Part shown: piece after piece, positions 1-64,000 of the stretch
Layout of the letters: each line of letters starts with the position of its first letter
Position numbering within the stretch: position 1 is the stretch's first letter
Source: Alphaproteobacteria bacterium
GTDB taxonomy: Bacteria > Pseudomonadota > Alphaproteobacteria > Ferrovibrionales > Ferrovibrionaceae
Direction: 5' to 3'
Length of the DNA stretch: 64,000 bases
NCBI GenBank assembly: GCA_947473805.1
Contig: CANJGB010000004.1
Span: 1 to 64,000, forward strand
The notes under the pieces: model-generated
The model's database searches: none
Seen by the model: only the letters and a program-made list of their open reading frames with translations
What the model was told of the DNA's origin: nothing
Program-made: the position numbers and the translations under genes

Positions 1-81
1 CGTCCGGCCCTTCGCCAGCTCCACCTCGGCCTGCCGCAGCAGCCCGATGATCTGCTCCGCCGTATATCGCTTCCTTGGCAT
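1..81 (-). CDS. IS3-family transposase OrfA, N-terminal fragment
   Basis: Only the first 27 codons are inside the window. The protein begins MPRKRYTAEQIIGLLRQAEV, which is the typical start of IS3-family OrfA proteins, whose N-terminal helix-turn-helix binds the element's inverted repeats. A strong ribosome binding site (GGAGG) sits a few bases upstream of the ATG at 81-79. The rest of OrfA and the catalytic OrfB (DDE integrase) should lie upstream of base 1. The family assignment rests on this short stretch alone. Confidence 0.7.
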   Translation of the reverse strand, partial: MPRKRYTAEQIIGLLRQAEVELAKGRT

Positions 82-148
82 CGTACCTCCTCCATGTGGA
101 GGCCGAATTCTCCCTCAAATCTTGGAGCCCTTTAAGGGATGCAGACCA
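1..148 (-). mobile_element. IS3-like insertion sequence, left end only
   Basis: This is the terminal part of an insertion sequence that continues beyond the window start. It contains the 5' end of an OrfA-type transposase gene. On the minus strand a TG dinucleotide at 148-147, the usual outer bases of IS3-family ends, lies exactly where a methyltransferase reading frame stops matching its family. The boundary at 148 is inferred from that junction. The other end and the target duplication are outside the window, so the element cannot be named. Confidence 0.5.
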
Positions 149-296
149 AAGCGCCGCCACCTATATCGATGATGCGCGCGCCTAGCGGAGGATGGCCGAT
201 CATGCTTAGCGACGAGGCCGGGCTGGTCTGAAACCAACTGACCTGATCGTCGACCTTGGTAGAATAGACCGTATCCCAGTGCTGTTTGGCTTCCAT
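132..296 (-). pseudogene. SAM-dependent methyltransferase, truncated by an IS end
   Basis: From ATG 296 the frame reads MEAKQHWDTVYSTKVDDQVS, the characteristic start of a class I SAM-dependent methyltransferase subgroup, and runs to the glycine-rich SAM motif I (IDIGGGA). Family members continue for well over 100 more residues, but here the frame enters unrelated sequence and stops at 132 (last residues LVCIP). The break coincides with the IS3-like end at 148. The remaining 54-codon piece retains only the first beta-strand and glycine loop and cannot be a working enzyme. The 3' part was not seen in the window and may lie beyond the insertion. Confidence 0.65.
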
Positions 297-666
297 GGCC
301 GCCCCCTGCGCTAGCGAATAAATAGGGAGGGAAGCGGCCGTGTCTATAGCTGGCCGGCCGGTGGTTGGTTTCCCGCGCGGGATTCCGGATTGTCGAACTA
401 TGCCGTCCAATCCCAGACATCCGCCCGGCTCCATAGCTGGCCATGCCATCGCCAAGCTTGCGGCGCGCCTCGACGCCAAGCTGCCCCAACGACGCCAAGG
501 CCCGGCGGCGGCTGCGCTCCATCTTCGACTGTTATCTCAGCGCCTGCGGCGGCTGCTATGCGTGCCGGCCACCCGCCAAATAGGGCGAGGGTAGTGCCTC
601 AAGAAGTGCCTCAGCCGGAGCTGATTCACTAACATCACGGATTTACAGGGCGATTTTCGCGCGCTG
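297..666. other. Non-coding stretch between truncated methyltransferase and integrase
   Basis: No reading frame here has both a convincing start and a recognisable protein. Several short frames overlap each other, which is expected for GC-rich DNA. A minus-strand promoter for the methyltransferase would be expected just above 296, but no clear -35/-10 pair was seen. This is probably island-flank DNA between the insertion sequence and the recombinase gene. Confidence 0.4.
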
Positions 667-724
667 GCTCCCAGGGAGGGGTTCGAACCAATCCAGGTAC
701 TCAACCCTGGTGCCTGGCTAAACC
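667..724 (-). other. Candidate attachment-site / tRNA-like 3' remnant next to integrase
   Basis: Immediately downstream of the integrase stop, the minus strand contains a T-loop-like GGTTCGAACC followed by CTCCCTGGGAGCCA, resembling the 3' end of a tRNA including CCA. Before it lies a hairpin CCAGG..CCTGG. The T-stem does not pair well and no acceptor 5' half is present, so this is not a tRNA gene. Tyrosine integrases commonly insert at tRNA 3' ends, which leave such remnants beside int. The att role is inference. Confidence 0.25.
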
Positions 725-730
725 AATCGC

Positions 731-1948
731 CTAATAGCGGAGCTTCCGAAGAGCGTCTCTTCGCATCTCGATGGTCGTCTTTCCGCTGTAGGTGCTTCCG
801 GTTAGCGTTGAGCGCTCGTGACCCACGATGTCCTGAACCGTACCCTCTGGAACGCCTGCCCGTTCCAAAATGGTAATGACCGTGCTGCGCCAACTATGGA
901 AGGAGTGCCGCTCCGTAAATCCGAGGGATCGCTTAAGCCTGGAAAATCGTTTGCCTATAGCATCCCCGCGATCACCATTGCCATTCGATGCAAGGCCCGG
1001 AATTAGATAGCCGTCCGCACTTTCCTTCGTCAGCCGTTTAATGATCGCTGATAGTTTTGAATGAATAGGCACTGTCCGAATGCCCGCTTCAGTTTTCGCA
1101 TCAACAATCTCAAAGCATCCAGAACGGACGTGCTCAACCTTTAGGCTGCAAATTTCCTCACGACGCGCTCCGCTGTACATGGCGATGCTGACGAGGTCCG
1201 CCAAGTTGTTGTCGCCATCAGCCGCTTTGCGTAGGCGGAGCGCTTCGGCTGGCGAATAGGGTAGCCATGACGCAGACTTGACCTTCAGACCCAGCCGATC
1301 AAATGGCGCCGCGTCTTCCGATACAACTTCTATTGCGGCTAAATAACTCCAATAGGTGCGACAATCACTTAGCAACCTTTGAACGGTGGCAGGATGCAAA
1401 TCCGTACCGAGTTCCGTTACCCATCGGCGAACTTCCTTACGGGAAATATCTTGCAGCGTGGAAAACTTCTCGCCGAGTCGATGAATCGTCGAACGGCGCA
1501 TTTTTGCCGTCTTTTCCTTCACGTCCTGGGACCCGATCCACTCTTCCAAGTGTTCAGTAGTTCCCACCCGAAGACCCGTTGCTTCGGCGTAGAACTTGCG
1601 AGCCTCCGGGGATTTCGATGGAGTGTCGCCGACATGCTCAACATTCAAAGCCCCGATATTCCAGGCCATCATGTCTATTCGTTCTAGGATTGCGTTTCTT
1701 TGCTCATCGTTTGGCGCCCGGCGGAGCGCTTCTCGCCAGTATTTGGCGTCATTGTGATTTGGCTCCTCGCGTAGCCGCGATATCTCAGATTTCCATTGAG
1801 CGATAAGCGGGGCGGCTCGACGCTCGGCCACTGACCGGCTGTCGGTTTTCAGCGTTTGCCGGAAAACACGGCGGTTTAGCTTCAGACGCAGGTCTGCGGG
1901 CACGTCGAGATAAGCGAAAAATGTGTTATATCGAAGCTCGATGGGCAT
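731..1948 (-). CDS. Tyrosine recombinase / phage-type integrase
   Basis: This 405-residue site-specific recombinase would integrate or excise a genomic island or prophage. The catalytic set is complete: R262 (in SGARREE), H351-x-x-R354 (HSWR), H377 (GHE) and the nucleophile Y387 (STYSG). The N-terminal 90 residues resemble the arm/core-binding region seen in DUF6538-type integrases. The start at 1948 (MPIELRYNTF) is preferred over an upstream ATG at 1996 because AGGGAA precedes it at good spacing and the family begins here. It lies next to an IS end and a tRNA-like att candidate, and no other phage genes are present, so it probably belongs to a small or decayed island. The 3' end faces the att candidate, the usual arrangement for int genes. 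Confidence 0.9.
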   Translation of the reverse strand: MPIELRYNTFFAYLDVPADLRLKLNRRVFRQTLKTDSRSVAERRAAPLIAQWKSEISRLREEPNHNDAKYWREALRRAPNDEQRNAILERIDMMAWNIGALNVEHVGDTPSKSPEARKFYAEATGLRVGTTEHLEEWIGSQDVKEKTAKMRRSTIHRLGEKFSTLQDISRKEVRRWVTELGTDLHPATVQRLLSDCRTYWSYLAAIEVVSEDAAPFDRLGLKVKSASWLPYSPAEALRLRKAADGDNNLADLVSIAMYSGARREEICSLKVEHVRSGCFEIVDAKTEAGIRTVPIHSKLSAIIKRLTKESADGYLIPGLASNGNGDRGDAIGKRFSRLKRSLGFTERHSFHSWRSTVITILERAGVPEGTVQDIVGHERSTLTGSTYSGKTTIEMRRDALRKLRY

Positions 1949-2110
1949 CGATTGTTCCCTGGTTCCACCAAGGAATACCACCAATGTTACCTCCAAAACA
2001 GCAAGTAAACACTTGCTAGTTAGCTAATTGAGTGCCAAAAGTCCCCTCCCCTTGGGGACGCCAATATTTTCGGCCCTGACGGCCGCGCCATTTTCCCGCA
2101 GGAGAGTTCG

Positions 2111-2413
2111 ATGCCGCTCCGGTTCGAGCCGGGCTGGGTTGCCTATGATCCCGTTCGCGATGTGCTGAGCTTCCGCGCCCAGGACGGCGACAAGGCGGTG
2201 CCGTGCGCCGTGACCCGCGAGGTCCTGCTGCAGCTCAACCGCTGGCCGAGCGCGACCACGCGGCAGCTGAAGACGCTGTTCCGTCATCACGACGTGATGA
2301 TCCAGAAGCTGGCCAGCGCCAAATATGCCGCTGGCGAGGTCGAGCCGGCCGGTTATGTCCTGGTCAACTCGACCGCGTTCGACCAGCCGCCGCGCACGTC
2401 CAACCTGCTCTAG
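2111..2413 (+). CDS. Conserved hypothetical protein, DUF1488-like
   Basis: A 100-residue soluble protein with no signal peptide or membrane segment. The N-terminal part (YDPVRDVLSFRAQDGDKAVP, then a V-T-R-E-V-L-L helix) has the pattern of DUF1488 proteins, small alphaproteobacterial and gammaproteobacterial proteins of unknown function. The start is supported by AGGAGA eight bases upstream. Its stop codon overlaps that of the convergent gene on the other strand within one CTAG. Family assignment is by pattern only. Confidence 0.6.
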   Translation: MPLRFEPGWVAYDPVRDVLSFRAQDGDKAVPCAVTREVLLQLNRWPSATTRQLKTLFRHHDVMIQKLASAKYAAGEVEPAGYVLVNSTAFDQPPRTSNLL

Positions 2414-2712
2414 CTGCCGAACACCTGCTGGTCCTTGTTGTCCTGCATCAGCTTGGTGAACACGAAGCTGTCCAGGCCCAGGCCCTGCGGCACGCCGCCA
2501 TCCTCGTCGGCGGTGACGGCGGCGTAGGCGGCGCTCGCCACCTTGTCCCACTTGCCGGCCGGGCGCTTCACCTCAAGTGCGACGGTCGTGGTCTTGAACA
2601 CCAGCTTGACGATGGCTTCTTTCGGGCGCGCCGGCTTGGCCAGGCTCGGATGGCCATCGATCATCCGCCAGCCGTTCTTCAGCGCCCAGGCGGTCAGTTC
2701 GTCCTTGTCCAT
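2410..2712 (-). CDS. Hypothetical protein, 100 residues
   Basis: A small soluble protein beginning MDKDELTAWALKNGWRMIDG. The N-terminal half resembles an HTH- or toxin-like fold (helix, then strand with GWR), but I do not recognise the family. Residues 35-60 are strand-rich and basic (KLVFKTTTVALEVKR); the C-terminal part is acidic. The frame is intact, codon use is typical of its neighbours, and it ends exactly against the convergent DUF1488-like gene, which supports it being real. No function can be proposed. Confidence 0.55.
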   Translation of the reverse strand: MDKDELTAWALKNGWRMIDGHPSLAKPARPKEAIVKLVFKTTTVALEVKRPAGKWDKVASAAYAAVTADEDGGVPQGLGLDSFVFTKLMQDNKDQQVFGS

Positions 2713-2780
2713 GGCGGATCCTTATCCAACGCGGTGATCCGTCCTATGCACCCGGGCGCGGCCGCTGTCCACCGGGCCTG

Positions 2781-3482
2781 TCAGGGCAGGTTGCGCACCG
2801 CCTGGATGCGGTCGCCGGTATCGGGGTGGGTGGCGAAGAAGCCGCCCGAACCGCCGCCGCCCGCGCTGCCCTCCAGCCAGGTCAGCATGTTGACCATCAG
2901 CGCCTTGCCGTTATAGCCCGACCGCTTCATCAGTTCGACGCCGTGCGCGTCGGCCGCACCTTCTTCACCGCGGCTGTACGAACTGGTGATCAGCTGCCCG
3001 GCGATCGGCGCCAGCACGCGCGAACCCGGCAGCAGCTGGTCCAGCAGGCTGAAGCCGAGGTCAAGGCCGGTGGCGACCGCCGTCAGCTTCGCCACATGGT
3101 GCAGGTCCGCATGGGCGATCTCGTGCGCCATGATCGCGCGGATCTGGTCGTCGGTGCCTTTCTGCAGCAGGCCCGAAGTGATGTAGAAGTCGCCGCCGCC
3201 GCCATTCGCCGCGTTGATCTGCGCGTCGTCCAGAACGGTCATCTTGACCTTGGCCGGCGCGATCGGACTATTCATGTGCTGGATCAGCGGACCCATAATT
3301 GCCTGCAGGCGCTTTCCCTGCGCCGCGTCCAGCGGCACGGTGCGCTGCGCCTCGGCAGTCTGCTTTGGCTGTGGCGATGGGGCGGGATTGCCTTGGCCCG
3401 ATCCGCTGGCCCCTTCGGCACAACCCGCGAGTATCAATAGGGCGATGCAGCCCGTTGCCATGCTCGCCTGGAAATTTGCCAT
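2781..3482 (-). CDS. M48-family zinc metalloprotease, lipoprotein
   Basis: A 233-residue periplasmic peptidase. An N-terminal signal ends in a lipobox (ILAGC, Cys21), indicating lipid anchoring. The zinc motif HEIAH is at residues 120-124 and the third ligand is Glu174 in EEGAADAHG, both as in M48 peptidases related to BepA and LoiP, which do outer-membrane quality control. A low-complexity P/Q/G/S linker follows the lipidated cysteine. The C-terminal FFATHPDTGDRIQAV is the usual family ending (THP..R). It lacks the TPR domain of BepA, so it is closer to the short LoiP type. AGGGG precedes the start. It stands alone. Confidence 0.88.
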   Translation of the reverse strand: MANFQASMATGCIALLILAGCAEGASGSGQGNPAPSPQPKQTAEAQRTVPLDAAQGKRLQAIMGPLIQHMNSPIAPAKVKMTVLDDAQINAANGGGGDFYITSGLLQKGTDDQIRAIMAHEIAHADLHHVAKLTAVATGLDLGFSLLDQLLPGSRVLAPIAGQLITSSYSRGEEGAADAHGVELMKRSGYNGKALMVNMLTWLEGSAGGGGSGGFFATHPDTGDRIQAVRNLP

Positions 3483-3618
3483 CGTGCAGCCCCTGCGTCT
3501 GTGTTGACGAGGGGAGCAACGTCACGCCCGGTGAAAGGTTGCCGCCACCCTGCAACCGGAGCGCTATTCGGCGCCGAATGGGATGGTGTGATCCAGGGTT
3601 CCGTCAGCCGCCTGCACC

Positions 3619-3774
3619 TTATACCTGGCAGGGACGCGCCAGGCGGGCTCGCTGGCGCGCGAACTCCACCGCATCATCGCGGTCCCTGAACGTCACCCTG
3701 TTGCCGTCGCGCTCGCGGCGGACAACCCAGTTCACATCCTTCTTCTCGACGAAATAGGTGTCCATGATCGACAT
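3619..3774 (-). CDS. DUF2188-like small protein
   Basis: A 51-residue protein: a short strand pair (YFVEKKDVNWVVRRERDGNR) followed by a helix with aromatic/alanine spacing (DDAVEFARQRARLARP). This matches the DUF2188 fold of small proteins with unknown role, which begin with a V..D..W.V.REG strand. The start at 3774 (MSIMDTY) is chosen because GGAGG lies seven bases upstream; an ATG at 3816 lacks a ribosome binding site. It is separated from its neighbours by more than 130 bases on both sides, so it is probably monocistronic. Confidence 0.65.
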   Translation of the reverse strand: MSIMDTYFVEKKDVNWVVRRERDGNRVTFRDRDDAVEFARQRARLARPCQV

Positions 3775-3963
3775 CGGGCCTCCGATATCGAGCAAACGGC
3801 GGGCTGCCAAAAGCATTCCCCTTAGGCTTGCAATATAAGAGTAAAAACCTACATTATTCTTTGTCGCGGCGAAGCCTTGGGCAGATTTGCCGTCGAATCT
3901 AAGCGAGAGCCGCTGAATCTAAGCGGGGCAGACGGCGGAAAGCAGCCGTTTCAGTCGCAGGAC

Positions 3964-3999
3964 AAAGAAAAGGCCACCCGGCACTACTGTCGGGTGGCC
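3964..3999 (-). terminator. Rho-independent terminator after the RTX gene
   Basis: A 12-bp stem (GGCCACCCGACA on the minus strand, with one G-U pair) and a 4-base loop are followed by TTTTCTTTG on the minus strand. It begins 22 bases past the stop of the minus-strand RTX gene, so it should end that transcript. Confidence 0.85.
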
Positions 4000-4021
4000 C
4001 CTTGGTGGCAGTCGCTGCCGG

Positions 4022-5881
4022 TCAGGCGACGACGTAGTCCGAGCCGTTCCAGTCCAGCACCAGGCTGTTGGCGCCGTTGGCCGAGCTGCGCAGTTCGATC
4101 TCGCCGATTGCATGCGGGTCGAAGCTGATGGCATCGCCGCCGCTCTTGAACGCGATGGTCCAGATGTCGCCCTTGGTGATCGTCAGGTCGTTCAGGCCGA
4201 TGCAACGGTTGCCGCTGGTGCCGAACAGGACCAGCGTGTTGTCCGAGCCGTAGTCGACGATGGTGTCCTTGTGCGTGCCGCTGCCGGCCGTCGCCTTGCC
4301 GAAGAAATAGGTGTCCGCGCCGTCGCCGCCGTTCAGCGTATTGATGCCGTCGCCGCCGTACAGCGAGTTGTTGCCCGTGTTGCCGTACAGCGCGTCGTTG
4401 CCGGCGCCGCCGAACATCGAGTCGTTGCCGTAACCGCCCTGGATGGTGTCGTTGCCGGCGCCGCCCTCGATCCAGTCGTCGCCAACGCCGCCTTCCATGT
4501 AGTCGTTGCCGGCGCCGCCATAGATGAAGTCGTTGCCGCTCATGCCGTACAGCAGGTCGTCGCCCGCGTCGCCCGACAGCGTGTCCGCACCATCGCCACC
4601 GACCAGCTGATCGATGCCGTCGCCGCCGAACAGTTTGTCGTCGCCGGCGTCGCTGTACAGAGAGTCATTGCCATCGCCGCCACTGGCGACGTCGTTGCCC
4701 TCGCCGGCATGGATGGTGTCGTTGCCGGTGCCGCCATCGATGCAATCCGTGCCCGCGCCGCCCTCGATATAATCGTTGCCGGCGCCGCCGTTGATCGCAT
4801 CGTTGCCGCCGAAGCCGTAGATGGCGTCGTCGCCCGCGTCGCCGTTCATGGACTCCGCGTCGTCGCTGCCGACCAGCTGGTCGTTGCCATTGCCGCCGTA
4901 CATGGTGTCGTTGCCGGCATCGCTGTAGAGCGAGTCGTTGCCTTCGCCGCCCGAAACGACGTCATTGCCTTCGCCGCCGTGCAGCAGGTCGTTACCATCG
5001 TCGCCATCGAGGCAGTCATTGCCCGCGCCGCCTTCGACATAGTCGTTGCCCGCGCCGGCATCGACCGCGTCGTTGCCCGCCTGGCTGAACAGATAGTCGT
5101 CGTCTTCGCCGCCATACAGCTTGTCCGCGCCGTCGCCGCTGACCAGCACGTCCGCGCCGTCGCCGCCGTACAGCTTGTCGTCGCCGGCATCGCCATACAG
5201 CGTATCGCTGCCGGCATCGCCGCTGACGGTGTCGTTGCCGTCGCCGCCGTACATGAAGTCGTTGCCATCGCCGCCACTGACGGTGTCGTTGCCGGCGTCG
5301 GCCTGGCCATAATCGTCGCCCGCGCCGCCATAGATCGCGTCGTTGCCGGTACCGGCATACATGAAGTCGGCGTCCTTGCCGCCGTCCAGCAGATCGTTGC
5401 CGACGTCGCCAATCAGGACGTCAACGCCATCGCCGCCATACAGGGTGTCGTTGCCGGCATCGCCGTACAGCAGGTCATTGCCATTGCCGCCGTACATCTT
5501 GTCGTTGCCGTCGCAGCCATAGGCCACATCGTTGCCGCCCAGCGCCAGAATCTTGTCGGCCCTGACGGTACCGGTCAGCGTGTCGGCCAGTTCGGTGCCG
5601 GTGATGGTGTTCTTGATCAGGTCGCCGTGGCCGGCCTTGCACAGCGCGTCGGAAAGCGAGAATTTCGGGCCGAACACGGCCAGCGAGAGCTTGCCCAGGT
5701 CCTGGCCCGGCAGGCAGAAGTCGTTGTCACGGCCGCCGCGGCCCCAGTCGTTGCGGCCCCCATCGTTGCGGTCGTTGTCGCGGTTGTCGTTGCGATCGTC
5801 GCGGCCGCGGCCATTGTTCCGGTCGTCGTCGCGGTCGCAGTCGTTGCGCCGATCGTCGTCCCGATTGTTTCCGTAGCTCAT
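4022..5881 (-). CDS. RTX calcium-binding protein, type I secreted
   Basis: A 619-residue protein made almost entirely of glycine/aspartate nonapeptide repeats (GGxGxDxLx pattern, e.g. YGGDGNDTV) from about residue 90 to 540. These fold as a calcium-loaded parallel beta-roll outside the cell. Residues 1-52 are an unusual run of Asp, Asn, Arg and Gly with no signal peptide. The last 70 residues are non-repetitive, beta-rich and end SDYVVA, which fits an uncleaved C-terminal type I secretion signal. No enzymatic domain is visible, so it could be an adhesin, matrix or S-layer-like protein. No ABC exporter or membrane-fusion gene is in the window. A strong terminator follows. The repeat codons keep an antisense frame open, an artefact rather than a second gene. 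Confidence 0.85.
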   Translation of the reverse strand: MSYGNNRDDDRRNDCDRDDDRNNGRGRDDRNDNRDNDRNDGGRNDWGRGGRDNDFCLPGQDLGKLSLAVFGPKFSLSDALCKAGHGDLIKNTITGTELADTLTGTVRADKILALGGNDVAYGCDGNDKMYGGNGNDLLYGDAGNDTLYGGDGVDVLIGDVGNDLLDGGKDADFMYAGTGNDAIYGGAGDDYGQADAGNDTVSGGDGNDFMYGGDGNDTVSGDAGSDTLYGDAGDDKLYGGDGADVLVSGDGADKLYGGEDDDYLFSQAGNDAVDAGAGNDYVEGGAGNDCLDGDDGNDLLHGGEGNDVVSGGEGNDSLYSDAGNDTMYGGNGNDQLVGSDDAESMNGDAGDDAIYGFGGNDAINGGAGNDYIEGGAGTDCIDGGTGNDTIHAGEGNDVASGGDGNDSLYSDAGDDKLFGGDGIDQLVGGDGADTLSGDAGDDLLYGMSGNDFIYGGAGNDYMEGGVGDDWIEGGAGNDTIQGGYGNDSMFGGAGNDALYGNTGNNSLYGGDGINTLNGGDGADTYFFGKATAGSGTHKDTIVDYGSDNTLVLFGTSGNRCIGLNDLTITKGDIWTIAFKSGGDAISFDPHAIGEIELRSSANGANSLVLDWNGSDYVVA

Positions 5882-6122
5882 GATAACGCCCGCCAGTGAA
5901 AGTCAGTTGGCGGTGAAGTAGCAAGTCCAGTGCCACGCCAGGAAAAGTCTTTCGCGGAGTGTGCGGCGTGTCAGGAATTCCTTTATTTTCAGCTACTTAG
6001 GACAGAGTCGGCGGGCTGCCTGCGGGCGTGCAAACCATGCCAAAACAGAGACGCTGTGCCGCTATTATACTTAAGAATTGGTTTAATTAGTCCCAATATG
6101 GAACGCCGTGAAACGGCGAAAG

Positions 6123-6323
6123 TCATAAATCGCCGGACTGTTGCTGACGGGCCTGCTGGCGCTTTCGCTGGTCGTAAAAGTCGCCGAACTGGCTTTTCTG
6201 GATCGCGCCCTGCTGCTGCTGCTGTTGCGGCTGCAGCGGCACCTTTCCGGCATAGCCCAGCGGGCGCGGCCGCTTCTCGGCAAATCCGATAATGGGAGGA
6301 TGGGGACGGGGCGACGGGCGCAT
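6123..6323 (-). CDS. Hypothetical Pro/Gln-rich small protein
   Basis: A 66-residue protein starting MRPSPRPHPPIIGFAEKRPR, with six consecutive glutamines in the middle and a second Gln/Arg-rich stretch near the C-terminus. GGAGG at ideal spacing supports the ATG at 6323; longer upstream frames lack a ribosome binding site. It has no membrane segment and is very basic. I do not recognise the family. It lies alone between the RTX gene and the catabolic operon. It is listed because of the ribosome binding site and the composition, but could still be a chance frame. Confidence 0.45.
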   Translation of the reverse strand: MRPSPRPHPPIIGFAEKRPRPLGYAGKVPLQPQQQQQQGAIQKSQFGDFYDQRKRQQARQQQSGDL

Positions 6324-6406
6324 TGTTTCCTCCGGGAAATGGGATGCCCTGTAAACGCCCATGAAATAGGCAGGGTTCCCGGAGGGGTTTGATTTCGCTC
6401 GGGATT

Positions 6407-7501
6407 TTACGCCGGGGCGAGGTGCCTGGCCAAATCCGGATGCCACGCAATACCCGACCCGGCCTGGGCTCCGGCGATGAAACTGCCGTTGGTGACCCGG
6501 CCGGGCTGCGCCAGGATCGGATCGGCCCAGTCCACATGTTCCAGCCAGTGGCGGGTGGGCGTCAGCGCCAGCATGTGGGCGCTGATGTCGGGATACAGAT
6601 GCGACGACACCCGCACCTGCGCCGCGTCGGCCAGGGTGGCGGCGCGAAGCCAGTTCGTGACGCCGCCGATATGCTGCAGGTCGATCATGGTCAGGTCGCA
6701 GGCTTGCGCCCGCACCGCCGTGGCCAGCGCCGATGGCCCGTAGAAGTTCTCGCCCGTCATGACGGGCAGGGTCAGTTCGCGGGCGATGCGCACATGCCCG
6801 GCCAGGTCGTTATAGGGGATCGGGTCCTCCAGCCAGGTCAGGCCTTCGCCCTCCAGCGCCTTGCCGCGCGCAATGGCCTCGTCCGCCGTCAGGGCCTGGG
6901 TGTAGTCCACCATCAGCGCCATGCGGTCCGGCAGGGCGTTCCGCACCGCGCGGACCGAGACCAGGTCCTGCGCAATGGTTTCATGCCCCAGCCGGATCTT
7001 CATCCCGGCATAGCCGGCGGCGACAATTTCTGCCGCCTCGTCGCGGCGCAGTTCAGGGTCGCCGATGCCGGCGGCCGAGGTGCAATAGACCGGCAGCGGC
7101 ATCAGGTCGCCACCCAGCAGGCGTGCCAGCGGCAGGTCCTGCACCTTCGCGAACGCATCCCAGCACGCCATGTCGATGCCGCCCAGCGCAGACAGGACCA
7201 GCCCCTCCATGCCCAGCCACAGGCCGTACTGGCGCAGCAGCGCCTCGTGTAGCGCCGCCGGCGCCAGCGGCCGCCCCTTGGCGGTGTCGCCCATGGCCTG
7301 CAGCAGTGCGCGCAGCGGCGGCGCCGTCGATGGCACAAACGTATGCAGATAGGCGTGGCCGGTCACCTCGGCATCGGTGTCGACGTCGATCAGCACCAGC
7401 ATCAGGTGCGTAATGTCGGTCCCGCCTACCGGCAGCGCGCGGCGCAGCGGCACGTTCGCCACGCGGGTGCGCAGGCCGGTGACGACGGGTGTCTTCGCCA
7501 T
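6407..7501 (-). CDS. Mandelate racemase/muconate lactonizing enzyme family protein
   Basis: A 364-residue enolase-superfamily enzyme that would abstract a proton alpha to a carboxylate, with a divalent metal. The residues line up with mandelate racemase at a constant offset of four: K168-x-R170 (K164-x-K166 in the racemase), metal ligands D199, E225 and E251, the D274/H301 dyad, and E321. The second lysine of the KxK motif is arginine, so the two-base racemase mechanism is unlikely as such; an acid-sugar dehydratase or a one-base epimerase is more plausible. The ATG overlaps the stop of the upstream acyl-CoA dehydrogenase by one base, so the two are translationally coupled in an operon of CoA-thioester genes. 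Confidence 0.85.
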   Translation of the reverse strand: MAKTPVVTGLRTRVANVPLRRALPVGGTDITHLMLVLIDVDTDAEVTGHAYLHTFVPSTAPPLRALLQAMGDTAKGRPLAPAALHEALLRQYGLWLGMEGLVLSALGGIDMACWDAFAKVQDLPLARLLGGDLMPLPVYCTSAAGIGDPELRRDEAAEIVAAGYAGMKIRLGHETIAQDLVSVRAVRNALPDRMALMVDYTQALTADEAIARGKALEGEGLTWLEDPIPYNDLAGHVRIARELTLPVMTGENFYGPSALATAVRAQACDLTMIDLQHIGGVTNWLRAATLADAAQVRVSSHLYPDISAHMLALTPTRHWLEHVDWADPILAQPGRVTNGSFIAGAQAGSGIAWHPDLARHLAPA

Positions 7502-8646
7502 CAGGCGATGTCGAGCAGCCGCGCGCCGTAGCGCTGCACGTGCAGGTCGGTATTGCCGAACAGAGTCTCGATCACCGACAGCCGCTTGAAATAGTGGCCG
7601 ATGCGGTACTCCTCGGTCATCCCGATGCCGCCGTGCAGCTGGATCGCCTGGCCGCCGATGAACTGGCCGCTCTGGCCGATGTGGATCTTCGTCGCGGCGA
7701 CGCCGTGCTGGCGCCGCTCCGGGTCATCTTCGCGCAAAGCCGCAATTCCGCGATAGACGATGGAGCGCGCCTGCTCCAGTTCAACCAGCATGTCGGCCAT
7801 GCGGTGGCGCAACGCCTGGAACGTGCTGAGCGTGGTGCCGAACGCGGTGCGCGTCTTCAGGTAGTCGCGCGTGGTCCACATCGCCTGTTCCATCGCGCCC
7901 AGCGCCTCGGCTGAGCTGGCAACGATGGCGTGGTCGATGGCCAGTTCCAGGGGCGCGAGCCCGGCGCCGACCTGGCCCAGCACGGCATTGTCGCCGACTT
8001 CCAGGCCATCCATCACAAGGCCGGACACCGGCGTGCGGTCGATCAGGCGGTAGTCCTGCCGGACCAGCCCCTTGCAGCCGGGCTCGACAATGAACAGCGT
8101 GACGCCGTCGCGCGCATCGGTCGCGCCTGCAGTCCGGGCTGCGACGATCAGGCGATCTGCCGTCGGGCCGCCCAGTACCTGCGATTTGCGCCCGCTCAGG
8201 CGCCAGCCCGTCCTGGTCCGCTCCGCCTTTGCTTCTACCCAGTCTGCGGCGCCGGCCGATTGCGGCTCGCTGTATGCCACGGCCAGCAACAGTTCGCCGG
8301 CGATCAGCGCCGGCAGCAGGTCCTGGCGCTGCTTCGCATTGCCCGCAACATTGACCAGCTGTGCGCCCAGCACGGCGGTGGAAAGGTATGGCTCCGCGAC
8401 CAGGCCGCGGCCAAACTCCTCCATCACGATCATCGTGTCGATCGACGTGCCGCCCAGGCCGCCGACATCTTCCGGCAGCGCCGCACCCAGCCAGCCCAAT
8501 TCGGCAAAGGTGCGCCAGTGGTCGCGGCTGAAGCCGCCGGGCAGGGCGACGATCTTCTTGCGCGCCTCGAAGCCATAGTCGCGTTCGACGAACCGCTGCA
8601 CGCTCTCGCGCAACTGGCTCTGTTCGGAGTTCAGGGAGAAGTCCAT
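7501..8646 (-). CDS. Acyl-CoA dehydrogenase
   Basis: A 381-residue flavoprotein of the acyl-CoA dehydrogenase family (alpha-beta desaturation of acyl-CoA, electrons to ETF). The N-terminal helical domain (MDFSLNSEQSQLRESVQRFV), the middle beta-domain (VAYSEPQSAGAADW) and the C-terminal helical domain with IQLHGGIGMTEEYRIGHYFK are all present. It follows another acyl-CoA dehydrogenase by six bases. Adjacent non-identical pairs of this kind often form alpha2beta2 heterotetramers in sterol or terpenoid side-chain degradation, so a heteromer is likely (inference). The substrate is unknown. Confidence 0.9.
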   Translation of the reverse strand: MDFSLNSEQSQLRESVQRFVERDYGFEARKKIVALPGGFSRDHWRTFAELGWLGAALPEDVGGLGGTSIDTMIVMEEFGRGLVAEPYLSTAVLGAQLVNVAGNAKQRQDLLPALIAGELLLAVAYSEPQSAGAADWVEAKAERTRTGWRLSGRKSQVLGGPTADRLIVAARTAGATDARDGVTLFIVEPGCKGLVRQDYRLIDRTPVSGLVMDGLEVGDNAVLGQVGAGLAPLELAIDHAIVASSAEALGAMEQAMWTTRDYLKTRTAFGTTLSTFQALRHRMADMLVELEQARSIVYRGIAALREDDPERRQHGVAATKIHIGQSGQFIGGQAIQLHGGIGMTEEYRIGHYFKRLSVIETLFGNTDLHVQRYGARLLDIA

Positions 8647-8652
8647 GTGCGC

Positions 8653-9849
8653 CTACAGTTTCAGAATGCTTTTGGCGATGATGTTGCGCTGCACCTCGTT
8701 CGACCCTCCGACGATGGTGAAGGCGCGGCGGAACAGGAACGCGTTGGCGATGCCGGACGCATGGTCCGGTCCCGGGGGGTCGGGGTCGTCGGACGGTGGC
8801 ATGAACGGGTCGGGGTAATAGGCCATGGCATAATCGCCCAGCGCCTCGACCATCAGTTCCGCCACCCGCTGGCGCAGGTCCGACCCGCGCATCTTCAGCA
8901 CGCTGGCAACCGCCTGCTGGCTCTCTGCCGGCCCGGCGCTCAGCACCCGCATCATCGAAAATTCCAGCGCGCGAAGGCTCACCTCAAGCCGCACGATCTT
9001 GGCGCGGAACAGCGGATCGTCGATCAGCGGCTTGCCGCGGCGCAGCTCGCGCGTGGCGATCCGCTTCAGCCGCTTCAGGTCGTGCGCCGTGTGCGGGATT
9101 TCCGCCGAGAAGGCGCGCTCGCTCGCCAGCAGCGACCCGGCAATGGTCCAGCCCGTGCCTTCCTCGCCGACGCGGTTCTCGACCGGCACACGCACATTGT
9201 CGAAGAACACCTCGTTGACCATGTGCGACTGGTTGATGGCGATGATCGGCCGCACGGTGATGCCGGACGTCTTCATGTCCAGCAGCAGGAAGGTGATGCC
9301 CAATTGCGCCTTGACCGAATTGTCGGTCCGCACCAGCGCGTACATCATGTCGGACTCGTGCGCGCCCGAGGTCCAAAGCTTCTGTCCGTTGACGATGTAG
9401 TGGTCGCCGTCGCGCACCGCGCGGGTACGCAGCGAGGCCAGGTCCGATCCGGCATTGGGTTCCGAGAAGCCCTGGCACCAGATGATGTCGCCGCGCAGCG
9501 TGCGGTTCAGGTAAAGGCGCTTCTGTTCCTCGCTGCCGTAGGTGTAGAGGATCGGGCCGATATTGACGAGGTTGCCCATCTTGCGCGGCGGCGCATCGGC
9601 CTCGACGCACTCCTCCTCGAAGATCATCCGGCGCAGCGGAGACCAGCCGGAACCGCCGTATTCGACCGGCCAGTTCGGCGCGCCCCAGCCCTTGTCGGCC
9701 AGCACACCCATCCACCAGGCCATCTCGGTCCGGGTGGGATAGAAGCCGCGCTCCATGCGCGCCTTGATGTCCGGTTTCAGATTGGCCTCGACGAAGGCGC
9801 GGACTTCCTGCCGAAACGCTTCGTCGGCGGGGTCGAATTTGAACTCCAT
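8653..9849 (-). CDS. Acyl-CoA dehydrogenase
   Basis: A 398-residue acyl-CoA dehydrogenase, first gene of the minus-strand operon 9849-6407. Diagnostic stretches are WCQGFSEPNAGSDLASLRT (flavin/substrate domain), the trypto-glycine strand of the middle domain (YIVNGQKLWTSGAHESD) and the C-terminal VGGSNEVQRNIIAKSIL. A start at 9849 (MEFKFDPADEAF) is preferred to the ATG at 9873 because AGGAGG precedes it and the family begins at this point. The sequence differs clearly from its downstream partner, consistent with a heteromeric enzyme in which only one subunit carries the catalytic glutamate. Confidence 0.9.
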   Translation of the reverse strand: MEFKFDPADEAFRQEVRAFVEANLKPDIKARMERGFYPTRTEMAWWMGVLADKGWGAPNWPVEYGGSGWSPLRRMIFEEECVEADAPPRKMGNLVNIGPILYTYGSEEQKRLYLNRTLRGDIIWCQGFSEPNAGSDLASLRTRAVRDGDHYIVNGQKLWTSGAHESDMMYALVRTDNSVKAQLGITFLLLDMKTSGITVRPIIAINQSHMVNEVFFDNVRVPVENRVGEEGTGWTIAGSLLASERAFSAEIPHTAHDLKRLKRIATRELRRGKPLIDDPLFRAKIVRLEVSLRALEFSMMRVLSAGPAESQQAVASVLKMRGSDLRQRVAELMVEALGDYAMAYYPDPFMPPSDDPDPPGPDHASGIANAFLFRRAFTIVGGSNEVQRNIIAKSILKL

Positions 9850-9910
9850 GCGCGGCTTTCCTCCTGTCGCCACTTATAGTCCGGCGGCGCTGCCGGGTGG
9901 CGTTATCTGT

Positions 9911-10789
9911 TCAGGCGACGGCCAGCCGCCAGGTCTTGCCGTCGCTCTTGATCCATCCTGCAGTCGGCGCGGCGAAATGGGTGCCCAGTACCAGGACCGG
10001 CTTGTCGGCGTTGCGGGCCAGGAAAGCCAGCCGCGTCTGCACTGCCGCCTCCTTGTCGCTGTCGGCGCCGATGGCCATGTCGGGGGCGCCGATCTGCAGG
10101 GGGTGGTGCATCATGTCGCCGGTGATGATGGCCTCGTGCCCGCGCGAATTGATCCGCACGCTGACATGGCCGGGGGTGTGGCCGGGAGTCGGCTCCAGTG
10201 CGACCTCGTCGTTGAACCGGTGGTTCATGTCCACTAGACGGGCAAGTCCGGCATCGAACACCGGCCGCACGGAATCGCCCATCATGTCGCCCCAGCGGGT
10301 TATGGCCCCGCCATTGTTCCAGTGGTCCAGCTCGGTGCGGCCGAAGAAGTATTCCGCGTTCGGAAAGGTCGGGATCCACTCCCCATCGACCAGGCGGGTG
10401 TTCCAGCCCACATGGTCGAAATGCAGGTGGGTGCAAATGACGGCATCGATGCTGTCAGCCGGATAGCCAGCCGCCGCCAGGTCCTCGAGGAAGGTGCCCT
10501 GCAGATCGGTATAGGCCGGCATGTTGCGCTTCTTGTCGTTGCCGACGCAGGTATCGACCACAATCTTCCGGCCGCCCGTCTCGATGACGAAGGCGTGGAT
10601 CGACATCAAAATCCGGCCGCTGGTATCGGCGAAGTGTGGCTGCAGCCAGGGCATGCCGCTCAGCATCTCGGCGGTGGCCTGCTTGAACAGGTGTTCCACG
10701 GGGACCGGGGGCGAGGCGGCGGCCATTTCCGCCACCTTGGTGATCTTCACGTCGCCGACCTGCCACGTCCGGTATTTTTCGGCTTTCAT
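9911..10789 (-). CDS. Metallo-beta-lactamase-fold hydrolase
   Basis: A 292-residue binuclear zinc hydrolase. The HxHxDH motif is at residues 121-126 (THLHFDHVG), with further ligands in PTPGHTPGHVSV and TGDMMHHPLQ. The sequence around it (VVDTCVGNDKKR) resembles lactonase/glyoxalase-like members such as AHL lactonases and other small-ester hydrolases. It has no signal peptide, so it acts in the cytoplasm. It is 61 bases upstream of the acyl-CoA dehydrogenase operon on the same strand and divergent from the acyl-CoA ligase, which suggests a role in opening a lactone or hydrolysing an ester in the same pathway. The substrate is not predictable. Confidence 0.85.
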   Translation of the reverse strand: MKAEKYRTWQVGDVKITKVAEMAAASPPVPVEHLFKQATAEMLSGMPWLQPHFADTSGRILMSIHAFVIETGGRKIVVDTCVGNDKKRNMPAYTDLQGTFLEDLAAAGYPADSIDAVICTHLHFDHVGWNTRLVDGEWIPTFPNAEYFFGRTELDHWNNGGAITRWGDMMGDSVRPVFDAGLARLVDMNHRFNDEVALEPTPGHTPGHVSVRINSRGHEAIITGDMMHHPLQIGAPDMAIGADSDKEAAVQTRLAFLARNADKPVLVLGTHFAAPTAGWIKSDGKTWRLAVA

Positions 10790-11002
10790 CCGCGCCTCCC
10801 TGGATTGACGGCGAATCGTCGCAGCAGGAGGTATTCGTGGTACTTGTTTCTCTCCCGGCGGGCGGGATTGAAGCCCCCGCCATGGGGTTAGTCAACCGTC
10901 TCGCCGTCCGCTATGGTCCGCACTGTTTTTGTTGCGGCAACGCTGGCGGTTTCGTATGTCCGGCGGGCGAGGCCGGGTTGGCCGGGGTTACGGGGAAACG
11001 TC

Positions 11003-12538
11003 ATGGAATGCCTAAACGAAGTGCTGGCGCGCAACGTGCGCAACATCCCCGACAAAGTGTTCATTATCACGGACACCGAAACCGTCACCTATGCCGAATT
11101 TGACCGGCGGGTGTCGCGCCTCGCCAACGTGCTGCGCGCCCATGGCGCGAAGAAGGGCGATCCGGTCGGTCTCTACATCCCGGGCGACCTGCGCATGACC
11201 ATCGGCTTCTGGGCCTGCCAGAAGCTGGGCGCCATTCCGGTGCCGACCAGCGCCATGTACCGCGAGACCGAGTTGCGCAACGCCATCGGCCTGACCGGCA
11301 TGCCGGTCCTGATCGCCAGCGACGAGACCCTTCCCCTGGTCGAGAAGGTGAGGGGCGATTACCCGACGCTGAAGAGCGTGCTGGTCCACGGCAAGGGCGC
11401 GCCGGGCCGGCCCGCTCTGGCCGACCTCATTGCGGCGGCACCCGACACCATCGACCATGTGCAGTGTCTCGGCGCCGACATCGCGGCGATGTTCTTCACC
11501 TCGGGCACGACCGGCGTGCCCAAGGCCGCGATGCAGTCGCAGTTCAACCAGTGGTCTTCGCTGCGCGACATGATGACCTATCATCACAGTCGTTACGCAT
11601 CCGAGGTCTATTACTGCGCCGCACCATTGTTCAGCAACCTTGGTTCCACCGTGACGGTGAACCTATGCATGTTCTCCGGCGGTTCGGTGGTGCTGCACGA
11701 GCGTTTCGATACCCGCCGCGTGATCGATTCGATCAAGCAACACAAGGTCACGCTCATGCCCGGCACGCCGACCATGTTCGTGTACATGCTCAACGAATAC
11801 GACGCCGCCCGCGACGACCTCACCTCGCTGCGTCTCACCACCAACGGCGGCTCGCCCGTCTCACCGGTCATCTGCAAGCGGTTCGAGGAAATCTCCGGCG
11901 CCCCGGTGCTGCAGACCTACGGCGCGACCGAAACCACCGGCCAGACCGTGCTGGAATCCTTCTATGGCGTGCGCAAGCTCGGTTCGACCGGTTCGGCCAT
12001 TGGCAGTTCCTACGTCCTGGTCGTCGATGACGACGGCAAGGAAGTGCCGAACGGCACTCTCGGCGAAGTGATCGTCGGCGGCGACTGCATGGGCCAAGGC
12101 TACTGGAAAGACCCCGAAGCCTCGGCGAAAAGCTTCACGCCGCGCGGCTGGGTCAGCGGCGACCTCGGCTATCTCGACGATGAGGGCTACCTGTTCATCG
12201 TCGACCGCAAAAAGGACATCATCATCTCGGGCGGCCACAACATCTATCCGCTCGAGGTCGAGAACATCCTGTACCGCCACCCGGCGGTCGCGGTCTGCGC
12301 GCTGATCGGCGTGCCGGACGAGGCCAAGGGCGAAAACCCCGTCGCCATCATCGTGCGAAAGCCGGGTAGCGCCATTACCGGCAAGGAGATCGTCGCGTTC
12401 TGTCGCGAGAACGTCTCCGCCTACAAGGCGCCGCGCACGGTCTACTTCATCGACGAAATGCCGATGGGCGCCGGCAAGATTCGCAAGCGCGAACTGCTGG
12501 ACGCCATCAAGGCCGGTACGCTCAAGGCGGCCGACTGA
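11003..12538 (+). CDS. AMP-dependent acyl-CoA synthetase/ligase
   Basis: A 511-residue adenylating enzyme that activates a carboxylic acid to its CoA thioester. The ATP-binding P-loop FTSGTTGVPKAAM lies near residue 165, the substrate-pocket motif is YGATETTG, and the hinge/C-terminal domain shows VDRKKDIIISGGHNIYPLEVE with the catalytic lysine in GKIRKREL. The start at 11003 (MECLNEVL) matches the family; the longer frame upstream begins in the intergenic region. It is related to crotonobetaine/carnitine- or long-chain-CoA ligases. It faces away from the hydrolase/dehydrogenase operon, so it probably supplies its CoA substrate (inference). Confidence 0.88.
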   Translation: MECLNEVLARNVRNIPDKVFIITDTETVTYAEFDRRVSRLANVLRAHGAKKGDPVGLYIPGDLRMTIGFWACQKLGAIPVPTSAMYRETELRNAIGLTGMPVLIASDETLPLVEKVRGDYPTLKSVLVHGKGAPGRPALADLIAAAPDTIDHVQCLGADIAAMFFTSGTTGVPKAAMQSQFNQWSSLRDMMTYHHSRYASEVYYCAAPLFSNLGSTVTVNLCMFSGGSVVLHERFDTRRVIDSIKQHKVTLMPGTPTMFVYMLNEYDAARDDLTSLRLTTNGGSPVSPVICKRFEEISGAPVLQTYGATETTGQTVLESFYGVRKLGSTGSAIGSSYVLVVDDDGKEVPNGTLGEVIVGGDCMGQGYWKDPEASAKSFTPRGWVSGDLGYLDDEGYLFIVDRKKDIIISGGHNIYPLEVENILYRHPAVAVCALIGVPDEAKGENPVAIIVRKPGSAITGKEIVAFCRENVSAYKAPRTVYFIDEMPMGAGKIRKRELLDAIKAGTLKAAD

Positions 12539-12541
12539 CGC

Positions 12542-13288
12542 TTACTTGTCCTTGAAGCCGGCGGCGATCCGCGCCTCGCGGATCGCGCGCGCCTCAGGGG
12601 TCACGAACAGGTTGGTCGTGATGCCCTGTTCGAACCGGTAGAGATGTTCCAGGTCCATCGGCTCGATGGCGTTCAGCGCCATCTTGCCCATGCGCAAAGC
12701 CTCGCGCGACTTCTGGGCGATGTCCCTGGCCAGCGCCATGACCGCATCGCGCAGCTGCCCGGACGGCAGCACCGCCTCGATGGCGCCGCCTTCGGCCACC
12801 TGCGCCGCGGTCAGCGTCCGCCCCGTCATCATCGACGCGCGCGCCTTTAGCGGCCCCACCAGCCGCACCAGGAACGTGCTGCCGCCCCACGAGCCCAGCT
12901 TGATCGGCGGCATCGACACCGTCGTGCGCTCCGACATGAAGATCACGTCGCACGACGCCGCGATGACTACCCCGCCGCCGATGCAATGGCCATCCACCGA
13001 GGCGATCACCGGTATCTCGCACAGGTGCAGGGCCGCCGACAGGCGCGCCCAGGCCTCGTGCGAATGGTGGATGCCGGCAGGGTCGTTGCTGATCTGCTTC
13101 ACGTCGGCTCCGACGCAGAAGCCGTTGCCCTCATTGCGCAACACGATGACTTTCACGTCCTTCCGCTTGCCTGCCGTCTCGATTGCCTCGGCCAGGGCCA
13201 GGGTATTGGTGATGTCCAGCGCGTTGACCTTGTTCACGGCAAGGGTGATCTCGGCGATGCCGCCGTCGACGCGGGTTTCGATGGGCAT
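12542..13288 (-). CDS. Enoyl-CoA hydratase/isomerase family protein
   Basis: A 248-residue crotonase-fold protein. The oxyanion-hole strands are visible (NGFCVGADVKQIS and DGHCIGGGVVIAASCDVIF). At the position of the second catalytic glutamate of classical hydratases the sequence reads IKLGSWGGSTFLVRL, without the usual E-x-GxxPG, so the reaction may be isomerisation, hydrolysis or decarboxylation rather than hydration. It lies three bases from the convergent acyl-CoA ligase and 24 bases downstream of marR on the same strand, so it is probably cotranscribed with the regulator. Confidence 0.85.
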   Translation of the reverse strand: MPIETRVDGGIAEITLAVNKVNALDITNTLALAEAIETAGKRKDVKVIVLRNEGNGFCVGADVKQISNDPAGIHHSHEAWARLSAALHLCEIPVIASVDGHCIGGGVVIAASCDVIFMSERTTVSMPPIKLGSWGGSTFLVRLVGPLKARASMMTGRTLTAAQVAEGGAIEAVLPSGQLRDAVMALARDIAQKSREALRMGKMALNAIEPMDLEHLYRFEQGITTNLFVTPEARAIREARIAAGFKDK

Positions 13289-13312
13289 TTCTGTCTCCTC
13301 GGGCTGCGGGCG

Positions 13313-13792
13313 CTAGCGCGCCTCGTCGTTCAACTGTGCGGTCATGCGCTTCAGCACGTCGACCGTGGTCAGCAGGTCGCGACGGGCCACGCCCTTGCAG
13401 GCAACCTGCATCATCTCGACCGTCAGCGGCACCACGCGCGCGCGCGCAGCAGTGCCGGCCGGCGTCAGCGACACGACGAACGCCCGCCGGTCCTCCTTGG
13501 ACGCCAGCTTCTTCGCGAAGCCATTGGTTATCAGGCGGTCCAGCATGCGGCTGGTCGCCGGCTTGTCCTTGTAGGTCAGGTCGGCCAGTTGCGTCTGGTT
13601 CAGCGGCCCGTGCTGATGCAGGCGATTGAGAATGGCGAATTCGCGCGGCGTCAGGTCCAGTCCCGTGCGCTCGATCGCGCGCGCCAGGCCGCGCGCCAGG
13701 CCGTCCGCCGTGCGGCTGACGACGAACCCGATGACGTCGTCGTACCGGTCGAATGAAAACGGCACGGGCTGGGGGGTGGCGGTTTTTGGCAT
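13313..13792 (-). CDS. MarR-family transcriptional regulator
   Basis: A 159-residue winged-helix regulator. The recognition part (NQTQLADLTYKDKPATSRML) and the wing with the family-typical KEDRRAFVVSLTPAG are intact, flanked by dimerisation helices. MarR proteins usually repress divergent catabolic operons and release DNA on binding a phenolic or CoA ligand. The gene is divergent from the 13.9-18.6 kb catabolic operon, and the shared intergenic region has an operator-like inverted repeat at 13835-13854 with a related copy at 14769-14789. It likely controls both units (inference). Confidence 0.9.
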   Translation of the reverse strand: MPKTATPQPVPFSFDRYDDVIGFVVSRTADGLARGLARAIERTGLDLTPREFAILNRLHQHGPLNQTQLADLTYKDKPATSRMLDRLITNGFAKKLASKEDRRAFVVSLTPAGTAARARVVPLTVEMMQVACKGVARRDLLTTVDVLKRMTAQLNDEAR

Positions 13793-13834
13793 TCGCTTCT
13801 TCGCGGGTTGTGTCGGGCGACGATAATCGCGATA

Positions 13835-13854
13835 TTGATTGCAAAGACAACTAT
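13835..13854. promoter_or_regulatory. Operator candidate between marR and the isomerase gene
   Basis: Imperfect inverted repeat TTGATTG-N6-CAACTAT in the divergent intergenic region. Its right arm matches the perfect repeat at 14769-14789 (CAACTA). On the minus strand TTGTCT (13850-13845) and an AT-rich hexamer about 17 bases further could be the marR promoter, so a bound dimer would cover it. The MarR-binding role is inferred from position and symmetry. Confidence 0.45.
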
Positions 13855-13896
13855 CATGATGCGCAAATGTCGCCTGCTCGGCGACGGGAGGAAAAA

Positions 13897-14772
13897 ATGA
13901 ACCAGGTATCCGGCAAGAACGGTTTCGCGCTGCGCTTTGCGCCGCATCTCAGCTTCCCGTCGATGGAGCAGCCGCCGTTCCTGCATAGCGCCGGTTCGGT
14001 CGATCCGGTCGCGCAGATCCGCTACGCCGCCGAGCAGGGCTTTGCCGGCGTCGAGGACATCGTGCTGGTCGAACGCAGCAAGACCGACCAGGACCGCATG
14101 GGCGCCGAACTGGCCCGCACCGGCCTGGAAATGGGCTGTTTCACGCTCAACCGCGAGGACACCTGGAAGCCGCTGCTCGGCTCGAACGATCCCGATGCGC
14201 GCGCCTATCTGATCAAGGCTGTCGGCATTGCCATCGAGGCGGCCAAGCGCGTGAACGGCAAGCGCATCTGCGTGGCGCAGGTGGCCGACACCAAGATTCC
14301 GCTCGGCTATCAGTGGGCGGCGGCGGGCGAGAACCTGAAGCGCATGGGCGCGGTGGCCGAGAAGGCCGGTATGATGCTGGTGGTCGAACCCGTGGCCCAT
14401 TACCGCATTCCCAACATGCTGTTCGCCAGCATGTCTGACACCTATGCCGTCCTTAAAATCATTGATACACCGTCGGTGCGCCTGTTGTTCGACGTGTTCC
14501 ACGCGCAGATGCAGGACGGCAACATCATCGACAACATGACCCGCTGCTGGGACATGATCGCCGTCATCCAGGCCGCCGACACGCCCGGCCGTTTCGAACT
14601 GGGCTCGGGCGAGCTGAACTGGCCGAATATCCTGAAATTCGCCCTCGACAAGGGGTATCGCGGCCTGATCGGTCTGGAGCACGGCTATGCAAATCCGGGC
14701 CGCGACGGCGAGCAGAGGGCGCTGGAAAGCCTGCGCCGCGTCGACGCAGCCACGGCGGCCCTTCTGAATTAG
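13897..14772 (+). CDS. Sugar phosphate isomerase/epimerase, hydroxypyruvate-isomerase-like
   Basis: A 291-residue TIM-barrel protein of the AP-endonuclease-2/xylose-isomerase-like superfamily. Likely metal and acid/base residues are in VVEPVAHY, LLFDVFHAQ and FELGSGELNW, the pattern of hydroxypyruvate isomerase (Hyi) homologues. The start at 13897 follows GGGAGG; the longer upstream frame runs through the promoter region. It is first in a plus-strand operon with SDRs, an enoyl-CoA hydratase and a quinone reductase, so its substrate is more likely an intermediate of that pathway than hydroxypyruvate. Its stop codon overlaps an operator-like inverted repeat. Confidence 0.75.
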   Translation: MNQVSGKNGFALRFAPHLSFPSMEQPPFLHSAGSVDPVAQIRYAAEQGFAGVEDIVLVERSKTDQDRMGAELARTGLEMGCFTLNREDTWKPLLGSNDPDARAYLIKAVGIAIEAAKRVNGKRICVAQVADTKIPLGYQWAAAGENLKRMGAVAEKAGMMLVVEPVAHYRIPNMLFASMSDTYAVLKIIDTPSVRLLFDVFHAQMQDGNIIDNMTRCWDMIAVIQAADTPGRFELGSGELNWPNILKFALDKGYRGLIGLEHGYANPGRDGEQRALESLRRVDAATAALLN

Positions 14773-14789
14773 TTGCACTTTACAACTAA
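14769..14789. promoter_or_regulatory. Perfect inverted repeat, MarR-type operator candidate
   Basis: TTAGTTG-N7-CAACTAA is a perfect two-arm repeat of 21 bases, overlapping the stop codon of the isomerase gene and 39 bases upstream of the next ATG. Size and symmetry suit a winged-helix dimer, and a related imperfect copy lies in the marR intergenic region. It suggests an internal, separately regulated promoter for the SDR genes downstream. Confidence 0.55.
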
Positions 14790-14827
14790 TGTGCTAAACC
14801 GGCGCCCGATGACGTCACGGGACACCC

Positions 14828-15601
14828 ATGAGCACAGGCGGTAAATCGGAAGAGCCCTTCCGGCTCGACGGCAAGGTGGCGCTGGTTACCGGTGGCACCC
14901 GCGGCCTGGGCGAGGCCGTGGCCCGCGATTTTGCCGCGGCGGGTGCCCGGGTGATCGTGACCGGCCGCGATGCCGCGCAGGCCCAAACGGTCGCCAAATC
15001 CATTGGCGGCGATGCCGTGGGCTATGCCTACGAGGCCGGCGGCATGGCGGGGGTCGAATCCCTCTCATCCGTAGTGATACGCGAGGTCGGCCGCCTCGAC
15101 GTGCTGGTCAACAATGCCGCCATCCTGAAGCCGCACAAGATCGAGAAGCTGACCGAAGACGAGTTCGACCAGCTGTTCCAGGTCAACGTGAAGTCTGCCC
15201 TGTTCCTGACCAAGGCGCTGTTGCCGCTGCTGGCCATGGGCAAGGGTGCCGCCGTCGTCAACATTACCGCCGCCGGCGGCCACGTGCCCATGGCCGGCAT
15301 CGGCGCCTATTGCGCGAGCAAGGCCGCGGTCCTCAACCTTACCCGCACGCTGGCGAAGGAATGGGCGGTGAAGAACATCCGCGTCAATGCGCTGACGCCC
15401 GGCTCCATCGCCACCGACATGATCCTGCCGGTCGATCCGGTCAAACGTGAGAAGTTCGTTGCCGAAATGGCCGCCATGAACCTGATGAACCGCCTGTCTG
15501 ATCCCATTGAAATCGCCCGCGCCGTGCGTTTCCTCGCCAGCGATGCGGCCTCGTTCATCACGGGCCAGACGCTGATCGCCGACGGCGGGTTCCTTGCATG
15601 A
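14828..15601 (+). CDS. SDR-family oxidoreductase
   Basis: A 257-residue classical short-chain dehydrogenase/reductase. It shows the cofactor motif VTGGTRGLG near residue 21, the NNAA stability motif (LVNNAAILKP), the catalytic serine region (NITAAGG, with the Ser position occupied by other residues) and Y-x3-K in YCASKAAVLN. The ending ITGQTLIADGGFLA is typical. Arginine-containing binding residues after beta-2 (TGRDAAQ) favour NADP(H). The stop overlaps the next SDR start in ATGA, so the two are translationally coupled. It probably oxidises or reduces a hydroxyacyl intermediate. Confidence 0.88.
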   Translation: MSTGGKSEEPFRLDGKVALVTGGTRGLGEAVARDFAAAGARVIVTGRDAAQAQTVAKSIGGDAVGYAYEAGGMAGVESLSSVVIREVGRLDVLVNNAAILKPHKIEKLTEDEFDQLFQVNVKSALFLTKALLPLLAMGKGAAVVNITAAGGHVPMAGIGAYCASKAAVLNLTRTLAKEWAVKNIRVNALTPGSIATDMILPVDPVKREKFVAEMAAMNLMNRLSDPIEIARAVRFLASDAASFITGQTLIADGGFLA

Positions 15602-16380
15602 CCGCCGCCCCCGCCTATCCGCATGGGCGCAATGTGCTGGCCGGCAAAACCGTGCTGGTCACCGCCTCCGCCGGCACCGGCATCGGCTTCGCCACCGCCA
15701 AGCGCTGCGCCGAGGAAGGCGCCACCGTGATGATGTCCGACATCCACGAGAAGCGCCTCGGCAGCTATGCCGACCAGTTGCAGGAACAGATCGGCCGCCC
15801 CGTCTATCGCCACCTGTGCGACGTGTCGTCGAACGAGCAGATCACCGCGCTGATTGCCGCTGCCGTGCGCGACATGGGCCGGCTCGACGTGCTGGTCAAC
15901 AATGCGGGCCTGGGTGGCACCTATAATCTGGTCGACATGACCGACGAGCAGTGGCTGCGCATCATGGACGTGAACCTGAACGGCACGTTCCGCGCCATGC
16001 GCGCGGTACTGCCGGTCATGACCCGCCAGGGCGGTGGCGCCATCATCAACCTGTCCAGCATCGTCGCCTGGCGCGCCGAGGCGGGTCAGTGCGCCTATGC
16101 AGCGTCCAAGGCCGGCATCCTGGCGCTGACGCGCTGCGCCGCCATGGAATCCGCCAAGGACAACATCCGCATCAACGCTGTGGTCCCGAGCCTCGCTTTG
16201 CATCCCTATCTCGAGAAAGTGTCGGACCCTGCCTTTCTGCAGGGCCTGATCCGCCAGAACGAGGCCTTTGGCCGCGCCGCCGAGCCGTGGGAGATCGGCA
16301 ATGCGGTGGTGTTTCTGGCCTCCGATTATTCCAGCTACATGACGGGCGAGGCCCTGTCGGTCAGCTGCCGTCGCGCATAG
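15598..16380 (+). CDS. SDR-family oxidoreductase
   Basis: A 260-residue short-chain dehydrogenase. The nucleotide motif is VTASAGTGIG (SAGTGIG replaces the usual GxxxGIG start, as in some steroid-pathway SDRs), NNAG is in LVNNAGLGG, and the catalytic Ser/Tyr/Lys are in NLSSIVAW and YAASKAG. Asp after beta-2 (MSDIHEKR) favours NAD(H). The C-terminus ends in ALSVSCRRA instead of the common VDGG, a mildly divergent tail. It starts inside the stop of the previous SDR. Confidence 0.85.
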   Translation: MTAAPAYPHGRNVLAGKTVLVTASAGTGIGFATAKRCAEEGATVMMSDIHEKRLGSYADQLQEQIGRPVYRHLCDVSSNEQITALIAAAVRDMGRLDVLVNNAGLGGTYNLVDMTDEQWLRIMDVNLNGTFRAMRAVLPVMTRQGGGAIINLSSIVAWRAEAGQCAYAASKAGILALTRCAAMESAKDNIRINAVVPSLALHPYLEKVSDPAFLQGLIRQNEAFGRAAEPWEIGNAVVFLASDYSSYMTGEALSVSCRRA

Positions 16381-16398
16381 AACCTTGGGAGAGAAATC

Positions 16399-17154
16399 AT
16401 GACCGTCACCTGCAAGATCGAGAACAACATCGCCGAAGTGGTCATGCACCACCCGCCGGTCAACGCCATCACCGTCGGTGACACATGGAAGCTCAACGAC
16501 ATCTTCCTCGACCTCGCCAAGATGGACGACCTGCGCGCCATTATACTGACCGCCGAGGGCAAGGGCTTCAACGCCGGCATCGACATCAAGGAGATGCAGA
16601 GCGTAAAGGGCTTCGAGCATCTGATCGGTTCGGGCGAGGCCTGTTACGCCGCGTTCAACACCATCTACCAGTCGCCGGCCCCGGTCATTGCCGCGGTCAA
16701 CGACTTTTGCATGGGCCTCGGCATCGGCCTCGTGGCCAGCTGCGACATGATCGTCGCCTCGACGAAGGCGCGCTTCGGCCTGCCCGAAGTGGACAACGGC
16801 TCGCTCGGCTGCGCGTCGCACCTGGCCAAGCTGGTGCCGCCGATGAAGCTGCGCGAAATGTCGCTGACCTGCAAGCCGGCCAGCGCGGCGGAACTCTACG
16901 CCTGGGGCTCCATCGCCTACCTGACCGAGCCGGACCAGCTGATGCCCAAGGCACGCGAACTGGCCGCCCAGATGGCGAAGAAGCAATTGCCGGCGGTGCG
17001 CTTCGCCAAGGCGGCGCTGAACCATATCGACGTCTACGAGATGCACACCAATTATCGCCTCGAGCAGGGTTATACCTACCAGCTCAATATCCAGGGCGAG
17101 GGCGGCAAGGCGCGCAACGCCTTCATCGAAGGCACCCGCATCATCACCCGCTAG
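16399..17154 (+). CDS. Enoyl-CoA hydratase/isomerase family protein
   Basis: A 251-residue crotonase-fold enzyme. Oxyanion-hole segments are KGFNAGIDIKEMQ and NDFCMGLGIGLVASCDM, and the position of the second catalytic acid reads GLPEVDNGSLGC, so one glutamate is kept while the glycine-rich loop is unusual. GGGAGAGAA precedes the ATG. It is flanked by SDRs at 18 and 8 bases, so it is part of the same transcript. The reaction is likely hydration or ring/side-chain cleavage of a CoA ester. Confidence 0.87.
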   Translation: MTVTCKIENNIAEVVMHHPPVNAITVGDTWKLNDIFLDLAKMDDLRAIILTAEGKGFNAGIDIKEMQSVKGFEHLIGSGEACYAAFNTIYQSPAPVIAAVNDFCMGLGIGLVASCDMIVASTKARFGLPEVDNGSLGCASHLAKLVPPMKLREMSLTCKPASAAELYAWGSIAYLTEPDQLMPKARELAAQMAKKQLPAVRFAKAALNHIDVYEMHTNYRLEQGYTYQLNIQGEGGKARNAFIEGTRIITR

Positions 17155-17162
17155 GGAACGTC

Positions 17163-17927
17163 ATGCTGCTGCAGGATCGTCTGGTCTTTATCACCGGTGC
17201 CGCGCGCGGCATCGGTGCGGCGACCGCCCGCCGCGTGGTGGCCGAGGGTGGTCGCGTCGTTATCGCCGACCGCCGGCTGGATGAGAGCGAGGTTGTGGCC
17301 GCCGAACTGAACGCCATGAAGCCAGGGGCGGCAATGGCGCTGGAACTTGACATTGTCGATGAGGCGCAGTGGACCAGGGCCATCGCCGCGGCGGAAAGCG
17401 CCATCGGGCCGATCCGCGCGCTGGTAAACGCGGCCGGCATCATCCGTGTCGCGCCGCTGGAAAAGCTCGACGTCGAGACATTTCGCAAGGTGGTCGACAT
17501 CAACCTCGTCGGCACCTTTATCGGCATGAAGGCGATTTCAGAGCCGATGAAGCGCAACGGCGGCGGCTCCATTATCAACTTCTCGTCGGTACAGGGGCTG
17601 GAGGGTCGACAGGGCTTCCTCGCCTATTCGGCGTCGAAGTTCGGCATCCGCGCGCTCACCAAGACCGGCGCCATCGAGCTGGGCCAGTACGGCATCCGCG
17701 TGAACACCGTGCTGCCCGGCCCGACCAGGACCAAGATGACCGAGCGTCCCGGCTGGACCGACGAGGACTACAACCGCGCTTACGGCAAATACCCGTTGGG
17801 CCGTATGGCCGAAGCGGTGGAGATTGCCGAGATGGTGGTGTTCCTCGCCTCAGACAAGTCGTCGTACTGCACGGGCGGAGACTTCGTGGTCGATGGCGGG
17901 CTGTCCGTCGGCAAGCCGCGGGACTAG
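17163..17927 (+). CDS. SDR-family oxidoreductase
   Basis: A 254-residue short-chain dehydrogenase with all standard motifs: TGAARGIG at residues 11-18, NAAG in LVNAAGIIRV, the catalytic Ser in NFSSVQGL, Y-x3-K in YSASKFGIR, and the C-terminal FVVDGGLSVGK. ADRR after beta-2 suggests NAD(H) preference. The start at 17163 is chosen by the TGxxxGIG spacing and TAGGGA upstream; the same frame is open far upstream only because it is a shadow of the hydratase gene. Confidence 0.9.
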   Translation: MLLQDRLVFITGAARGIGAATARRVVAEGGRVVIADRRLDESEVVAAELNAMKPGAAMALELDIVDEAQWTRAIAAAESAIGPIRALVNAAGIIRVAPLEKLDVETFRKVVDINLVGTFIGMKAISEPMKRNGGGSIINFSSVQGLEGRQGFLAYSASKFGIRALTKTGAIELGQYGIRVNTVLPGPTRTKMTERPGWTDEDYNRAYGKYPLGRMAEAVEIAEMVVFLASDKSSYCTGGDFVVDGGLSVGKPRD

Positions 17928-17932
17928 GGAAT

Positions 17933-18637
17933 ATGCGCGCCCATATCGTTCACGCGCATCCGGAAGAAAATTCCTTCACCGCCGCCATGCGCGACACCGC
18001 GGCGGAGGAGCTGAGGGCAATGGGCCACGAGGTCACCATCTCCGACCTCTATGCGATGAAGTTCAATCCGGTCCTCTCGCGCGACGACTTCACCGAGCTG
18101 CGCCGGCCCGAGCACCTGGCCTACACGGCCGAGCAGCGCAATGCCTGGTACAAGGGGCACCTCGCCCCCGACATCAAGGCCGAGGCCGACCTGACGCTGG
18201 CCGCCGACCTCCTGGTCCTGACCTTCCCGGTCTACTGGTTCGGCATGCCGGCGATCATGAAGGGGTGGGTCGACCGCATTTTCCTGTCTGGCCCGTTCTA
18301 CACCGGCGCAGCGCAATACGGCGCCGCCGGCATGAAGGGCAAGCGCGCTCTCGTGGCCGCCAGCCTCGGCGGACGCGAACATATGTTCGGACCCAGGGGC
18401 CTGCACGGCGAACTGACGACCGGCATGTTGCGCCACCTGCTTTGGGGGTCGCTCGGCGTCGTCGGCTATGACGTGGTTGAACCGTACTTCGCCTTCCACG
18501 CGCCGTTCGTGGACGCCGCCGAGCGCCAGGCCATGCTCGACCGCCTGCGAGGCCATGTCCGGCAGGTAGAAAACCTGCCGGTCCTGCCGATGCCCAACCT
18601 GGCCAACTTTGACGAGAAATTCGTTCCCAAGGCCTAG
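17933..18637 (+). CDS. NAD(P)H dehydrogenase (quinone), flavodoxin-like fold
   Basis: A 234-residue FMN/FAD-dependent oxidoreductase of the NQO1/KefF/MdaB group. The N-terminal flavin-phosphate loop is VHAHPEENSFTAAM, the middle part has LLVLTFPVYWFGMPAIMKGW (the conserved flavodoxin-like stretch binding the isoalloxazine ring), and FYTGAAQYGAAGMKGKRAL follows. It is the last gene of the plus-strand operon, five bases after the SDR, and could recycle quinoid or enone intermediates or detoxify quinones produced by the pathway (inference). Confidence 0.88.
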   Translation: MRAHIVHAHPEENSFTAAMRDTAAEELRAMGHEVTISDLYAMKFNPVLSRDDFTELRRPEHLAYTAEQRNAWYKGHLAPDIKAEADLTLAADLLVLTFPVYWFGMPAIMKGWVDRIFLSGPFYTGAAQYGAAGMKGKRALVAASLGGREHMFGPRGLHGELTTGMLRHLLWGSLGVVGYDVVEPYFAFHAPFVDAAERQAMLDRLRGHVRQVENLPVLPMPNLANFDEKFVPKA

Positions 18638-18755
18638 GCCGCTGTTTCAAAACGGGGCGGCTTCCTGTGATATCGGACACATAATTGCGCAACTTTAACG
18701 ATTAAAGGCGTTCTGCCCCGCTAGTTTGCGGCGGTAGATTGAGGTACCTTCAGTC

Positions 18756-18771
18756 AAATACCCGGGTATTT
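18756..18771. promoter_or_regulatory. 16-bp perfect palindrome upstream of giant RTX gene
   Basis: AAATACCCGGGTATTT ends 17 bases before the ATG of the M10/RTX gene. It is uninterrupted and sits where a repressor would block transcription or translation initiation. The promoter itself was not identified and no strong ribosome binding site is seen here. The regulatory role is inferred from symmetry and position. Confidence 0.4.
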
Positions 18772-18788
18772 TGCCGGTCCATATTTAA

Positions 18789-21700
18789 ATGACGTTTCAG
18801 CCGTCGCCCCTCGACCCCTTGCTGTCCTCCGGCACTTCCTCGGGTCTTGAGGGATTCGAAGCGGCTTTGGCCAAGCCCGCCGCTTCCACCACCTCGTACG
18901 CGGCAATTACTGCCGCGCCGGCTGCCGACGTTGCCGTTGTCGATATGGATCCAGCGCAACTCGGTCATTGGTCTGGCGCTGCGTGCGGCTGCGCCGCGTG
19001 TGCGGGCTCCGCAGGACAGACACGCGATGATCTCGCCGCAACATCCAGCGGCTTTGAATTCCTCTACACGACGACGCCGCCCGCCGCGAATGCTGTTCTC
19101 AATCAAACGCCCGACGTGCTGTGGAACGGCACGGCTGTTGGGCAGGCGGCCAGCCTGACCTACTCGTTCGCCACGTCGCTGATGTCCGAATACCAAGGCG
19201 AGTTTACCGGCTTCTCGCATTTCAATGCAGCTGAGAAGACTGCCGTCAGGCAGATACTCGCGTTGTACGCCGAGGTTGCCAACGTCACTTTCACTGAAAT
19301 CGCGTTCAATCCCAACAATTCCTCGAAGATTGTCTTTGGTGGCAACGTCGACCTGTCGTCGTTCGGCGCGGCCGCGCTGACGGTGCCGTGGACCAACGGC
19401 AGCAAGATGATCCACGCCGATGTGTTCGTTGACCTCGACTACACCCACCCGGTAAATGGCAATTACGACAATCTGGCGCTGATCCACGAGATCGGCCACG
19501 CGCTCGGCCTGAAGCATCCGGGCGACTACAACGCCGGCGGTGGCGGGGCCGAAGGGCCTTATCTAACCGACTACGGGTACGCCGATACGCGGCAATACAC
19601 CGTCATGTCGTACAGCAACTACAGCGGTTACGGCGGTACCGAGGCTATGACGCCGCAGCTGCTCGATGTCGCTGCGGCCCAGTATCTCTACGGCGCCAAT
19701 ACCAATACCCGGTCAGGCAGCGACGTCTACACGTTCTCCACGTCGACGGAGATAAGGACTATTTGGGACGGTGGCGGAACGGATTCGTTTTCCGCGCAAA
19801 ACCAGACAGCCGGCGTAAATATCAATCTCGCTGCCGCGTCCTTTAGTTCAATCGGTGGCGTCAACAATATTGCGATTGCTTACGGCGTGGTCATCGAGAA
19901 TGCCGTCGGCGGCAATGGCAACGACACCATCACAGGCAATAGCGTCGCCAATTTCCTGGATGGCGGGCAGGGTGCGGACTCTATTGCCGGCGGCGATGGC
20001 AATGACACGATTGTCGGCGGTATAGGGGCGGATACCCTTTATGGCGGTGACGGCATCGACACCTACGATGCTGCAGCCGTTGGGTCGGGTATCGTTGCCA
20101 GCATGTCCGCGGTTGCTAACGACGGCTTCGGGGCCGCCGACGTCATCTCTGGATTCGAAAATCTTATCGGCGGGTTTTTCAATGACGCTCTTACCGGCGA
20201 CGGAAACGCCAATCTTCTCGTCGGCAACGAGGGAAATGACTCGCTGTTTGGCGGAGACGGTGACGACGAACTGCAGGGAATGGTTGGCAACGATCAGTTG
20301 CAGGGTGGAGTAGGTAACGACCTACTAGCCGGTGGCAACAATGTCGATACGCTGATCGGGAACGAGGGCGCGGACACTCTGTATGGCGGCGACGGGAGTG
20401 GCGATTCCCTGTTCGGTGGTGCTGGAGTTGATAGTATCGATGGTGGCGCAGGCATCAACGACACCTGGGCCGTGGGCATCACCGCCGGCTCGACAGCCGG
20501 CGTGGTCGCCATTTTCAACGCAGATGGCTCCCTCACAATCGGCAATGACGGCTTCGGCAACGCCGAGACGGCGGTCGGCATCGAGGTGGTCTACGGCGCA
20601 GACTTTGCCGACAGCCTGACCGGTAACCAGAACGGAAATTGTCTGGGCGGCAACGGCGGCAATGACACGCTGAGCGGTCTTGATGGTGATGACACCATAG
20701 ACAGTGGCGCTGGCAACGACATCGCCTATGGCGGTGCGGGCAGTGATTATATCTCCGGCGACCTTGGCGACGACACCATTTATGGCGGCGGCGGCTCTGA
20801 CGTCGTTTATTATGCAGCCCTCCGCGCCGAATACACCATTGTCAACAATGGCAACGGCACGTTCACCATCACGGACGTGAACCTGGCGAATGGCGACGAC
20901 GGCGCGGATATTGTCTCCGGCGTTGAACTGGCGCAGTTCGCCGATCAGCAGTCCGCTCTGGTCGCAGGTGCGACCTTCGCACTATCGGCCATGTCGAACG
21001 GTCAGACAATTGCCTTCAACCCGGCGATCGATGTGCTGCTGTTCGACAATACGTCGCTGAGCGCCAACAACGTCGTCTATTCGGTCAACAACGGCGTCGT
21101 CAGCCTGACGGCGAACTTCGCCGACGGATCGGCCAAGACCGTTACGTTGGGTGGCGCCGTACTGACCGATCTCGCGTCCACAAATCTGGTCTTTGCGAAC
21201 GGCTCAGCATTTGTCATGGGCGACGACGCCGCTGGTTCAGCCGGTGACGCCAACGCCAACACAATCAACGGCTCGGCGCAAAGCGATCAACTTCACGGGT
21301 TGGGCGGAAATGACACCATAAACGCCGGTGCCGGTGAAATGGATTGGGTTTTCGGCGGTGCCGGCGTCGACGTGCTCGACGGCGGCGCGGGCGCGAACGA
21401 CATCTGGGCGGTCACCAGCGGCAATGGCGGCCCGACCCAGGGCGTCGTAGCGGCCATCGCCGACAACGGCACTCTAACTGTAGGCAATGACGGTTTCGGC
21501 AATGCAGAAACCGGAACAGGCTTCGAGCGACTGTCCGGCTCAGACCTCGGCGACAACCTGACCGGCAACAACGCGGCAAACTTCCTGGCCGGCTTCAACG
21601 GCAACGACACCCTTAGCGGTGGTGCAGGAAACGACGGACTGGACGGCGGCTCAGGTGCGGACTCGCTCTATGGCGGTGCAGACGATGACTGGCTCAGCGG

Positions 21701-24700
21701 TGGCGTCGGTAGCGATCTTCTCGACGCTGGCGCCGGCAACGATGCGCTGCAATTCTCGGGCGCGCGCTCCAACTACGAGATCGTTCGCACCGGAACCGGA
21801 AGCGGCACGGTTCGCGACCTGACCACGGGCGACCTTGACACCCTGTCGGGGGTCGAATGGCTTCGCTTCTCCGACCAGGAAATTTCCTACGGAAGTATTG
21901 CGCCGACGCCAGCGCTTTCTGTCGGTGACGTTCAGGTGGCTGAGGGCAATGCCGGCACCACGATGCTGGTATTTGTTGTCACTCTGAGCGTCGCGGCGGG
22001 CCAAACCGTGACGGTCGACTACGCGACCTCGAACGGCTCCGCCATCGCCGGCAGTGATTATGCGTCGGCATCTGGCACGCTGACCTTCGCCCCCGGCACC
22101 ACATCGCAGACAGTCTCGATTACCATCGCGGGCGATACCACGGTCGAGTCAGCCGAAACGCTGTCGCTTACGTTGTCCAATCCGGTAAACGCCCTTGTCG
22201 ATGACGGCATCGCGACCGGGACGATCGGCAACGACGACGGGACGCCGGCCACGACGCTCACCGGCGGAGCGGGCAACGATCAACTTACAGGTACGTCCGG
22301 CCCAAACTGGATAGAGGGCCTGGACGGGAACGACACGTTGTACGGCGGCGGCGGCCCGGACACGCTCGTCGGCGGTGTCGGTCTCGACGTGATCACATCC
22401 GATGGCGGCGACCTCGTTTACGGTGGCGACGGAAGCGACACCATTTACGGTGGCCAAAATGGCGACATGACGCTCTACGGCGGCGCCGGCAACGAGTACA
22501 TGGTTGGTTACGGTGCGAGTACCAGTCGCAACCTTCTGTACGGCGACGAGGGAAACGATCTCGTAAGTGGCGGTGAAGGACTGGACACAATGTACGGAGG
22601 CGATGGCGCCGACGATGTGTTTGGGGGTAACGGCGATGACGCGGTTTATGGCGGTGACGGCAATGACACGGTCTGCGGCTCTGGCGGCACCGACGTCGTC
22701 GATGGTGGCGCCGGCACCGATTACGGTGTTTTTAATGGCCCCCGATCCAACTACACCATCACCAGAACGGGACCTGACACTGTCGTCGTGTCCGCTTGGC
22801 TTGGAAATGACGGCGCGGACACGCTCACAGCCGTGGAATTCCTGCGGTTTGACGACCAGACAATCTCTACATCGACAATCGTGGGTGGCCCAACCACCGG
22901 TGGCGATTTTCTAGTGGGCACGGCCGGCAACGACGTCATCGACGGCCTTGCCGGCAACGACACCATCGACGGTTCAGCTGGAAACGATCTGTTGATCGGT
23001 GGTTCAGGCATTGACAGCCTGTTGGGTGGCGACGGCGATGACACCCTTCGTGGCGGCGCTGGTAACGACAGCCAGCACGGTGGCAACGGCATCGATACTT
23101 ACGACGCCAGCGATGCAATCAACGGTGTCGATCTTGCGATGGCGACGACGACCACATCGGTCGCGAACGACGGCTTTGGCGGAACCGACACGATCGCGGC
23201 TTTCGAAATTGTCATCGGTGGTGCCTTCAACGATTCCATCACGGGTGACAGTAATTCCAACACCCTCTCAGGCGGTGCCGGCAACGACAGCCTGTTCGGC
23301 GGTGACGGCTTCGACTGGCTGCGCGGCGGTGCCGGTAACGACTGGCTGGATGGCGGCAACGGCCGCGACACCTATGACGCCAGTGAGGCAACCCAGGGCG
23401 TCAACGTAACGCTCGCCCTCACCTCAACGGCCATCATCAACGACGGATTCGGCAGCATCGACACGCTGCTGGCGTTTGAGAATGTAGTCGGCGGCGCATT
23501 CAATGATTCCCTGACGGGCGATTCCAATGTGAACGCGCTGGTCGGCAATGATGGCAATGACACCCTGTCCGGCATGGCGGGCAACGACTCGATCTACGGC
23601 GGCGCGGGTGCCGACGTGGTCTATGGCGGCGACGGCGACGATACGATTGCCGGCGGCATGGGCGACGACACGCTGGTCGGTGGGCTTGGTGCCGACCGCT
23701 TCGAGGATTCGGAGGGAACTGATACCGTCAGCTATGCCAGCGCCGCCGGTGCAATCGCGGCCAGTCTCGGCGGCACCGGCACTTCCGGTGAAGCGACAGG
23801 CGACGTCTTCTACTTCATCGACAATCTGATCGGATCGGCGTTCAACGATACGCTCGGGAGCTATTCCGGCGCCGGTATGGTCGATGGCGGAGACGGTAAC
23901 GACAGCATCACAGGAAATTCCAGCGCCGATACCCTGTATGGCGCAGCGGGCGATGACACGGTTTACGGGCTGGATGGCGACGACGTTCTATACGGCGGGA
24001 CCGGGAACGACGTGCTGGCGGGTTCCCTGAACAACGATACGATCTCCGGCGGTGCCGGCAACGATGTGATCGATGGTGGTGTTGGCGCGGGCACGGACGT
24101 TGCGTCCTTTGCGCTTAACCGCTCGCAGTACATCCTCGGATGGACGGCCTCGGACACGCTTGTCGTCTTTGCACTGTCGGGTGGCGAAGGGTTCGACACG
24201 CTGTACAACGTGGAAACCCTGCGCTTTGCGGACCAAGATGTCTCGATTGCATCGCTTCAGGTCGGCGCTGGACTCGGTTCCGACATATTAATTGGGACCG
24301 GGGGCGCCGACACGATCGACGCGCTTGCGGGGAACGACAACGTCACCGGACTCGCGGGCGACGACTCGCTGCTCGGCAATACCGGCGACGACGTGCTGGA
24401 CGGCGGCGACGGCATCGACCGGCTGTACGGTGGCGACGGCAACGACACGTTGCTAGGAGGGGCGGACACCGACTGGTTTTACGGCGGTCTCGGCAATGAC
24501 GAAATTACCGGCGGTCTCGACAGGGACGATGTGTCCGCCGGCGCGGGCAATGACCTGGTGAGTGGCGACGACGGCAACGACACGCTTGAGGGCGATGCCG
24601 GCAACGACACGGTCTATGGCGGCGCTGGCAACGATACGATCGACGGCAGTGCTGGTATTGACTCGCTGGCCGGCGGTGCTGGTGATGATCTGTACCTAGT

Positions 24701-26186
24701 CGATGATGTCTTGGATTTGGTGGTCGAACAGTTCGGCGAGGGCACCGACACAGTGATCGTGCAGACTTCGGCTGCCATCTGGATTTCTGCCAACATCGAG
24801 GTCGTGCAAGCCGGTGGTGCTTTTAACGCCAATATTTTCGCCGATGCCGGCAGTCAGGAGATGCACGGCTCGGACTTTACCGATGACAAGCTGAGCGCAG
24901 GCGCCGACGGCGACTGGCTGTACGGCGACGCCGGCGCGGACGAGCTGTACGGCGGCGGTGCGGCCGATGCGCTGTATGGCGGCAGTGAGAACGACTGGCT
25001 GTATGGCGGCACGGGCAACGACTTCTACGCCGTGGACGACGGCTGGGATGCGGTGGTCGAACTGGCCGGTGAGGGCAATGACCGGGTCGATGTGATGACC
25101 TCCGCGGTCATCTGGATCAGCGACTATGTGGAGACGGTCCAGGGCCTGGCCGCCGGCGGCACCAACATCCACGCCGGCTCCGGCAGCCAGAGCATGTACG
25201 GTTACGCCGCGGCCGACATGCTGGACGGCGGCGCGGACACCGACTGGATCTATGGCGGCGGCGCCGCCGACTGGCTGATCGGCGGCGATGCCGGCGACGG
25301 GCTGTATGGCGGCAGCGAGAACGACTGGCTGTATGGCGGCGCCGGCAGTGACGCCATGTACGGCGGCACGGGTAGCGACCTGCTGGATGGCGGCGCGGGC
25401 GTCGACACCCTGGTCGGCGGCCTGGGCGACGACTTCTACGCCGTGGATGACGGCTGGGACGCGGTGGTCGAGCTCGATGGCGAGGGCACCGACCGGGTCG
25501 ACGTGATGACCTCGTCGGTCATCTGGATCAGCGACTATATCGAGGTCGTGCAGGGCCTCGCTGCCGGCGGCGCGAACGTCCATGCCGGGGCGGGCAGCCA
25601 GGCCATGTACGGCTATGCCGCGGCGGACACGATGGTCGGCGGCGACGGCAACGACATGTACCTGGTGGACGACGCCACCGACGCGGTGGTCGAGCTCGAT
25701 GGCGAGGGCACCGACCGGGTCGATGTGACGACGTCGGCGGCACTCGTGCTGGGCGGCTATATCGAGACGGTCCAGGGCCTGGCGGCGGGTGGCGTCAACA
25801 TCACGGCCGGCGCCGGCGGGCAGACCATGTACGGCTATGCCGCCGCCGACCGACTGGATGGTGGCGCCGACAACGATACCCTCTATGGCGGCGGCGGCAA
25901 TGACACCCTGCGCGGCGGGTCGGGCAACGACCTCCTGGACGGTGGCGCGGGCGACGACCGCTTCGAGTTCGGGGCGGGCGGCGCGGCCGAGGTCGACACC
26001 ATTGCCGGCTTCGTCATTGCCGGCGGCGACGTGATCGACCTTGCCGCCTCGGGCGCCCTCGCCATCGGCGACCTCACGCTCAGCCAGGTCGGCGGCACTG
26101 CCGTCATCACCCTAGGCTCCGGCGCCCAGATCGTCCTCCAGGGCATCACCGCCACAGACCTCACCACAGACGAGTTCAGCTTCTGA
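18789..26186 (+). CDS. Giant M10 (serralysin-type) metalloprotease with RTX repeats and Calx-beta domain
   Basis: A 2465-residue secreted protein. Residues about 80-330 form a serralysin/M10 peptidase: zinc motif HEIGHALGLKHP at 233-244 and Met-turn MSY at 273. The pro-region has C66-x-C68-x2-C71. From about 370 onward there are many RTX calcium-binding nonapeptides, interleaved with recurrent non-repeat modules (NDGFG.. segments), a Calx-beta domain at about 1045-1145, and near the C-terminus four copies of a module containing VDD..D.VVE..GEG.D. The end (GITATDLTTDEFSF) has the acidic-hydrophobic pattern of an uncleaved type I secretion signal; there is no Sec signal. Serralysins are normally about 480 residues, so this is a fivefold extension. 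The ATG has no strong ribosome binding site. No exporter genes are adjacent. Confidence 0.88.
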   Translation: MTFQPSPLDPLLSSGTSSGLEGFEAALAKPAASTTSYAAITAAPAADVAVVDMDPAQLGHWSGAACGCAACAGSAGQTRDDLAATSSGFEFLYTTTPPAANAVLNQTPDVLWNGTAVGQAASLTYSFATSLMSEYQGEFTGFSHFNAAEKTAVRQILALYAEVANVTFTEIAFNPNNSSKIVFGGNVDLSSFGAAALTVPWTNGSKMIHADVFVDLDYTHPVNGNYDNLALIHEIGHALGLKHPGDYNAGGGGAEGPYLTDYGYADTRQYTVMSYSNYSGYGGTEAMTPQLLDVAAAQYLYGANTNTRSGSDVYTFSTSTEIRTIWDGGGTDSFSAQNQTAGVNINLAAASFSSIGGVNNIAIAYGVVIENAVGGNGNDTITGNSVANFLDGGQGADSIAGGDGNDTIVGGIGADTLYGGDGIDTYDAAAVGSGIVASMSAVANDGFGAADVISGFENLIGGFFNDALTGDGNANLLVGNEGNDSLFGGDGDDELQGMVGNDQLQGGVGNDLLAGGNNVDTLIGNEGADTLYGGDGSGDSLFGGAGVDSIDGGAGINDTWAVGITAGSTAGVVAIFNADGSLTIGNDGFGNAETAVGIEVVYGADFADSLTGNQNGNCLGGNGGNDTLSGLDGDDTIDSGAGNDIAYGGAGSDYISGDLGDDTIYGGGGSDVVYYAALRAEYTIVNNGNGTFTITDVNLANGDDGADIVSGVELAQFADQQSALVAGATFALSAMSNGQTIAFNPAIDVLLFDNTSLSANNVVYSVNNGVVSLTANFADGSAKTVTLGGAVLTDLASTNLVFANGSAFVMGDDAAGSAGDANANTINGSAQSDQLHGLGGNDTINAGAGEMDWVFGGAGVDVLDGGAGANDIWAVTSGNGGPTQGVVAAIADNGTLTVGNDGFGNAETGTGFERLSGSDLGDNLTGNNAANFLAGFNGNDTLSGGAGNDGLDGGSGADSLYGGADDDWLSGGVGSDLLDAGAGNDALQFSGARSNYEIVRTGTGSGTVRDLTTGDLDTLSGVEWLRFSDQEISYGSIAPTPALSVGDVQVAEGNAGTTMLVFVVTLSVAAGQTVTVDYATSNGSAIAGSDYASASGTLTFAPGTTSQTVSITIAGDTTVESAETLSLTLSNPVNALVDDGIATGTIGNDDGTPATTLTGGAGNDQLTGTSGPNWIEGLDGNDTLYGGGGPDTLVGGVGLDVITSDGGDLVYGGDGSDTIYGGQNGDMTLYGGAGNEYMVGYGASTSRNLLYGDEGNDLVSGGEGLDTMYGGDGADDVFGGNGDDAVYGGDGNDTVCGSGGTDVVDGGAGTDYGVFNGPRSNYTITRTGPDTVVVSAWLGNDGADTLTAVEFLRFDDQTISTSTIVGGPTTGGDFLVGTAGNDVIDGLAGNDTIDGSAGNDLLIGGSGIDSLLGGDGDDTLRGGAGNDSQHGGNGIDTYDASDAINGVDLAMATTTTSVANDGFGGTDTIAAFEIVIGGAFNDSITGDSNSNTLSGGAGNDSLFGGDGFDWLRGGAGNDWLDGGNGRDTYDASEATQGVNVTLALTSTAIINDGFGSIDTLLAFENVVGGAFNDSLTGDSNVNALVGNDGNDTLSGMAGNDSIYGGAGADVVYGGDGDDTIAGGMGDDTLVGGLGADRFEDSEGTDTVSYASAAGAIAASLGGTGTSGEATGDVFYFIDNLIGSAFNDTLGSYSGAGMVDGGDGNDSITGNSSADTLYGAAGDDTVYGLDGDDVLYGGTGNDVLAGSLNNDTISGGAGNDVIDGGVGAGTDVASFALNRSQYILGWTASDTLVVFALSGGEGFDTLYNVETLRFADQDVSIASLQVGAGLGSDILIGTGGADTIDALAGNDNVTGLAGDDSLLGNTGDDVLDGGDGIDRLYGGDGNDTLLGGADTDWFYGGLGNDEITGGLDRDDVSAGAGNDLVSGDDGNDTLEGDAGNDTVYGGAGNDTIDGSAGIDSLAGGAGDDLYLVDDVLDLVVEQFGEGTDTVIVQTSAAIWISANIEVVQAGGAFNANIFADAGSQEMHGSDFTDDKLSAGADGDWLYGDAGADELYGGGAADALYGGSENDWLYGGTGNDFYAVDDGWDAVVELAGEGNDRVDVMTSAVIWISDYVETVQGLAAGGTNIHAGSGSQSMYGYAAADMLDGGADTDWIYGGGAADWLIGGDAGDGLYGGSENDWLYGGAGSDAMYGGTGSDLLDGGAGVDTLVGGLGDDFYAVDDGWDAVVELDGEGTDRVDVMTSSVIWISDYIEVVQGLAAGGANVHAGAGSQAMYGYAAADTMVGGDGNDMYLVDDATDAVVELDGEGTDRVDVTTSAALVLGGYIETVQGLAAGGVNITAGAGGQTMYGYAAADRLDGGADNDTLYGGGGNDTLRGGSGNDLLDGGAGDDRFEFGAGGAAEVDTIAGFVIAGGDVIDLAASGALAIGDLTLSQVGGTAVITLGSGAQIVLQGITATDLTTDEFSF
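25023..25836 (+). repeat. Tandem near-identical modules in the RTX C-terminus
   Basis: Segments starting at 25023 and 25434 encode nearly the same stretch (FYAVDDGWDAVVEL, VIWISDY, VQGLAAGG, MYGYAAAD) and share long runs of DNA identity. A third, more diverged copy starts at about 25655 and an older fourth one precedes at about 24690. The high DNA similarity of the first two points to recent duplication. Confidence 0.7.
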
Positions 26187-26295
26187 ATACAGCGGGCTGG
26201 ATTTCCTGCCACCGGCTTGCCATCCATTCCCTGCTGCACCAGTTGCAAACCGGCACCGGCTTGCTTACGAAAGCTGGTCGGCGGAGGAAAAACCC

Positions 26296-27123
26296 ATGAA
26301 TATTTCGTTCGAGGGCAAGATTGTCCTCGTTACCGGTGCAGGCGCGGGTATTGGCCTGGCCACGGCCCAGGCCTTTGCGGCCAACGGCGCCACTATTGTC
26401 GGCGTCGAGATCGATGCCGGCCGTTGCGAAACCGCCCGCCAGGCGCTCGGCGGCAAGCATGTGATCCTGCAGGCGGACGCCACCGACGAGGCCCAGGTCG
26501 CCCGCTTCATCGCCGAGGTAACGGCGAAGTTCGGCAGGCTTGACGTGCTGGTCAACAATGTCGGCGATTATGTGCGCCGCGCCCCGGCCTTTGCCGACAC
26601 GACGAATGAAGACATCGACTGGCTTTATTCCACAAACCTGAAACACATCTTCCTGGTCAGCCGGGCGGCCCTGCCGCTGCTGCGCAAGGCGGCGCCCGGC
26701 AGCTCGATCATCAACATTTCCAGTATCGAGGGCATGCGGGGCCAGCCGCGCGGCGTGGTCTATTCCGCCTTCAAGGCCGCCGCGATCAACTTCACCCGCA
26801 GCCTTGCGCTGGAACTGGGCCCTGAAGGCATCCGCGTCAACGCCATCGCGCCGGAGACGACCGAGAGCGAGCAGGTCAAGGTCGCCGGCACAGTGCCGCC
26901 GGAATATGCGCAGCATGAATCCCGCTGGTTCCCGCTCGGCCGTGTCGGCCAGCCAGATGATCATGCGGGCTGCGCGCTGTACCTCGCCAGCGACATGGCG
27001 ACGTGGGTGACCGGCGTGGTGATCAATGTCGATGGCGGCGCGCTCGCAGCCGGCGGCTGGCGGCGGACACACGAGGATGTCTGGACCAACCGGCCCGTCA
27101 CCATCGCGCATGGCCGGCGCTAG
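26296..27123 (+). CDS. SDR-family oxidoreductase
   Basis: A 275-residue short-chain dehydrogenase. It has TGAGAGIGLATA at residues 13-24, an acidic residue after beta-2 (VEIDAGR, NAD preference), LVNNVGDYVRR, the catalytic Ser in NISSIEGMRG, Y-x3-K in YSAFKAAAIN, and GVVINVDGGA near the end. A C-terminal extension of about 25 residues (WRRTHEDVWTNRPV) is longer than usual. GGAGG precedes the ATG. It is 103 bases upstream of the FO synthase gene on the same strand, so the two may be cotranscribed, but nothing in the sequence links its reaction to deazaflavins. Confidence 0.87.
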   Translation: MNISFEGKIVLVTGAGAGIGLATAQAFAANGATIVGVEIDAGRCETARQALGGKHVILQADATDEAQVARFIAEVTAKFGRLDVLVNNVGDYVRRAPAFADTTNEDIDWLYSTNLKHIFLVSRAALPLLRKAAPGSSIINISSIEGMRGQPRGVVYSAFKAAAINFTRSLALELGPEGIRVNAIAPETTESEQVKVAGTVPPEYAQHESRWFPLGRVGQPDDHAGCALYLASDMATWVTGVVINVDGGALAAGGWRRTHEDVWTNRPVTIAHGRR

Positions 27124-27226
27124 GGCCGCGACACTGGCGCAGGCGCCGGATTTGGCCATGGCGGGCCTAACCGTGGTAACCTCGGGGCCGGCGCCTTCGG
27201 GAGCTGGGCGCAAGCGGGAGTAGGGC

Positions 27227-29629
27227 GTGGACAAGGTCGATTCACCTTTGCGGGGTCGGGCCGCCGGGATCGATCCGGCGTTCCGCGCCCGTCTGCTCGC
27301 AGCCGGTCTCGGCGACCTGCTGGGCCAGGCGGCTGCGTTGCGCGACCAGGCCCACGGCCGCATCCAGACCTATTCGCCCAAGGTCTTCATCCCGCTGACG
27401 CATCTGTGCCGCGACGTGTGCAGTTACTGCACGTTCTCGAAGTCGCCGAAAAAAGGCCAGCTCAACTACATGACCCGCGAGCAGGTGCTGGCCGTGGCGC
27501 GCGCCGGCGCAGCCGCCGGCTGCCACGAGGCCTTGTTCACCTTGGGGGACAAGCCGGAACTGCGCTACGCGGCCGCGCGCGACGAACTGGCCATACTGGG
27601 GCACGACACGACTCTGTCTTACCTGGCCGAGGTCTGTGCCCTGGTGCTGAAGGAAACCGGCCTGCTGCCGCACGTGAACGCGGGCGTCATGGATGCGGCT
27701 GACATTGCGGCGCTGCGCCGCGTCTCGGTGTCGCAGGGCCTGATGCTGGAAACCGCGTCCGAGCGACTAAGCGAGCGCGGCGGCCCGCATTTTGGTTCGC
27801 CCGACAAGCATCCCGCCGCACGCCTTGAAACCATCCGCCTCGCCGGCGAACTCTCGGTGCCGTTTACCTCAGGCATCCTGATCGGCATCGGCGAGACGCG
27901 CGACGAACGTATCGATTCTCTAGTCGCGCTGCGCGACCTGCACGACCGCTACGGCCACATCCAGGAAGTCATTATCCAGAATTTCCGCGCCAAGGATGAT
28001 ACCCGCATGGCCGGTGCCGACGAGCCTGGCCTCGACGACCTGTTGTGGACCATTGCCGTGGCGCGCCTGCTGTTCGGCCCTGACATGAATATCCAGGCGC
28101 CGCCGAACCTCAGCCCCGAAACCTATCCGCGCCTGATCGAGGCCGGCATCAACGACTGGGGCGGCGTGTCGCCCGTCACCATCGACCATGTGAACCCGGA
28201 GGCGCCGTGGCCCAGCCTTGAGGCGCTGCGCGTGAACACCGCGAAGGCGGGAAAATTCCTAGTGCCGCGTCTGCCGATCTATCCCGCCTGGTCGCGCGAC
28301 CATGACCGCTGGCTCGACGCTGCCGTCGTGACGCCCGTACTTCAGGCGCTCGATTCCGAGGGCTGGGCGCGTAACGACGCCTGGTCGCCCGGGGTGCAGA
28401 TGGCGCCGACCTTGTTGCGCAACGATGGCCTGCTGGCGCCCGACCCGGCAGTTCGCGATCTCGTCGCGCGCGCCCGCGACGGGCACGGACTGGACGAGGC
28501 CGCCATCGTGCGTCTGTTCGCCGCGCGCGGCGCAGATTACGAACTGGTGTGTGAATCCGCCGACCGCCTGCGCGCGGAAACGCGCGGCGACGAGGTCACC
28601 TACGTCGTCAACCGCAACATCAACTACACCAACATCTGCACCTACAAGTGCAAGTTCTGCGCCTTCTCGAAAGGCAAGACGCACGAAGCACTGCGGGGCA
28701 CGCCGTATGATCTCGATGCGTCGGAGGTCGTGCGTCGCGCGGTCGAGGCGTGGGAACGCGGCGCGACCGAGGTGTGCATGCAGGGCGGCATCCACCCCGA
28801 CTACACGGGTGAGACCTACATCGCATTGACCAAGGCCGTGAAGGCCGCGGTGCCCGGCATGCATGTGCATGCCTTCTCGCCGCTGGAAATCTCGCAAGGC
28901 GCAGCCACGCTGGGCCTGCCGCTGGAAACCTATCTGGGCCGCTTGCGCGATGCTGGCCTCGGCACCCTGCCGGGCACGGCGGCGGAGATCCTCGACGACG
29001 AGGTGCGCGACATCCTGTGCCCCGACAAGCTGAACACGCAGGAATGGCTCGACGTCATCGAGGCCGCCCATCACGTCGGCCTGCGCACCACCTCGACCAT
29101 CATGTACGGCCATGTCGATGGCCCGCAGAACTGGGCGCGCCACCTGCTGCGCCTGCGCGCCCTGCAGCAACGCACCGGCGGCCTGACCGAGTTCGTGCCG
29201 CTGCCGTTCGTGCACATGGAGGCGCCGATGTACCTCAAGGGCCGGGCCCGCAAAGGGCCGACGTTCCGCGAGGCGGTGCTGATGCATGCGGTTGGCCGCC
29301 TGGCCCTGCACCCGGTGCTGACCAGCATCCAGGTCTCGTGGGTGAAGCTGGGCGACGAGGGCGTGAAGGCCTGCCTCCGGGCTGGCGCCAACGACCTTGG
29401 CGGCACGCTGATGAACGAGAGCATTTCCCGCGCTGCTGGCACCGAACATGGCCAGGAAATGCCGCCGGAGCGCATGGAGGCCGTCATCCGCTCCCTTGGC
29501 CGCACCCCGCGCCAGCGCACCACGCTGTATGGTGAGCCGCCGGCGGAACAGCGTAGCCGCGCCTTTGGCGCCCAGCCCCTCGCGCCCCTGGTCCAGACCC
29601 CGCCGCGCAAGATCGCCCGCGCGTCCTGA
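27227..29629 (+). CDS. fbiC: FO synthase, fused CofG-CofH (FbiC type)
   Basis: An 800-residue bifunctional radical-SAM enzyme that makes FO (7,8-didemethyl-8-hydroxy-5-deazariboflavin) from tyrosine and a ribityl-diaminouracil. Two iron-sulfur motifs of the form C-x3-C-x2-C are present: C61/C65/C68 in the CofG-like N-terminal half (THLCRDVCSYCTFS) and C471/C475/C478 in the CofH-like half (NICTYKCKFCAFSKGK). Methanogens encode the halves separately; fused forms are typical of actinobacteria and occur in some proteobacteria. The GTG start at 27227 follows GGGAG. No F420 tail genes (cofD, cofE, cofC) are in the window, so the product may feed F420 or serve as an 8-HDF photolyase antenna. Confidence 0.93.
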   Translation: MDKVDSPLRGRAAGIDPAFRARLLAAGLGDLLGQAAALRDQAHGRIQTYSPKVFIPLTHLCRDVCSYCTFSKSPKKGQLNYMTREQVLAVARAGAAAGCHEALFTLGDKPELRYAAARDELAILGHDTTLSYLAEVCALVLKETGLLPHVNAGVMDAADIAALRRVSVSQGLMLETASERLSERGGPHFGSPDKHPAARLETIRLAGELSVPFTSGILIGIGETRDERIDSLVALRDLHDRYGHIQEVIIQNFRAKDDTRMAGADEPGLDDLLWTIAVARLLFGPDMNIQAPPNLSPETYPRLIEAGINDWGGVSPVTIDHVNPEAPWPSLEALRVNTAKAGKFLVPRLPIYPAWSRDHDRWLDAAVVTPVLQALDSEGWARNDAWSPGVQMAPTLLRNDGLLAPDPAVRDLVARARDGHGLDEAAIVRLFAARGADYELVCESADRLRAETRGDEVTYVVNRNINYTNICTYKCKFCAFSKGKTHEALRGTPYDLDASEVVRRAVEAWERGATEVCMQGGIHPDYTGETYIALTKAVKAAVPGMHVHAFSPLEISQGAATLGLPLETYLGRLRDAGLGTLPGTAAEILDDEVRDILCPDKLNTQEWLDVIEAAHHVGLRTTSTIMYGHVDGPQNWARHLLRLRALQQRTGGLTEFVPLPFVHMEAPMYLKGRARKGPTFREAVLMHAVGRLALHPVLTSIQVSWVKLGDEGVKACLRAGANDLGGTLMNESISRAAGTEHGQEMPPERMEAVIRSLGRTPRQRTTLYGEPPAEQRSRAFGAQPLAPLVQTPPRKIARAS

Positions 29630-29702
29630 CCGCAGGGCTTGGCCCGGCCCGGCATTCGCCCCATATTCCGGGGAGCACATTTCCGCCTTACTGGAGTATT
29701 TC

Positions 29703-31493
29703 ATGGCCGAGGCCGCCGTTGATCTGGGCAAATTGCCCGAATGGGACCTGAACGACCTCTATCCGGGCGGCCTCAACTCCCCCCAATTGCAGCGGGACCT
29801 CGACCAGGTCGCCACCCGCGCCAGCGTGTTCGAAACGAAGTTCAAGGGCAAGCTGGCCGTCCTATCCGGCGATGACCTCGGCAGCGCCATTGCCGAGTAC
29901 GAGGCGATGCAGGATATCCTCGGCCGCGTCATGTCTTTCGCCTCGCTGACCCAGGCGGGCAATGTCACCGATTCGAAGGTCGGCCAGTTTTACCAGTCGG
30001 TGCAGGAGCGGGTGAACGGCATCTCCACCTCGCTGCTGTTCGTCACGCTGGAACTCAACCGCATCGAGGATGCCGATCTCGAGGCGAAGTACGCCTCGGC
30101 GAAACTCGCGCATTATTGCCCCTGGCTGCGCGACGTGCGCGCCTTCCGCCCCTATCAGCTATCGGACGAGATCGAGAAGCTGCTGCACGAAAAGTCCGTT
30201 GCCGGCCGCAATGCCTGGAGCCGGCTGTTCGACGAGACCATGGCCGGCCTCCGCTTCCAGCTCGACGGGAAGTCGCTCACTTCGGAGCAGGTGCTGCACC
30301 TGCTGTCGGACAAAAAGCCCGCCACGCGCAAGGCGGCGGCGCTCTCGCTGGGCAAGACGTTCGGCGAGAACGCGCGGCTGTTCTCGCTCATTACCAACAC
30401 CCTGGCCAAGGACAAGGAGATCGAGGACAAGTGGCGCAACCTGCCAAGTCCCGAGGCCGCACGGCACCTGTCCAACGCCGTCGAACCCGAAGTGGTCGAT
30501 GCGCTGGTCGCTGCCGTGCAGCAGGCCTATCCGCGCCTGTCGCACCGCTACTACGCCATGAAGGCGAAGTGGCTGGGCGGCGATCGTCTGGACTACTGGG
30601 ACCGCAACGCGCCTTTGCCCGAGGACGCTGATCGCACGATTCCCTGGCCCGAGGCGCGCGACACCGTGCTCAAGGCCTATGGCCGCTTCTCGCCGAAACT
30701 GGCCGAGATCGGGCAGAAGTTCTTCGACAATGCGTGGATCGACGCGCCGTCGCGCCCCGGCAAGTCGCCGGGCGCCTTCGCGCATCCGACCGTACCAAGC
30801 GCGCATCCTTACTTGCTCCTGAACTACCAGGGCAAGACGCGCGACGTGATGACCCTGGCGCATGAACTGGGGCACGGCGTGCACCAGGTGCTGGCGGCGG
30901 GGCAGGGCACGCTGATGAGCGACACGCCGCTGACCCTGGCCGAAACCGCGTCCGTGTTCGGCGAGCAGCTGACCTTCCGCGCCATGCTCGATGCCGCGCC
31001 GGCCGCGCGCCGTCGCATCATGCTGGCATCGAAGGTCGAGGACATGCTGAACACCGTGGTGCGTCAGATCGCGTTCTACACGTTCGAGCAGCGCGTCCAT
31101 GCCGAACGGCGCAAGACCGAGCTGACGCCCGAACGTCTCGGCGAAATCTGGCTGGGCGTGCAGACCGAAAGCCTGGGTCCGGCGCTCCGCTTCGACGACG
31201 GCTACCGCGCCTTCTGGTGCTACATCCCGCACTTCATCCATTCGCCGTTCTATGTCTATGCCTATGCGTTCGGCGATTGCCTGGTGAATGCGCTCTACGT
31301 CGTCTACGCGAATGCGGAGCAGGGGTTCCAGGACAAGTACTTCACCATGCTCAAGGCCGGCGGCACGCTGCGCCACAAGGAGCTGCTGGCCCCGTTCGGC
31401 CTGGATGCCAGCGACCCGGCCTTCTGGTCCAAGGGCCTTGGCGTGATCGAGGGCTTCATTGACGAGCTAGAGCGCGCCGGGTCCGTTGCCTGA
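29703..31493 (+). CDS. pepF: M3-family oligoendopeptidase F
   Basis: A 596-residue cytoplasmic zinc oligopeptidase. The HExxH motif is HELGH at residues 387-391 (TLAHELGHGVHQ), followed by the family-typical TLAETASVFGEQL containing the third ligand, and YCxYI-like GYRAFWCYIPHFIHSPFYVYAYAFG near the C-terminus. It matches the alphaproteobacterial PepF/M3 type. The start at 29703 (MAEAAVDLGKLPEWDLNDLY) is the family start; the frame is open upstream only as overlap with the FO synthase end. The stop overlaps a TTG start of the AarF-like gene. Confidence 0.92.
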   Translation: MAEAAVDLGKLPEWDLNDLYPGGLNSPQLQRDLDQVATRASVFETKFKGKLAVLSGDDLGSAIAEYEAMQDILGRVMSFASLTQAGNVTDSKVGQFYQSVQERVNGISTSLLFVTLELNRIEDADLEAKYASAKLAHYCPWLRDVRAFRPYQLSDEIEKLLHEKSVAGRNAWSRLFDETMAGLRFQLDGKSLTSEQVLHLLSDKKPATRKAAALSLGKTFGENARLFSLITNTLAKDKEIEDKWRNLPSPEAARHLSNAVEPEVVDALVAAVQQAYPRLSHRYYAMKAKWLGGDRLDYWDRNAPLPEDADRTIPWPEARDTVLKAYGRFSPKLAEIGQKFFDNAWIDAPSRPGKSPGAFAHPTVPSAHPYLLLNYQGKTRDVMTLAHELGHGVHQVLAAGQGTLMSDTPLTLAETASVFGEQLTFRAMLDAAPAARRRIMLASKVEDMLNTVVRQIAFYTFEQRVHAERRKTELTPERLGEIWLGVQTESLGPALRFDDGYRAFWCYIPHFIHSPFYVYAYAFGDCLVNALYVVYANAEQGFQDKYFTMLKAGGTLRHKELLAPFGLDASDPAFWSKGLGVIEGFIDELERAGSVA

Positions 31494-32838
31494 CGACGAC
31501 AATATCGGTGGCCGCGTCCGGCGCTACGCCCGCGTCGGCCGGGCCGTGGGCGGGCTGGCGGCGCGGCTGGCGGGTGAGCGTGTCCTCGGCCTGAAGATCG
31601 ACCGCGCGGAACATGCATCCGAACTGCGTGCGGCGCTAGGCGGGCTGAAGGGGCCGCTGATGAAGGTGGCGCAGATCATGTCCACCATCCCCGAGGCGTT
31701 GCCGAAGGAATACGTCCAGGAACTGACGCAGTTGCAGGCCAATGCGCCGGCCATGGGTTGGCCGTTCGTGAAGCGCCGCATGCAGGGTGAACTGGGGCCA
31801 GGCTGGGAGGGGCGCTTCAAGATTTTCGCGCACACGGCCGCGGCTGCCGCATCGCTCGGCCAGGTGCACGCGGCCGAGGCGCTGGACGGGCGGCGTCTTG
31901 CCTGCAAGCTGCAATATCCCGACATGGCGTCGGCGGTGGAGGCCGATCTCAACCAGCTGCGCATGTTCTTCGCGATCTACCGCCGCTATGACCGCGCCAT
32001 CGATCCACGCCACATCCACGACGAGATCGCCGCCCGCCTGCGCGAGGAACTGGACTACGAGCTGGAGGCGCGGCACATGCGCCTGTATAGCCACATGCTG
32101 CGCAACGAGGCCGAGATTCATGTGCCTGAGGTGGATACCGAGCTATCCACCAAGCGCTTGCTTACCATGTCGTGGCTTGACGGCCGGCCACTGGCCGAAC
32201 TGGAAGATGCGCCGGTCGAGGTGCGCAACCAGCTGGCCACCAACATGTTCCGCGCCTGGTACGTGCCGTTCTATGAATATGGCGTCATCCATGGCGATCC
32301 GCATCTCGGCAATTACTCCGCGCGTCCCGACCAGGGCATCAACCTGCTCGACTTCGGCTGCGTCCGCATTTTCCCGCCGCGCTTTGTCGCCGGCGTGATC
32401 GATCTCTACCGCGCGATCTCGACCGATGACCGGGCCCTCGCGGTCCATGCCTACGAGACCTGGGGCTTCACCGGCCTGTCGAACGAGGTCATCGACACGC
32501 TGAATCTCTGGGCCGAATTCGTCTATGCGCCACTGCTGGAAGACCGCCCGCGCCGCATCCAGGAATTCGCCAAGGACGGCGTTTACGGCCGCGACGTCGC
32601 CGAGAAGGTCCATATGCAGTTGCGCGAGAAGGGCGGCGTCACCCCGCCGCGCGAGTTCGTATTCATGGATCGCGCCGCCATCGGCCTCGGTGGCGTGTTC
32701 CTGCGCCTCAAGGCGGAGATCAACTGGCACCGGCTGTTCCAGGACCTGATCCGCGACTTCGATCTGGCAACACTGGAACAGCGTCAGGCGGCTTCATTGA
32801 AAATTGCCGGGCTCGACGCCCCTAGCGCGAAAACCTGA
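31486..32838 (+). CDS. ABC1/AarF/UbiB-family atypical kinase
   Basis: A 450-residue protein of the UbiB/ADCK family, which supports ubiquinone or other lipid metabolism. It has the KxGQ-like PLMKVAQIMS, an alanine-rich nucleotide loop (AAAAASLGQVHAA), the VAIK-like lysine in LACKLQYPD, and the catalytic HGDPHLGN with the DFG-equivalent LLDFGCVR. No membrane anchor is visible. The TTG start at 31486 overlaps the pepF stop by eight bases and lacks a strong ribosome binding site, so translation may be coupled. The 3' end overlaps the convergent phospholipase D gene by 17 bases. It differs from the canonical UbiB with its two C-terminal helices, so it may be a second paralogue. Confidence 0.88.
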   Translation: MPDDDNIGGRVRRYARVGRAVGGLAARLAGERVLGLKIDRAEHASELRAALGGLKGPLMKVAQIMSTIPEALPKEYVQELTQLQANAPAMGWPFVKRRMQGELGPGWEGRFKIFAHTAAAAASLGQVHAAEALDGRRLACKLQYPDMASAVEADLNQLRMFFAIYRRYDRAIDPRHIHDEIAARLREELDYELEARHMRLYSHMLRNEAEIHVPEVDTELSTKRLLTMSWLDGRPLAELEDAPVEVRNQLATNMFRAWYVPFYEYGVIHGDPHLGNYSARPDQGINLLDFGCVRIFPPRFVAGVIDLYRAISTDDRALAVHAYETWGFTGLSNEVIDTLNLWAEFVYAPLLEDRPRRIQEFAKDGVYGRDVAEKVHMQLREKGGVTPPREFVFMDRAAIGLGGVFLRLKAEINWHRLFQDLIRDFDLATLEQRQAASLKIAGLDAPSAKT

Positions 32839-34255
32839 GCGGCACCAAACTCGTCAGCGCGTTCCACAGGTAGTCCAGGTCGATCGGCCGGTGCGGGTCC
32901 AGCAACGAACTGCCCAGCGTCGGCTCGAACTCGCCATCGGCCTCGGAACCCGGGAACGGCACCAGGCAGCGTTCGCCGCAATTCAGCTTGTCCACTGTGC
33001 GGACCAGCGAGCGGTGCACCGCCAGATGCCGCGCTAAGCGCGCCGGGGATACGCCCATATGCTCGCCCAGCAGGCGGCACAACAGGCGGCCAATGCCGCG
33101 GCGTGCGGTAAGTCCCTCTGCCTCGAAGGCGGCATCGATCTCGGTGTCAAGACCCATCGAGCGGTGATTGAGGTTGGACGATCCGACGCGCAGGAACCGC
33201 CCATCCACGATAACCAGTTTGGAATGGACCTTCACTTCGCATTCCGGCGCTGTCGCCGAGACAGGGTAGAGCAGGCGCAACCGGTTCCAGCGGTCGGCGC
33301 GGCGCAACTGGCCGAACAGACGGTCACGGTTTTCGCCCATCACGTACTGTTCCAGCACCCCGTTCGACTTGCGCGTTGCGACGATGATGACCTCCGGGCC
33401 GCTCCGCCGCTGCAAATGGTCGGCCAGAAGATCGGTCAGCGTCGGCAGCGCGAAGTATTGCGCCTCGAGGTAGATGTACTTCTTCGCCGCTTTCAGGGCT
33501 TCGTAGTTCAGCGCCTCGATCTCGCGCGCTTCTGGCCGGTCGTTATAGGCCGGGTGCGTGCGCGCAATGGCCATGCGGTGGCGGCGCAGGGCCGGGCGAA
33601 CATGTCGTGGCCAGCGGCGAAAGCGGCGGGGCAATTCCTCGAGCATCTCGCCCGTCGCCACGCGCCAGCGCTCTGCAGCCAGCGCGGCGATGTCGGCGGC
33701 GGCCGGCCCATCGACCATCATCTGCACATCGTGCACGGGGCAGTAGTTGTTGTTTGTCAGGTTGATGCGGCCCGGGTTGTCGGGCGCGTGGCCGCAATCG
33801 TCCCAGCGCTCCTGGGTCAGGTCCATGCCGCCCATGAAGGCCAGTGAATCGTCGACGCACACGACCTTCTGGTGATGAGAGGCGCCAACCGGATGCGCAC
33901 CGTCCAGGACGAAATGCACGCGGGGATGATCGCGCCAGGTTTCTCCGAACAGGGATATCTCCCCATTGGCGCAATAAAACAGCGAACTGCGCCATACCAG
34001 GACGTGGATGTGCAGGTCTGGTTTGCGTGCCAGTAGGTCCAGCAGCATCTCGGCAAGACTGGGACCGCCCGGCACCAGCGAAATACGGCTGTCAAAGTCC
34101 CCGCCCAGGATGACGATGCGCCGCTCAGCGCGCTGCAGGCTGGTCGACAGGGTGGAAAAATAGTCGGCGCCGTCGACCAGGAAGGCGACCTTGTCGGCGG
34201 TCGAGACACGCCAGCAATTATCGCCAGGTTTTAGGATTTCGGGTTCGTATGGCAT
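32822..34255 (-). CDS. Phospholipase D-family protein, cardiolipin synthase B-like
   Basis: A 477-residue enzyme with two HKD motifs: SHHQKVVCVDDSLAFMGG in the N-terminal half and VHSKLVIVDGRFLRVGSSN in the C-terminal half. Such proteins transfer phosphatidyl groups or cleave phospholipids. No N-terminal membrane helices are seen, as in ClsB (YbhO) and unlike ClsA. The divergent neighbours are YbhN-like and YbhP-like, the partners of clsB in E. coli, which supports a ClsB-like role in cardiolipin or phosphatidylglycerol metabolism. The 68-base divergent intergenic region could carry a shared control. Confidence 0.87.
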   Translation of the reverse strand: MPYEPEILKPGDNCWRVSTADKVAFLVDGADYFSTLSTSLQRAERRIVILGGDFDSRISLVPGGPSLAEMLLDLLARKPDLHIHVLVWRSSLFYCANGEISLFGETWRDHPRVHFVLDGAHPVGASHHQKVVCVDDSLAFMGGMDLTQERWDDCGHAPDNPGRINLTNNNYCPVHDVQMMVDGPAAADIAALAAERWRVATGEMLEELPRRFRRWPRHVRPALRRHRMAIARTHPAYNDRPEAREIEALNYEALKAAKKYIYLEAQYFALPTLTDLLADHLQRRSGPEVIIVATRKSNGVLEQYVMGENRDRLFGQLRRADRWNRLRLLYPVSATAPECEVKVHSKLVIVDGRFLRVGSSNLNHRSMGLDTEIDAAFEAEGLTARRGIGRLLCRLLGEHMGVSPARLARHLAVHRSLVRTVDKLNCGERCLVPFPGSEADGEFEPTLGSSLLDPHRPIDLDYLWNALTSLVPLRFSR

Positions 34256-34323
34256 GACGTCTTAACGCCAAATCGCCTCCCGGGTTTCACGGAACCGCGT
34301 CGGCCACGAACCGTTTCGACCCA

Positions 34324-35277
34324 ATGAATTGGCGACACATCAAGCCTTTCCTGTGGGGGGGCACGACGATCCTCGGGCTGGCGCTGTTGTATTGGGTGCT
34401 TCGACGCTACGACCTGGCTGATCTGTCCGCCGCGATCGCGTCCTTTCCGCGCCTGAACCTTGTCGCCGCCACCCTGTTCACGCTGGGCAGCATTGCCTGC
34501 CTGTCGGCGGGCGAGATGCTGGGCGCGCGCTATGCCGGCCTGCGGGTGCCGCCCGCCCGCAACGCCTTGGTGGTGCTGGCCGCCCTCGGCATCGGCCACA
34601 GCATCGGGCTGGCGGCGCTCAGCAGCGGGGCGGTGCGTTTGCGCATGTACGGTCGGTCCGGCGGCCGGCCCGACGCGGTCGCGCGCCTTCTGTTATTTGC
34701 CGGTATCACGATCGCCTTCGGTCTGTTGTTGACGGCCAGTTGGGCGACACTGGCGCGGAGCGATGTCATTTCCGACCTGCTGGGTATCAGCCCTGCCACG
34801 GCCATTACCGTGCTTGGACTGCTTCCTTTGGCGGTCGCCCTTGCCTATGTTGCGGCCTGTCGGCGCTATGAAGGGACGATCTTTCGTCTGTGGCGGCTCT
34901 CTCTGCCGGTTCCGCCGGCGCGCCTGGCCGCCGGTCAATTGTTGGCCGGCACCGCGAATTTCCTGTGCGTTTCTGCTGCACTTTATTTCTGTCTGGCGCC
35001 TTTTAACGAGGCGGCCTAGCCGGCCGTGGCGGCGGTGTACGTCGGGTCCAACGCAACGGGCCTGATTGGCCATGTCCCGGGCGGGTGGGGTGTGCTGGAA
35101 TTCGGCGTTTCATCATTCCTGCCCGGCACCCGCCTCATGGCTGGCCTGCTGGTGTTCCGCATAGTCTATTATTTGGTGCCTTTCCTGATCGGGATTTGCA
35201 CGCTTCTGGCCGACGAATTGCATGGCCATGTAGGTATTTTGGGTCGCAGGTCCGCCCCGCTCCTGCGTCCAAGGTGA
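34324..35277 (+). pseudogene. YbhN/UPF0104-like membrane protein with in-frame amber codon
   Basis: Codons 1-231 (34324-35016) and the segment 35020-35274 are in one frame, separated only by a TAG at 35017-35019. The second part (VAAVYVGSNATGLIGHVPGG, then WGVLEF) is the conserved C-terminal region of the lysylphosphatidylglycerol synthase/YbhN transmembrane family, so the full gene would be 317 sense codons, the normal length. Hydrophobic segments are spread over both parts. The 231-residue product would lack the last two helices. Options are nonsense mutation, sequencing error or amber read-through. The next gene starts 11 bases after the true end and continues the YbhN-ClsB-YbhP-like set. 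Confidence 0.8.
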
Positions 35278-35288
35278 AAGAGGGCAAA

Positions 35289-36029
35289 ATGTCGCTTCGT
35301 CTCCGCGTCGCTACCTACAACATCCATTCCTGCGTCGGCATCGACAAGCAGTGCAACCCCGAGCGGACGCTCGCGGTACTGCGCGAGATCGACGCCGACA
35401 TCTATGCCCTGCAGGAGGTAGGCGGTAATCCGGTGTCGAGTGAGATCGACCAGTTTCATTTCTTCGACCGCCATCTCGGCATGAAGGCCGTGGCGGGACC
35501 GAACCTGCGGCGGCGCTCGCCGTTCGGCAATGCGGTGTTCGCGAAGTGGGACATTGGTGCGATAAAGCTGATCGATCTCAGCGTGTCGCCGTTCGAGCCG
35601 CGCGGCGCCATCGACTGCGCCATTGATGTCCAGGGCACGGGCATCCGCATCATCGCGACCCATCTCGGCCTGTTTCCGCATGAGCGCGAGCAGCAGCTGC
35701 GCCGCCTCGGCACCGCGCTGCAGACCGAGGAGCAGCCGCTGACCATCTTCATGGGCGATTTCAATATTTTCGGCCCCGAGCGCCGCAAGCTGCGCCGCCT
35801 CGGCGCGCCAGCGCAATTGCCCAAGCTGCGCAGCTTTCCGTCGCGCCGCCCGCTGATGTCGCTGGACCGGATCTGGTCGGTTCCGAACAGCAACATCGCG
35901 ACTATCCATGTCCACAAGACGACGCTGGCCCATGCCGCGTCGGATCACTTGCCGCTGGTGGCCGAGATCGTCATCGATGTCGACGCTATGGCCGAAAAGA
36001 CGGCCCAAAACGAATTGAGCCCGGTCTGA
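35289..36029 (+). CDS. Endonuclease/exonuclease/phosphatase-family protein, YbhP-like
   Basis: A 246-residue DNase I-fold phosphoesterase. Conserved motifs are VATYNIHSCVG (start), LQEVGGN (catalytic Glu), IATHLGL, FMGDFNIFG (metal/catalytic Asp-Asn) and SDHLPLVAEI (final His). E. coli YbhP has the same fold and shares its operon with ybhN and clsB, whose relatives are adjacent here. The substrate may be a phospholipid head group or nucleic acid. AGAGGG precedes the ATG. It is cotranscribed with the YbhN-like gene, and its stop lies in the loop of a terminator. Confidence 0.85.
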   Translation: MSLRLRVATYNIHSCVGIDKQCNPERTLAVLREIDADIYALQEVGGNPVSSEIDQFHFFDRHLGMKAVAGPNLRRRSPFGNAVFAKWDIGAIKLIDLSVSPFEPRGAIDCAIDVQGTGIRIIATHLGLFPHEREQQLRRLGTALQTEEQPLTIFMGDFNIFGPERRKLRRLGAPAQLPKLRSFPSRRPLMSLDRIWSVPNSNIATIHVHKTTLAHAASDHLPLVAEIVIDVDAMAEKTAQNELSPV

Positions 36030-36043
36030 CAGACCGGGCTCAA
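36015..36043. terminator. Rho-independent terminator, probably bidirectional
   Basis: Perfect 13-bp stem TTGAGCCCGGTCT with a 3-base loop that includes part of the TGA stop of the YbhP-like gene. On the minus strand it is followed by TTCGTTTTG; on the plus strand by a weaker T-containing stretch. It separates two convergent genes. Confidence 0.8.
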
Positions 36044-36074
36044 CCGAACGGGTATCTTTAAGCGGTAATGACGG

Positions 36075-36740
36075 TCAGGCGATCGACATCGAAATCGCTT
36101 CGCGACCCTTCTGCGTATCGACCACCTTCATGGCGACCCGCTGGCCCTCGGCGATGTCGGTCAGGCCGGCCTTCTGCAGCACCGAAACGTGCAGGAAGAC
36201 GTCCTTGCCACCATCCTCGGCCTGGACGAAGCCAAAGCCCTTGGTGCCGTTGAACCACTTGACGGTGCCATTGAGGTCGACTGCCGTCGACGGATCGGGC
36301 GCACCGCGGCGCTGACCGCCGCCCGCGCCGCCGCCAAACCCACCGCCGCCGCCGCCGAAACCACCGGGACGCGGCGCGGAACGCCGCGGCTCTTCCGTTG
36401 CGGTGCTCTCGTCGACTTCGGTAACGGCCGTGATCTGCCGGCCCTTCATGCCCTGGCCGACATTGACCTTCATCTTGGTGCCCGGCGCGACCGAGTCCTT
36501 GCCGGCGGATTGCAGCACCGCGACATGCAGGAACGCATCGCCCGAACCGTCCGCCAGCTCAGCAAAGCCGAAGCCTTTTTCGGGGTTGAACCACTTGACG
36601 GTCGCATCGACCGTCGGGCCCTCAACCCGGGGGGCATCGCGCCTGGCCGGTGGGCCGGCATTCGGGTTGTAGCGCGGCGAAAACATGTCGTCGTCGAAGC
36701 CGCGCCGCCGCGGCGGCCGGAACTCCCGTCCCTTACTCAT
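36075..36740 (-). CDS. Double-domain cold-shock protein
   Basis: A 221-residue RNA-binding protein with two cold-shock domains: VKWFNPEKGFGF..AFLHVAVL at about residues 47-110 and VKWFNGTKGFGF..VFLHVSVL at about 155-220. RNP1 and RNP2 motifs are intact in both. They are joined by an acidic stretch and a Gly/Arg-rich linker (residues 120-145) likely to be flexible. Tandem CSD proteins of this size are common in Alphaproteobacteria, while most bacteria have single 70-residue Csps. AAGGAA precedes the ATG. The 251 bases upstream have no gene and probably hold a long 5' leader, typical for cold-shock mRNAs. Confidence 0.93.
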   Translation of the reverse strand: MSKGREFRPPRRRGFDDDMFSPRYNPNAGPPARRDAPRVEGPTVDATVKWFNPEKGFGFAELADGSGDAFLHVAVLQSAGKDSVAPGTKMKVNVGQGMKGRQITAVTEVDESTATEEPRRSAPRPGGFGGGGGGFGGGAGGGQRRGAPDPSTAVDLNGTVKWFNGTKGFGFVQAEDGGKDVFLHVSVLQKAGLTDIAEGQRVAMKVVDTQKGREAISMSIA

Positions 36741-36991
36741 CGTCCAGTTTCCTTGTTGATTTCAAGCGCAGGGGGCCTGTCGGCCCGGAGGGCAGCGCGC
36801 ATTGGTTTCCTGCAGGTATTCACTCGATCCGCCGCCATCCGTTGCCGCCACCCAAATTGGATGCCGGTTCGTTCCCCAATCAAAAGCCATTGGCCCGCCA
36901 TGGGAAACAATATTGGTACACCATCTCCCCGCCCTCGGGAAGCACCCGCTTGGCGGGCGGCCCCAAACAGGGCCAGGGGGAGGAGGCACGA

Positions 36992-37282
36992 CTAGCCCTG
37001 TTTGGCGATCGGGCCGTCCGCGTAAAGGATTTTGTCCATATGCCTTGTAAAATTGTCATCGTTCCGGCGCAGCCACTCCAGGGCCATGCAGGCATGCTCG
37101 ATTTCCTCGCGCATGTTGTGCAGCAGAATGTCTTTCAGGGCCTCGTCCTCGCAATCGTCCGCCCGCTGGCGGTACCAGTCCACGGCCTCCAGTTCCTCGA
37201 CCAGCGAGGTAATGGCGTGGTGCAGGGCCAAGGTCCTGTGGGACAGGCGCTCTCGGGGGGCGTGCAGGTTTTCTGAACTCAT
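36992..37282 (-). CDS. Encapsulated-ferritin (EncFtn) homologue without targeting tail
   Basis: A 96-residue ferritin-like protein. EELEAVDWY and REEIEHACMALEWLRRND match the EncFtn family, whose two-helix monomers form annular decamers that oxidise iron inside encapsulin shells. The ferroxidase ligands align with R. rubrum EncFtn at a constant offset of two: E30, E60 and H63, with W36 and Y37 also kept. The protein ends at YADGPIAKQG, where R. rubrum EncFtn continues into an encapsulin-targeting peptide. No encapsulin gene is next to it. The ATG at 37282 is preferred to the GTG at 37300 because it gives the family N-terminus; the GTG follows directly on the stop of the lipoprotein gene. The two genes are likely one transcript. 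Confidence 0.82.
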   Translation of the reverse strand: MSSENLHAPRERLSHRTLALHHAITSLVEELEAVDWYRQRADDCEDEALKDILLHNMREEIEHACMALEWLRRNDDNFTRHMDKILYADGPIAKQG

Positions 37283-37300
37283 CTGGGACTGTCCGCTCAC

Positions 37301-37708
37301 TTACAACTTGTTGCCGGGAAGGAACGTCAGGACGGCCCGGGCGTCGCTGGTCGCCAGCTGGATCGCATTGCCCATGCGATAGGCAGTGACGCAGGTCGGC
37401 TGGGCGTCGAAATCGACCTGCCATTGCATGCAAAGCTGGCCATCGGGTGTGATCCGCCAGGTGCCGGTATCACGCAGCGTCGCGCTCTTGCCGAACAGGC
37501 GGCCATCGGGGGAAACGTACATCGACCACATCGACATGGTTCCGGTGCGGGTGCCGGTGCCGGTGCTGCCGACGACCATGTTCTGTAGTTCGGGGGCGGA
37601 GAGGCGCATGCCGACCGGATCGGTGGGCTGCGGGCCCAGCGGCGCCGGCGGACCAGCAGCACAGGCGGCCAGCGCCAGACCGGTGAGCAGTGCCAGAAGC
37701 TTGTTCAT
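37301..37708 (-). CDS. Small lipoprotein, unknown function
   Basis: A 135-residue exported protein. A signal peptide with lipobox LALAAC (Cys about 15) is followed by a Pro/Gly-rich linker and a compact beta-rich domain (MSMWSMYVSPDGRLFGKS, TGTWRITPDGQLCMQW), similar in pattern to small DUF-type lipoproteins with WRI..DGQLC motifs. Start 37708 has GAGAGG upstream. It ends immediately before the ferritin-like gene, so the two could share a transcript; nothing in the sequence connects it with iron. Confidence 0.65.
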   Translation of the reverse strand: MNKLLALLTGLALAACAAGPPAPLGPQPTDPVGMRLSAPELQNMVVGSTGTGTRTGTMSMWSMYVSPDGRLFGKSATLRDTGTWRITPDGQLCMQWQVDFDAQPTCVTAYRMGNAIQLATSDARAVLTFLPGNKL

Positions 37709-37798
37709 GATTCGCCTCTCGTGCGTATGACCCGAATTGTCGATACAACGCACGATTACCGGGCTGGTTCCGCCGCCTGCCGGCGGCGGCCATGGGCC

Positions 37799-38884
37799 TC
37801 AGCCGGCGACGAGGCCCTCGAACCGCCAGTTCAGCGTGGCGCCGGCATGGAACGGCACCAGCGCACTGCGGCCCACCTTCACCTCCGCCGCGACCGGGGT
37901 CGCCGCACGCACCAGGGCGATGCGCTTCTCGTTGACCGGCAGGCCATAGAACTTCGGCCCGTTCAACGAGGCGAACGCTTCGAGGCGATCAAGGCGGCCT
38001 TCCTCGTCGAATGTCTTCGCATAGCTTTCCAGCGCCATCGGCGCGCAGAACACGCCGGCGCAGCCGCAGGCGGCTTCCTTCGCCTCGCGCTTGTGCGGCG
38101 CGCTGTCCGTGCCCAGGAAGAACGCGGCGTCGCCCGAGGTCGCCGCTTCACGCAGCGCCAGGCGGTGTGGCTCGCGTTTGGCGACGGGCAGGCAGTAGAG
38201 ATGCGGCCGGATGCCGCCGGCAAACATGGCGTTGCGGTTGTGCTCCAGGTGATGGGGCGTGATGGTCGCGGCCATGGTCGGCCCCGCGGTGCGCACGAAC
38301 GCCACGGCATCGCGCGTGGTGATGTGCTCGAACACGATCTTCAGGCCGGGAAAGCGCTTCGCCATCGGCGCCAGCGTGCGCTCGATAAACACGGCCTCGC
38401 GGTCGTAGATATCGACGTCGGGCGATGTTGCTTCGCCATGCACCAGCAGCGGCAGGCCGATCTCCTCAATGGTGGCGAAAACCGGCGCCAGTTTTTCCAT
38501 GTCGGTCACGCCGTGCGCGGAATTCGTCGTCGCATGAGCCGGATAAAGTTTTACCGCGGTGTAGATGCCGCGCTTGCGGCCGTCACGCAGGTCCGCCGGG
38601 TCGGTATGGTCGGTCAGGTAGCAGGTCATCAGCGGCGTGAAGCCACTGTCCTTGCCGGCCGCGCGGACGATGCGCTGGCGATATGCCGCCGCCATCCCCG
38701 CCGTGGTGACCGGCGGGGTCAGGTTCGGCATGATGATGGCGCGGCCGAACTGGCGCGCGGTATAGGCGACGACCGCCTTCAGCATCGGGCCGTCGCGCAG
38801 GTGCACGTGCCAGTCGTCGGGCTGCCGGATGATCAGGCGGTCGATCGCGCGCGACGGCGCGGGGATGGGGGAGAGGGCGGTCAT
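37799..38884 (-). CDS. pyrC: Dihydroorotase
   Basis: A 361-residue class II dihydroorotase (carbamoyl aspartate to dihydroorotate, pyrimidine synthesis). Metal ligands and catalytic residues are in DDWHVHLRDG, the carboxylated lysine region YTAVKLYPAHATTNS, LLVHGEA, FEHITT and GTDSAPH. Length and motifs fit E. coli-type PyrC (about 348 residues) rather than the longer class I enzymes. It is divergent from acuI with 62 bases between, and no other pyr genes are nearby. Confidence 0.95.
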   Translation of the reverse strand: MTALSPIPAPSRAIDRLIIRQPDDWHVHLRDGPMLKAVVAYTARQFGRAIIMPNLTPPVTTAGMAAAYRQRIVRAAGKDSGFTPLMTCYLTDHTDPADLRDGRKRGIYTAVKLYPAHATTNSAHGVTDMEKLAPVFATIEEIGLPLLVHGEATSPDVDIYDREAVFIERTLAPMAKRFPGLKIVFEHITTRDAVAFVRTAGPTMAATITPHHLEHNRNAMFAGGIRPHLYCLPVAKREPHRLALREAATSGDAAFFLGTDSAPHKREAKEAACGCAGVFCAPMALESYAKTFDEEGRLDRLEAFASLNGPKFYGLPVNEKRIALVRAATPVAAEVKVGRSALVPFHAGATLNWRFEGLVAG

Positions 38885-38946
38885 GGCGCGAGTTTACCCT
38901 ATCGCCGTCGGTCTGCTAACGTCCCTTGCTCACGGGAGGAAAATCA

Positions 38947-39939
38947 ATGTCCGGCAGTTTCAACGCCATCGTCATCGAGGAAGTGGACGGCAAGAGCCGC
39001 GCGGCCGTGAAGCCGCTGACGGTCGATCAGCTCCCGGCGGGCGACGTGCTGGTCGACATCGCCTATTCGACCCTGAACTACAAGGACGGTCTGGCCCTGA
39101 CCGGCAAGGGCAAGATCGTCCGCAAGTTTCCCATGGTTGGCGGCATCGACCTGGCCGGCACGGTCGCGGAATCCAGCCACCCGGACTGGAAGCCCGGCGA
39201 CAAGGTCATCGTCAACGGCTGGGGCCTGTCTGAGCGCTTTTGGGGCGGCTACAGCCAGCGGATGCGGCTCAAGGCAGAATGGCTGGTACGCCTGCCCGCA
39301 GCCCTCAGCGAGAAGCAGGCCATGGCCATCGGCACGGCCGGGTACACCGCGATGCTGTGCGTGATGGCGCTTGAGCATCATGGCGTGAAGCCGGGCGACC
39401 GCGAGGTGGTGGTCACCGGTGCGGCTGGCGGCGTCGGCTCGGTCGCTGTCGCCGTGCTGGCGAAGCTGGGCTTCAAGGTCATTGCCGCCACCGGCCGGGC
39501 CGAGACCCACGACTATCTGAAGTCCCTCGGCGCCAGCGGCTTCGTCACCCGAGACGAGCTGGCACAGAAGGGCGCCCCCCTCGCCAGCGAACGCTGGGCC
39601 GGCGGCGTCGATAGCGTAGGCGGCCAGACGCTGGTGACGGTGTTGAGCCAGACCGCCTGGGGCGGCGCGATCGCCGCCTGCGGCCTGGCCGGCGGCGCCG
39701 ACCTGCCGGGCACCGTCCTGCCGTTCATCCTGCGCAGCGTTGCACTGCTGGGCGTCGACAGTGTCTCGGCGCCGCGCGCGCGGCGCGAGGCGGCGTGGGT
39801 CCGGCTGGCGCGCGATCTCGACCCGACGAAGATCGAGGCGATCACCACGGTCGAGCCGATGTCGAACATCATCGCCGTGGCGCCGGACATCCTGGCCGGC
39901 AAGGTGCGTGGCCGCGTCGTCGTGGACGTCAACCGCTAA
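38947..39939 (+). CDS. acuI: Acryloyl-CoA reductase (NADPH), AcuI/YhdH family
   Basis: A 330-residue zinc-independent medium-chain reductase. NYKDGLALTGKGKIVRKFPM is the AcuI/YhdH signature region, VVVTGAAGGVGSVAV is the Rossmann nucleotide motif and the ending GRVVVDV is typical. AcuI reduces toxic acryloyl-CoA to propionyl-CoA, for example in DMSP or 3-hydroxypropionate metabolism. GGGAGG lies eight bases before the ATG at 38947. It stands divergent from pyrC and 4 bases from the convergent cysQ end. Confidence 0.9.
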   Translation: MSGSFNAIVIEEVDGKSRAAVKPLTVDQLPAGDVLVDIAYSTLNYKDGLALTGKGKIVRKFPMVGGIDLAGTVAESSHPDWKPGDKVIVNGWGLSERFWGGYSQRMRLKAEWLVRLPAALSEKQAMAIGTAGYTAMLCVMALEHHGVKPGDREVVVTGAAGGVGSVAVAVLAKLGFKVIAATGRAETHDYLKSLGASGFVTRDELAQKGAPLASERWAGGVDSVGGQTLVTVLSQTAWGGAIAACGLAGGADLPGTVLPFILRSVALLGVDSVSAPRARREAAWVRLARDLDPTKIEAITTVEPMSNIIAVAPDILAGKVRGRVVVDVNR

Positions 39940-39943
39940 GGGG

Positions 39944-40699
39944 TCAGCGGCGCCCGCGCACGATGAAGCCGGGGTTGCGGAAACCCGGCTTGCCGTAGGT
40001 GAGGGGTCCGCCGTCCCAGGCGGTCACCGATCCGCCCGCCGCCACGACCAGCGCATGGCCGGCGGCGGTGTCCCACTCGCAGGTCGGTCCGAAGCGCGGA
40101 TAGATATCCGCCGCGCCTTCGGCGACCCGGCAGAATTTGAGCGCGCTGCCGACGGACAGCACGTCCTGCACTTGGTTTTCCGCCAGGATCCGATCGGTTT
40201 CCGCGTCACGATTGTGCCGGCTGGCGACCGCGACCATGCCGCTGGACGGGGGCATGCGCGCCGTGATGGCGCATCCCGTGCCCCGGCGCCAGCCCCGCGC
40301 CTGGTCGGGCAGCCAGCCCAGATAGGTTTCCGCCGTAACCGGAATGTGGATGCAGCCCAGCAGCGGCACGCCGTTTTCGATCAGGGCGATGTTGACGGTG
40401 AACTCGCCGTTGCGGACGACGAACTCGCGCGTGCCGTCCAGCGGATCGACCAGCCAGAAGCGTGCGGCCGGCGCCGGGGGCGCGCTGCCGACACGCTCTT
40501 CCGACACGATCTGCACATCGGGCGTCAGTTCAGCCAGGCCGGCGCAGATGATCCGGTCCGCCGCCAGGTCGGCCGCCGTGACAGGTGATCCATCCGCCTT
40601 CGCCACGGTATCGAATGGCTGGCCGTAGATTGCGAGAATGGCGTCACCGGCACGTTCCGCCAGCCGGCGCACGGGTTCGGCAAGGTCGGCGGGGGTCAT
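39944..40699 (-). CDS. cysQ: 3'(2'),5'-bisphosphate nucleotidase, CysQ-like
   Basis: A 251-residue Mg-dependent phosphatase of the inositol monophosphatase superfamily. The metal-binding motif is VDPLDGTREF, with a preceding EER (Glu in IVSEERVG) and the C-terminal CEWDTAAGHALVVAAGG. These and the length match CysQ, which recycles PAP from sulfate assimilation, better than SuhB-type inositol phosphatases. The ATG at 40699 overlaps by sequence with the divergent start region of mobA. A longer upstream frame with early ATG is unlikely because it runs into mobA. Confidence 0.88.
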   Translation of the reverse strand: MTPADLAEPVRRLAERAGDAILAIYGQPFDTVAKADGSPVTAADLAADRIICAGLAELTPDVQIVSEERVGSAPPAPAARFWLVDPLDGTREFVVRNGEFTVNIALIENGVPLLGCIHIPVTAETYLGWLPDQARGWRRGTGCAITARMPPSSGMVAVASRHNRDAETDRILAENQVQDVLSVGSALKFCRVAEGAADIYPRFGPTCEWDTAAGHALVVAAGGSVTAWDGGPLTYGKPGFRNPGFIVRGRR

Positions 40700-40742
40700 G
40701 ACACAGGCTTGTCCGGTACGAAGAGGAATCGCATCATGGGGC

Positions 40743-41390
40743 ATGGTAAGTGCCGCGGCAATCCAGCCTGTACGCCGGCCGGTCGGGATCATTCTGGCCG
40801 GCGGTGCGGGCCGGCGCCTCGGTGCGGCGGACAAGGCGCTCTGCTCCCTGGGCGGCGAGGCGCTGTTGAACCATGCGATCCGTGTGCTCTCCCCCCAGGT
40901 CGATGCATTGGCGATCAGCGCGAATGGCGATCCTGCCCGCTTCGATGCTTGCGGGCTGCCCGTCATCATCGACGACCTTCCTGGCCGGTTGGGCCCGTTG
41001 GCGGGACTGTTGGCCGGTTTGGACTGGGCTGCGCGTGAACGGCCCTCGGCAGGGTGGATCATCACCGTTCCGGCTGACGCGCCGTTCCTGCCGGTCGACC
41101 TCGTGGCGCGCCTCGCCGTCGCGGCTGGCACGCGGGGGGCGGTCGCGGCGTCCCGTGGTCGTTTGCATCCCGTTGTCGGCCTGTGGCCCCTTGGCACGGC
41201 TGCCGATCTGCGCCGGGCGCTGGTCGATGACGGCCTCCGGCGGGCCGACGCCTGGGTGGCCCGTCAGGGGGCGGCAACGGTAGAGTGGCAGGCCGATCCG
41301 GTCGATCCGTTCTTCAATATCAATACCCCGGATGATTTGGCCGCCGCCGGGCGTTTGCTTGCAAGCCGCCGGTCCGGCCGGCCTGGTTAG
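40743..41390 (+). CDS. mobA: Molybdenum cofactor guanylyltransferase
   Basis: A 215-residue nucleotidyltransferase converting Mo-molybdopterin to the guanine dinucleotide form. The GTP-binding start ILAGGAGRRLGAADK, the PLAGLLAGLDWA helix, VPADAPFLPVDLV (metal-binding Asp) and the end FFNINTPDDLAAA are diagnostic for MobA. The ATG at 40743 gives a standard N-terminus, though GAGGAA is a bit far upstream; other in-frame starts are less likely. It is followed 11 bases later by chpT. The related CofC (F420 pathway) is excluded by the MobA-type ending. Confidence 0.88.
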   Translation: MVSAAAIQPVRRPVGIILAGGAGRRLGAADKALCSLGGEALLNHAIRVLSPQVDALAISANGDPARFDACGLPVIIDDLPGRLGPLAGLLAGLDWAARERPSAGWIITVPADAPFLPVDLVARLAVAAGTRGAVAASRGRLHPVVGLWPLGTAADLRRALVDDGLRRADAWVARQGAATVEWQADPVDPFFNINTPDDLAAAGRLLASRRSGRPG

Positions 41391-41401
41391 GATTTGTCGC
41401 C

Positions 41402-41956
41402 ATGACGTCGCTCGCCTTGCTCAACCTCATCACGTCCCGCATCTGCCACGACCTCGCCTCTCCGGTCGGGGCTGCGGCCAATGGCGCCGAACTGCTGGTG
41501 GATGAGAACGACGAGGAAATGCGCCGGCAGGCTGTCGATCTCATTGGCCAGAGCGCCGCCCAGGCGTCCCGCCGCATCAGCTATTTCCGCTTGGCGTTCG
41601 GCGCCGCCGGTGGCGACGAACCGCAGGCGCTGGCCCGGCTGCGCACCGCGGCCGACGACTATTTCGCCGGGGGCCGGTTGAAGCTCGACTGGGCCGGCAC
41701 CGATGCCACTCTGCCGCGCGGCGGCACGCTCAGGATCGCTGCCACGGCCGGTGACTTCCGGGTCGTGGCGGCGGGCACGGGCGCCCGTCCGCAGGCCGGT
41801 GTTCCGGCGGCGCTGGGCGGCGGCACCGCGGACGACAGTCTCGATGCCCAGACGGCAGTCGCCGGTTTCGCCGCCCATGCTGCCGAACAGGCCGGCGGAC
41901 GGCTGGCCCTGGCGGAGGGTGACGGCAACGTCACCCTGTCATTCACCCGAAATTAA
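41402..41956 (+). CDS. chpT: Histidine phosphotransferase, ChpT-like
   Basis: A 184-residue protein starting MTSLALLNLITSRICHDLAS. The phospho-accepting histidine in RICHDLASPVGA and the following helix with RLAFGAAGG match ChpT, which relays phosphate from CckA to CtrA and CpdR in Alphaproteobacteria. The C-terminal half is the degenerate ATPase-like domain. It is somewhat shorter than Caulobacter ChpT. ctrA lies 2 kb away in this locus, supporting the assignment. CckA is not in the window. Confidence 0.85.
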   Translation: MTSLALLNLITSRICHDLASPVGAAANGAELLVDENDEEMRRQAVDLIGQSAAQASRRISYFRLAFGAAGGDEPQALARLRTAADDYFAGGRLKLDWAGTDATLPRGGTLRIAATAGDFRVVAAGTGARPQAGVPAALGGGTADDSLDAQTAVAGFAAHAAEQAGGRLALAEGDGNVTLSFTRN

Positions 41957-42062
41957 CCCCGCCCCACTCATCCTCGAAAGGTGTTTCCTCGGCATGGTGT
42001 GCGCCACGCTGGCCTCGGCATGTGCTTGGGGCGCGGCCGATACGCGCGGAAAGGATGATTCG

Positions 42063-42446
42063 ATGGGAGACGTGGTGCCCATGCGTTCCTGCCTGATCGT
42101 CGATGATTCCAGGGTCATCCGCACGGTCGCGAAACGCATTCTGGAGCAGCTTGGCTTCGCCACCGACGAGGCCGCCAACGGCCAGGATGCACTCGACGCC
42201 TGCGCGCGCCACATGCCCAGCGCCGTCCTGCTCGACTGGAACATGCCGGTGATGAACGGCATCGACTTTCTGCGCACTATCCGCCGCGAGCACCCGGGCA
42301 AGGGCCCGGTGGTCGTCTTCTGCACCACCGAGAACGATATCGGGCATATCCGCGAGGCACTGGCGGCGGGGGCGGACGAATACATAATGAAGCCCTTCGA
42401 CCGCGACATCCTCGAGGCGAAGTTCACCCAGGTCGGCTTGCTCTAG
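42063..42446 (+). CDS. CheY-like response regulator, single receiver domain
   Basis: A 127-residue receiver domain without an output domain. The acidic pocket is in CLIVDDSRVIR, the phospho-acceptor Asp in VLLDWNMPVMNG, the switch Thr in VVFCTTEND and the conserved Lys in YIMKPFDRDIL. It lies between chpT and cheR, 15 bases before the latter, so a chemotaxis or flagellar control role is likely. AAAGGA precedes the ATG at 42063; an ATG at 41994 is possible but lacks good spacing. Confidence 0.85.
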   Translation: MGDVVPMRSCLIVDDSRVIRTVAKRILEQLGFATDEAANGQDALDACARHMPSAVLLDWNMPVMNGIDFLRTIRREHPGKGPVVVFCTTENDIGHIREALAAGADEYIMKPFDRDILEAKFTQVGLL

Positions 42447-42460
42447 GCGGACATGGGAAA

Positions 42461-43273
42461 ATGACACCGGCCGAATTCGACATGCTTGCAGCACAGGTCC
42501 GGCTACGGTCGGGCCTCGTGGTGGGGCATGACAAATTCTATCTGCTGGAAAGTCGCCTGGTGCCCATCGCGCGCCGCCGCGGCCTGGCCGGCCTCGACGA
42601 TCTCGTGGCCCTGGTTGCCAGGGGTAACGACGAGGCGCTGCTGCGCGAAATCACCGAGGCGATGACGACCAATGAGTCGTTCTTCTTCCGCGACGTGCGC
42701 CCGTTCGACGTTTTCCGCACCGAGACCCTGCCGCACCTGTTACAGGCGCGCGCGGCGACCCGCCGGCTGCGCATCTGGTCGGCCGCCTGTTCGTCCGGCC
42801 AGGAGCCGTACTCGCTGGCGATGATCCTGCATGAATTCGCCGCCCAGCTCGAAGGCTGGACGATCGAGCTTCTGGGCACCGATCTATCGAGCGAGATGCT
42901 CGACAAGGCGCGCGCCGGCCTCTACTCGCAGTTTGAGGTGCAGCGCGGCCTGCCCGTGCAGATGCTGATGACGCATTTCAGCCGCGTCGGCCAGCAATGG
43001 CAGCTCGCGCCTGCGCTCCGCTCCATGGTCTCGTTCGGCCGCGTTAATCTCATCGAAGACCTGTCGGCGCTCGGCGAGTTCGACGTGGTGTTCTGCCGCA
43101 ACGTGCTGATCTATTTCGACCTGCCGACCCGCGCCAAGGTCCTCGACAACATCGCGCGGCAAATCCCGCTCGACGGCGCCTTGTATCTGGGTGGTGCGGA
43201 GACCGTGCTGGGGGCGACCGATCGCTTCCGTCCGGTGCCCGGACAACGCGGCGTGTACGCCGTCGCCGCCTGA
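42461..43273 (+). CDS. cheR: Chemotaxis protein methyltransferase CheR
   Basis: A 270-residue SAM-dependent enzyme that methylates glutamates of chemoreceptors. The N-terminal helical domain is followed by TNESFFFRDVRPFD, the SAM motif IWSAACSSGQEPYSLAMIL, LLGTDLSSEMLDKARAG and FCRNVLIYFD, all characteristic of CheR. No CWR-type receptor tail or TPR extension is present. No other che genes (A, W, B) are in the window, so it may serve a dispersed chemosensory system. Promoter and start are shared with the CheY-like gene. Confidence 0.93.
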   Translation: MTPAEFDMLAAQVRLRSGLVVGHDKFYLLESRLVPIARRRGLAGLDDLVALVARGNDEALLREITEAMTTNESFFFRDVRPFDVFRTETLPHLLQARAATRRLRIWSAACSSGQEPYSLAMILHEFAAQLEGWTIELLGTDLSSEMLDKARAGLYSQFEVQRGLPVQMLMTHFSRVGQQWQLAPALRSMVSFGRVNLIEDLSALGEFDVVFCRNVLIYFDLPTRAKVLDNIARQIPLDGALYLGGAETVLGATDRFRPVPGQRGVYAVAA

Positions 43274-43285
43274 CGGCCCAGGTCC

Positions 43286-43663
43286 TTAGCGACCCAGTCT
43301 GGCCGCGATGGTCCGCTGCAAATCGGCCAGCGAAAACGGCTTTGCCAGCACCGGCACGTCCTGGAACAGGCCGTTGGCCGCATGCAGCGGCATGCCGGTC
43401 GAAAATACGAAGGGCTGCTTCAGGTCATAGAGGTGTTTGGCAAACGGGTAGATCGATTCACCCAGCAGGTTGACGTCGAGGATCGCGATGTCGAACGTCT
43501 CTTTCTCGGCGATCGCGAAGGCATCTTTTACCTTGGCCGCCGGTCCGACCGCGATGCAGTCCAGATCTTCCAGCATGTGTTTGAGCGTAAACGCCAGCAA
43601 ATGGTCGTCCTCGACGATAAGGACGCGCTTGCCTGCAACGGTGGACGGCGTGGCTTCGGTCAT
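43286..43663 (-). CDS. Response regulator receiver-domain protein
   Basis: A 125-residue stand-alone receiver. It has RVLIVEDDHLLAFTLKHML at the N-terminus, the phospho-acceptor Asp in IAILDVNLLGES, a switch Ser/Thr in FVFSTGMP and the conserved Lys in VLAKPFSLADL. The sequence pattern (AVGPAAKVKDAF) resembles the FixJ-independent, HWE-kinase-linked receivers of Alphaproteobacteria. GGGAG precedes the ATG at 43663; an earlier ATG at 43708 is less likely. It is convergent with cheR and isolated from the ctrA transcript by a terminator upstream. Confidence 0.82.
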   Translation of the reverse strand: MTEATPSTVAGKRVLIVEDDHLLAFTLKHMLEDLDCIAVGPAAKVKDAFAIAEKETFDIAILDVNLLGESIYPFAKHLYDLKQPFVFSTGMPLHAANGLFQDVPVLAKPFSLADLQRTIAARLGR

Positions 43664-43826
43664 TCCAAACTCCCGCATTGTTGAACTTGGCAAGCCAACG
43701 CCATCCAACGAAAACGGGTCCTGTTGCCGGGTCGTTGTTCCGATCCGTAACGCGCGTGTAGGCCAAATGTCTCACTTTGGCCACGGAAAAATCCCTGCTG
43801 CCCCCGCATTCCGGGTGCCTGCGGAC

Positions 43827-43858
43827 AAAAAAAGGGCGCGGAACTAGCCGCGCCCTTT
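43827..43858 (-). terminator. Rho-independent terminator after ctrA
   Basis: 11-bp stem AAAGGGCGCGG with a 6-base loop; on the minus strand it is followed by seven T residues. It starts 17 bases downstream of the ctrA stop and separates ctrA from the receiver gene. Confidence 0.88.
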
Positions 43859-43875
43859 CCGTATGCCGATCTGGG

Positions 43876-44649
43876 TTACCGCGCGGCGGCCAGTGCCGGC
43901 CGTTTTGCCGGCGCCTTGGCGGGGGCGGCTTTCGGGGCTGCCGCGACCTTGGCGACAGGCTCCATTGCCGCGGTCGTCGGTTCGCGCAGCACGTAGCCGC
44001 GGCCCCAGACGGTCTCGATGTAGTTGGTGCCGCCGGTCGCCGTGGCCAGCTTCTTGCGCAGCTTGCAGATGAAGACGTCGATGATCTTCAGTTCCGGCTC
44101 GTCCATGCCACCATAGAGGTGGTTCAGGAACATCTCCTTGGTCAGGGTCGAACCCTTTCGCAGCGCCAGCAGTTCCAGCATCGAATATTCCTTGCCGGTC
44201 AAATGCAGGCGGCGGCCGCTGGATTCGACCGACTTGGAGTCGAGGTTGATGGTCAGCTGGCCGACATTGATGACGTTTTCCGCATGGCCCTTCGAGCGGC
44301 GCACGATGGCCTGCAGGCGGGCGATCAATTCCTGGCGGTCGAACGGCTTGACCAGGTAGTCGTCCGCGCCGAACCCTAGGCCCTTCACCTTCTTGTCCGC
44401 ATCGCCCATGCCCGACAGGATCAGGATCGGCGTCGCGACCTTGGCGGCGCGCAGTTTGCGCAGCACGTCATAGCCGTGCATGTCCGGCAGGTTCAGGTCC
44501 AGGATGATGATGTCGTAGTCGTAGAGCTTGCCGAGGTCGATGCCCTCTTCGCCCAGGTCTGTGGTGTACACATTGAAGCCATGCCCGCCGAGCATCAGCT
44601 CGATACTGCGCGCCACGGCGCTGTCGTCTTCAATCAGGAGTACGCGCAT
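43876..44649 (-). CDS. ctrA: Cell-cycle master response regulator CtrA
   Basis: A 257-residue OmpR-type regulator. The receiver is [20 protein letters not shown] with phospho-acceptor D51 ([14 protein letters not shown]), and the winged-helix part contains the CtrA-specific [20 protein letters not shown] and [20 protein letters not shown]. It is controlled by phosphorelay from CckA through ChpT, and in many Alphaproteobacteria directs flagellar genes and gene-transfer agents. A perfect CtrA box lies in the divergent region to fliI. The C-terminal 30 residues form an Ala/Pro/Lys-rich tail ending AAAR, longer than in Caulobacter, where two terminal alanines are needed for ClpXP degradation. Confidence 0.95.
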
Positions 44650-44714
44650 TTCCGGTTCCCCTCGTCCGGCGGGCCACCCCGCCTTTTGCTGACCCCAATG
44701 GTTAACGGTTTGGA

Positions 44715-44729
44715 TTAACGACTGGTTAA
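44715..44729. promoter_or_regulatory. CtrA-binding site
   Basis: TTAA-N7-TTAA at 44715-44729, matching the CtrA consensus exactly, with further TTAAC half-sites at 44702 and 44736. It lies between divergent ctrA and fliI, suggesting CtrA autoregulation and control of the flagellar genes. Confidence 0.7.
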
Positions 44730-44834
44730 CGCCGGTTAAAGTCGGTGAACTAGACTATTCCCTTTACCCCTCCTTAAACCTTCCCGGTCACTCTCCGGGC
44801 GGCGGAAATCCGCCGTTTTTTAGGGAGTTGCCCG

Positions 44835-46154
44835 TTGGACACGATGCTGGCTGAAATCGACCGGGTCCCAGAATTCAGCCTTTACGGACGGGTATCTGCC
44901 ATCCAGGGCCTGCTGGTCGAGGTGGCCGGCGTCGAGCGTAGCCTCAGTATCGGCGGTCGGGTCGCCCTCCAGGGGCGTGGCACCAACGTGGATGCCGAGA
45001 TCGTCGGCTTCCGCCAGGGCCGCGCGCTGGCCATGCCCTTCGGTCCGCTCGAAGGTGTCGGCATGGGCTGCAAGGCCATTGTCGGCGAGCCCGAGCCTTC
45101 CATTCGTCCCGATGATTCCTGGCTGGGCCGCGTCATCGACGCGCGTGGCCGTCCGCTCGATGGCGGGCCGCCGCTGGGTGTCGGTCCCAAGGCCTATGCC
45201 ATTCGGTCCGCGCCGCCGCCGGCGCATTTGCGCACGCGGGTCGGCGGCAAGATCGATCTCGGCATCCGCGCCCTCAATACATTTGTGACCTGCTGCCGCG
45301 GCCAGCGCATGGGCATCTTCGCCGGCTCCGGCGTCGGCAAGTCGATCCTGCTGTCGATGATTGCACGCTACACGTCCGCCGACGTCAACGTGATCGGCCT
45401 GATCGGCGAGCGCGGCCGCGAGGTGCAGGAGTTCCTGCACGACGACCTGGGCCCCGAAGGCCTGGCCCGCAGCATCGTCGTCGTCGCAACGTCCGACGAG
45501 CCGGCGCTGATGCGCCGCCAGGCCGCGTACATGACGCTGGCCGTTGCCGAATATTTCCGCGACCGCGACAAGCAGGTGCTGTGCCTGATGGACAGCGTGA
45601 CCCGCTTTGCCATGGCGCAGCGCGAGATCGGCCTGTCGGGTGGCGAGCCGCCAACCACCAAGGGCTATCCGCCGACCGCCTTCGCCGAATTGCCCAAGCT
45701 GCTGGAACGCGCCGGTCCCGGCACCGGCAAGGGATCGATCACCGGCCTGTTTACCGTCCTGGTCGAGGGTGACGACCACAACGAGCCCATCGCCGATGCC
45801 GTCCGCGGCATTCTTGACGGCCACATCGTGCTTGACCGCGCCATCGGCGAGCGCGGCCGCTATCCCGCGGTCAATGTGTTGCGCTCGGTCTCGCGCACCA
45901 TGCCTGGCTGCAACAGCGAGGCCGAGAACGCCATGGTCGGCCGCGCGCGCAAGTTGATGGCGACTTACGAGGACATGGCCGAACTGATCCGGCTTGGTGC
46001 GTACAAGCGCGGCACCGATCCAGGCGTCGACGAGGCCATTGCCTACAATGACAAACTCGACGCCTTCCTGCGCCAGGGCAAGGCCGAGCGGGCCTCGCTT
46101 GCCACCGGCTATAAATCGCTGCAAACCCTGCTCGCCGCACCGGGAGGCGCCTGA
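44835..46154 (+). CDS. fliI: Flagellar export ATPase FliI
   Basis: A 439-residue ATPase of the flagellar type III secretion system, paralogous to F1-beta. The Walker A motif is [14 protein letters not shown], Walker B is VLCLMD, and [10 protein letters not shown] (catalytic Glu region), [13 protein letters not shown] and [18 protein letters not shown] are family signatures. The TTG at 44835 follows GGGAG at seven bases and is preferred over the ATG at 44844. fliJ overlaps its stop by one base. A CtrA box lies upstream. Confidence 0.95.
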
Positions 46155-46579
46155 TGCGTACGCTCGACAATCTCATCCGCCTCGGCCGCTGGCGGCTCGA
46201 CGAACAGCGCCGTGTCGTCACCGACCTCGACAGGCTGAAGGACGGCCTGCTGGCCGAACTCGCGCGCCTCGCCATCGACATGGAGCGCGAGGCGATGCTG
46301 TCGCAAGGCGATTCCGAATTTGCCGTGGCCTATCCAGCCTGGCTGCGCCTCGCGCTGGGACGCCGCGATCGCCTCAACGCCTCGCTGGCCGAGGCCGATG
46401 CAAAGCTGGTCGTGGCCCAGGATGACCTGCGCGAATGCTTTCAGGAACTGAAGCGCTACGAGACCCTGGCCGAGGGACGCACGAAGCGCGAGCGCGCTGC
46501 TGTCGAACGCCGCCAGAATGCCGAACTGGATGAAATCGGCCTCGCCCGTTTCCGCCGTGCGGCGGGGCAGGGCGCCTGA
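46154..46579 (+). CDS. fliJ: Flagellar export chaperone FliJ
   Basis: A 141-residue, almost entirely helical, highly charged protein with heptad spacing throughout (LDEQRRVVTDLDRLKDGLLA, RYETLAEGRTKRERAAVERR), as expected for the coiled-coil stalk FliJ that couples FliI to the export gate. Sequence similarity in this family is weak, but size and position directly after fliI (TGATG overlap) make the assignment firm. No further flagellar genes follow in the window. Confidence 0.88.
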   Translation: MRTLDNLIRLGRWRLDEQRRVVTDLDRLKDGLLAELARLAIDMEREAMLSQGDSEFAVAYPAWLRLALGRRDRLNASLAEADAKLVVAQDDLRECFQELKRYETLAEGRTKRERAAVERRQNAELDEIGLARFRRAAGQGA

Positions 46580-46601
46580 GAGCGGCTACCTGGCCCCGCA
46601 T

Positions 46602-46838
46602 TCGCTTCAGAATAACGTTCGGCCCGTCGTCGAACGAAATTTCGGAATGTTCTGATTGGAACTCGTCCATGGCGGTCTTGCAGCCGCCATGGTCGTGGCA
46701 ATTGTCCAGGATGATCGTGCCGCCGGCAGCCATCTTGGCGGCCAGCGCCGCAAGGCCGATCTCGCCGACGTCGCCGGGAATATTTCCTTCCAGTACCGCA
46801 CGGACCGCGCGCTCGATCCGCGACAGCTTCGCATCTGA
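46602..46838 (-). pseudogene. TylF-like methyltransferase remnant with internal deletion
   Basis: The minus-strand frame has two pieces that fit the TylF/MycF macrocin-O-methyltransferase pattern: RAVLEGNIPGDVGEIG (SAM-binding start) joined directly to MAAGGTIILDNCHDHGGCKT and MDEFQSEHSEI (the C-terminal GG.I..D.....C..A.DEF segment). About 90 residues between them are missing, and no start codon with a ribosome binding site is present, so it is probably a decayed gene. The match is by pattern only and could be checked by a database search. The frame continues into the antisense of fliJ, which is not part of the gene. Confidence 0.4.
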
Positions 46839-47174
46839 CGAACAGGTCAGACGTTCCGGGCGGACCGGGCGGTTTCGCTGATTCCGCTGCCGGGTCGGAA
46901 GCGGCCGAGAAAGCCGCCGAACCGGTAGGACTGTCTCAGGGCAGAAAGACTTTTGGTCATGGTTCACCCGTTTCATTGACCAATGTTGAGTTTCGGCCAT
47001 TGCGCCAGGCCGGGGATGACAAAGCTGTGGCTATTGGTCCCGGTTCCGCCGGCCCGCACCGCGCCTTGCCGGCGTAAATTGGCTTATTCCGGCCGCCCGG
47101 AGGCTTTATATGTGTCCCCGGCTCTGCTAACCCGGAGACCGGACGGATCTGGAAAAAGACAAGGGGCGGATGCG
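46839..47174. other. Intergenic region before the ACAD operon
   Basis: No convincing gene here. It must contain the promoter of the plus-strand acyl-CoA dehydrogenase operon starting at 47175, but no clear -35/-10 was recognised. The left part borders the methyltransferase remnant. Confidence 0.35.
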
Positions 47175-48401
47175 GTGAACTTCGAACATAGCGACAAGGT
47201 CAAGGCGCTGATCGAGCGCCTGCAGGATTTCATGGCCCTGCATGTCATCCCGAACGACCAGGTCTGGTGGGATCAGCTTGCCGCCGCCGAGGACCGCTGG
47301 GCGCCGCTCCCCATCGTCGAGGAACTGAAGGTCAAGGCCAGGGCCGCCGGCCTGTGGAATTTGTTTCACACCCACGCGCGCCACGGCGCGCCGGGCCTGA
47401 CCAACCTGGAATTCGCGCCCCTGGCCGAGATCATGGGCCGCGTTCACTGGTCGTCAATCGTGTTCAATTGCTCGGCGCCTGATACCGGCAACATGGAGAC
47501 GATCGAGCGCTACGGCACCGAGGAGCACAAGGAGAAGTGGCTGAAGCCGCTGCTTGAGGGGAAAATCCGCTCCGCCTTCAGCATGACCGAGCCCGAGGTC
47601 GCATCCTCCGACGCCACCAATATCCGCACCAGCATCACGCGCGACGGCGATCACTACGTCATCAACGGCCGCAAGTGGTGGTCGTCGGGCGCCATGTCGC
47701 GCGACTGCGAAATTCTCATCGTCATGGGCAAGACCGACCCCGACAATGCGGACAAGCACAAGCAGCAGTCCATGATCCTCGTGCCGGTGAAGACGCCCGG
47801 TGTCACGCTGGTGCGCAACCTGCCGGTGTTCGGCTGGGACGATGCGCCGCACGGCCATGCCGAGATACTGTACGAAAACGTCCGGGTGCCGGTCACCAAC
47901 ATCCTGCTGGGCGAGGGCCGCGGCTTCGAAATCGCGCAGGGCCGTCTCGGCCCGGGCCGCATCCACCACTGCATGCGCAACATTGGCATGGCCGAAACGG
48001 CGCTGGAAAAGATGTGCCGCCGGCTCGCCAGCCGCACCGCCTTCGGTCGTGCCCTTGCCGACCAGAGCGTGTGGCACGAGCGCATCGCCAATTGCCGCAT
48101 CCTGATCGACCAGGCCCGCTGGCTGGTGCTCAACGCCGCCGACAAGATGGACCGTCTTGGCAACAAGGCGGCGCGCATGGAAATCGGCATGATCAAGGTG
48201 GCCGCGCCGAACATGCTGCAACAGGTGGTGGACTGGGCGATCCAGGCCCATGGCGGCGCCGGCGTGACGACCGATTCCGGCCTTGCCTACATGTACAGCC
48301 GGGCCCGCACCATGCGCCTGGTCGATGGCCCGGACGAGGTGCACCGCAACCAGCTCGCCAAGGCCGAACTCGGCAAGTATCGCCCGCCGCGCGCGAAGTA
48401 G
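47175..48401 (+). CDS. Acyl-CoA dehydrogenase, ACAD11-like
   Basis: A 408-residue flavoprotein. Conserved parts are [17 protein letters not shown], the middle strand [32 protein letters not shown] (substrate pocket) and the C-terminal [20 protein letters not shown] with [19 protein letters not shown] and the WWSSGA pattern are typical of the ACAD10/ACAD11 branch. The GTG at 47175 is the best start; it follows GGGGCGGA. Four bases after the stop, an APH-fold kinase gene begins. In animals ACAD10/11 fuse this kinase and dehydrogenase for 4-hydroxy-acid breakdown, so the pair here probably does the same (inference). Confidence 0.88.
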
Positions 48402-48405
48402 ACTG

Positions 48406-49449
48406 ATGAGCGACGCCCATCTCGTCCCGGTCCTCGCCAATCACCGCTTCGACGAGGCGGCCTTGGTGCGCTACCTGCGTGGCAAGCTGCCGGGTTTCGA
48501 CGGCGACGTGAAGGTGCGCCAGTTCCAGGGCGGCCAGTCTAACCCGACCTTCCACATCGCGACTCCGGCCGGCAATTATGTGCTGCGCAAGAAGCCGCCG
48601 GGCAAGTTGCTGCCATCGGCGCACGCAGTCGATCGCGAGTTCGCGGTGATGAAGGCGCTGGGCGCCAGCGGCGTGCCCGTGCCGGGCATGCGCCTGTTGT
48701 GCGACGACGACGCGATCATCGGCCAGATGTTCTTCGTCATGGACCATGTCGAGGGGCGCGTCTTCAACGACCGCCTGCTGCCCGGCTGCACGGTGGCCGA
48801 GCGCGCGGCCATGTATGACGAGACGGCGCGCGTCCTGGCGCTGCTCCATGCGGTGGATTACCGCGCGGTCGGCCTGGAGAGTTTCGGCAAGCCGCAGGGC
48901 TATATCGCCCGCCAGGTGTCGCGCTGGGCCAAACAGTACGAGGCCTCGAAGGTCGAGGAAAACGCCGCGATGGACAATCTCGTGGTGTGGCTGAACAAGA
49001 ACCTGCCGGCCACTGACGAAAATTCCATCGTCCATGGCGATTACCGCATCGGCAATCTGATGTTCCATCCGACTGAGCCTAAGGTGGTCGCCGTGCTTGA
49101 CTGGGAACTGGCCACGCTGGGTCACCCGCTGTCGGACCTCGGCTATTGCTGCATCGCCTGGCATTCGCCGCCGGGCGAGGCGCTGGGTCTGGCCGGCACC
49201 AACTATCGCGAACTGGGCATCCCGGATGAGGCCGGTTTCCTCGCTGCCTACAAGGCCCATGGCGGCCGGCCGCTGGCGCACTGGGACTTCTTCCTGATCT
49301 TCTCGATGTTCCGCTCGGCGGCCATCCGCGCCGGCGTCTATCGCCGCGCGCTCGACGGCAACGCGGCCGATGCCAAGGGTCTCGAAATTGGCGGCGCCTA
49401 CCGCTCGCTGGCCGAACGCGCCTGGGCGCTGGTGCAGGAACGCAGCTAG
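48406..49449 (+). CDS. APH-fold phosphotransferase, ACAD10/11 kinase-like
   Basis: A 347-residue protein of the aminoglycoside phosphotransferase/choline kinase fold. Motifs: GGQSNPTFHIATPAGNYVLR (phosphate loop and lysine, KKPPG), HGDYRIGNLMF (catalytic Asp in Brenner's motif) and LDWELATLGHPLSDLGY (metal-binding Asp). This set, with KKPPGKLLPSAHAVDREF, matches the bacterial phosphotransferases next to acyl-CoA dehydrogenases, homologous to the kinase half of ACAD10/11 and to LvaA, which phosphorylates 4-hydroxyacyl-CoA. It is not expected to give antibiotic resistance. It is spaced by four bases from both neighbours. Confidence 0.87.
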   Translation: MSDAHLVPVLANHRFDEAALVRYLRGKLPGFDGDVKVRQFQGGQSNPTFHIATPAGNYVLRKKPPGKLLPSAHAVDREFAVMKALGASGVPVPGMRLLCDDDAIIGQMFFVMDHVEGRVFNDRLLPGCTVAERAAMYDETARVLALLHAVDYRAVGLESFGKPQGYIARQVSRWAKQYEASKVEENAAMDNLVVWLNKNLPATDENSIVHGDYRIGNLMFHPTEPKVVAVLDWELATLGHPLSDLGYCCIAWHSPPGEALGLAGTNYRELGIPDEAGFLAAYKAHGGRPLAHWDFFLIFSMFRSAAIRAGVYRRALDGNAADAKGLEIGGAYRSLAERAWALVQERS

Positions 49450-49453
49450 CTCT

Positions 49454-50638
49454 ATGGCCGGTCAGGTTCTGGTCGAGCGGCGCGACGGCATTGCCGTCAT
49501 CCGCATCGACAATCCGCCGGTCAACGCGCTCAATCTCGTGGTGCGCGAGGCGCTGCACGACCTGCTGTCGGGCCTCGCCAATGAATCTGGCCTGAGGGGC
49601 GTCGTGCTCGCGGGCGCGAATGGCCGCTATATCGCCGGCGGCGACATCAAGGAATTCCACATCGCCCGTATCGGCCCGCCGGTGCGCGACCTTGCACGCC
49701 TGCTGGAAAACCTCGACGTGCCGGTCATCTGCGCCATCCAGGGGGCTGCCTTGGGCGGCGGGCTGGAACTGGCTTTGGCCTGTGACTACCGCATTGCCAC
49801 GCCCGCTTCGATCTTCGGCCTGCCGGAAGTGGGCCTCGGCATCATCGCCGGCGGCGGCGGCACGCAGCGCCTGCCGCGCCTGATCGGCCTGGAACCCGCG
49901 CTGGATCTTATCTTGTCCGCCGAGGCCGTGGATGCGCCGCGCGCGCGGGCGCTTGGCATTATCGACGAAGTTCTCGACGGCGACGTCATTGCCGCCGCGC
50001 TCCAGGCGGTGTCGCGCGTCCCCGTGCGCCGCAGCGGCGCCATGCCCGTGCGCGCCCAGGGCGATCCACTGGCTGTCATCGCCGCCTATCGCGCCCGGAT
50101 GCAACGCGAGCGGCCCGATGAACCGGCGCCCGGCCATGCATTGGACAGCGTCGCCCAGGGCATTGCCGAGGGTCTGGAGATCGCGATCGCCGCTGATCGC
50201 GGGCGCTTCAGCATTCTGAACGAGACGCCTGAATCCAAGGCGCTGCGCTACATTTTCTTCGCCGAGCGCGCGGCCATGAAACCCCCGGCCGGGCAGGGCG
50301 GCAATGCCGATGCGGTGACCGCGGTGTCGCTGGGGTCGAAGCTGGTCGAGATCCGCCGCGACGGCGCAACCGACGCCAATGTCGCCGCCGCCCTCGCGCG
50401 CGAGAAGAAAGCCGGCAAGCTGGTGGTGATCACCGGCCCGTCATCGCCGCCGGTCTCCGACCGCCTGCGGGCGGCACTCGCCGCCGGCACCGCCGCAACC
50501 CTTGGTGCACAGCTCGTCGCCGACGGCGCGGTCGGCCGCCCCGGCGACATCGACGTCATCTGCGTGTCGGGGCTCGGCTATCCGCGCCATCTCGGCGGCC
50601 CGATGTACCAGGCCGACCTGGTCCTCAATCGCCCTTGA
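49454..50638 (+). CDS. Enoyl-CoA hydratase with collapsed hydroxyacyl-CoA dehydrogenase tail
   Basis: A 394-residue protein. Residues 1-190 are a complete crotonase domain (RYIAGGDIKEF, QGAALGGGLELALACDYRI, FGLPEVGLGIIAGGGGTQRL), including the two glutamate positions of hydratases. Then comes the FadB/FadJ linker (ESKALRYIFFAERAAMKPP). The GxGxMG Rossmann motif of the dehydrogenase domain is absent; instead KLVEIRRDGATDANVAAALA and the FadJ-type ending DIDVICVSGLGYPRHLGGPM are joined with most of the core missing. So only the hydratase should work. The frame is intact and codon use is normal, so this may be a stable short form rather than decay. It is the third gene of the ACAD/kinase operon. 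Confidence 0.78.
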   Translation: MAGQVLVERRDGIAVIRIDNPPVNALNLVVREALHDLLSGLANESGLRGVVLAGANGRYIAGGDIKEFHIARIGPPVRDLARLLENLDVPVICAIQGAALGGGLELALACDYRIATPASIFGLPEVGLGIIAGGGGTQRLPRLIGLEPALDLILSAEAVDAPRARALGIIDEVLDGDVIAAALQAVSRVPVRRSGAMPVRAQGDPLAVIAAYRARMQRERPDEPAPGHALDSVAQGIAEGLEIAIAADRGRFSILNETPESKALRYIFFAERAAMKPPAGQGGNADAVTAVSLGSKLVEIRRDGATDANVAAALAREKKAGKLVVITGPSSPPVSDRLRAALAAGTAATLGAQLVADGAVGRPGDIDVICVSGLGYPRHLGGPMYQADLVLNRP

Positions 50639-51425
50639 AGTCCGGCTTGCGCCTCTCCACGAAGGCATTCACCGCCTCGCGGTGATCGCCGGTGTGGTGC
50701 GCCAGCGCCTGCAGCGCCGACGACAGTTCCAGGATCGCCGGCAGGGTTGCAACCTGCGCCTCGCGCAGCAGGCGCTTGGTCATCCGCACCGCGTGTGGCG
50801 GATTGACGGCAATGCGTTCGGCCAGCTTGCGCGCCTCGGCCAGCAGGTCGGCATCCGCCACCACCTTCGACACCAGGCCGATGTTCAGCGCCTCGCGTGC
50901 ATCGATGGTCTCGCCGGTCAGCGCCATCTCGCACGCCTTCGAAAATCCCACCACCCGCGGCAGCAGCCACGCGCCGCCGTCGCCGGGAATCAACCCCACC
51001 TTGACGAAACTCTCGGCGAAGGTTGCTGCCTCGCCGGCGATACGCAGGTCGCACATGCACGTCAGGTCGCAGCCCGCGCCGATGGCCGGCCCGTTCACCG
51101 CCGCGATCACCGGCAGGTCGATGCGCTGGAAAATCATCGGCAGGCGCTGGATACCGTGGCGATAGCCCGTACGCACACCCACCGGCGGCAGTTTCGACAG
51201 GCCGCCCGGCTCGTTCATCTTTTTCAGGTTACCGCCGGACGAAAAGGCCGGCCCGTTGCCGGTCAGGATCGCCACGCGCACCGACGTATCGGCATTCAGT
51301 TCCACCAGCGCGCTTTCCAGCGCGTCGATCATGTCTTCGTCGGTCAGCGCGTTGCGCGTCTCCGGCCGGTTCATGGTCAGCGTGGCAATGGCGCCGTCGC
51401 GGGCGACGAGCAGGGGCGCGGTCAT
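50625..51425 (-). CDS. Enoyl-CoA hydratase
   Basis: A 266-residue crotonase-family enzyme. Oxyanion-hole regions are PAFSSGGNLKKM and NGPAIGAGCDLTCMCDLRI; the segment VKVGLIPGDGGAWLLPR keeps the glycine-rich loop, while the first catalytic Glu position is Asn (GGNLKKM loop) or shifted, so the reaction may be non-hydratase. The start at 51425 is the family start; the same frame is open upstream through the antisense of the DUF445 gene. The stop overlaps the convergent gene by 14 bases. Confidence 0.87.
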   Translation of the reverse strand: MTAPLLVARDGAIATLTMNRPETRNALTDEDMIDALESALVELNADTSVRVAILTGNGPAFSSGGNLKKMNEPGGLSKLPPVGVRTGYRHGIQRLPMIFQRIDLPVIAAVNGPAIGAGCDLTCMCDLRIAGEAATFAESFVKVGLIPGDGGAWLLPRVVGFSKACEMALTGETIDAREALNIGLVSKVVADADLLAEARKLAERIAVNPPHAVRMTKRLLREAQVATLPAILELSSALQALAHHTGDHREAVNAFVERRKPDFKGD

Positions 51426-51483
51426 GTGAACTCCGGGTATGATGGGGCCGTTGGACGCGTAGCTTAGGCGGCGGGACTGGCGG

Positions 51484-52767
51484 ATGGCGACCGATTTCCC
51501 CGAGGAAAAGACGCAGCGCGCCGCCCTGGCGCGGCAGCGCGGCATTGCGACCGGCCTCTTGGTCTTCATGCTGGCGGTGCTGGTCGCCACGTTCCTCGTG
51601 CCCGCGGTGCCGTTCTGGACCGGCCTGGTGCGCGCGGCGGCCGAGGCCGGGCTGGTCGGCGGCCTGGCCGACTGGTTCGCCGTGACCGCCCTGTTCCGCC
51701 GCCCCCTCGGCCTGCCCATCCCGCACACCGCCATCGTCACCCGCCAGAAGGACCGCATCGGCGTGGCGCTGGGCCAGTTCATCGCGACGCACTTCCTGAC
51801 CGAGGAAGCCCTGGCGCCGCGCCTGCGCCAGCTCGATCTCGCGGGCCGCGCCGCCCGCTGGCTGGCGGTCGATGCCAATGCCGCCGGCCTCGCCGACCGC
51901 GCCGGCGCGCTGCTGCCGTTCGTCGTGGCGCGCATGGGTGACGAAAATCTGCGCGCCTTTTTCCGCCAGGCGCTGTACCGCGAGCTCCAGGCAGGCGACA
52001 TCGCGCCCTTCGCCGGCCGCGCCCTGTCGGCGGTGGTGCAGGGCGGCCACCATTTCCTGCTGCTGGACGAAATGGTCGGCGTCGCCCGCGCCGCCATCCG
52101 CGACCACCGCGCCACCGTAATGGCCGAGGTCGGCCAGCGCACCGGCCGCTGGGTGCCCAAATGGGTCGACACCAAACTGGCCGACGCGCTGATGAACGGC
52201 GTCGACGATGTGCTGCAGCGCCTGGCCCAGCCGGGCAGCGACGCCCGCGCCAGCGTTGACCGCGCCGTGGCCAATCTGGCGGCCGGCCTGCAGACCGATC
52301 CCGCCTGGCGCGAACGCCTGCAACAGTGGAAGGCCAAGCTGCTGACCGACCCGGCGCTGCAGGCCATGCTGGAATCCCTGTGGGACGACATCCGCGCCCG
52401 CGCATTGGCCGATCTCGATGCGCCAGACTCCCGCATCCGCGCCGCCTTGGGCGCTGCCATCGGCGCCGGCGGCCGCGCGCTGCTGGCCGATTTCGGCCTT
52501 CAGGAGCGGCTGAACCGCCGGCTCGAAATCATCCTCACCACCGTGCTGCTGCCGCAGCGCGCGCGCATCAGCGACTTCATCGCCGACACCGTGCGCCGCT
52601 GGGACCCGGCCGAGATCAGCGACCGCCTCGAACTCGCGGTCGGCCGTGACCTGCAGTACATCCGCATCAACGGCACTTTGGTCGGTGCGCTGGCCGGCGT
52701 GGGCATCTATCTCGCGGTGGAGTTCCTCCCGCACCTCTTTGCCCTCCCCCTTGAGGGGGGAGGGTAG
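51484..52767 (+). CDS. DUF445-family membrane protein
   Basis: A 427-residue protein with one hydrophobic segment near residues 21-45 (GLLVFMLAVLVATFLVPAVP) and another at the C-terminus (LVGALAGVGIYLAVEFLPHL), and a long helical middle. The N-terminal AAAEAGLVGGLADWFAVTALFRRPLG is the DUF445 signature. The function is unknown; members are inner-membrane proteins. The last codons (LEGGG) and the stop lie within a palindromic GC-rich repeat, so the C-terminus may have been altered by its insertion. Divergent from the hydratase gene with 58 bases between. Confidence 0.85.
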   Translation: MATDFPEEKTQRAALARQRGIATGLLVFMLAVLVATFLVPAVPFWTGLVRAAAEAGLVGGLADWFAVTALFRRPLGLPIPHTAIVTRQKDRIGVALGQFIATHFLTEEALAPRLRQLDLAGRAARWLAVDANAAGLADRAGALLPFVVARMGDENLRAFFRQALYRELQAGDIAPFAGRALSAVVQGGHHFLLLDEMVGVARAAIRDHRATVMAEVGQRTGRWVPKWVDTKLADALMNGVDDVLQRLAQPGSDARASVDRAVANLAAGLQTDPAWRERLQQWKAKLLTDPALQAMLESLWDDIRARALADLDAPDSRIRAALGAAIGAGGRALLADFGLQERLNRRLEIILTTVLLPQRARISDFIADTVRRWDPAEISDRLELAVGRDLQYIRINGTLVGALAGVGIYLAVEFLPHLFALPLEGGG

Positions 52768-52777
52768 GGTGGGGGTG
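52742..52777. repeat. REP-like palindromic element at a gene end
   Basis: CCCTCCCCC and GGGGGAGGG flank a five-base loop, followed by TAGGGTGGGGGTG. This G/C-only arrangement is a common dispersed intergenic element in Alphaproteobacteria. It provides the final codons and stop of the DUF445 gene and may also terminate transcription. Only one copy is in the window, so family membership is inferred. Confidence 0.5.
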
Positions 52778-52788
52778 ACGACAGGCGT

Positions 52789-53253
52789 CTACAGATCGCC
52801 ATGCCGTGACGGCGTGGCCGTTGCCGGCCGGATTTCCTCCCAATCCGGAATCACCACACGCCGCGTAATCCGCCACGCCCCATCGACGCGGCGGAAAGAA
52901 TCCCGGTAGCGGACGGCGATGACATAGATCTCGGTGGTGCCATCGGCAGCCTTGCGCACATGCTGCGCCGTGCAATAGGTCTCCGACGTCGCCGTGTCGC
53001 CTGCCAGGCTGATCATCTGGTTGTGCAGCGCATGCTGGGTCGCGATATAGCGTTCACCCATCAGGCCGACCAGCTTCGATATCTGGTCGATGCCAGTGAA
53101 TGTGGTCGAGGTGCCCTCAAGCACCGCATCCGCCGTGAACAGCGTGCGCAGCTGATCCAGGTTGCGGCGGTCCAGTGCCTGGGCGTAGCCGCAACAGAGC
53201 GCGCGGATGTCCGCCTCCGCGACAAGGCGGTCGAGGTTCGATTGTGCCGTCAT
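52789..53253 (-). CDS. SnoaL/NTF2-like protein
   Basis: A 154-residue cone-shaped alpha+beta-barrel protein. The N-terminal helices contain LVAEADIRALCCGYAQALDR with the aromatic/basic pocket residues usual in bile-acid dehydratase-like SnoaL_4 members (ADAVLEG, HxxHN-like QHALHNQMI, WRITRRVVI). Such proteins act as small isomerases, dehydratases or binding proteins in polyketide, steroid or aromatic metabolism. GGGAG precedes the ATG. It is adjacent to no obvious partner; the substrate cannot be predicted. Confidence 0.78.
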   Translation of the reverse strand: MTAQSNLDRLVAEADIRALCCGYAQALDRRNLDQLRTLFTADAVLEGTSTTFTGIDQISKLVGLMGERYIATQHALHNQMISLAGDTATSETYCTAQHVRKAADGTTEIYVIAVRYRDSFRRVDGAWRITRRVVIPDWEEIRPATATPSRHGDL

Positions 53254-53305
53254 TGGTTTTCTCCCGGTCAGACGACTGCCGGGAGGGTAAGCCAGCGCGG
53301 CTGAA

Positions 53306-53336
53306 ATGAAAAACCCCCGCCGGTCGGGCGGGGGTT
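53306..53336 (-). terminator. Rho-independent terminator after grxD
   Basis: 10-bp stem AACCCCCGCC with a five-base loop, followed on the minus strand by TTTTTCATTT. It lies 25 bases past the grxD stop and closes the long purine/bolA/grxD transcript. Confidence 0.85.
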
Positions 53337-53360
53337 GATCTGCGGCTATGCGTAGGAGTC

Positions 53361-53696
53361 TTACGCCGCCGGCGTATAAACCACGCCCTTGTCGTCCAGC
53401 AGGGTCTGCAATTCGCCACTGGTGAACATTTCGCGGACGATGTCGCAGCCACCGACGAATTCGCCCTTCACGTAGAGCTGCGGAATGGTCGGCCAGTCGC
53501 TGAAGCGCTTGATGCCTTCGCGCAGGCTCGGGTCCTCCAGCACGTTCACGCCCTTGAATTTCACGCCCAGGTGGGTGAGCACCTGCACGACCGCGGCCGA
53601 GAAGCCGCACTGCGGGAAGACCGGCGTGCCCTTCATGAACAGCACGACGGGATTGGTCTCGAGTTCGGATTTGATCTGGTCGTTGACGTCGGTCAT
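53361..53696 (-). CDS. grxD: Monothiol glutaredoxin, Grx4 type
   Basis: A 111-residue monothiol glutaredoxin. The active site CGFS is in [11 protein letters not shown], with the family's VVLFMKGTP and [21 protein letters not shown] (cis-Pro TIP and GGCD glutathione loop). Grx4 carries a [2Fe-2S] cluster, often in a complex with BolA, and bolA is the gene directly upstream on the same strand, 11 bases away. So the pair probably works in iron-sulfur transfer or iron sensing. A terminator follows. Confidence 0.95.
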
Positions 53697-53707
53697 GTGA
53701 TCCTCGT

Positions 53708-53941
53708 TCAGTCGAGCGGGGCGGTCTGCAGCGCCAGCGCATGGAGCTGGCCGCCCATGCGGCCCTGCAGGGCCTTGTAGACGAGCTGGTGCTGCTGCAC
53801 CCGGCTCTTGCCCTTGAAGGCGTTCGAGCGCACTTCGGCGGCGTAGTGGTCGCCGTCGCCGCGTAAATCCTGGATGGTCACCACCGCGTCCGGCAGGCCC
53901 TGCTTGATCAGCCGTTCGATCTCGGCGGCGTCCATCGCCAT
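53708..53941 (-). CDS. bolA: BolA-family protein
   Basis: A 77-residue BolA/IbaG-type protein. The class II KH-like fold is seen as [20 protein letters not shown], then [20 protein letters not shown] with the conserved H-Q-L-V-Y-KAL helix ([19 protein letters not shown]). The short form matches IbaG/BolA2. It partners with the monothiol glutaredoxin encoded downstream. AGGGAT precedes the ATG. It is 10 bases downstream of purL in the same direction, an arrangement common in Alphaproteobacteria. Confidence 0.92.
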
Positions 53942-53951
53942 GCGTAAATCC

Positions 53952-56143
<2,192 letters not shown>

Positions 56144-56147
<4 letters not shown>

Positions 56148-56833
56148 GCCATTGCTTCCAGCATGGCGGCAAACAACGGGCCGCCGTCGGGCCGGCCCAG
56201 TTGCGGGTCGGTGGCGTTCTCCGGATGCGGCATCATGCCCAGCACGTTGCGCGCCTCGTTCAGCACGCCGGCGATGTTCGCCGTCGAGCCGTTCAGGTTG
56301 GTCTCGGGCGTCACCACGCCCGCATCGTCGCTGTAGCGGAATGCGACGCGGTCCTGGTCTTCCAGGCGCTTCAGCGTGTCGGCATTCACAACGTAATTGC
56401 CGTCGTTGTGCGCGACGGGGTAGCTCACCACCTGCCCGGCATTGTAGCCGCGGGTGAAGCGGCTGTTCGATGTCTCGACGCGCAAGCTCACGTTGCGGCA
56501 GATGAACTTGAGTCCCGAGTTGGTAATCAGCGCGCCGGGCAACAGGCCCGCCTCGGTGGCGATCTGGAAACCGTTGCACACCGCCAGCACCGGCACGCCC
56601 CTGGCGGCAGCGGCCTTTACCTCGCGCATGATCGGGCTGTGCGCCGCCATGGCGCCGCAGCGCAGGTAGTCGCCGTAGGAAAAGCCGCCGGGCAGGACCA
56701 GCAGGTCCGCCTTGGGCAGGGCCGTGTCCTGGTGCCAGATGCGCAGGGGCTTCTGGCCAGTGGCGCGCTCCAGCGCCAGGCACATGTCCCGGTCGCGGTT
56801 CGATCCGGGAAAGACGATGACGGCGGTGGTCAC
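56144..56833 (-). CDS. purQ: Phosphoribosylformylglycinamidine synthase subunit PurQ
   Basis: A 229-residue class I glutamine amidotransferase delivering ammonia to PurL. The catalytic cysteine is in [19 protein letters not shown], and the His/Glu pair in [12 protein letters not shown]. The N-terminal [13 protein letters not shown] is the family start; the GTG at 56833 lies two bases after the purS stop. An upstream extension to 56893 would run through purS and is rejected. Confidence 0.95.
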
Positions 56834-56835
56834 GG

Positions 56836-57075
56836 TCAGACCAGTTCGATGGCGTAGTTTTCGATCACCGTGTTGGCGAGGAGCTTCTTGCACATCTCCT
56901 CGACCTGGGCCTTGGCCTTGGCCTTGTCGGTTTCGGCCAGGTCCAGTTCGATGAACTTGCCCTGGCGCACCTCGCCGACCTGGGCAAAGCCCATGCCGTG
57001 CAGCGCATGGCCGATGGCCTTGCCCTGCGGATCGAGGACGCCGTTCTTGAGAGTGACGTGGACGCGCGCTTTCAT
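56836..57075 (-). CDS. purS: Phosphoribosylformylglycinamidine synthase subunit PurS
   Basis: A 79-residue small subunit that bridges PurQ and PurL. The pattern [20 protein letters not shown] then GKFIELDL and [17 protein letters not shown] is the full PurS family sequence. It overlaps by spacing only with purQ and lies 52 bases downstream of purC. Confidence 0.95.
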
Positions 57076-57127
57076 TTCATTCAGACCGCGGTAACGAGGG
57101 AGGGAATGGACTGGGGGCGCGGCGGCG

Positions 57128-57892
57128 TCACTGCATCGTCGCGGGACCCTTCATGTCGCGCGGGCCGCCCTCGGGCAGGATGCCGAGGCGTCGCGCGACT
57201 TCCTGATAGGCCTCGGCGACGTTGCCGAGATCGCGCCGGAAGCGGTCCTTGTCCATCTTCTCGCTGGTCTTGACGTCCCACAGGCGGCAATTGTCCGGGC
57301 TGATCTCGTCGGCCAGGATGATGCGCATTTCCTCGTTCGCCCAGTGGCGGCCGAACTCCAGCTTGAAGTCGACCAGGCGGATGCCGATGCCCAGGAACAG
57401 GCCCGACAGGAAGTCGTTGATGCGCAGCGACATGTGCAGCACTTCGTCGACTTCGTGGGTCGTGGCCCAGCCGAACGCCGTGATGTGTTCCTCGGTGACC
57501 ATCGGGTCGCCCAGTTCGTCGTTCTTGTAGTACAGCTCGACGATCGAGCGCGGCAGCGTGGTGCCCTCGGCAATGCCGAGCCGGGTGGAGAGCGAACCGG
57601 CGGCGACGTTGCGCACCACGATCTCCAGCGGGATGATCTCGACTTCCTTGATTAGCTGCTCGCGCATGTTCAGGCGGCGCACGAAATGCGTCGGCACGCC
57701 GATATCGGCCAGCCGCTGCATCAGGTATTCCGAAATGCGGTTGTTGAGCACGCCCTTGCCGGTAATCGTGCCCTTCTTCTTGTTGTTGAAGGCGGTGGCG
57801 TCGTCCTTGAAGTACTGGACCAGGGTGCCCGGTTCCGGCCCTTCGAAAAGGACCTTGGCCTTGCCTTCGTAAACCTGTCTGCGGCGGGTCAT
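57128..57892 (-). CDS. purC: SAICAR synthetase (phosphoribosylaminoimidazole-succinocarboxamide synthase)
   Basis: A 254-residue enzyme that ligates aspartate to CAIR. It has [20 protein letters not shown] (ATP loop), [27 protein letters not shown], the metal/substrate stretch [11 protein letters not shown] and the [15 protein letters not shown] motif. It starts the purC-purS-purQ-purL-bolA-grxD direction. A terminator-like hairpin lies just upstream in the leader. Confidence 0.96.
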
Positions 57893-57915
57893 GGCGCTCT
57901 ACCCTCGGCGGCGCG

Positions 57916-57962
57916 AGAAAAGGAAAACCGGACGGCGTCAGTCTAACTGGGCCGTCCGGTTT
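57916..57962 (-). terminator. Terminator-like hairpin in the purC leader
   Basis: A perfect 12-bp stem (AAACCGGACGGC) with a 14-base loop, followed on the minus strand by TTTTCCTTTTC. It lies only 24 bases upstream of the purC ATG. No minus-strand gene ends before it, since the neighbours on the left of purC's leader run plus-strand, so it may be an attenuator of the purine operon. Role inferred. Confidence 0.55.
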
Positions 57963-58046
57963 ATGGTCCGGAAAATAGCCCAACGGCTGTTCCGCCGCAA
58001 TGTGACTCTGGCCTGTGGAAAACCCCGGAAATCCGCCGTTCCGGGC

Positions 58047-58076
58047 TTGCAACCAGCCGGTTCAACGGCATATATC
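58047..58076 (+). promoter_or_regulatory. Probable sigma-70 promoter for the zeta-subunit gene
   Basis: TTGCAA at 58047-58052 and TATATC at 58071-58076, with an 18-base spacer, 41 bases before the ATG of the ATPase zeta-subunit gene. The hexamers match the consensus well for a GC-rich genome. Confidence 0.45.
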
Positions 58077-58116
58077 CAGCAAGCTTTTCTGTCGCACAAT
58101 TGGGAGCGCACGGGCC

Positions 58117-58437
58117 ATGGCCGATTTCAACAGTCGCGAAAAGGGTTTCGAAGCCAAAGCCGCCCGTGACGAGGAGCTCCTCTTCAAGACCGGCGCGCGC
58201 CGCAACAAGCTGCTGGGCCTGTGGGCCGCCGGCCTGATGGGCCTGTCGGGCGCCGAGGCCGACGCCTATGCCAAGGAAGTCGTCGCTTCCGATTTTGAGG
58301 AAGTCGGCGAGGAAGGCGTGTTCCGCAAGATTTCCGCCGATTTGAAGGCGAAGAACGTCGATGTTTCCGAGCATCGCCTGCGCAAGCAGATGGCCGACCT
58401 CATGGACGAGGCCCGCCGCCAGGTTTCGGGGCAGTAA
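58117..58437 (+). CDS. F1-ATPase inhibitor, zeta subunit (DUF1476)
   Basis: A 106-residue helical protein. MADFNSREKGFEAKAARDEE followed by LLFKTGARRNKLLGLWAAGLMG is the signature of DUF1476, the alphaproteobacterial zeta subunit that blocks ATP hydrolysis by F1FO. The N-terminal helix is the inhibitory part, and the C-terminal four-helix bundle is intact. The family is restricted to Alphaproteobacteria, which helps place the organism. The location next to purine genes, away from atp operons, is usual for it. Two bases from the downstream methyltransferase start. Confidence 0.92.
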   Translation: MADFNSREKGFEAKAARDEELLFKTGARRNKLLGLWAAGLMGLSGAEADAYAKEVVASDFEEVGEEGVFRKISADLKAKNVDVSEHRLRKQMADLMDEARRQVSGQ

Positions 58438-58439
58438 GC

Positions 58440-59246
58440 GTGACGCCGGGCGGCGAGTGGCGGCCCGGCGTTTACCTCCAGTTTGCCGATGACCGGCTGC
58501 GGCCGGGCTTCGACCTTATGGCCCGGATCGGCGACCTGCCGCCCGGCCCCCTCTATGACATCGGCTGCGGCGCCGGCCAGCATGCCCGCGCTCTGGCCGA
58601 CCGCTGGCCCGACCGCCCGGTTTTCGGCCTCGACTCGTCGCCGCAAATGCTGGCAGCAGCCCGCGCTGCCAGAAATGGCGCGGCCGGCGACAGCCGCGTC
58701 CAGTGGGTCCAGGCGGATGCCGGCACCTGGCAGGCCCCGCCGCCCGCGCCGGCCTTGCTGTTCTCCAATGCCGCCCTGCAATGGCTCGACGGCCATCAGG
58801 CCCTGTTGACCCGCCTGTTCGACATGCTGGCGCCGGGTGGCGTGCTGGCGGTGCAGATGCCGCGCAACGATGCCTCGCCGTCGCAGGTCCTGCTGCGCGA
58901 AGTCGCCGCGCAGGGCCCCTGGGCCGAGGTGCTGAAGGGCGCCCGTCTGCTCAAGCCCCTCGGCACGCCGGATACCTATTACGGCTGGCTTGCAGCCGCC
59001 GGCGCCCGGCAGATCGACCTCTGGGAATCGCACTATGTCCATGTGCTGCAGGGCGACGATCCGGTGTTCGACTGGGTCAAGTCCACCTCGCTGCGCCCGG
59101 TGCTCGAGCGCCTGTCCTGCGCGCTCCTCGACGGCTACGTGAACGAGTTGAAGGCGCGCCTCCGCACCGCCTATCCCCGGCGCACCGACGGCACGACCCT
59201 GTTCCCGTTCCGCCGCCTGTTCTTCGTCTGCCGCCGGCCGGCCTAG
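58440..59246 (+). CDS. Trans-aconitate 2-methyltransferase-like SAM methyltransferase
   Basis: A 268-residue class I methyltransferase of the Tam family. It has the SAM motif YDIGCGAGQHARALADRW, then GLDSSPQMLAAAR, ALLFSNAALQWLDGHQALL, LAVQMPRN and the C-terminal FPFRRLFFVCRRP. Tam methylates trans-aconitate, an inhibitor of aconitase. The GTG start is two bases after the zeta-subunit stop, so they are cotranscribed. AQUA-like W and length match Tam, but the exact substrate needs testing. Confidence 0.85.
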   Translation: MTPGGEWRPGVYLQFADDRLRPGFDLMARIGDLPPGPLYDIGCGAGQHARALADRWPDRPVFGLDSSPQMLAAARAARNGAAGDSRVQWVQADAGTWQAPPPAPALLFSNAALQWLDGHQALLTRLFDMLAPGGVLAVQMPRNDASPSQVLLREVAAQGPWAEVLKGARLLKPLGTPDTYYGWLAAAGARQIDLWESHYVHVLQGDDPVFDWVKSTSLRPVLERLSCALLDGYVNELKARLRTAYPRRTDGTTLFPFRRLFFVCRRPA

Positions 59247-59282
59247 GCTTGCAATTCAGCGCCCGCGTCATACGTCTTGGGC

Positions 59283-59726
59283 ATGGACGACAAGCTCATC
59301 ATTGCCTGCCCGACCTGTGACGCGAAGAACCGCGCGCCGGCCGCGCGGCTGGGTGAGGGCGGCAAATGCGGGAAATGCGGCTCGCCACTGTTCCAGGGCA
59401 AGCCGCTCGATCTCACGACAGCACGCTTCACGCGCCATGCAAATGAGACCGATCTGCCGCTTGTCGTGGACTTCTGGGCCGCCTGGTGCGGGCCGTGCAA
59501 GATGATGGCGCCGCATTTCGAGGCCGCCGCCGGCGCGCTGGAACCGCGCGTGCGCCTGGCCAAGGTGGATACCGATGCGGAACGTGATCTCGGCGCGCGC
59601 TACCGCATCCAGAGTATTCCGACCCTTATCCTGTTCCACAAGGGCCGGGAAGTGGCGCGCCAGAGCGGTGCCCTGACGGGCGACCAACTCCGGCGCTGGG
59701 TAACCACTCAGTTGGAGAAAATCTAG
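59283..59726 (+). CDS. trxC: Thioredoxin 2-like protein with N-terminal zinc finger
   Basis: A 147-residue thioredoxin. The N-terminal extension has two CxxC pairs (CPTCDAKNR and CGKCGSP) that bind zinc, followed by the thioredoxin fold with VVDFWAAWCGPCKMMAP (active site WCGPC) and SIPTLILF (cis-Pro). This arrangement is specific to TrxC. TrxC is a redox-sensitive cytosolic reductase. The ATG at 59283 is chosen for its family N-terminus. Its stop overlaps that of the convergent lipoprotein gene within one CTAG. Confidence 0.93.
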   Translation: MDDKLIIACPTCDAKNRAPAARLGEGGKCGKCGSPLFQGKPLDLTTARFTRHANETDLPLVVDFWAAWCGPCKMMAPHFEAAAGALEPRVRLAKVDTDAERDLGARYRIQSIPTLILFHKGREVARQSGALTGDQLRRWVTTQLEKI

Positions 59727-59896
59727 TCGGTCGCGTCTTCGACGGCGCGCTTGGTGTCCTTCAGGCCCTCGTCGATCCGCTCGCCGACCTTCTCCGCCGG
59801 GCCCTTGTCGTCGCAGGCCGACAGCAGCGGCGCCGCGCTGATGATCAGAAACGCCGCCAGGACCGCACTACCCACACTCTTCTTCATCGCCATCAT
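59723..59896 (-). CDS. Small lipoprotein, unknown function
   Basis: A 57-residue exported protein with a signal sequence ending in a lipobox (LLSAC), followed by an acidic/lysine-rich helix (DKGPAEKVGERIDEGLKDTK). It resembles entericidin-like or short helical outer-membrane lipoproteins in pattern, but I do not recognise a family. AGGGGA sits before two adjacent ATGs (59896 and 59893). It lies between trxC and purB. Confidence 0.6.
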   Translation of the reverse strand: MMAMKKSVGSAVLAAFLIISAAPLLSACDDKGPAEKVGERIDEGLKDTKRAVEDATD

Positions 59897-59963
59897 AATT
59901 CCCCTTTGTTTGGTTGCCTGAAGAACGCAACCAAGGCGGGGGAGTTCCGTGGCGTGTTTGTCT

Positions 59964-61256
59964 TTAACCAAACACCCGCTTGAAGATCGTGCCGGCATGC
60001 TTGGTGTGATAGCCCATGTCGAACAGCGCGCTCAGCGCCTCGGGCTTCAGCGCCTTGGTGACGATGGGGTCCGCTGCCAGCAGCGCGTGGAAGTCGCCGC
60101 CGTGGCGCCACACCTGCATCGCGTTGCGCTGGACGATCTGGTAGGCGTCCTCGCGGCTGACGCCCGCCTGGGTCAGGGCCAGCAGCACGCGCTGCGAATG
60201 GACCAGGCCGCCCAGGCGATCCAGGTTCTTCTGCATGTTCTCCGGATAGACGACCAGCTTCTCGATCACGCCGCCGAGGCGGTTCAGCGCGAAGTCGAGA
60301 TGCACCGTTGCATCCGGCCCGATGCCGCGCTCGACCGAGGAATGGCTGATGTCGCGCTCGTGCCACAACGCCACGTCCTCCAGCGCCGGCACCACCGCCG
60401 AACGCACGAGGCGCGCGAGGCCCGTCAGGTTCTCGGTCAGCACCGGGTTGCGCTTGTGCGGCATGGCGGATGAGCCCTTCTGGCCCGGCGAGAAATATTC
60501 CTCCGCCTCCAGCACCTCGGTCCGCTGCAGGTGGCGGATTTCCGTCGCCAGCCGCTCGACCGACGACGCCACGACAGCCAGCGCCGCGAAATAGGCCGCG
60601 TGGCGGTCGCGCGGAATCACCTGGGTCGACACCGGCTCCGGCACCAGGCCCAGCTTTGCCGCGACATGCTCTTCCACACGCGGGTCGATATTGGCGAACG
60701 TGCCCACCGCGCCCGATATGGCGCAGGTCCCGACTTCCTTGCGCGCCGTCACCAGCCGCTCGCGCCCGCGCGTGAACTCGGCATAGAAACCGGCCAGCTT
60801 GATGCCGAATGTCGTCGGCTCGGCATGGATGCCGTGGCTGCGGCCGATGCAGACCGTGTCCCTGTATTCCAGCGCGCGCGTCTTCAGCGCCGCCAGCACG
60901 CGGTCGGTATCCTTGATCAGCAGGTCCACCGCCTGCACCAGCTGCACCGCAAGGCAGGTGTCCAGTACGTCCGACGACGTCATGCCTTGGTGCACGAAGC
61001 GCGCGTCGGGGCCAACGTACTCCGCCAGGTTGGTCAGGAACGCGATGACGTCATGCTTGGTCTCGCGCTCGATCTCGTCGATGCGGTCGATATCGAACTT
61101 GCCCTTCTTCCACACCGCCTCGGCAGCCGACTTCGGAATCGTGCCCAGTTCGGCCAGGGCATCGCAGGCATGCGCCTCGATCTCTAACCAGATGCGAAAC
61201 TTGTTCGCCGGTTCCCAGATCGCGGCCATTTCGGGACGGGTGTAACGCGGGATCAT
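59964..61256 (-). CDS. purB: Adenylosuccinate lyase
   Basis: A 430-residue homotetrameric lyase acting twice in purine synthesis (SAICAR and adenylosuccinate). The signature SSAMPHKRNPVLTENL is complete, and the catalytic His/Ser regions (FVHQGMTSSDVLDT, GRSHGIHAEPTTFG) are present. Length matches the shorter B. subtilis-type PurB. It is on the same strand as purC but separated from it by 2 kb of plus-strand genes, so it has its own promoter. Confidence 0.96.
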   Translation of the reverse strand: MIPRYTRPEMAAIWEPANKFRIWLEIEAHACDALAELGTIPKSAAEAVWKKGKFDIDRIDEIERETKHDVIAFLTNLAEYVGPDARFVHQGMTSSDVLDTCLAVQLVQAVDLLIKDTDRVLAALKTRALEYRDTVCIGRSHGIHAEPTTFGIKLAGFYAEFTRGRERLVTARKEVGTCAISGAVGTFANIDPRVEEHVAAKLGLVPEPVSTQVIPRDRHAAYFAALAVVASSVERLATEIRHLQRTEVLEAEEYFSPGQKGSSAMPHKRNPVLTENLTGLARLVRSAVVPALEDVALWHERDISHSSVERGIGPDATVHLDFALNRLGGVIEKLVVYPENMQKNLDRLGGLVHSQRVLLALTQAGVSREDAYQIVQRNAMQVWRHGGDFHALLAADPIVTKALKPEALSALFDMGYHTKHAGTIFKRVFG

Positions 61257-61439
61257 CGGTCATCTGCCTTGTGCGGAGGAATTGAGGTCTTTTAGCCCCG
61301 GGCACCGCCCGGCGCACCCGGTTTGTGCGACCATTGGCCCTATGGGGCCAGCATCCGCCCCGACCTAGATTCCGGCGCTCCGCCGCCCTGGACCGATAGG
61401 CTCGGCAGCGGCCCGGTTTCCGCAGGCAAGGCGCACTCC

Positions 61440-63392
61440 ATGGTGGTTCATTCGACGGTCGGCGGCGCGGCCTGGCGCGGCTGGTTCGGTCGCCTCAGGG
61501 CGCCGGGCCTGATCGGCCTTCTGGCCCTGGCTGGCTGGACAATCGTTCGCCTGGTCCTGGCCACCCGCGTCGAAAGCACCTCGTTCATCGCCGCGCCGCG
61601 CGCCTATCTCGGCGCGATGCTCGTGGGCTTCCTCAATGACGTCGCGGTGGCGGTGCTGCTGGCCATGGTGCTGCGCGCGCCGTTCGCCCTGTTCTCGCGC
61701 TTCGGCCGCTATCGCTGGGTGCGCTTTGCCGGCCACCTGTTCTTCATGCTGGTGGTCGGCCTGGTCGCGTTCGGCTGGGTCGCCGAGATTTTCTTCTGGA
61801 ACGAGTTCTCGTCGCGTTTCAACGGCATCGCCGTCTTCTATCTCGTCTTCCCGCGCGAGGTGATCGGCAACCTCGAGGAATCGTTCAAGGTCTCGCATTA
61901 CCTGCCGCTCTTCGCGCTGGCCGCGGTTGCATTCTGGTGGCCGCTGCGCCGCCAGGTGGCCTCGACGCTGGCGTGGCGCGATGGCCGCGGTACCCGTCTG
62001 CGCCGCTTCGCGGTCGCGCTGGTCGCCATCGCCATCGGTATTCTCGCGCTGTACTCCGAACCCGACGACATCCTGCGCAACCGCGAGCTGGACCAGGTGG
62101 CGCGCAACGGCCTGCAGACCATGGTCGGCGCCGCGCTGACCAATGACGAGAAGTACGATGGCGCCTATGCCGGCCTGCCCGAGGCCGAGGCTCTGCCGAT
62201 CCTGCGCAAGATGGTGGCGCAGGACAACACCACCTTCATCGACGCTCCGAACATGCCGCCGACCTGGCGCCACGTGGACAACGGCGTCGCCGAGAAGCAC
62301 CTCAACATCGTCATGGTGACCGAGGAATCGTTCGGCTCCATGTTCATGGACGATCTCGACAACAAGCTGCCCGCGCGCCTGACGCCCGATCTCACGCGGC
62401 TGGCCAAAGACGGCATGCTGTTCACCAACATTTACGCCCAGGGCGACCGCACAGTGCGCGGGCTGGAAGCGACCGAAACCGCGTTCGCGCCGATTCCCGG
62501 CATCGCGACCGCGCGGCGCGAGGGCTCGCTCGACATGTTCTCGCTGCCGCACCTGCTGAACCAGCGCGGCTACGACACCGGCGTTCTGTATGGCGGACGG
62601 GTGACGTTCGACAATATGGGCACGTTCTGGAGCGGCATCGGCTACCAGCATGTCTGGGGCCAGACCGACATCCGCCACGAAAGCTTCAAGACCATCTGGG
62701 GCGTGTCCGACGAGGACCTGTTCACCGAGGCGCTGCAGCGCATGGACGAGATGACGTCGGGCGGCAAACCCGCTTTCCTCACCATGATGACGGTGTCGAA
62801 CCACCGCCCGTACGAGTTTCCGCAGACCCACCTGAAGTGGGACCCCGGCATGGGCAAGCGCGAGAACACCGCCCGCTACGCGCAATGGGCCTTCGTCGAT
62901 TTTGTCGAACGGTCACGGCAGAAGCCGTGGTTCAAGGACACGGTGTTCATCTTCGTCGCCGACCACAACGTGAAGGTCAACGGCGCGGCCCGCGTGCCGG
63001 TGAACTCGTTCCGCATCCCGATCCTGTTCTACGCGCCCGACCACATCCCGGCGCGGCGTGTCGATACGCTCGGCGCGCAGATCGACCTGGTGCCGACGCT
63101 GCTGGGCCTGCTCGGCTTCACCTATGACAGCCCGTTCTTCGGCATCGACCTGATGCGCGTGCCCGAGGGCGAGGGCCGCTTCGCCATGGCGCACAATTTC
63201 TCCATCGCCTTCGGCCGCCCCGGCCATGTCGTGGTGCTGGAGCCGAACCGCAAGGTCGAGGGCTACAAGTTCGATCCGCGCATCGCCGAACTGCCGGTCG
63301 AAAAGCCCGACCCGCAAACGCTGGCCATGGCCATCGCCCAGACCCAGCTCGCCCACCGCGCCTTCTACAGCCACCGCTATCACTGGCGGTAG
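61440..63392 (+). CDS. LTA synthase-like sulfatase, phosphoglycerol transferase family
   Basis: A 650-residue integral membrane enzyme. Five hydrophobic segments fill the first 220 residues (e.g. LIGLLALAGWTIVRLVL, ALFALAAVAFWW), followed by a periplasmic alkaline-phosphatase-fold domain. Catalytic Thr and metal ligands lie in MVTEESFGS, AQGDRTVRGLEAT and FVADHNVKV. Such enzymes in Gram-negatives transfer phosphoglycerol (OpgB-like) or phosphoethanolamine to glycans. The ATG at 61440 is preferred; a TTG at 61323 would add 39 unlikely residues. It is divergent from purB. Confidence 0.87.
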   Translation: MVVHSTVGGAAWRGWFGRLRAPGLIGLLALAGWTIVRLVLATRVESTSFIAAPRAYLGAMLVGFLNDVAVAVLLAMVLRAPFALFSRFGRYRWVRFAGHLFFMLVVGLVAFGWVAEIFFWNEFSSRFNGIAVFYLVFPREVIGNLEESFKVSHYLPLFALAAVAFWWPLRRQVASTLAWRDGRGTRLRRFAVALVAIAIGILALYSEPDDILRNRELDQVARNGLQTMVGAALTNDEKYDGAYAGLPEAEALPILRKMVAQDNTTFIDAPNMPPTWRHVDNGVAEKHLNIVMVTEESFGSMFMDDLDNKLPARLTPDLTRLAKDGMLFTNIYAQGDRTVRGLEATETAFAPIPGIATARREGSLDMFSLPHLLNQRGYDTGVLYGGRVTFDNMGTFWSGIGYQHVWGQTDIRHESFKTIWGVSDEDLFTEALQRMDEMTSGGKPAFLTMMTVSNHRPYEFPQTHLKWDPGMGKRENTARYAQWAFVDFVERSRQKPWFKDTVFIFVADHNVKVNGAARVPVNSFRIPILFYAPDHIPARRVDTLGAQIDLVPTLLGLLGFTYDSPFFGIDLMRVPEGEGRFAMAHNFSIAFGRPGHVVVLEPNRKVEGYKFDPRIAELPVEKPDPQTLAMAIAQTQLAHRAFYSHRYHWR

Positions 63393-63434
63393 GAGGGGGC
63401 TGGGCAGGCGCGCGCCATCGGGTATCATGGCGGC

Positions 63435-63545
63435 ATGAATATCGATCAACTCCGCCAAACCCCGGCCGGGCAGTTCATCTTCAATCTGGCGCGCGCCCTG
63501 CTGCTGTTCCTCGCCGGCTGGGCCACCTCAGAATACTTTTTCTGA
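63435..63545 (+). CDS. 36-residue single-pass membrane peptide
   Basis: MNIDQLRQTPAGQFIFNLAR is followed by a hydrophobic helix (ALLLFLAGWA) and the end TSEYFF. The hydrophobic stretch is the right length for one membrane pass, and the frame follows the LTA-synthase-like gene by 42 bases with a terminator 60 bases further on. The ribosome binding site is weak. It is either a small membrane protein partnering the sulfatase or a chance frame. Confidence 0.4.
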   Translation: MNIDQLRQTPAGQFIFNLARALLLFLAGWATSEYFF

Positions 63546-63604
63546 CCGCCCCGCCGCGCAAACTGGCGCGGCATTGAAATTATTCCTACCCCCCCCCATT
63601 TGTT

Positions 63605-63633
63605 GAGGCGCCGGATTTCCGGCGTCTCACTCT
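63605..63633 (+). terminator. Terminator-like hairpin
   Basis: 10-bp stem GAGGCGCCGG with one G-T pair and a four-base loop, followed by ACTCTTT. It lies about 60 bases beyond the small membrane peptide and would end the LTA-synthase transcript. The T-tract is short. Confidence 0.5.
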
Positions 63634-63680
63634 TTGAAGATTGAATCGAGGATGGGTCGTTTATGGCTGCCTGAAGCGCT

Positions 63681-63764
63681 CTCGAAACTCGACCAAACGC
63701 ACTCGAAACTCGCCAAGGCGCGATTCAAACTCGCCAAAACCAGCGCGAAACAGCCCCAAGCGGC
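63681..63764. repeat. 21-bp imperfect tandem repeat
   Basis: Four consecutive 21-base units begin CTCGAAACTCG (63681), CTCGAAACTCG (63702), ATTCAAACTCG (63723) and CGCGAAACAGC (63744), decaying to the right. One plus-strand frame reads heptads (SKLDQTH, SKLAKAR, FKLAKTS), but no good start is visible. It lies between a terminator and radC. Confidence 0.55.
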
Positions 63765-63811
63765 GTTGAACTGGCACCACGCGCAGGCCAGAAAGGGCGG
63801 ATTTCCGCCGT

Positions 63812-64000
63812 TTACAGTAGGCCCAGCGCGCGAAAGCTGGCGTGGTCGGCCTTGCCGATGACCACGTGGTCGTGCAGCGCGATGTCCATGGCCTTGGCGG
63901 CGTCGCGCACGGCACGGGTCATGTCGATGTCAGCTTTGCTGGGCTTCGGGTCGCCGCTGGGGTGGTTGTGCACCAGGATCAGCGCGCTGGCCTGCAGTTC
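63812..64000 (-). CDS. radC: RadC-like JAB-domain protein, C-terminal part
   Basis: Only the last 62 residues are in the window. The zinc motif [18 protein letters not shown] and the end [20 protein letters not shown] are typical of RadC proteins (JAB/MPN-like metal sites). The domain is found in the chromosomal RadC and in mobile-element copies; the exact role is unsettled. The gene continues upstream past base 64000, so the helix-hairpin-helix part cannot be seen. Confidence 0.9.

What the first reader, a model, noticed from the sequence alone, without database searches (positions are those of the whole stretch)
36992..37282. Orphan encapsulated-ferritin homologue without targeting peptide or shell gene
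The core matches EncFtn down to the ferroxidase residues (E30, E60, H63, W36, Y37, two positions off R. rubrum numbering), yet the protein stops at GPIAKQG, where family members add the peptide that docks them into encapsulin. The next genes are a cold-shock gene and a lipoprotein, with no encapsulin. It may be a free decameric ferroxidase working without a compartment, which would be a different iron-handling mode.
Basis: partly seen in the sequence, partly recalled or inferred. Interest (0 to 1): 0.62.

Follow-up and report, generated by a model that had tools for sequence, protein, structure and literature searches.

The report
Shell-less short encapsulated-ferritin-type ferroxidase
This bacterium carries a small iron-oxidising protein of a family named for working inside a protein shell, but it has neither the docking tail nor a shell gene; most sampled proteobacterial relatives are the same, so it is a known short form that probably works in the open cytoplasm.

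Summary
Window 36992-37282(-) encodes a 96-aa protein of Pfam EncFtn-like (PF22277, E=7.6e-36) with every ferroxidase residue, no targeting peptide (TP) in any frame downstream, and no family-1 or family-2 encapsulin in its genome (95% complete). It is not an oddity. Among 71 Pseudomonadota genomes with a typical EncFtn, tail and shell partition perfectly: 10/10 with a TP have a Linocin_M18 encapsulin gene, and 61/61 without a TP (93-122 aa) have none anywhere in the genome. An overlapping set of 80 named loci gives 6 TP+/shell+ and 74 TP-/shell-. The short form is already described as 's-FLP' (type structure 3K6C, a decamer; PMC11202242), in a review that calls it unclear whether s-FLPs are encapsulated and lists a putative TP. 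The co-occurrence data argue that they are not. Best explanation: a free, metal-assembled decameric ring ferroxidase that oxidises Fe2+ without storing it, passing Fe3+ to other acceptors. Decamer formation, activity and the Fe3+ acceptor are inferred, not shown. This is a new member of a known kind; the broad shell-less distribution is the useful part.

The parts
36992..37282 (-). Short EncFtn-like protein (s-FLP), 96 aa, no targeting peptide
   Evidence: Translation; PF22277 E=7.6e-36; TIGR04535 103 bits, below its 125-bit cut-off; closest solved structures 5n5f, 7oe2, 5da5, 3k6c
37094..37198 (-). Codons of E29..H63: ferroxidase centre (E30, W36, Y37, E60, H63), entry site (E29, E32) and exit site (H55, E59, E62)
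   Evidence: Residues counted in the translation; E29, E30, W36, Y37, H55, E59, E60, E62, H63 invariant in 134 of 134 short homologues examined
36995..37027 (-). C-terminal end LYADGPIAKQG, where shell-bound homologues add a linker and a targeting peptide
   Evidence: Comparison of tails; no TP motif in any frame downstream
37301..37708 (-). Upstream small lipoprotein gene, 18 bp from the EncFtn start; possibly co-transcribed, no link to iron shown
   Evidence: ORF list; no family hit above cut-off; not found beside the homologues examined
36075..36740 (-). Downstream two-domain cold-shock protein gene, separate (251 bp gap)
   Evidence: CSD PF00313; not found beside the homologues examined

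Best explanation
The gene encodes a shell-independent member of the EncFtn family (s-FLP class). Inferred mechanism: two-helix subunits pair through iron to form a diiron ferroxidase centre (E30, E60, H63 of each subunit) and assemble into an open ring of five dimers, free in the cytoplasm. Fe2+ enters past E29/E32, is oxidised by O2 or peroxide, and Fe3+ leaves past H55/E59/E62. With no shell there is no store of its own, so it acts as a fast detoxifying or buffering oxidase, and Fe3+ goes to cytoplasmic ligands or to other ferritin-type proteins such as the Dps encoded elsewhere in this genome. Shown: family, intact site residues, no TP, no shell gene, and the genome-wide association. Inferred: ring, activity, Fe3+ fate.
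For: EncFtn fold by sequence and by predicted structure. Metal-site residues invariant in 134/134 short homologues, so activity appears to be under selection. 61/61 tail-less genomes lack Linocin_M18 and 10/10 TP genomes have it (Fisher p=2e-12, not corrected for relatedness). 58/61 also lack family-2 shells. 80 named loci: 74 TP-/no shell nearby, 6 TP+/shell nearby. Short-form structure 3K6C is a decamer (PMC11202242). EncFtn without shell is an active ferroxidase that cannot mineralise iron (PMC5012862).
Against: No biochemical data exist for any s-FLP in the sources read. PMC11202242 lists the s-FLP C-terminus as a putative, uncharacterised TP. The window genome is 95% complete in 58 contigs, so one missing shell gene is possible for this genome alone. 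Three gammaproteobacterial-type tail-less genomes outside the class carry family-2 encapsulins, and two genomes with a divergent EncFtn type carry a family-1 shell at a separate site.
Confidence: 0.72

Rival explanations
1. It is a real encapsulin cargo with a non-standard docking end (LFxDKPIAHE / LYADGPIAKQG) that enters a shell encoded elsewhere or of another type.
For: PMC11202242 lists the s-FLP end as a putative TP; 3 of 61 tail-less genomes have family-2 shells.
Against: No family-1 shell in 61/61 tail-less genomes nor in the own genome by two models; the same segment (LFTEGPI) is also present ahead of the linker in TP-bearing forms, so it is part of the core rather than a docking tail.
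Confidence: 0.06
2. It is a relic of a lost encapsulin operon, truncated and on the way out.
For: One short form (L065) sits beside a TP/shell form (L124) on the tree and looks like a recent loss.
Against: Site residues invariant in all short forms; the short form is widespread, including the N. europaea type; no shell next to the named short forms and no remnant at L065.
Confidence: 0.07
3. It keeps the fold and metal site but its main role is not bulk iron oxidation: a metal-dependent sensor, an Fe3+ chaperone, or a peroxide-consuming diiron protein.
For: An open ring cannot mineralise iron on its own (PMC5012862); no conserved iron-gene neighbour; many short tails are His-rich.
Against: The catalytic and transit residues known from R. 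rubrum EncFtn are all kept.
Confidence: 0.15

Closest known systems
s-FLP class, type NE0167 of Nitrosomonas europaea (PDB 3K6C)
   Same: About 95 aa, two-helix EncFtn core, no long tail and no apparent targeting peptide; forms decamers in the crystal (PMC11202242)
   Different: The window protein belongs to a separate LHAPRE-type sequence group, 48-50% identical in fold alignment; its end is GPIAKQG rather than KPIAHE
EncFtn of Rhodospirillum rubrum (Rru_A0973, 5DA5) and Haliangium ochraceum (5N5F)
   Same: Fold, ferroxidase centre, entry- and exit-site residues
   Different: Those carry a linker plus SLGIGSL-type TP and work inside an encapsulin; the window protein has neither tail nor shell gene
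Dps / bacterioferritin / ferritin
   Same: Ferritin-superfamily diiron chemistry
   Different: Closed cages of four-helix subunits that store iron; EncFtn is an open ring of two-helix subunits

Membership tests
EncFtn-like (PF22277) | Profile match above the curated cut-off | tested here: met
   122.2 bits against 27
EncFtn-like (PF22277) | Ferroxidase residues with the EXXH motif | tested here: met
   E30, E60, H63, W36, Y37 present; invariant in the short forms
EncFtn-like (PF22277) | Decameric ring with inter-subunit diiron site | not testable with these tools
   Monomer model only; homologues 3K6C and 5DA5 are decamers (PMC11202242, PMC5012862)
Encapsulin cargo FLP-TP (TIGR04535 ferrit_encaps) | C-terminal targeting peptide | tested here: not met
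   Protein ends GPIAKQG; no TP in three frames downstream
Encapsulin cargo FLP-TP (TIGR04535 ferrit_encaps) | Score above the family cut-off | tested here: not met
   103 bits against 125
Encapsulin cargo FLP-TP (TIGR04535 ferrit_encaps) | Encapsulin shell gene next to it or in the genome | tested here: not met
   PF04454, NF041155 and PF19307 give no true match in the own genome
s-FLP (short FLP without TP) | EncFtn core of about 95 aa without a long disordered C-terminus or apparent TP | tested here: met
   96 aa; definition from PMC11202242

The most novel reading that the evidence does not exclude
Tail-less EncFtn proteins are a large lineage of ring-shaped ferroxidases that never enter a shell and handle iron in the open cytoplasm, possibly with a His-rich C-terminus replacing the docking peptide in many members, so that encapsulin partnership is a minority add-on in Alphaproteobacteria rather than the family's default.
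Probability: 0.5. Interest if true: 0.55.

Novelty: new member of a known kind. Interest (0 to 1): 0.38.

Why it matters
EncFtn has been studied as half of a two-part store in which the shell is needed for mineralisation. A 2024 review leaves open whether short forms are encapsulated. The perfect tail/shell partition across 71 genomes answers this at the genomic level and points to a shell-free use of the same ring, with the unanswered question of where the Fe3+ goes. The shell-less form is common and can be tested with one small protein.

Tried and rejected
Frameshifted or overlooked TP downstream: none in three frames. Hidden shell: PF04454 and NF041155 absent; the weak PF19307 hit is antisense to a CysG-like ORF. 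Conserved neighbourhood: none beyond lineage synteny in at most 9-10 of 88 loci, such as MsrP-like, LysR-like and thioredoxin-reductase-like genes (names by eye); lipoprotein and cold-shock neighbours not found beside homologues. Promoter, terminator and Rfam scans of the region: nothing. Number of gains or losses of the shell: the tree needs 4 changes, but one origin of the TP forms is not rejected (AU p=0.33), so direction is left open.

Full report
Observation. The ORF at 36992-37282 on the minus strand is a complete 96-aa gene starting with ATG. An upstream GTG could add 6 residues, but homologues start at the ATG. It matches Pfam EncFtn-like at 122 bits and, in the PDB, the EncFtn structures of H. 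ochraceum, R. rubrum and N. europaea. An AlphaFold2 model without alignment (mean pLDDT 84) gives two long helices and one short one; its best PDB matches are the same EncFtn structures.

Tail and shell in this genome. The protein ends at GPIAKQG, and none of the three frames downstream encodes a targeting peptide. The genome (3.3 Mb, 58 contigs, 95% complete) has one EncFtn, no Linocin_M18, no NCBIfam encap_f1 and no real family-2 encapsulin; the weak match on C17 is antisense to a siroheme-synthase (CysG-like) ORF. It has a Dps-like protein and a bacterioferritin-like gene that reads as interrupted.

Relatives. I searched PF22277 and PF04454 in the same genome samples: 61 relatives, 289 class members and 397 phylum members. 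Extracted proteins give 71 genomes with a typical EncFtn. Ten end in a TP (SLGIGSL, LTIGRM or FTIGSL type; 126-138 aa) and all ten have a family-1 shell. Sixty-one lack a TP (93-122 aa) and none has a family-1 shell anywhere in the genome (Fisher p=2e-12, which ignores relatedness). Of these 61, three from outside the class have a family-2 encapsulin. Four further genomes carry a divergent tail-less EncFtn; two of them have a family-1 shell at a separate place. Eighty named loci, some from the same genomes, repeat the pattern: 6 with TP (Tistrella, Roseospira, Rhodospira and one MAG) have encapsulin beside them, 74 without TP have none within the stretch held, up to 6 kb a side. So in this class the shell-less short form is the rule. 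The window's family contains Ferrovibrio, since contig length identifies G012 with a Ferrovibrio record.

Selection and tree. E29, E30, D35, W36, Y37, H55, E59, E60, E62 and H63 are invariant in 134 short forms and 16 TP forms examined. On a 145-row tree the window protein groups with Oceanibaculum and Kiloniellaceae short forms. The N. europaea-type short forms branch apart from the LHAPRE-type short forms, with TP forms between and within. The fewest label changes are 4, but with 93 columns most forks are weak and one origin of the TP forms is not rejected.

Function. R. rubrum EncFtn oxidises iron without its shell but cannot mineralise it (PMC5012862). The most likely role here is a free ring ferroxidase that detoxifies or buffers Fe2+ and hands Fe3+ on. 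The ring, the activity and the acceptor are inferred.

What is known. PMC11202242 defines s-FLPs, says they were first classed as non-encapsulated (Giessen and Silver 2017, not read here), notes that 3K6C is a decamer, and calls their encapsulation unclear, listing the end LFTDKPIAHE as a putative TP. The same LF..GPI segment precedes the linker in TP forms, so it belongs to the core and is unlikely to be a docking peptide. The finding is therefore a new member of a described class; the genome-wide partition is the added evidence.

Noticed in passing
L001 and related loci; tails of 111 distinct short forms: Short EncFtn tails are rich in histidine: 83 of 111 distinct tails contain one (about 26 expected at 2.3% His), 9.4% His against 0.8% in the TP-form tails. 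The window protein itself has none in its tail. Could be a metal-binding end; relatedness was not corrected for.
   Followed up: partly
L108 (own genome, G000:C1:320215-320490): The genome's only bacterioferritin-like gene reads as interrupted by an in-frame TAG and a frame change; assembly error or real loss not distinguished.
   Followed up: partly
L065 (G300) against L124: A tail-less EncFtn sits beside a TP/encapsulin form on the tree, with no shell remnant in the stretch held: a likely recent loss of tail and shell together.
   Followed up: partly
L091-L094 (G371, G353, G416, G510): A divergent tail-less EncFtn group (EEAEAISWYEQR) in one genus of another family; two of its genomes have an encapsulin at a distant site, presumably for another cargo.
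   Followed up: no
L112 and about 8 similar loci: In one lineage the short EncFtn is followed by genes that look by eye like MsrP, a LysR regulator and thioredoxin reductase, a redox-repair neighbourhood.
   Followed up: no
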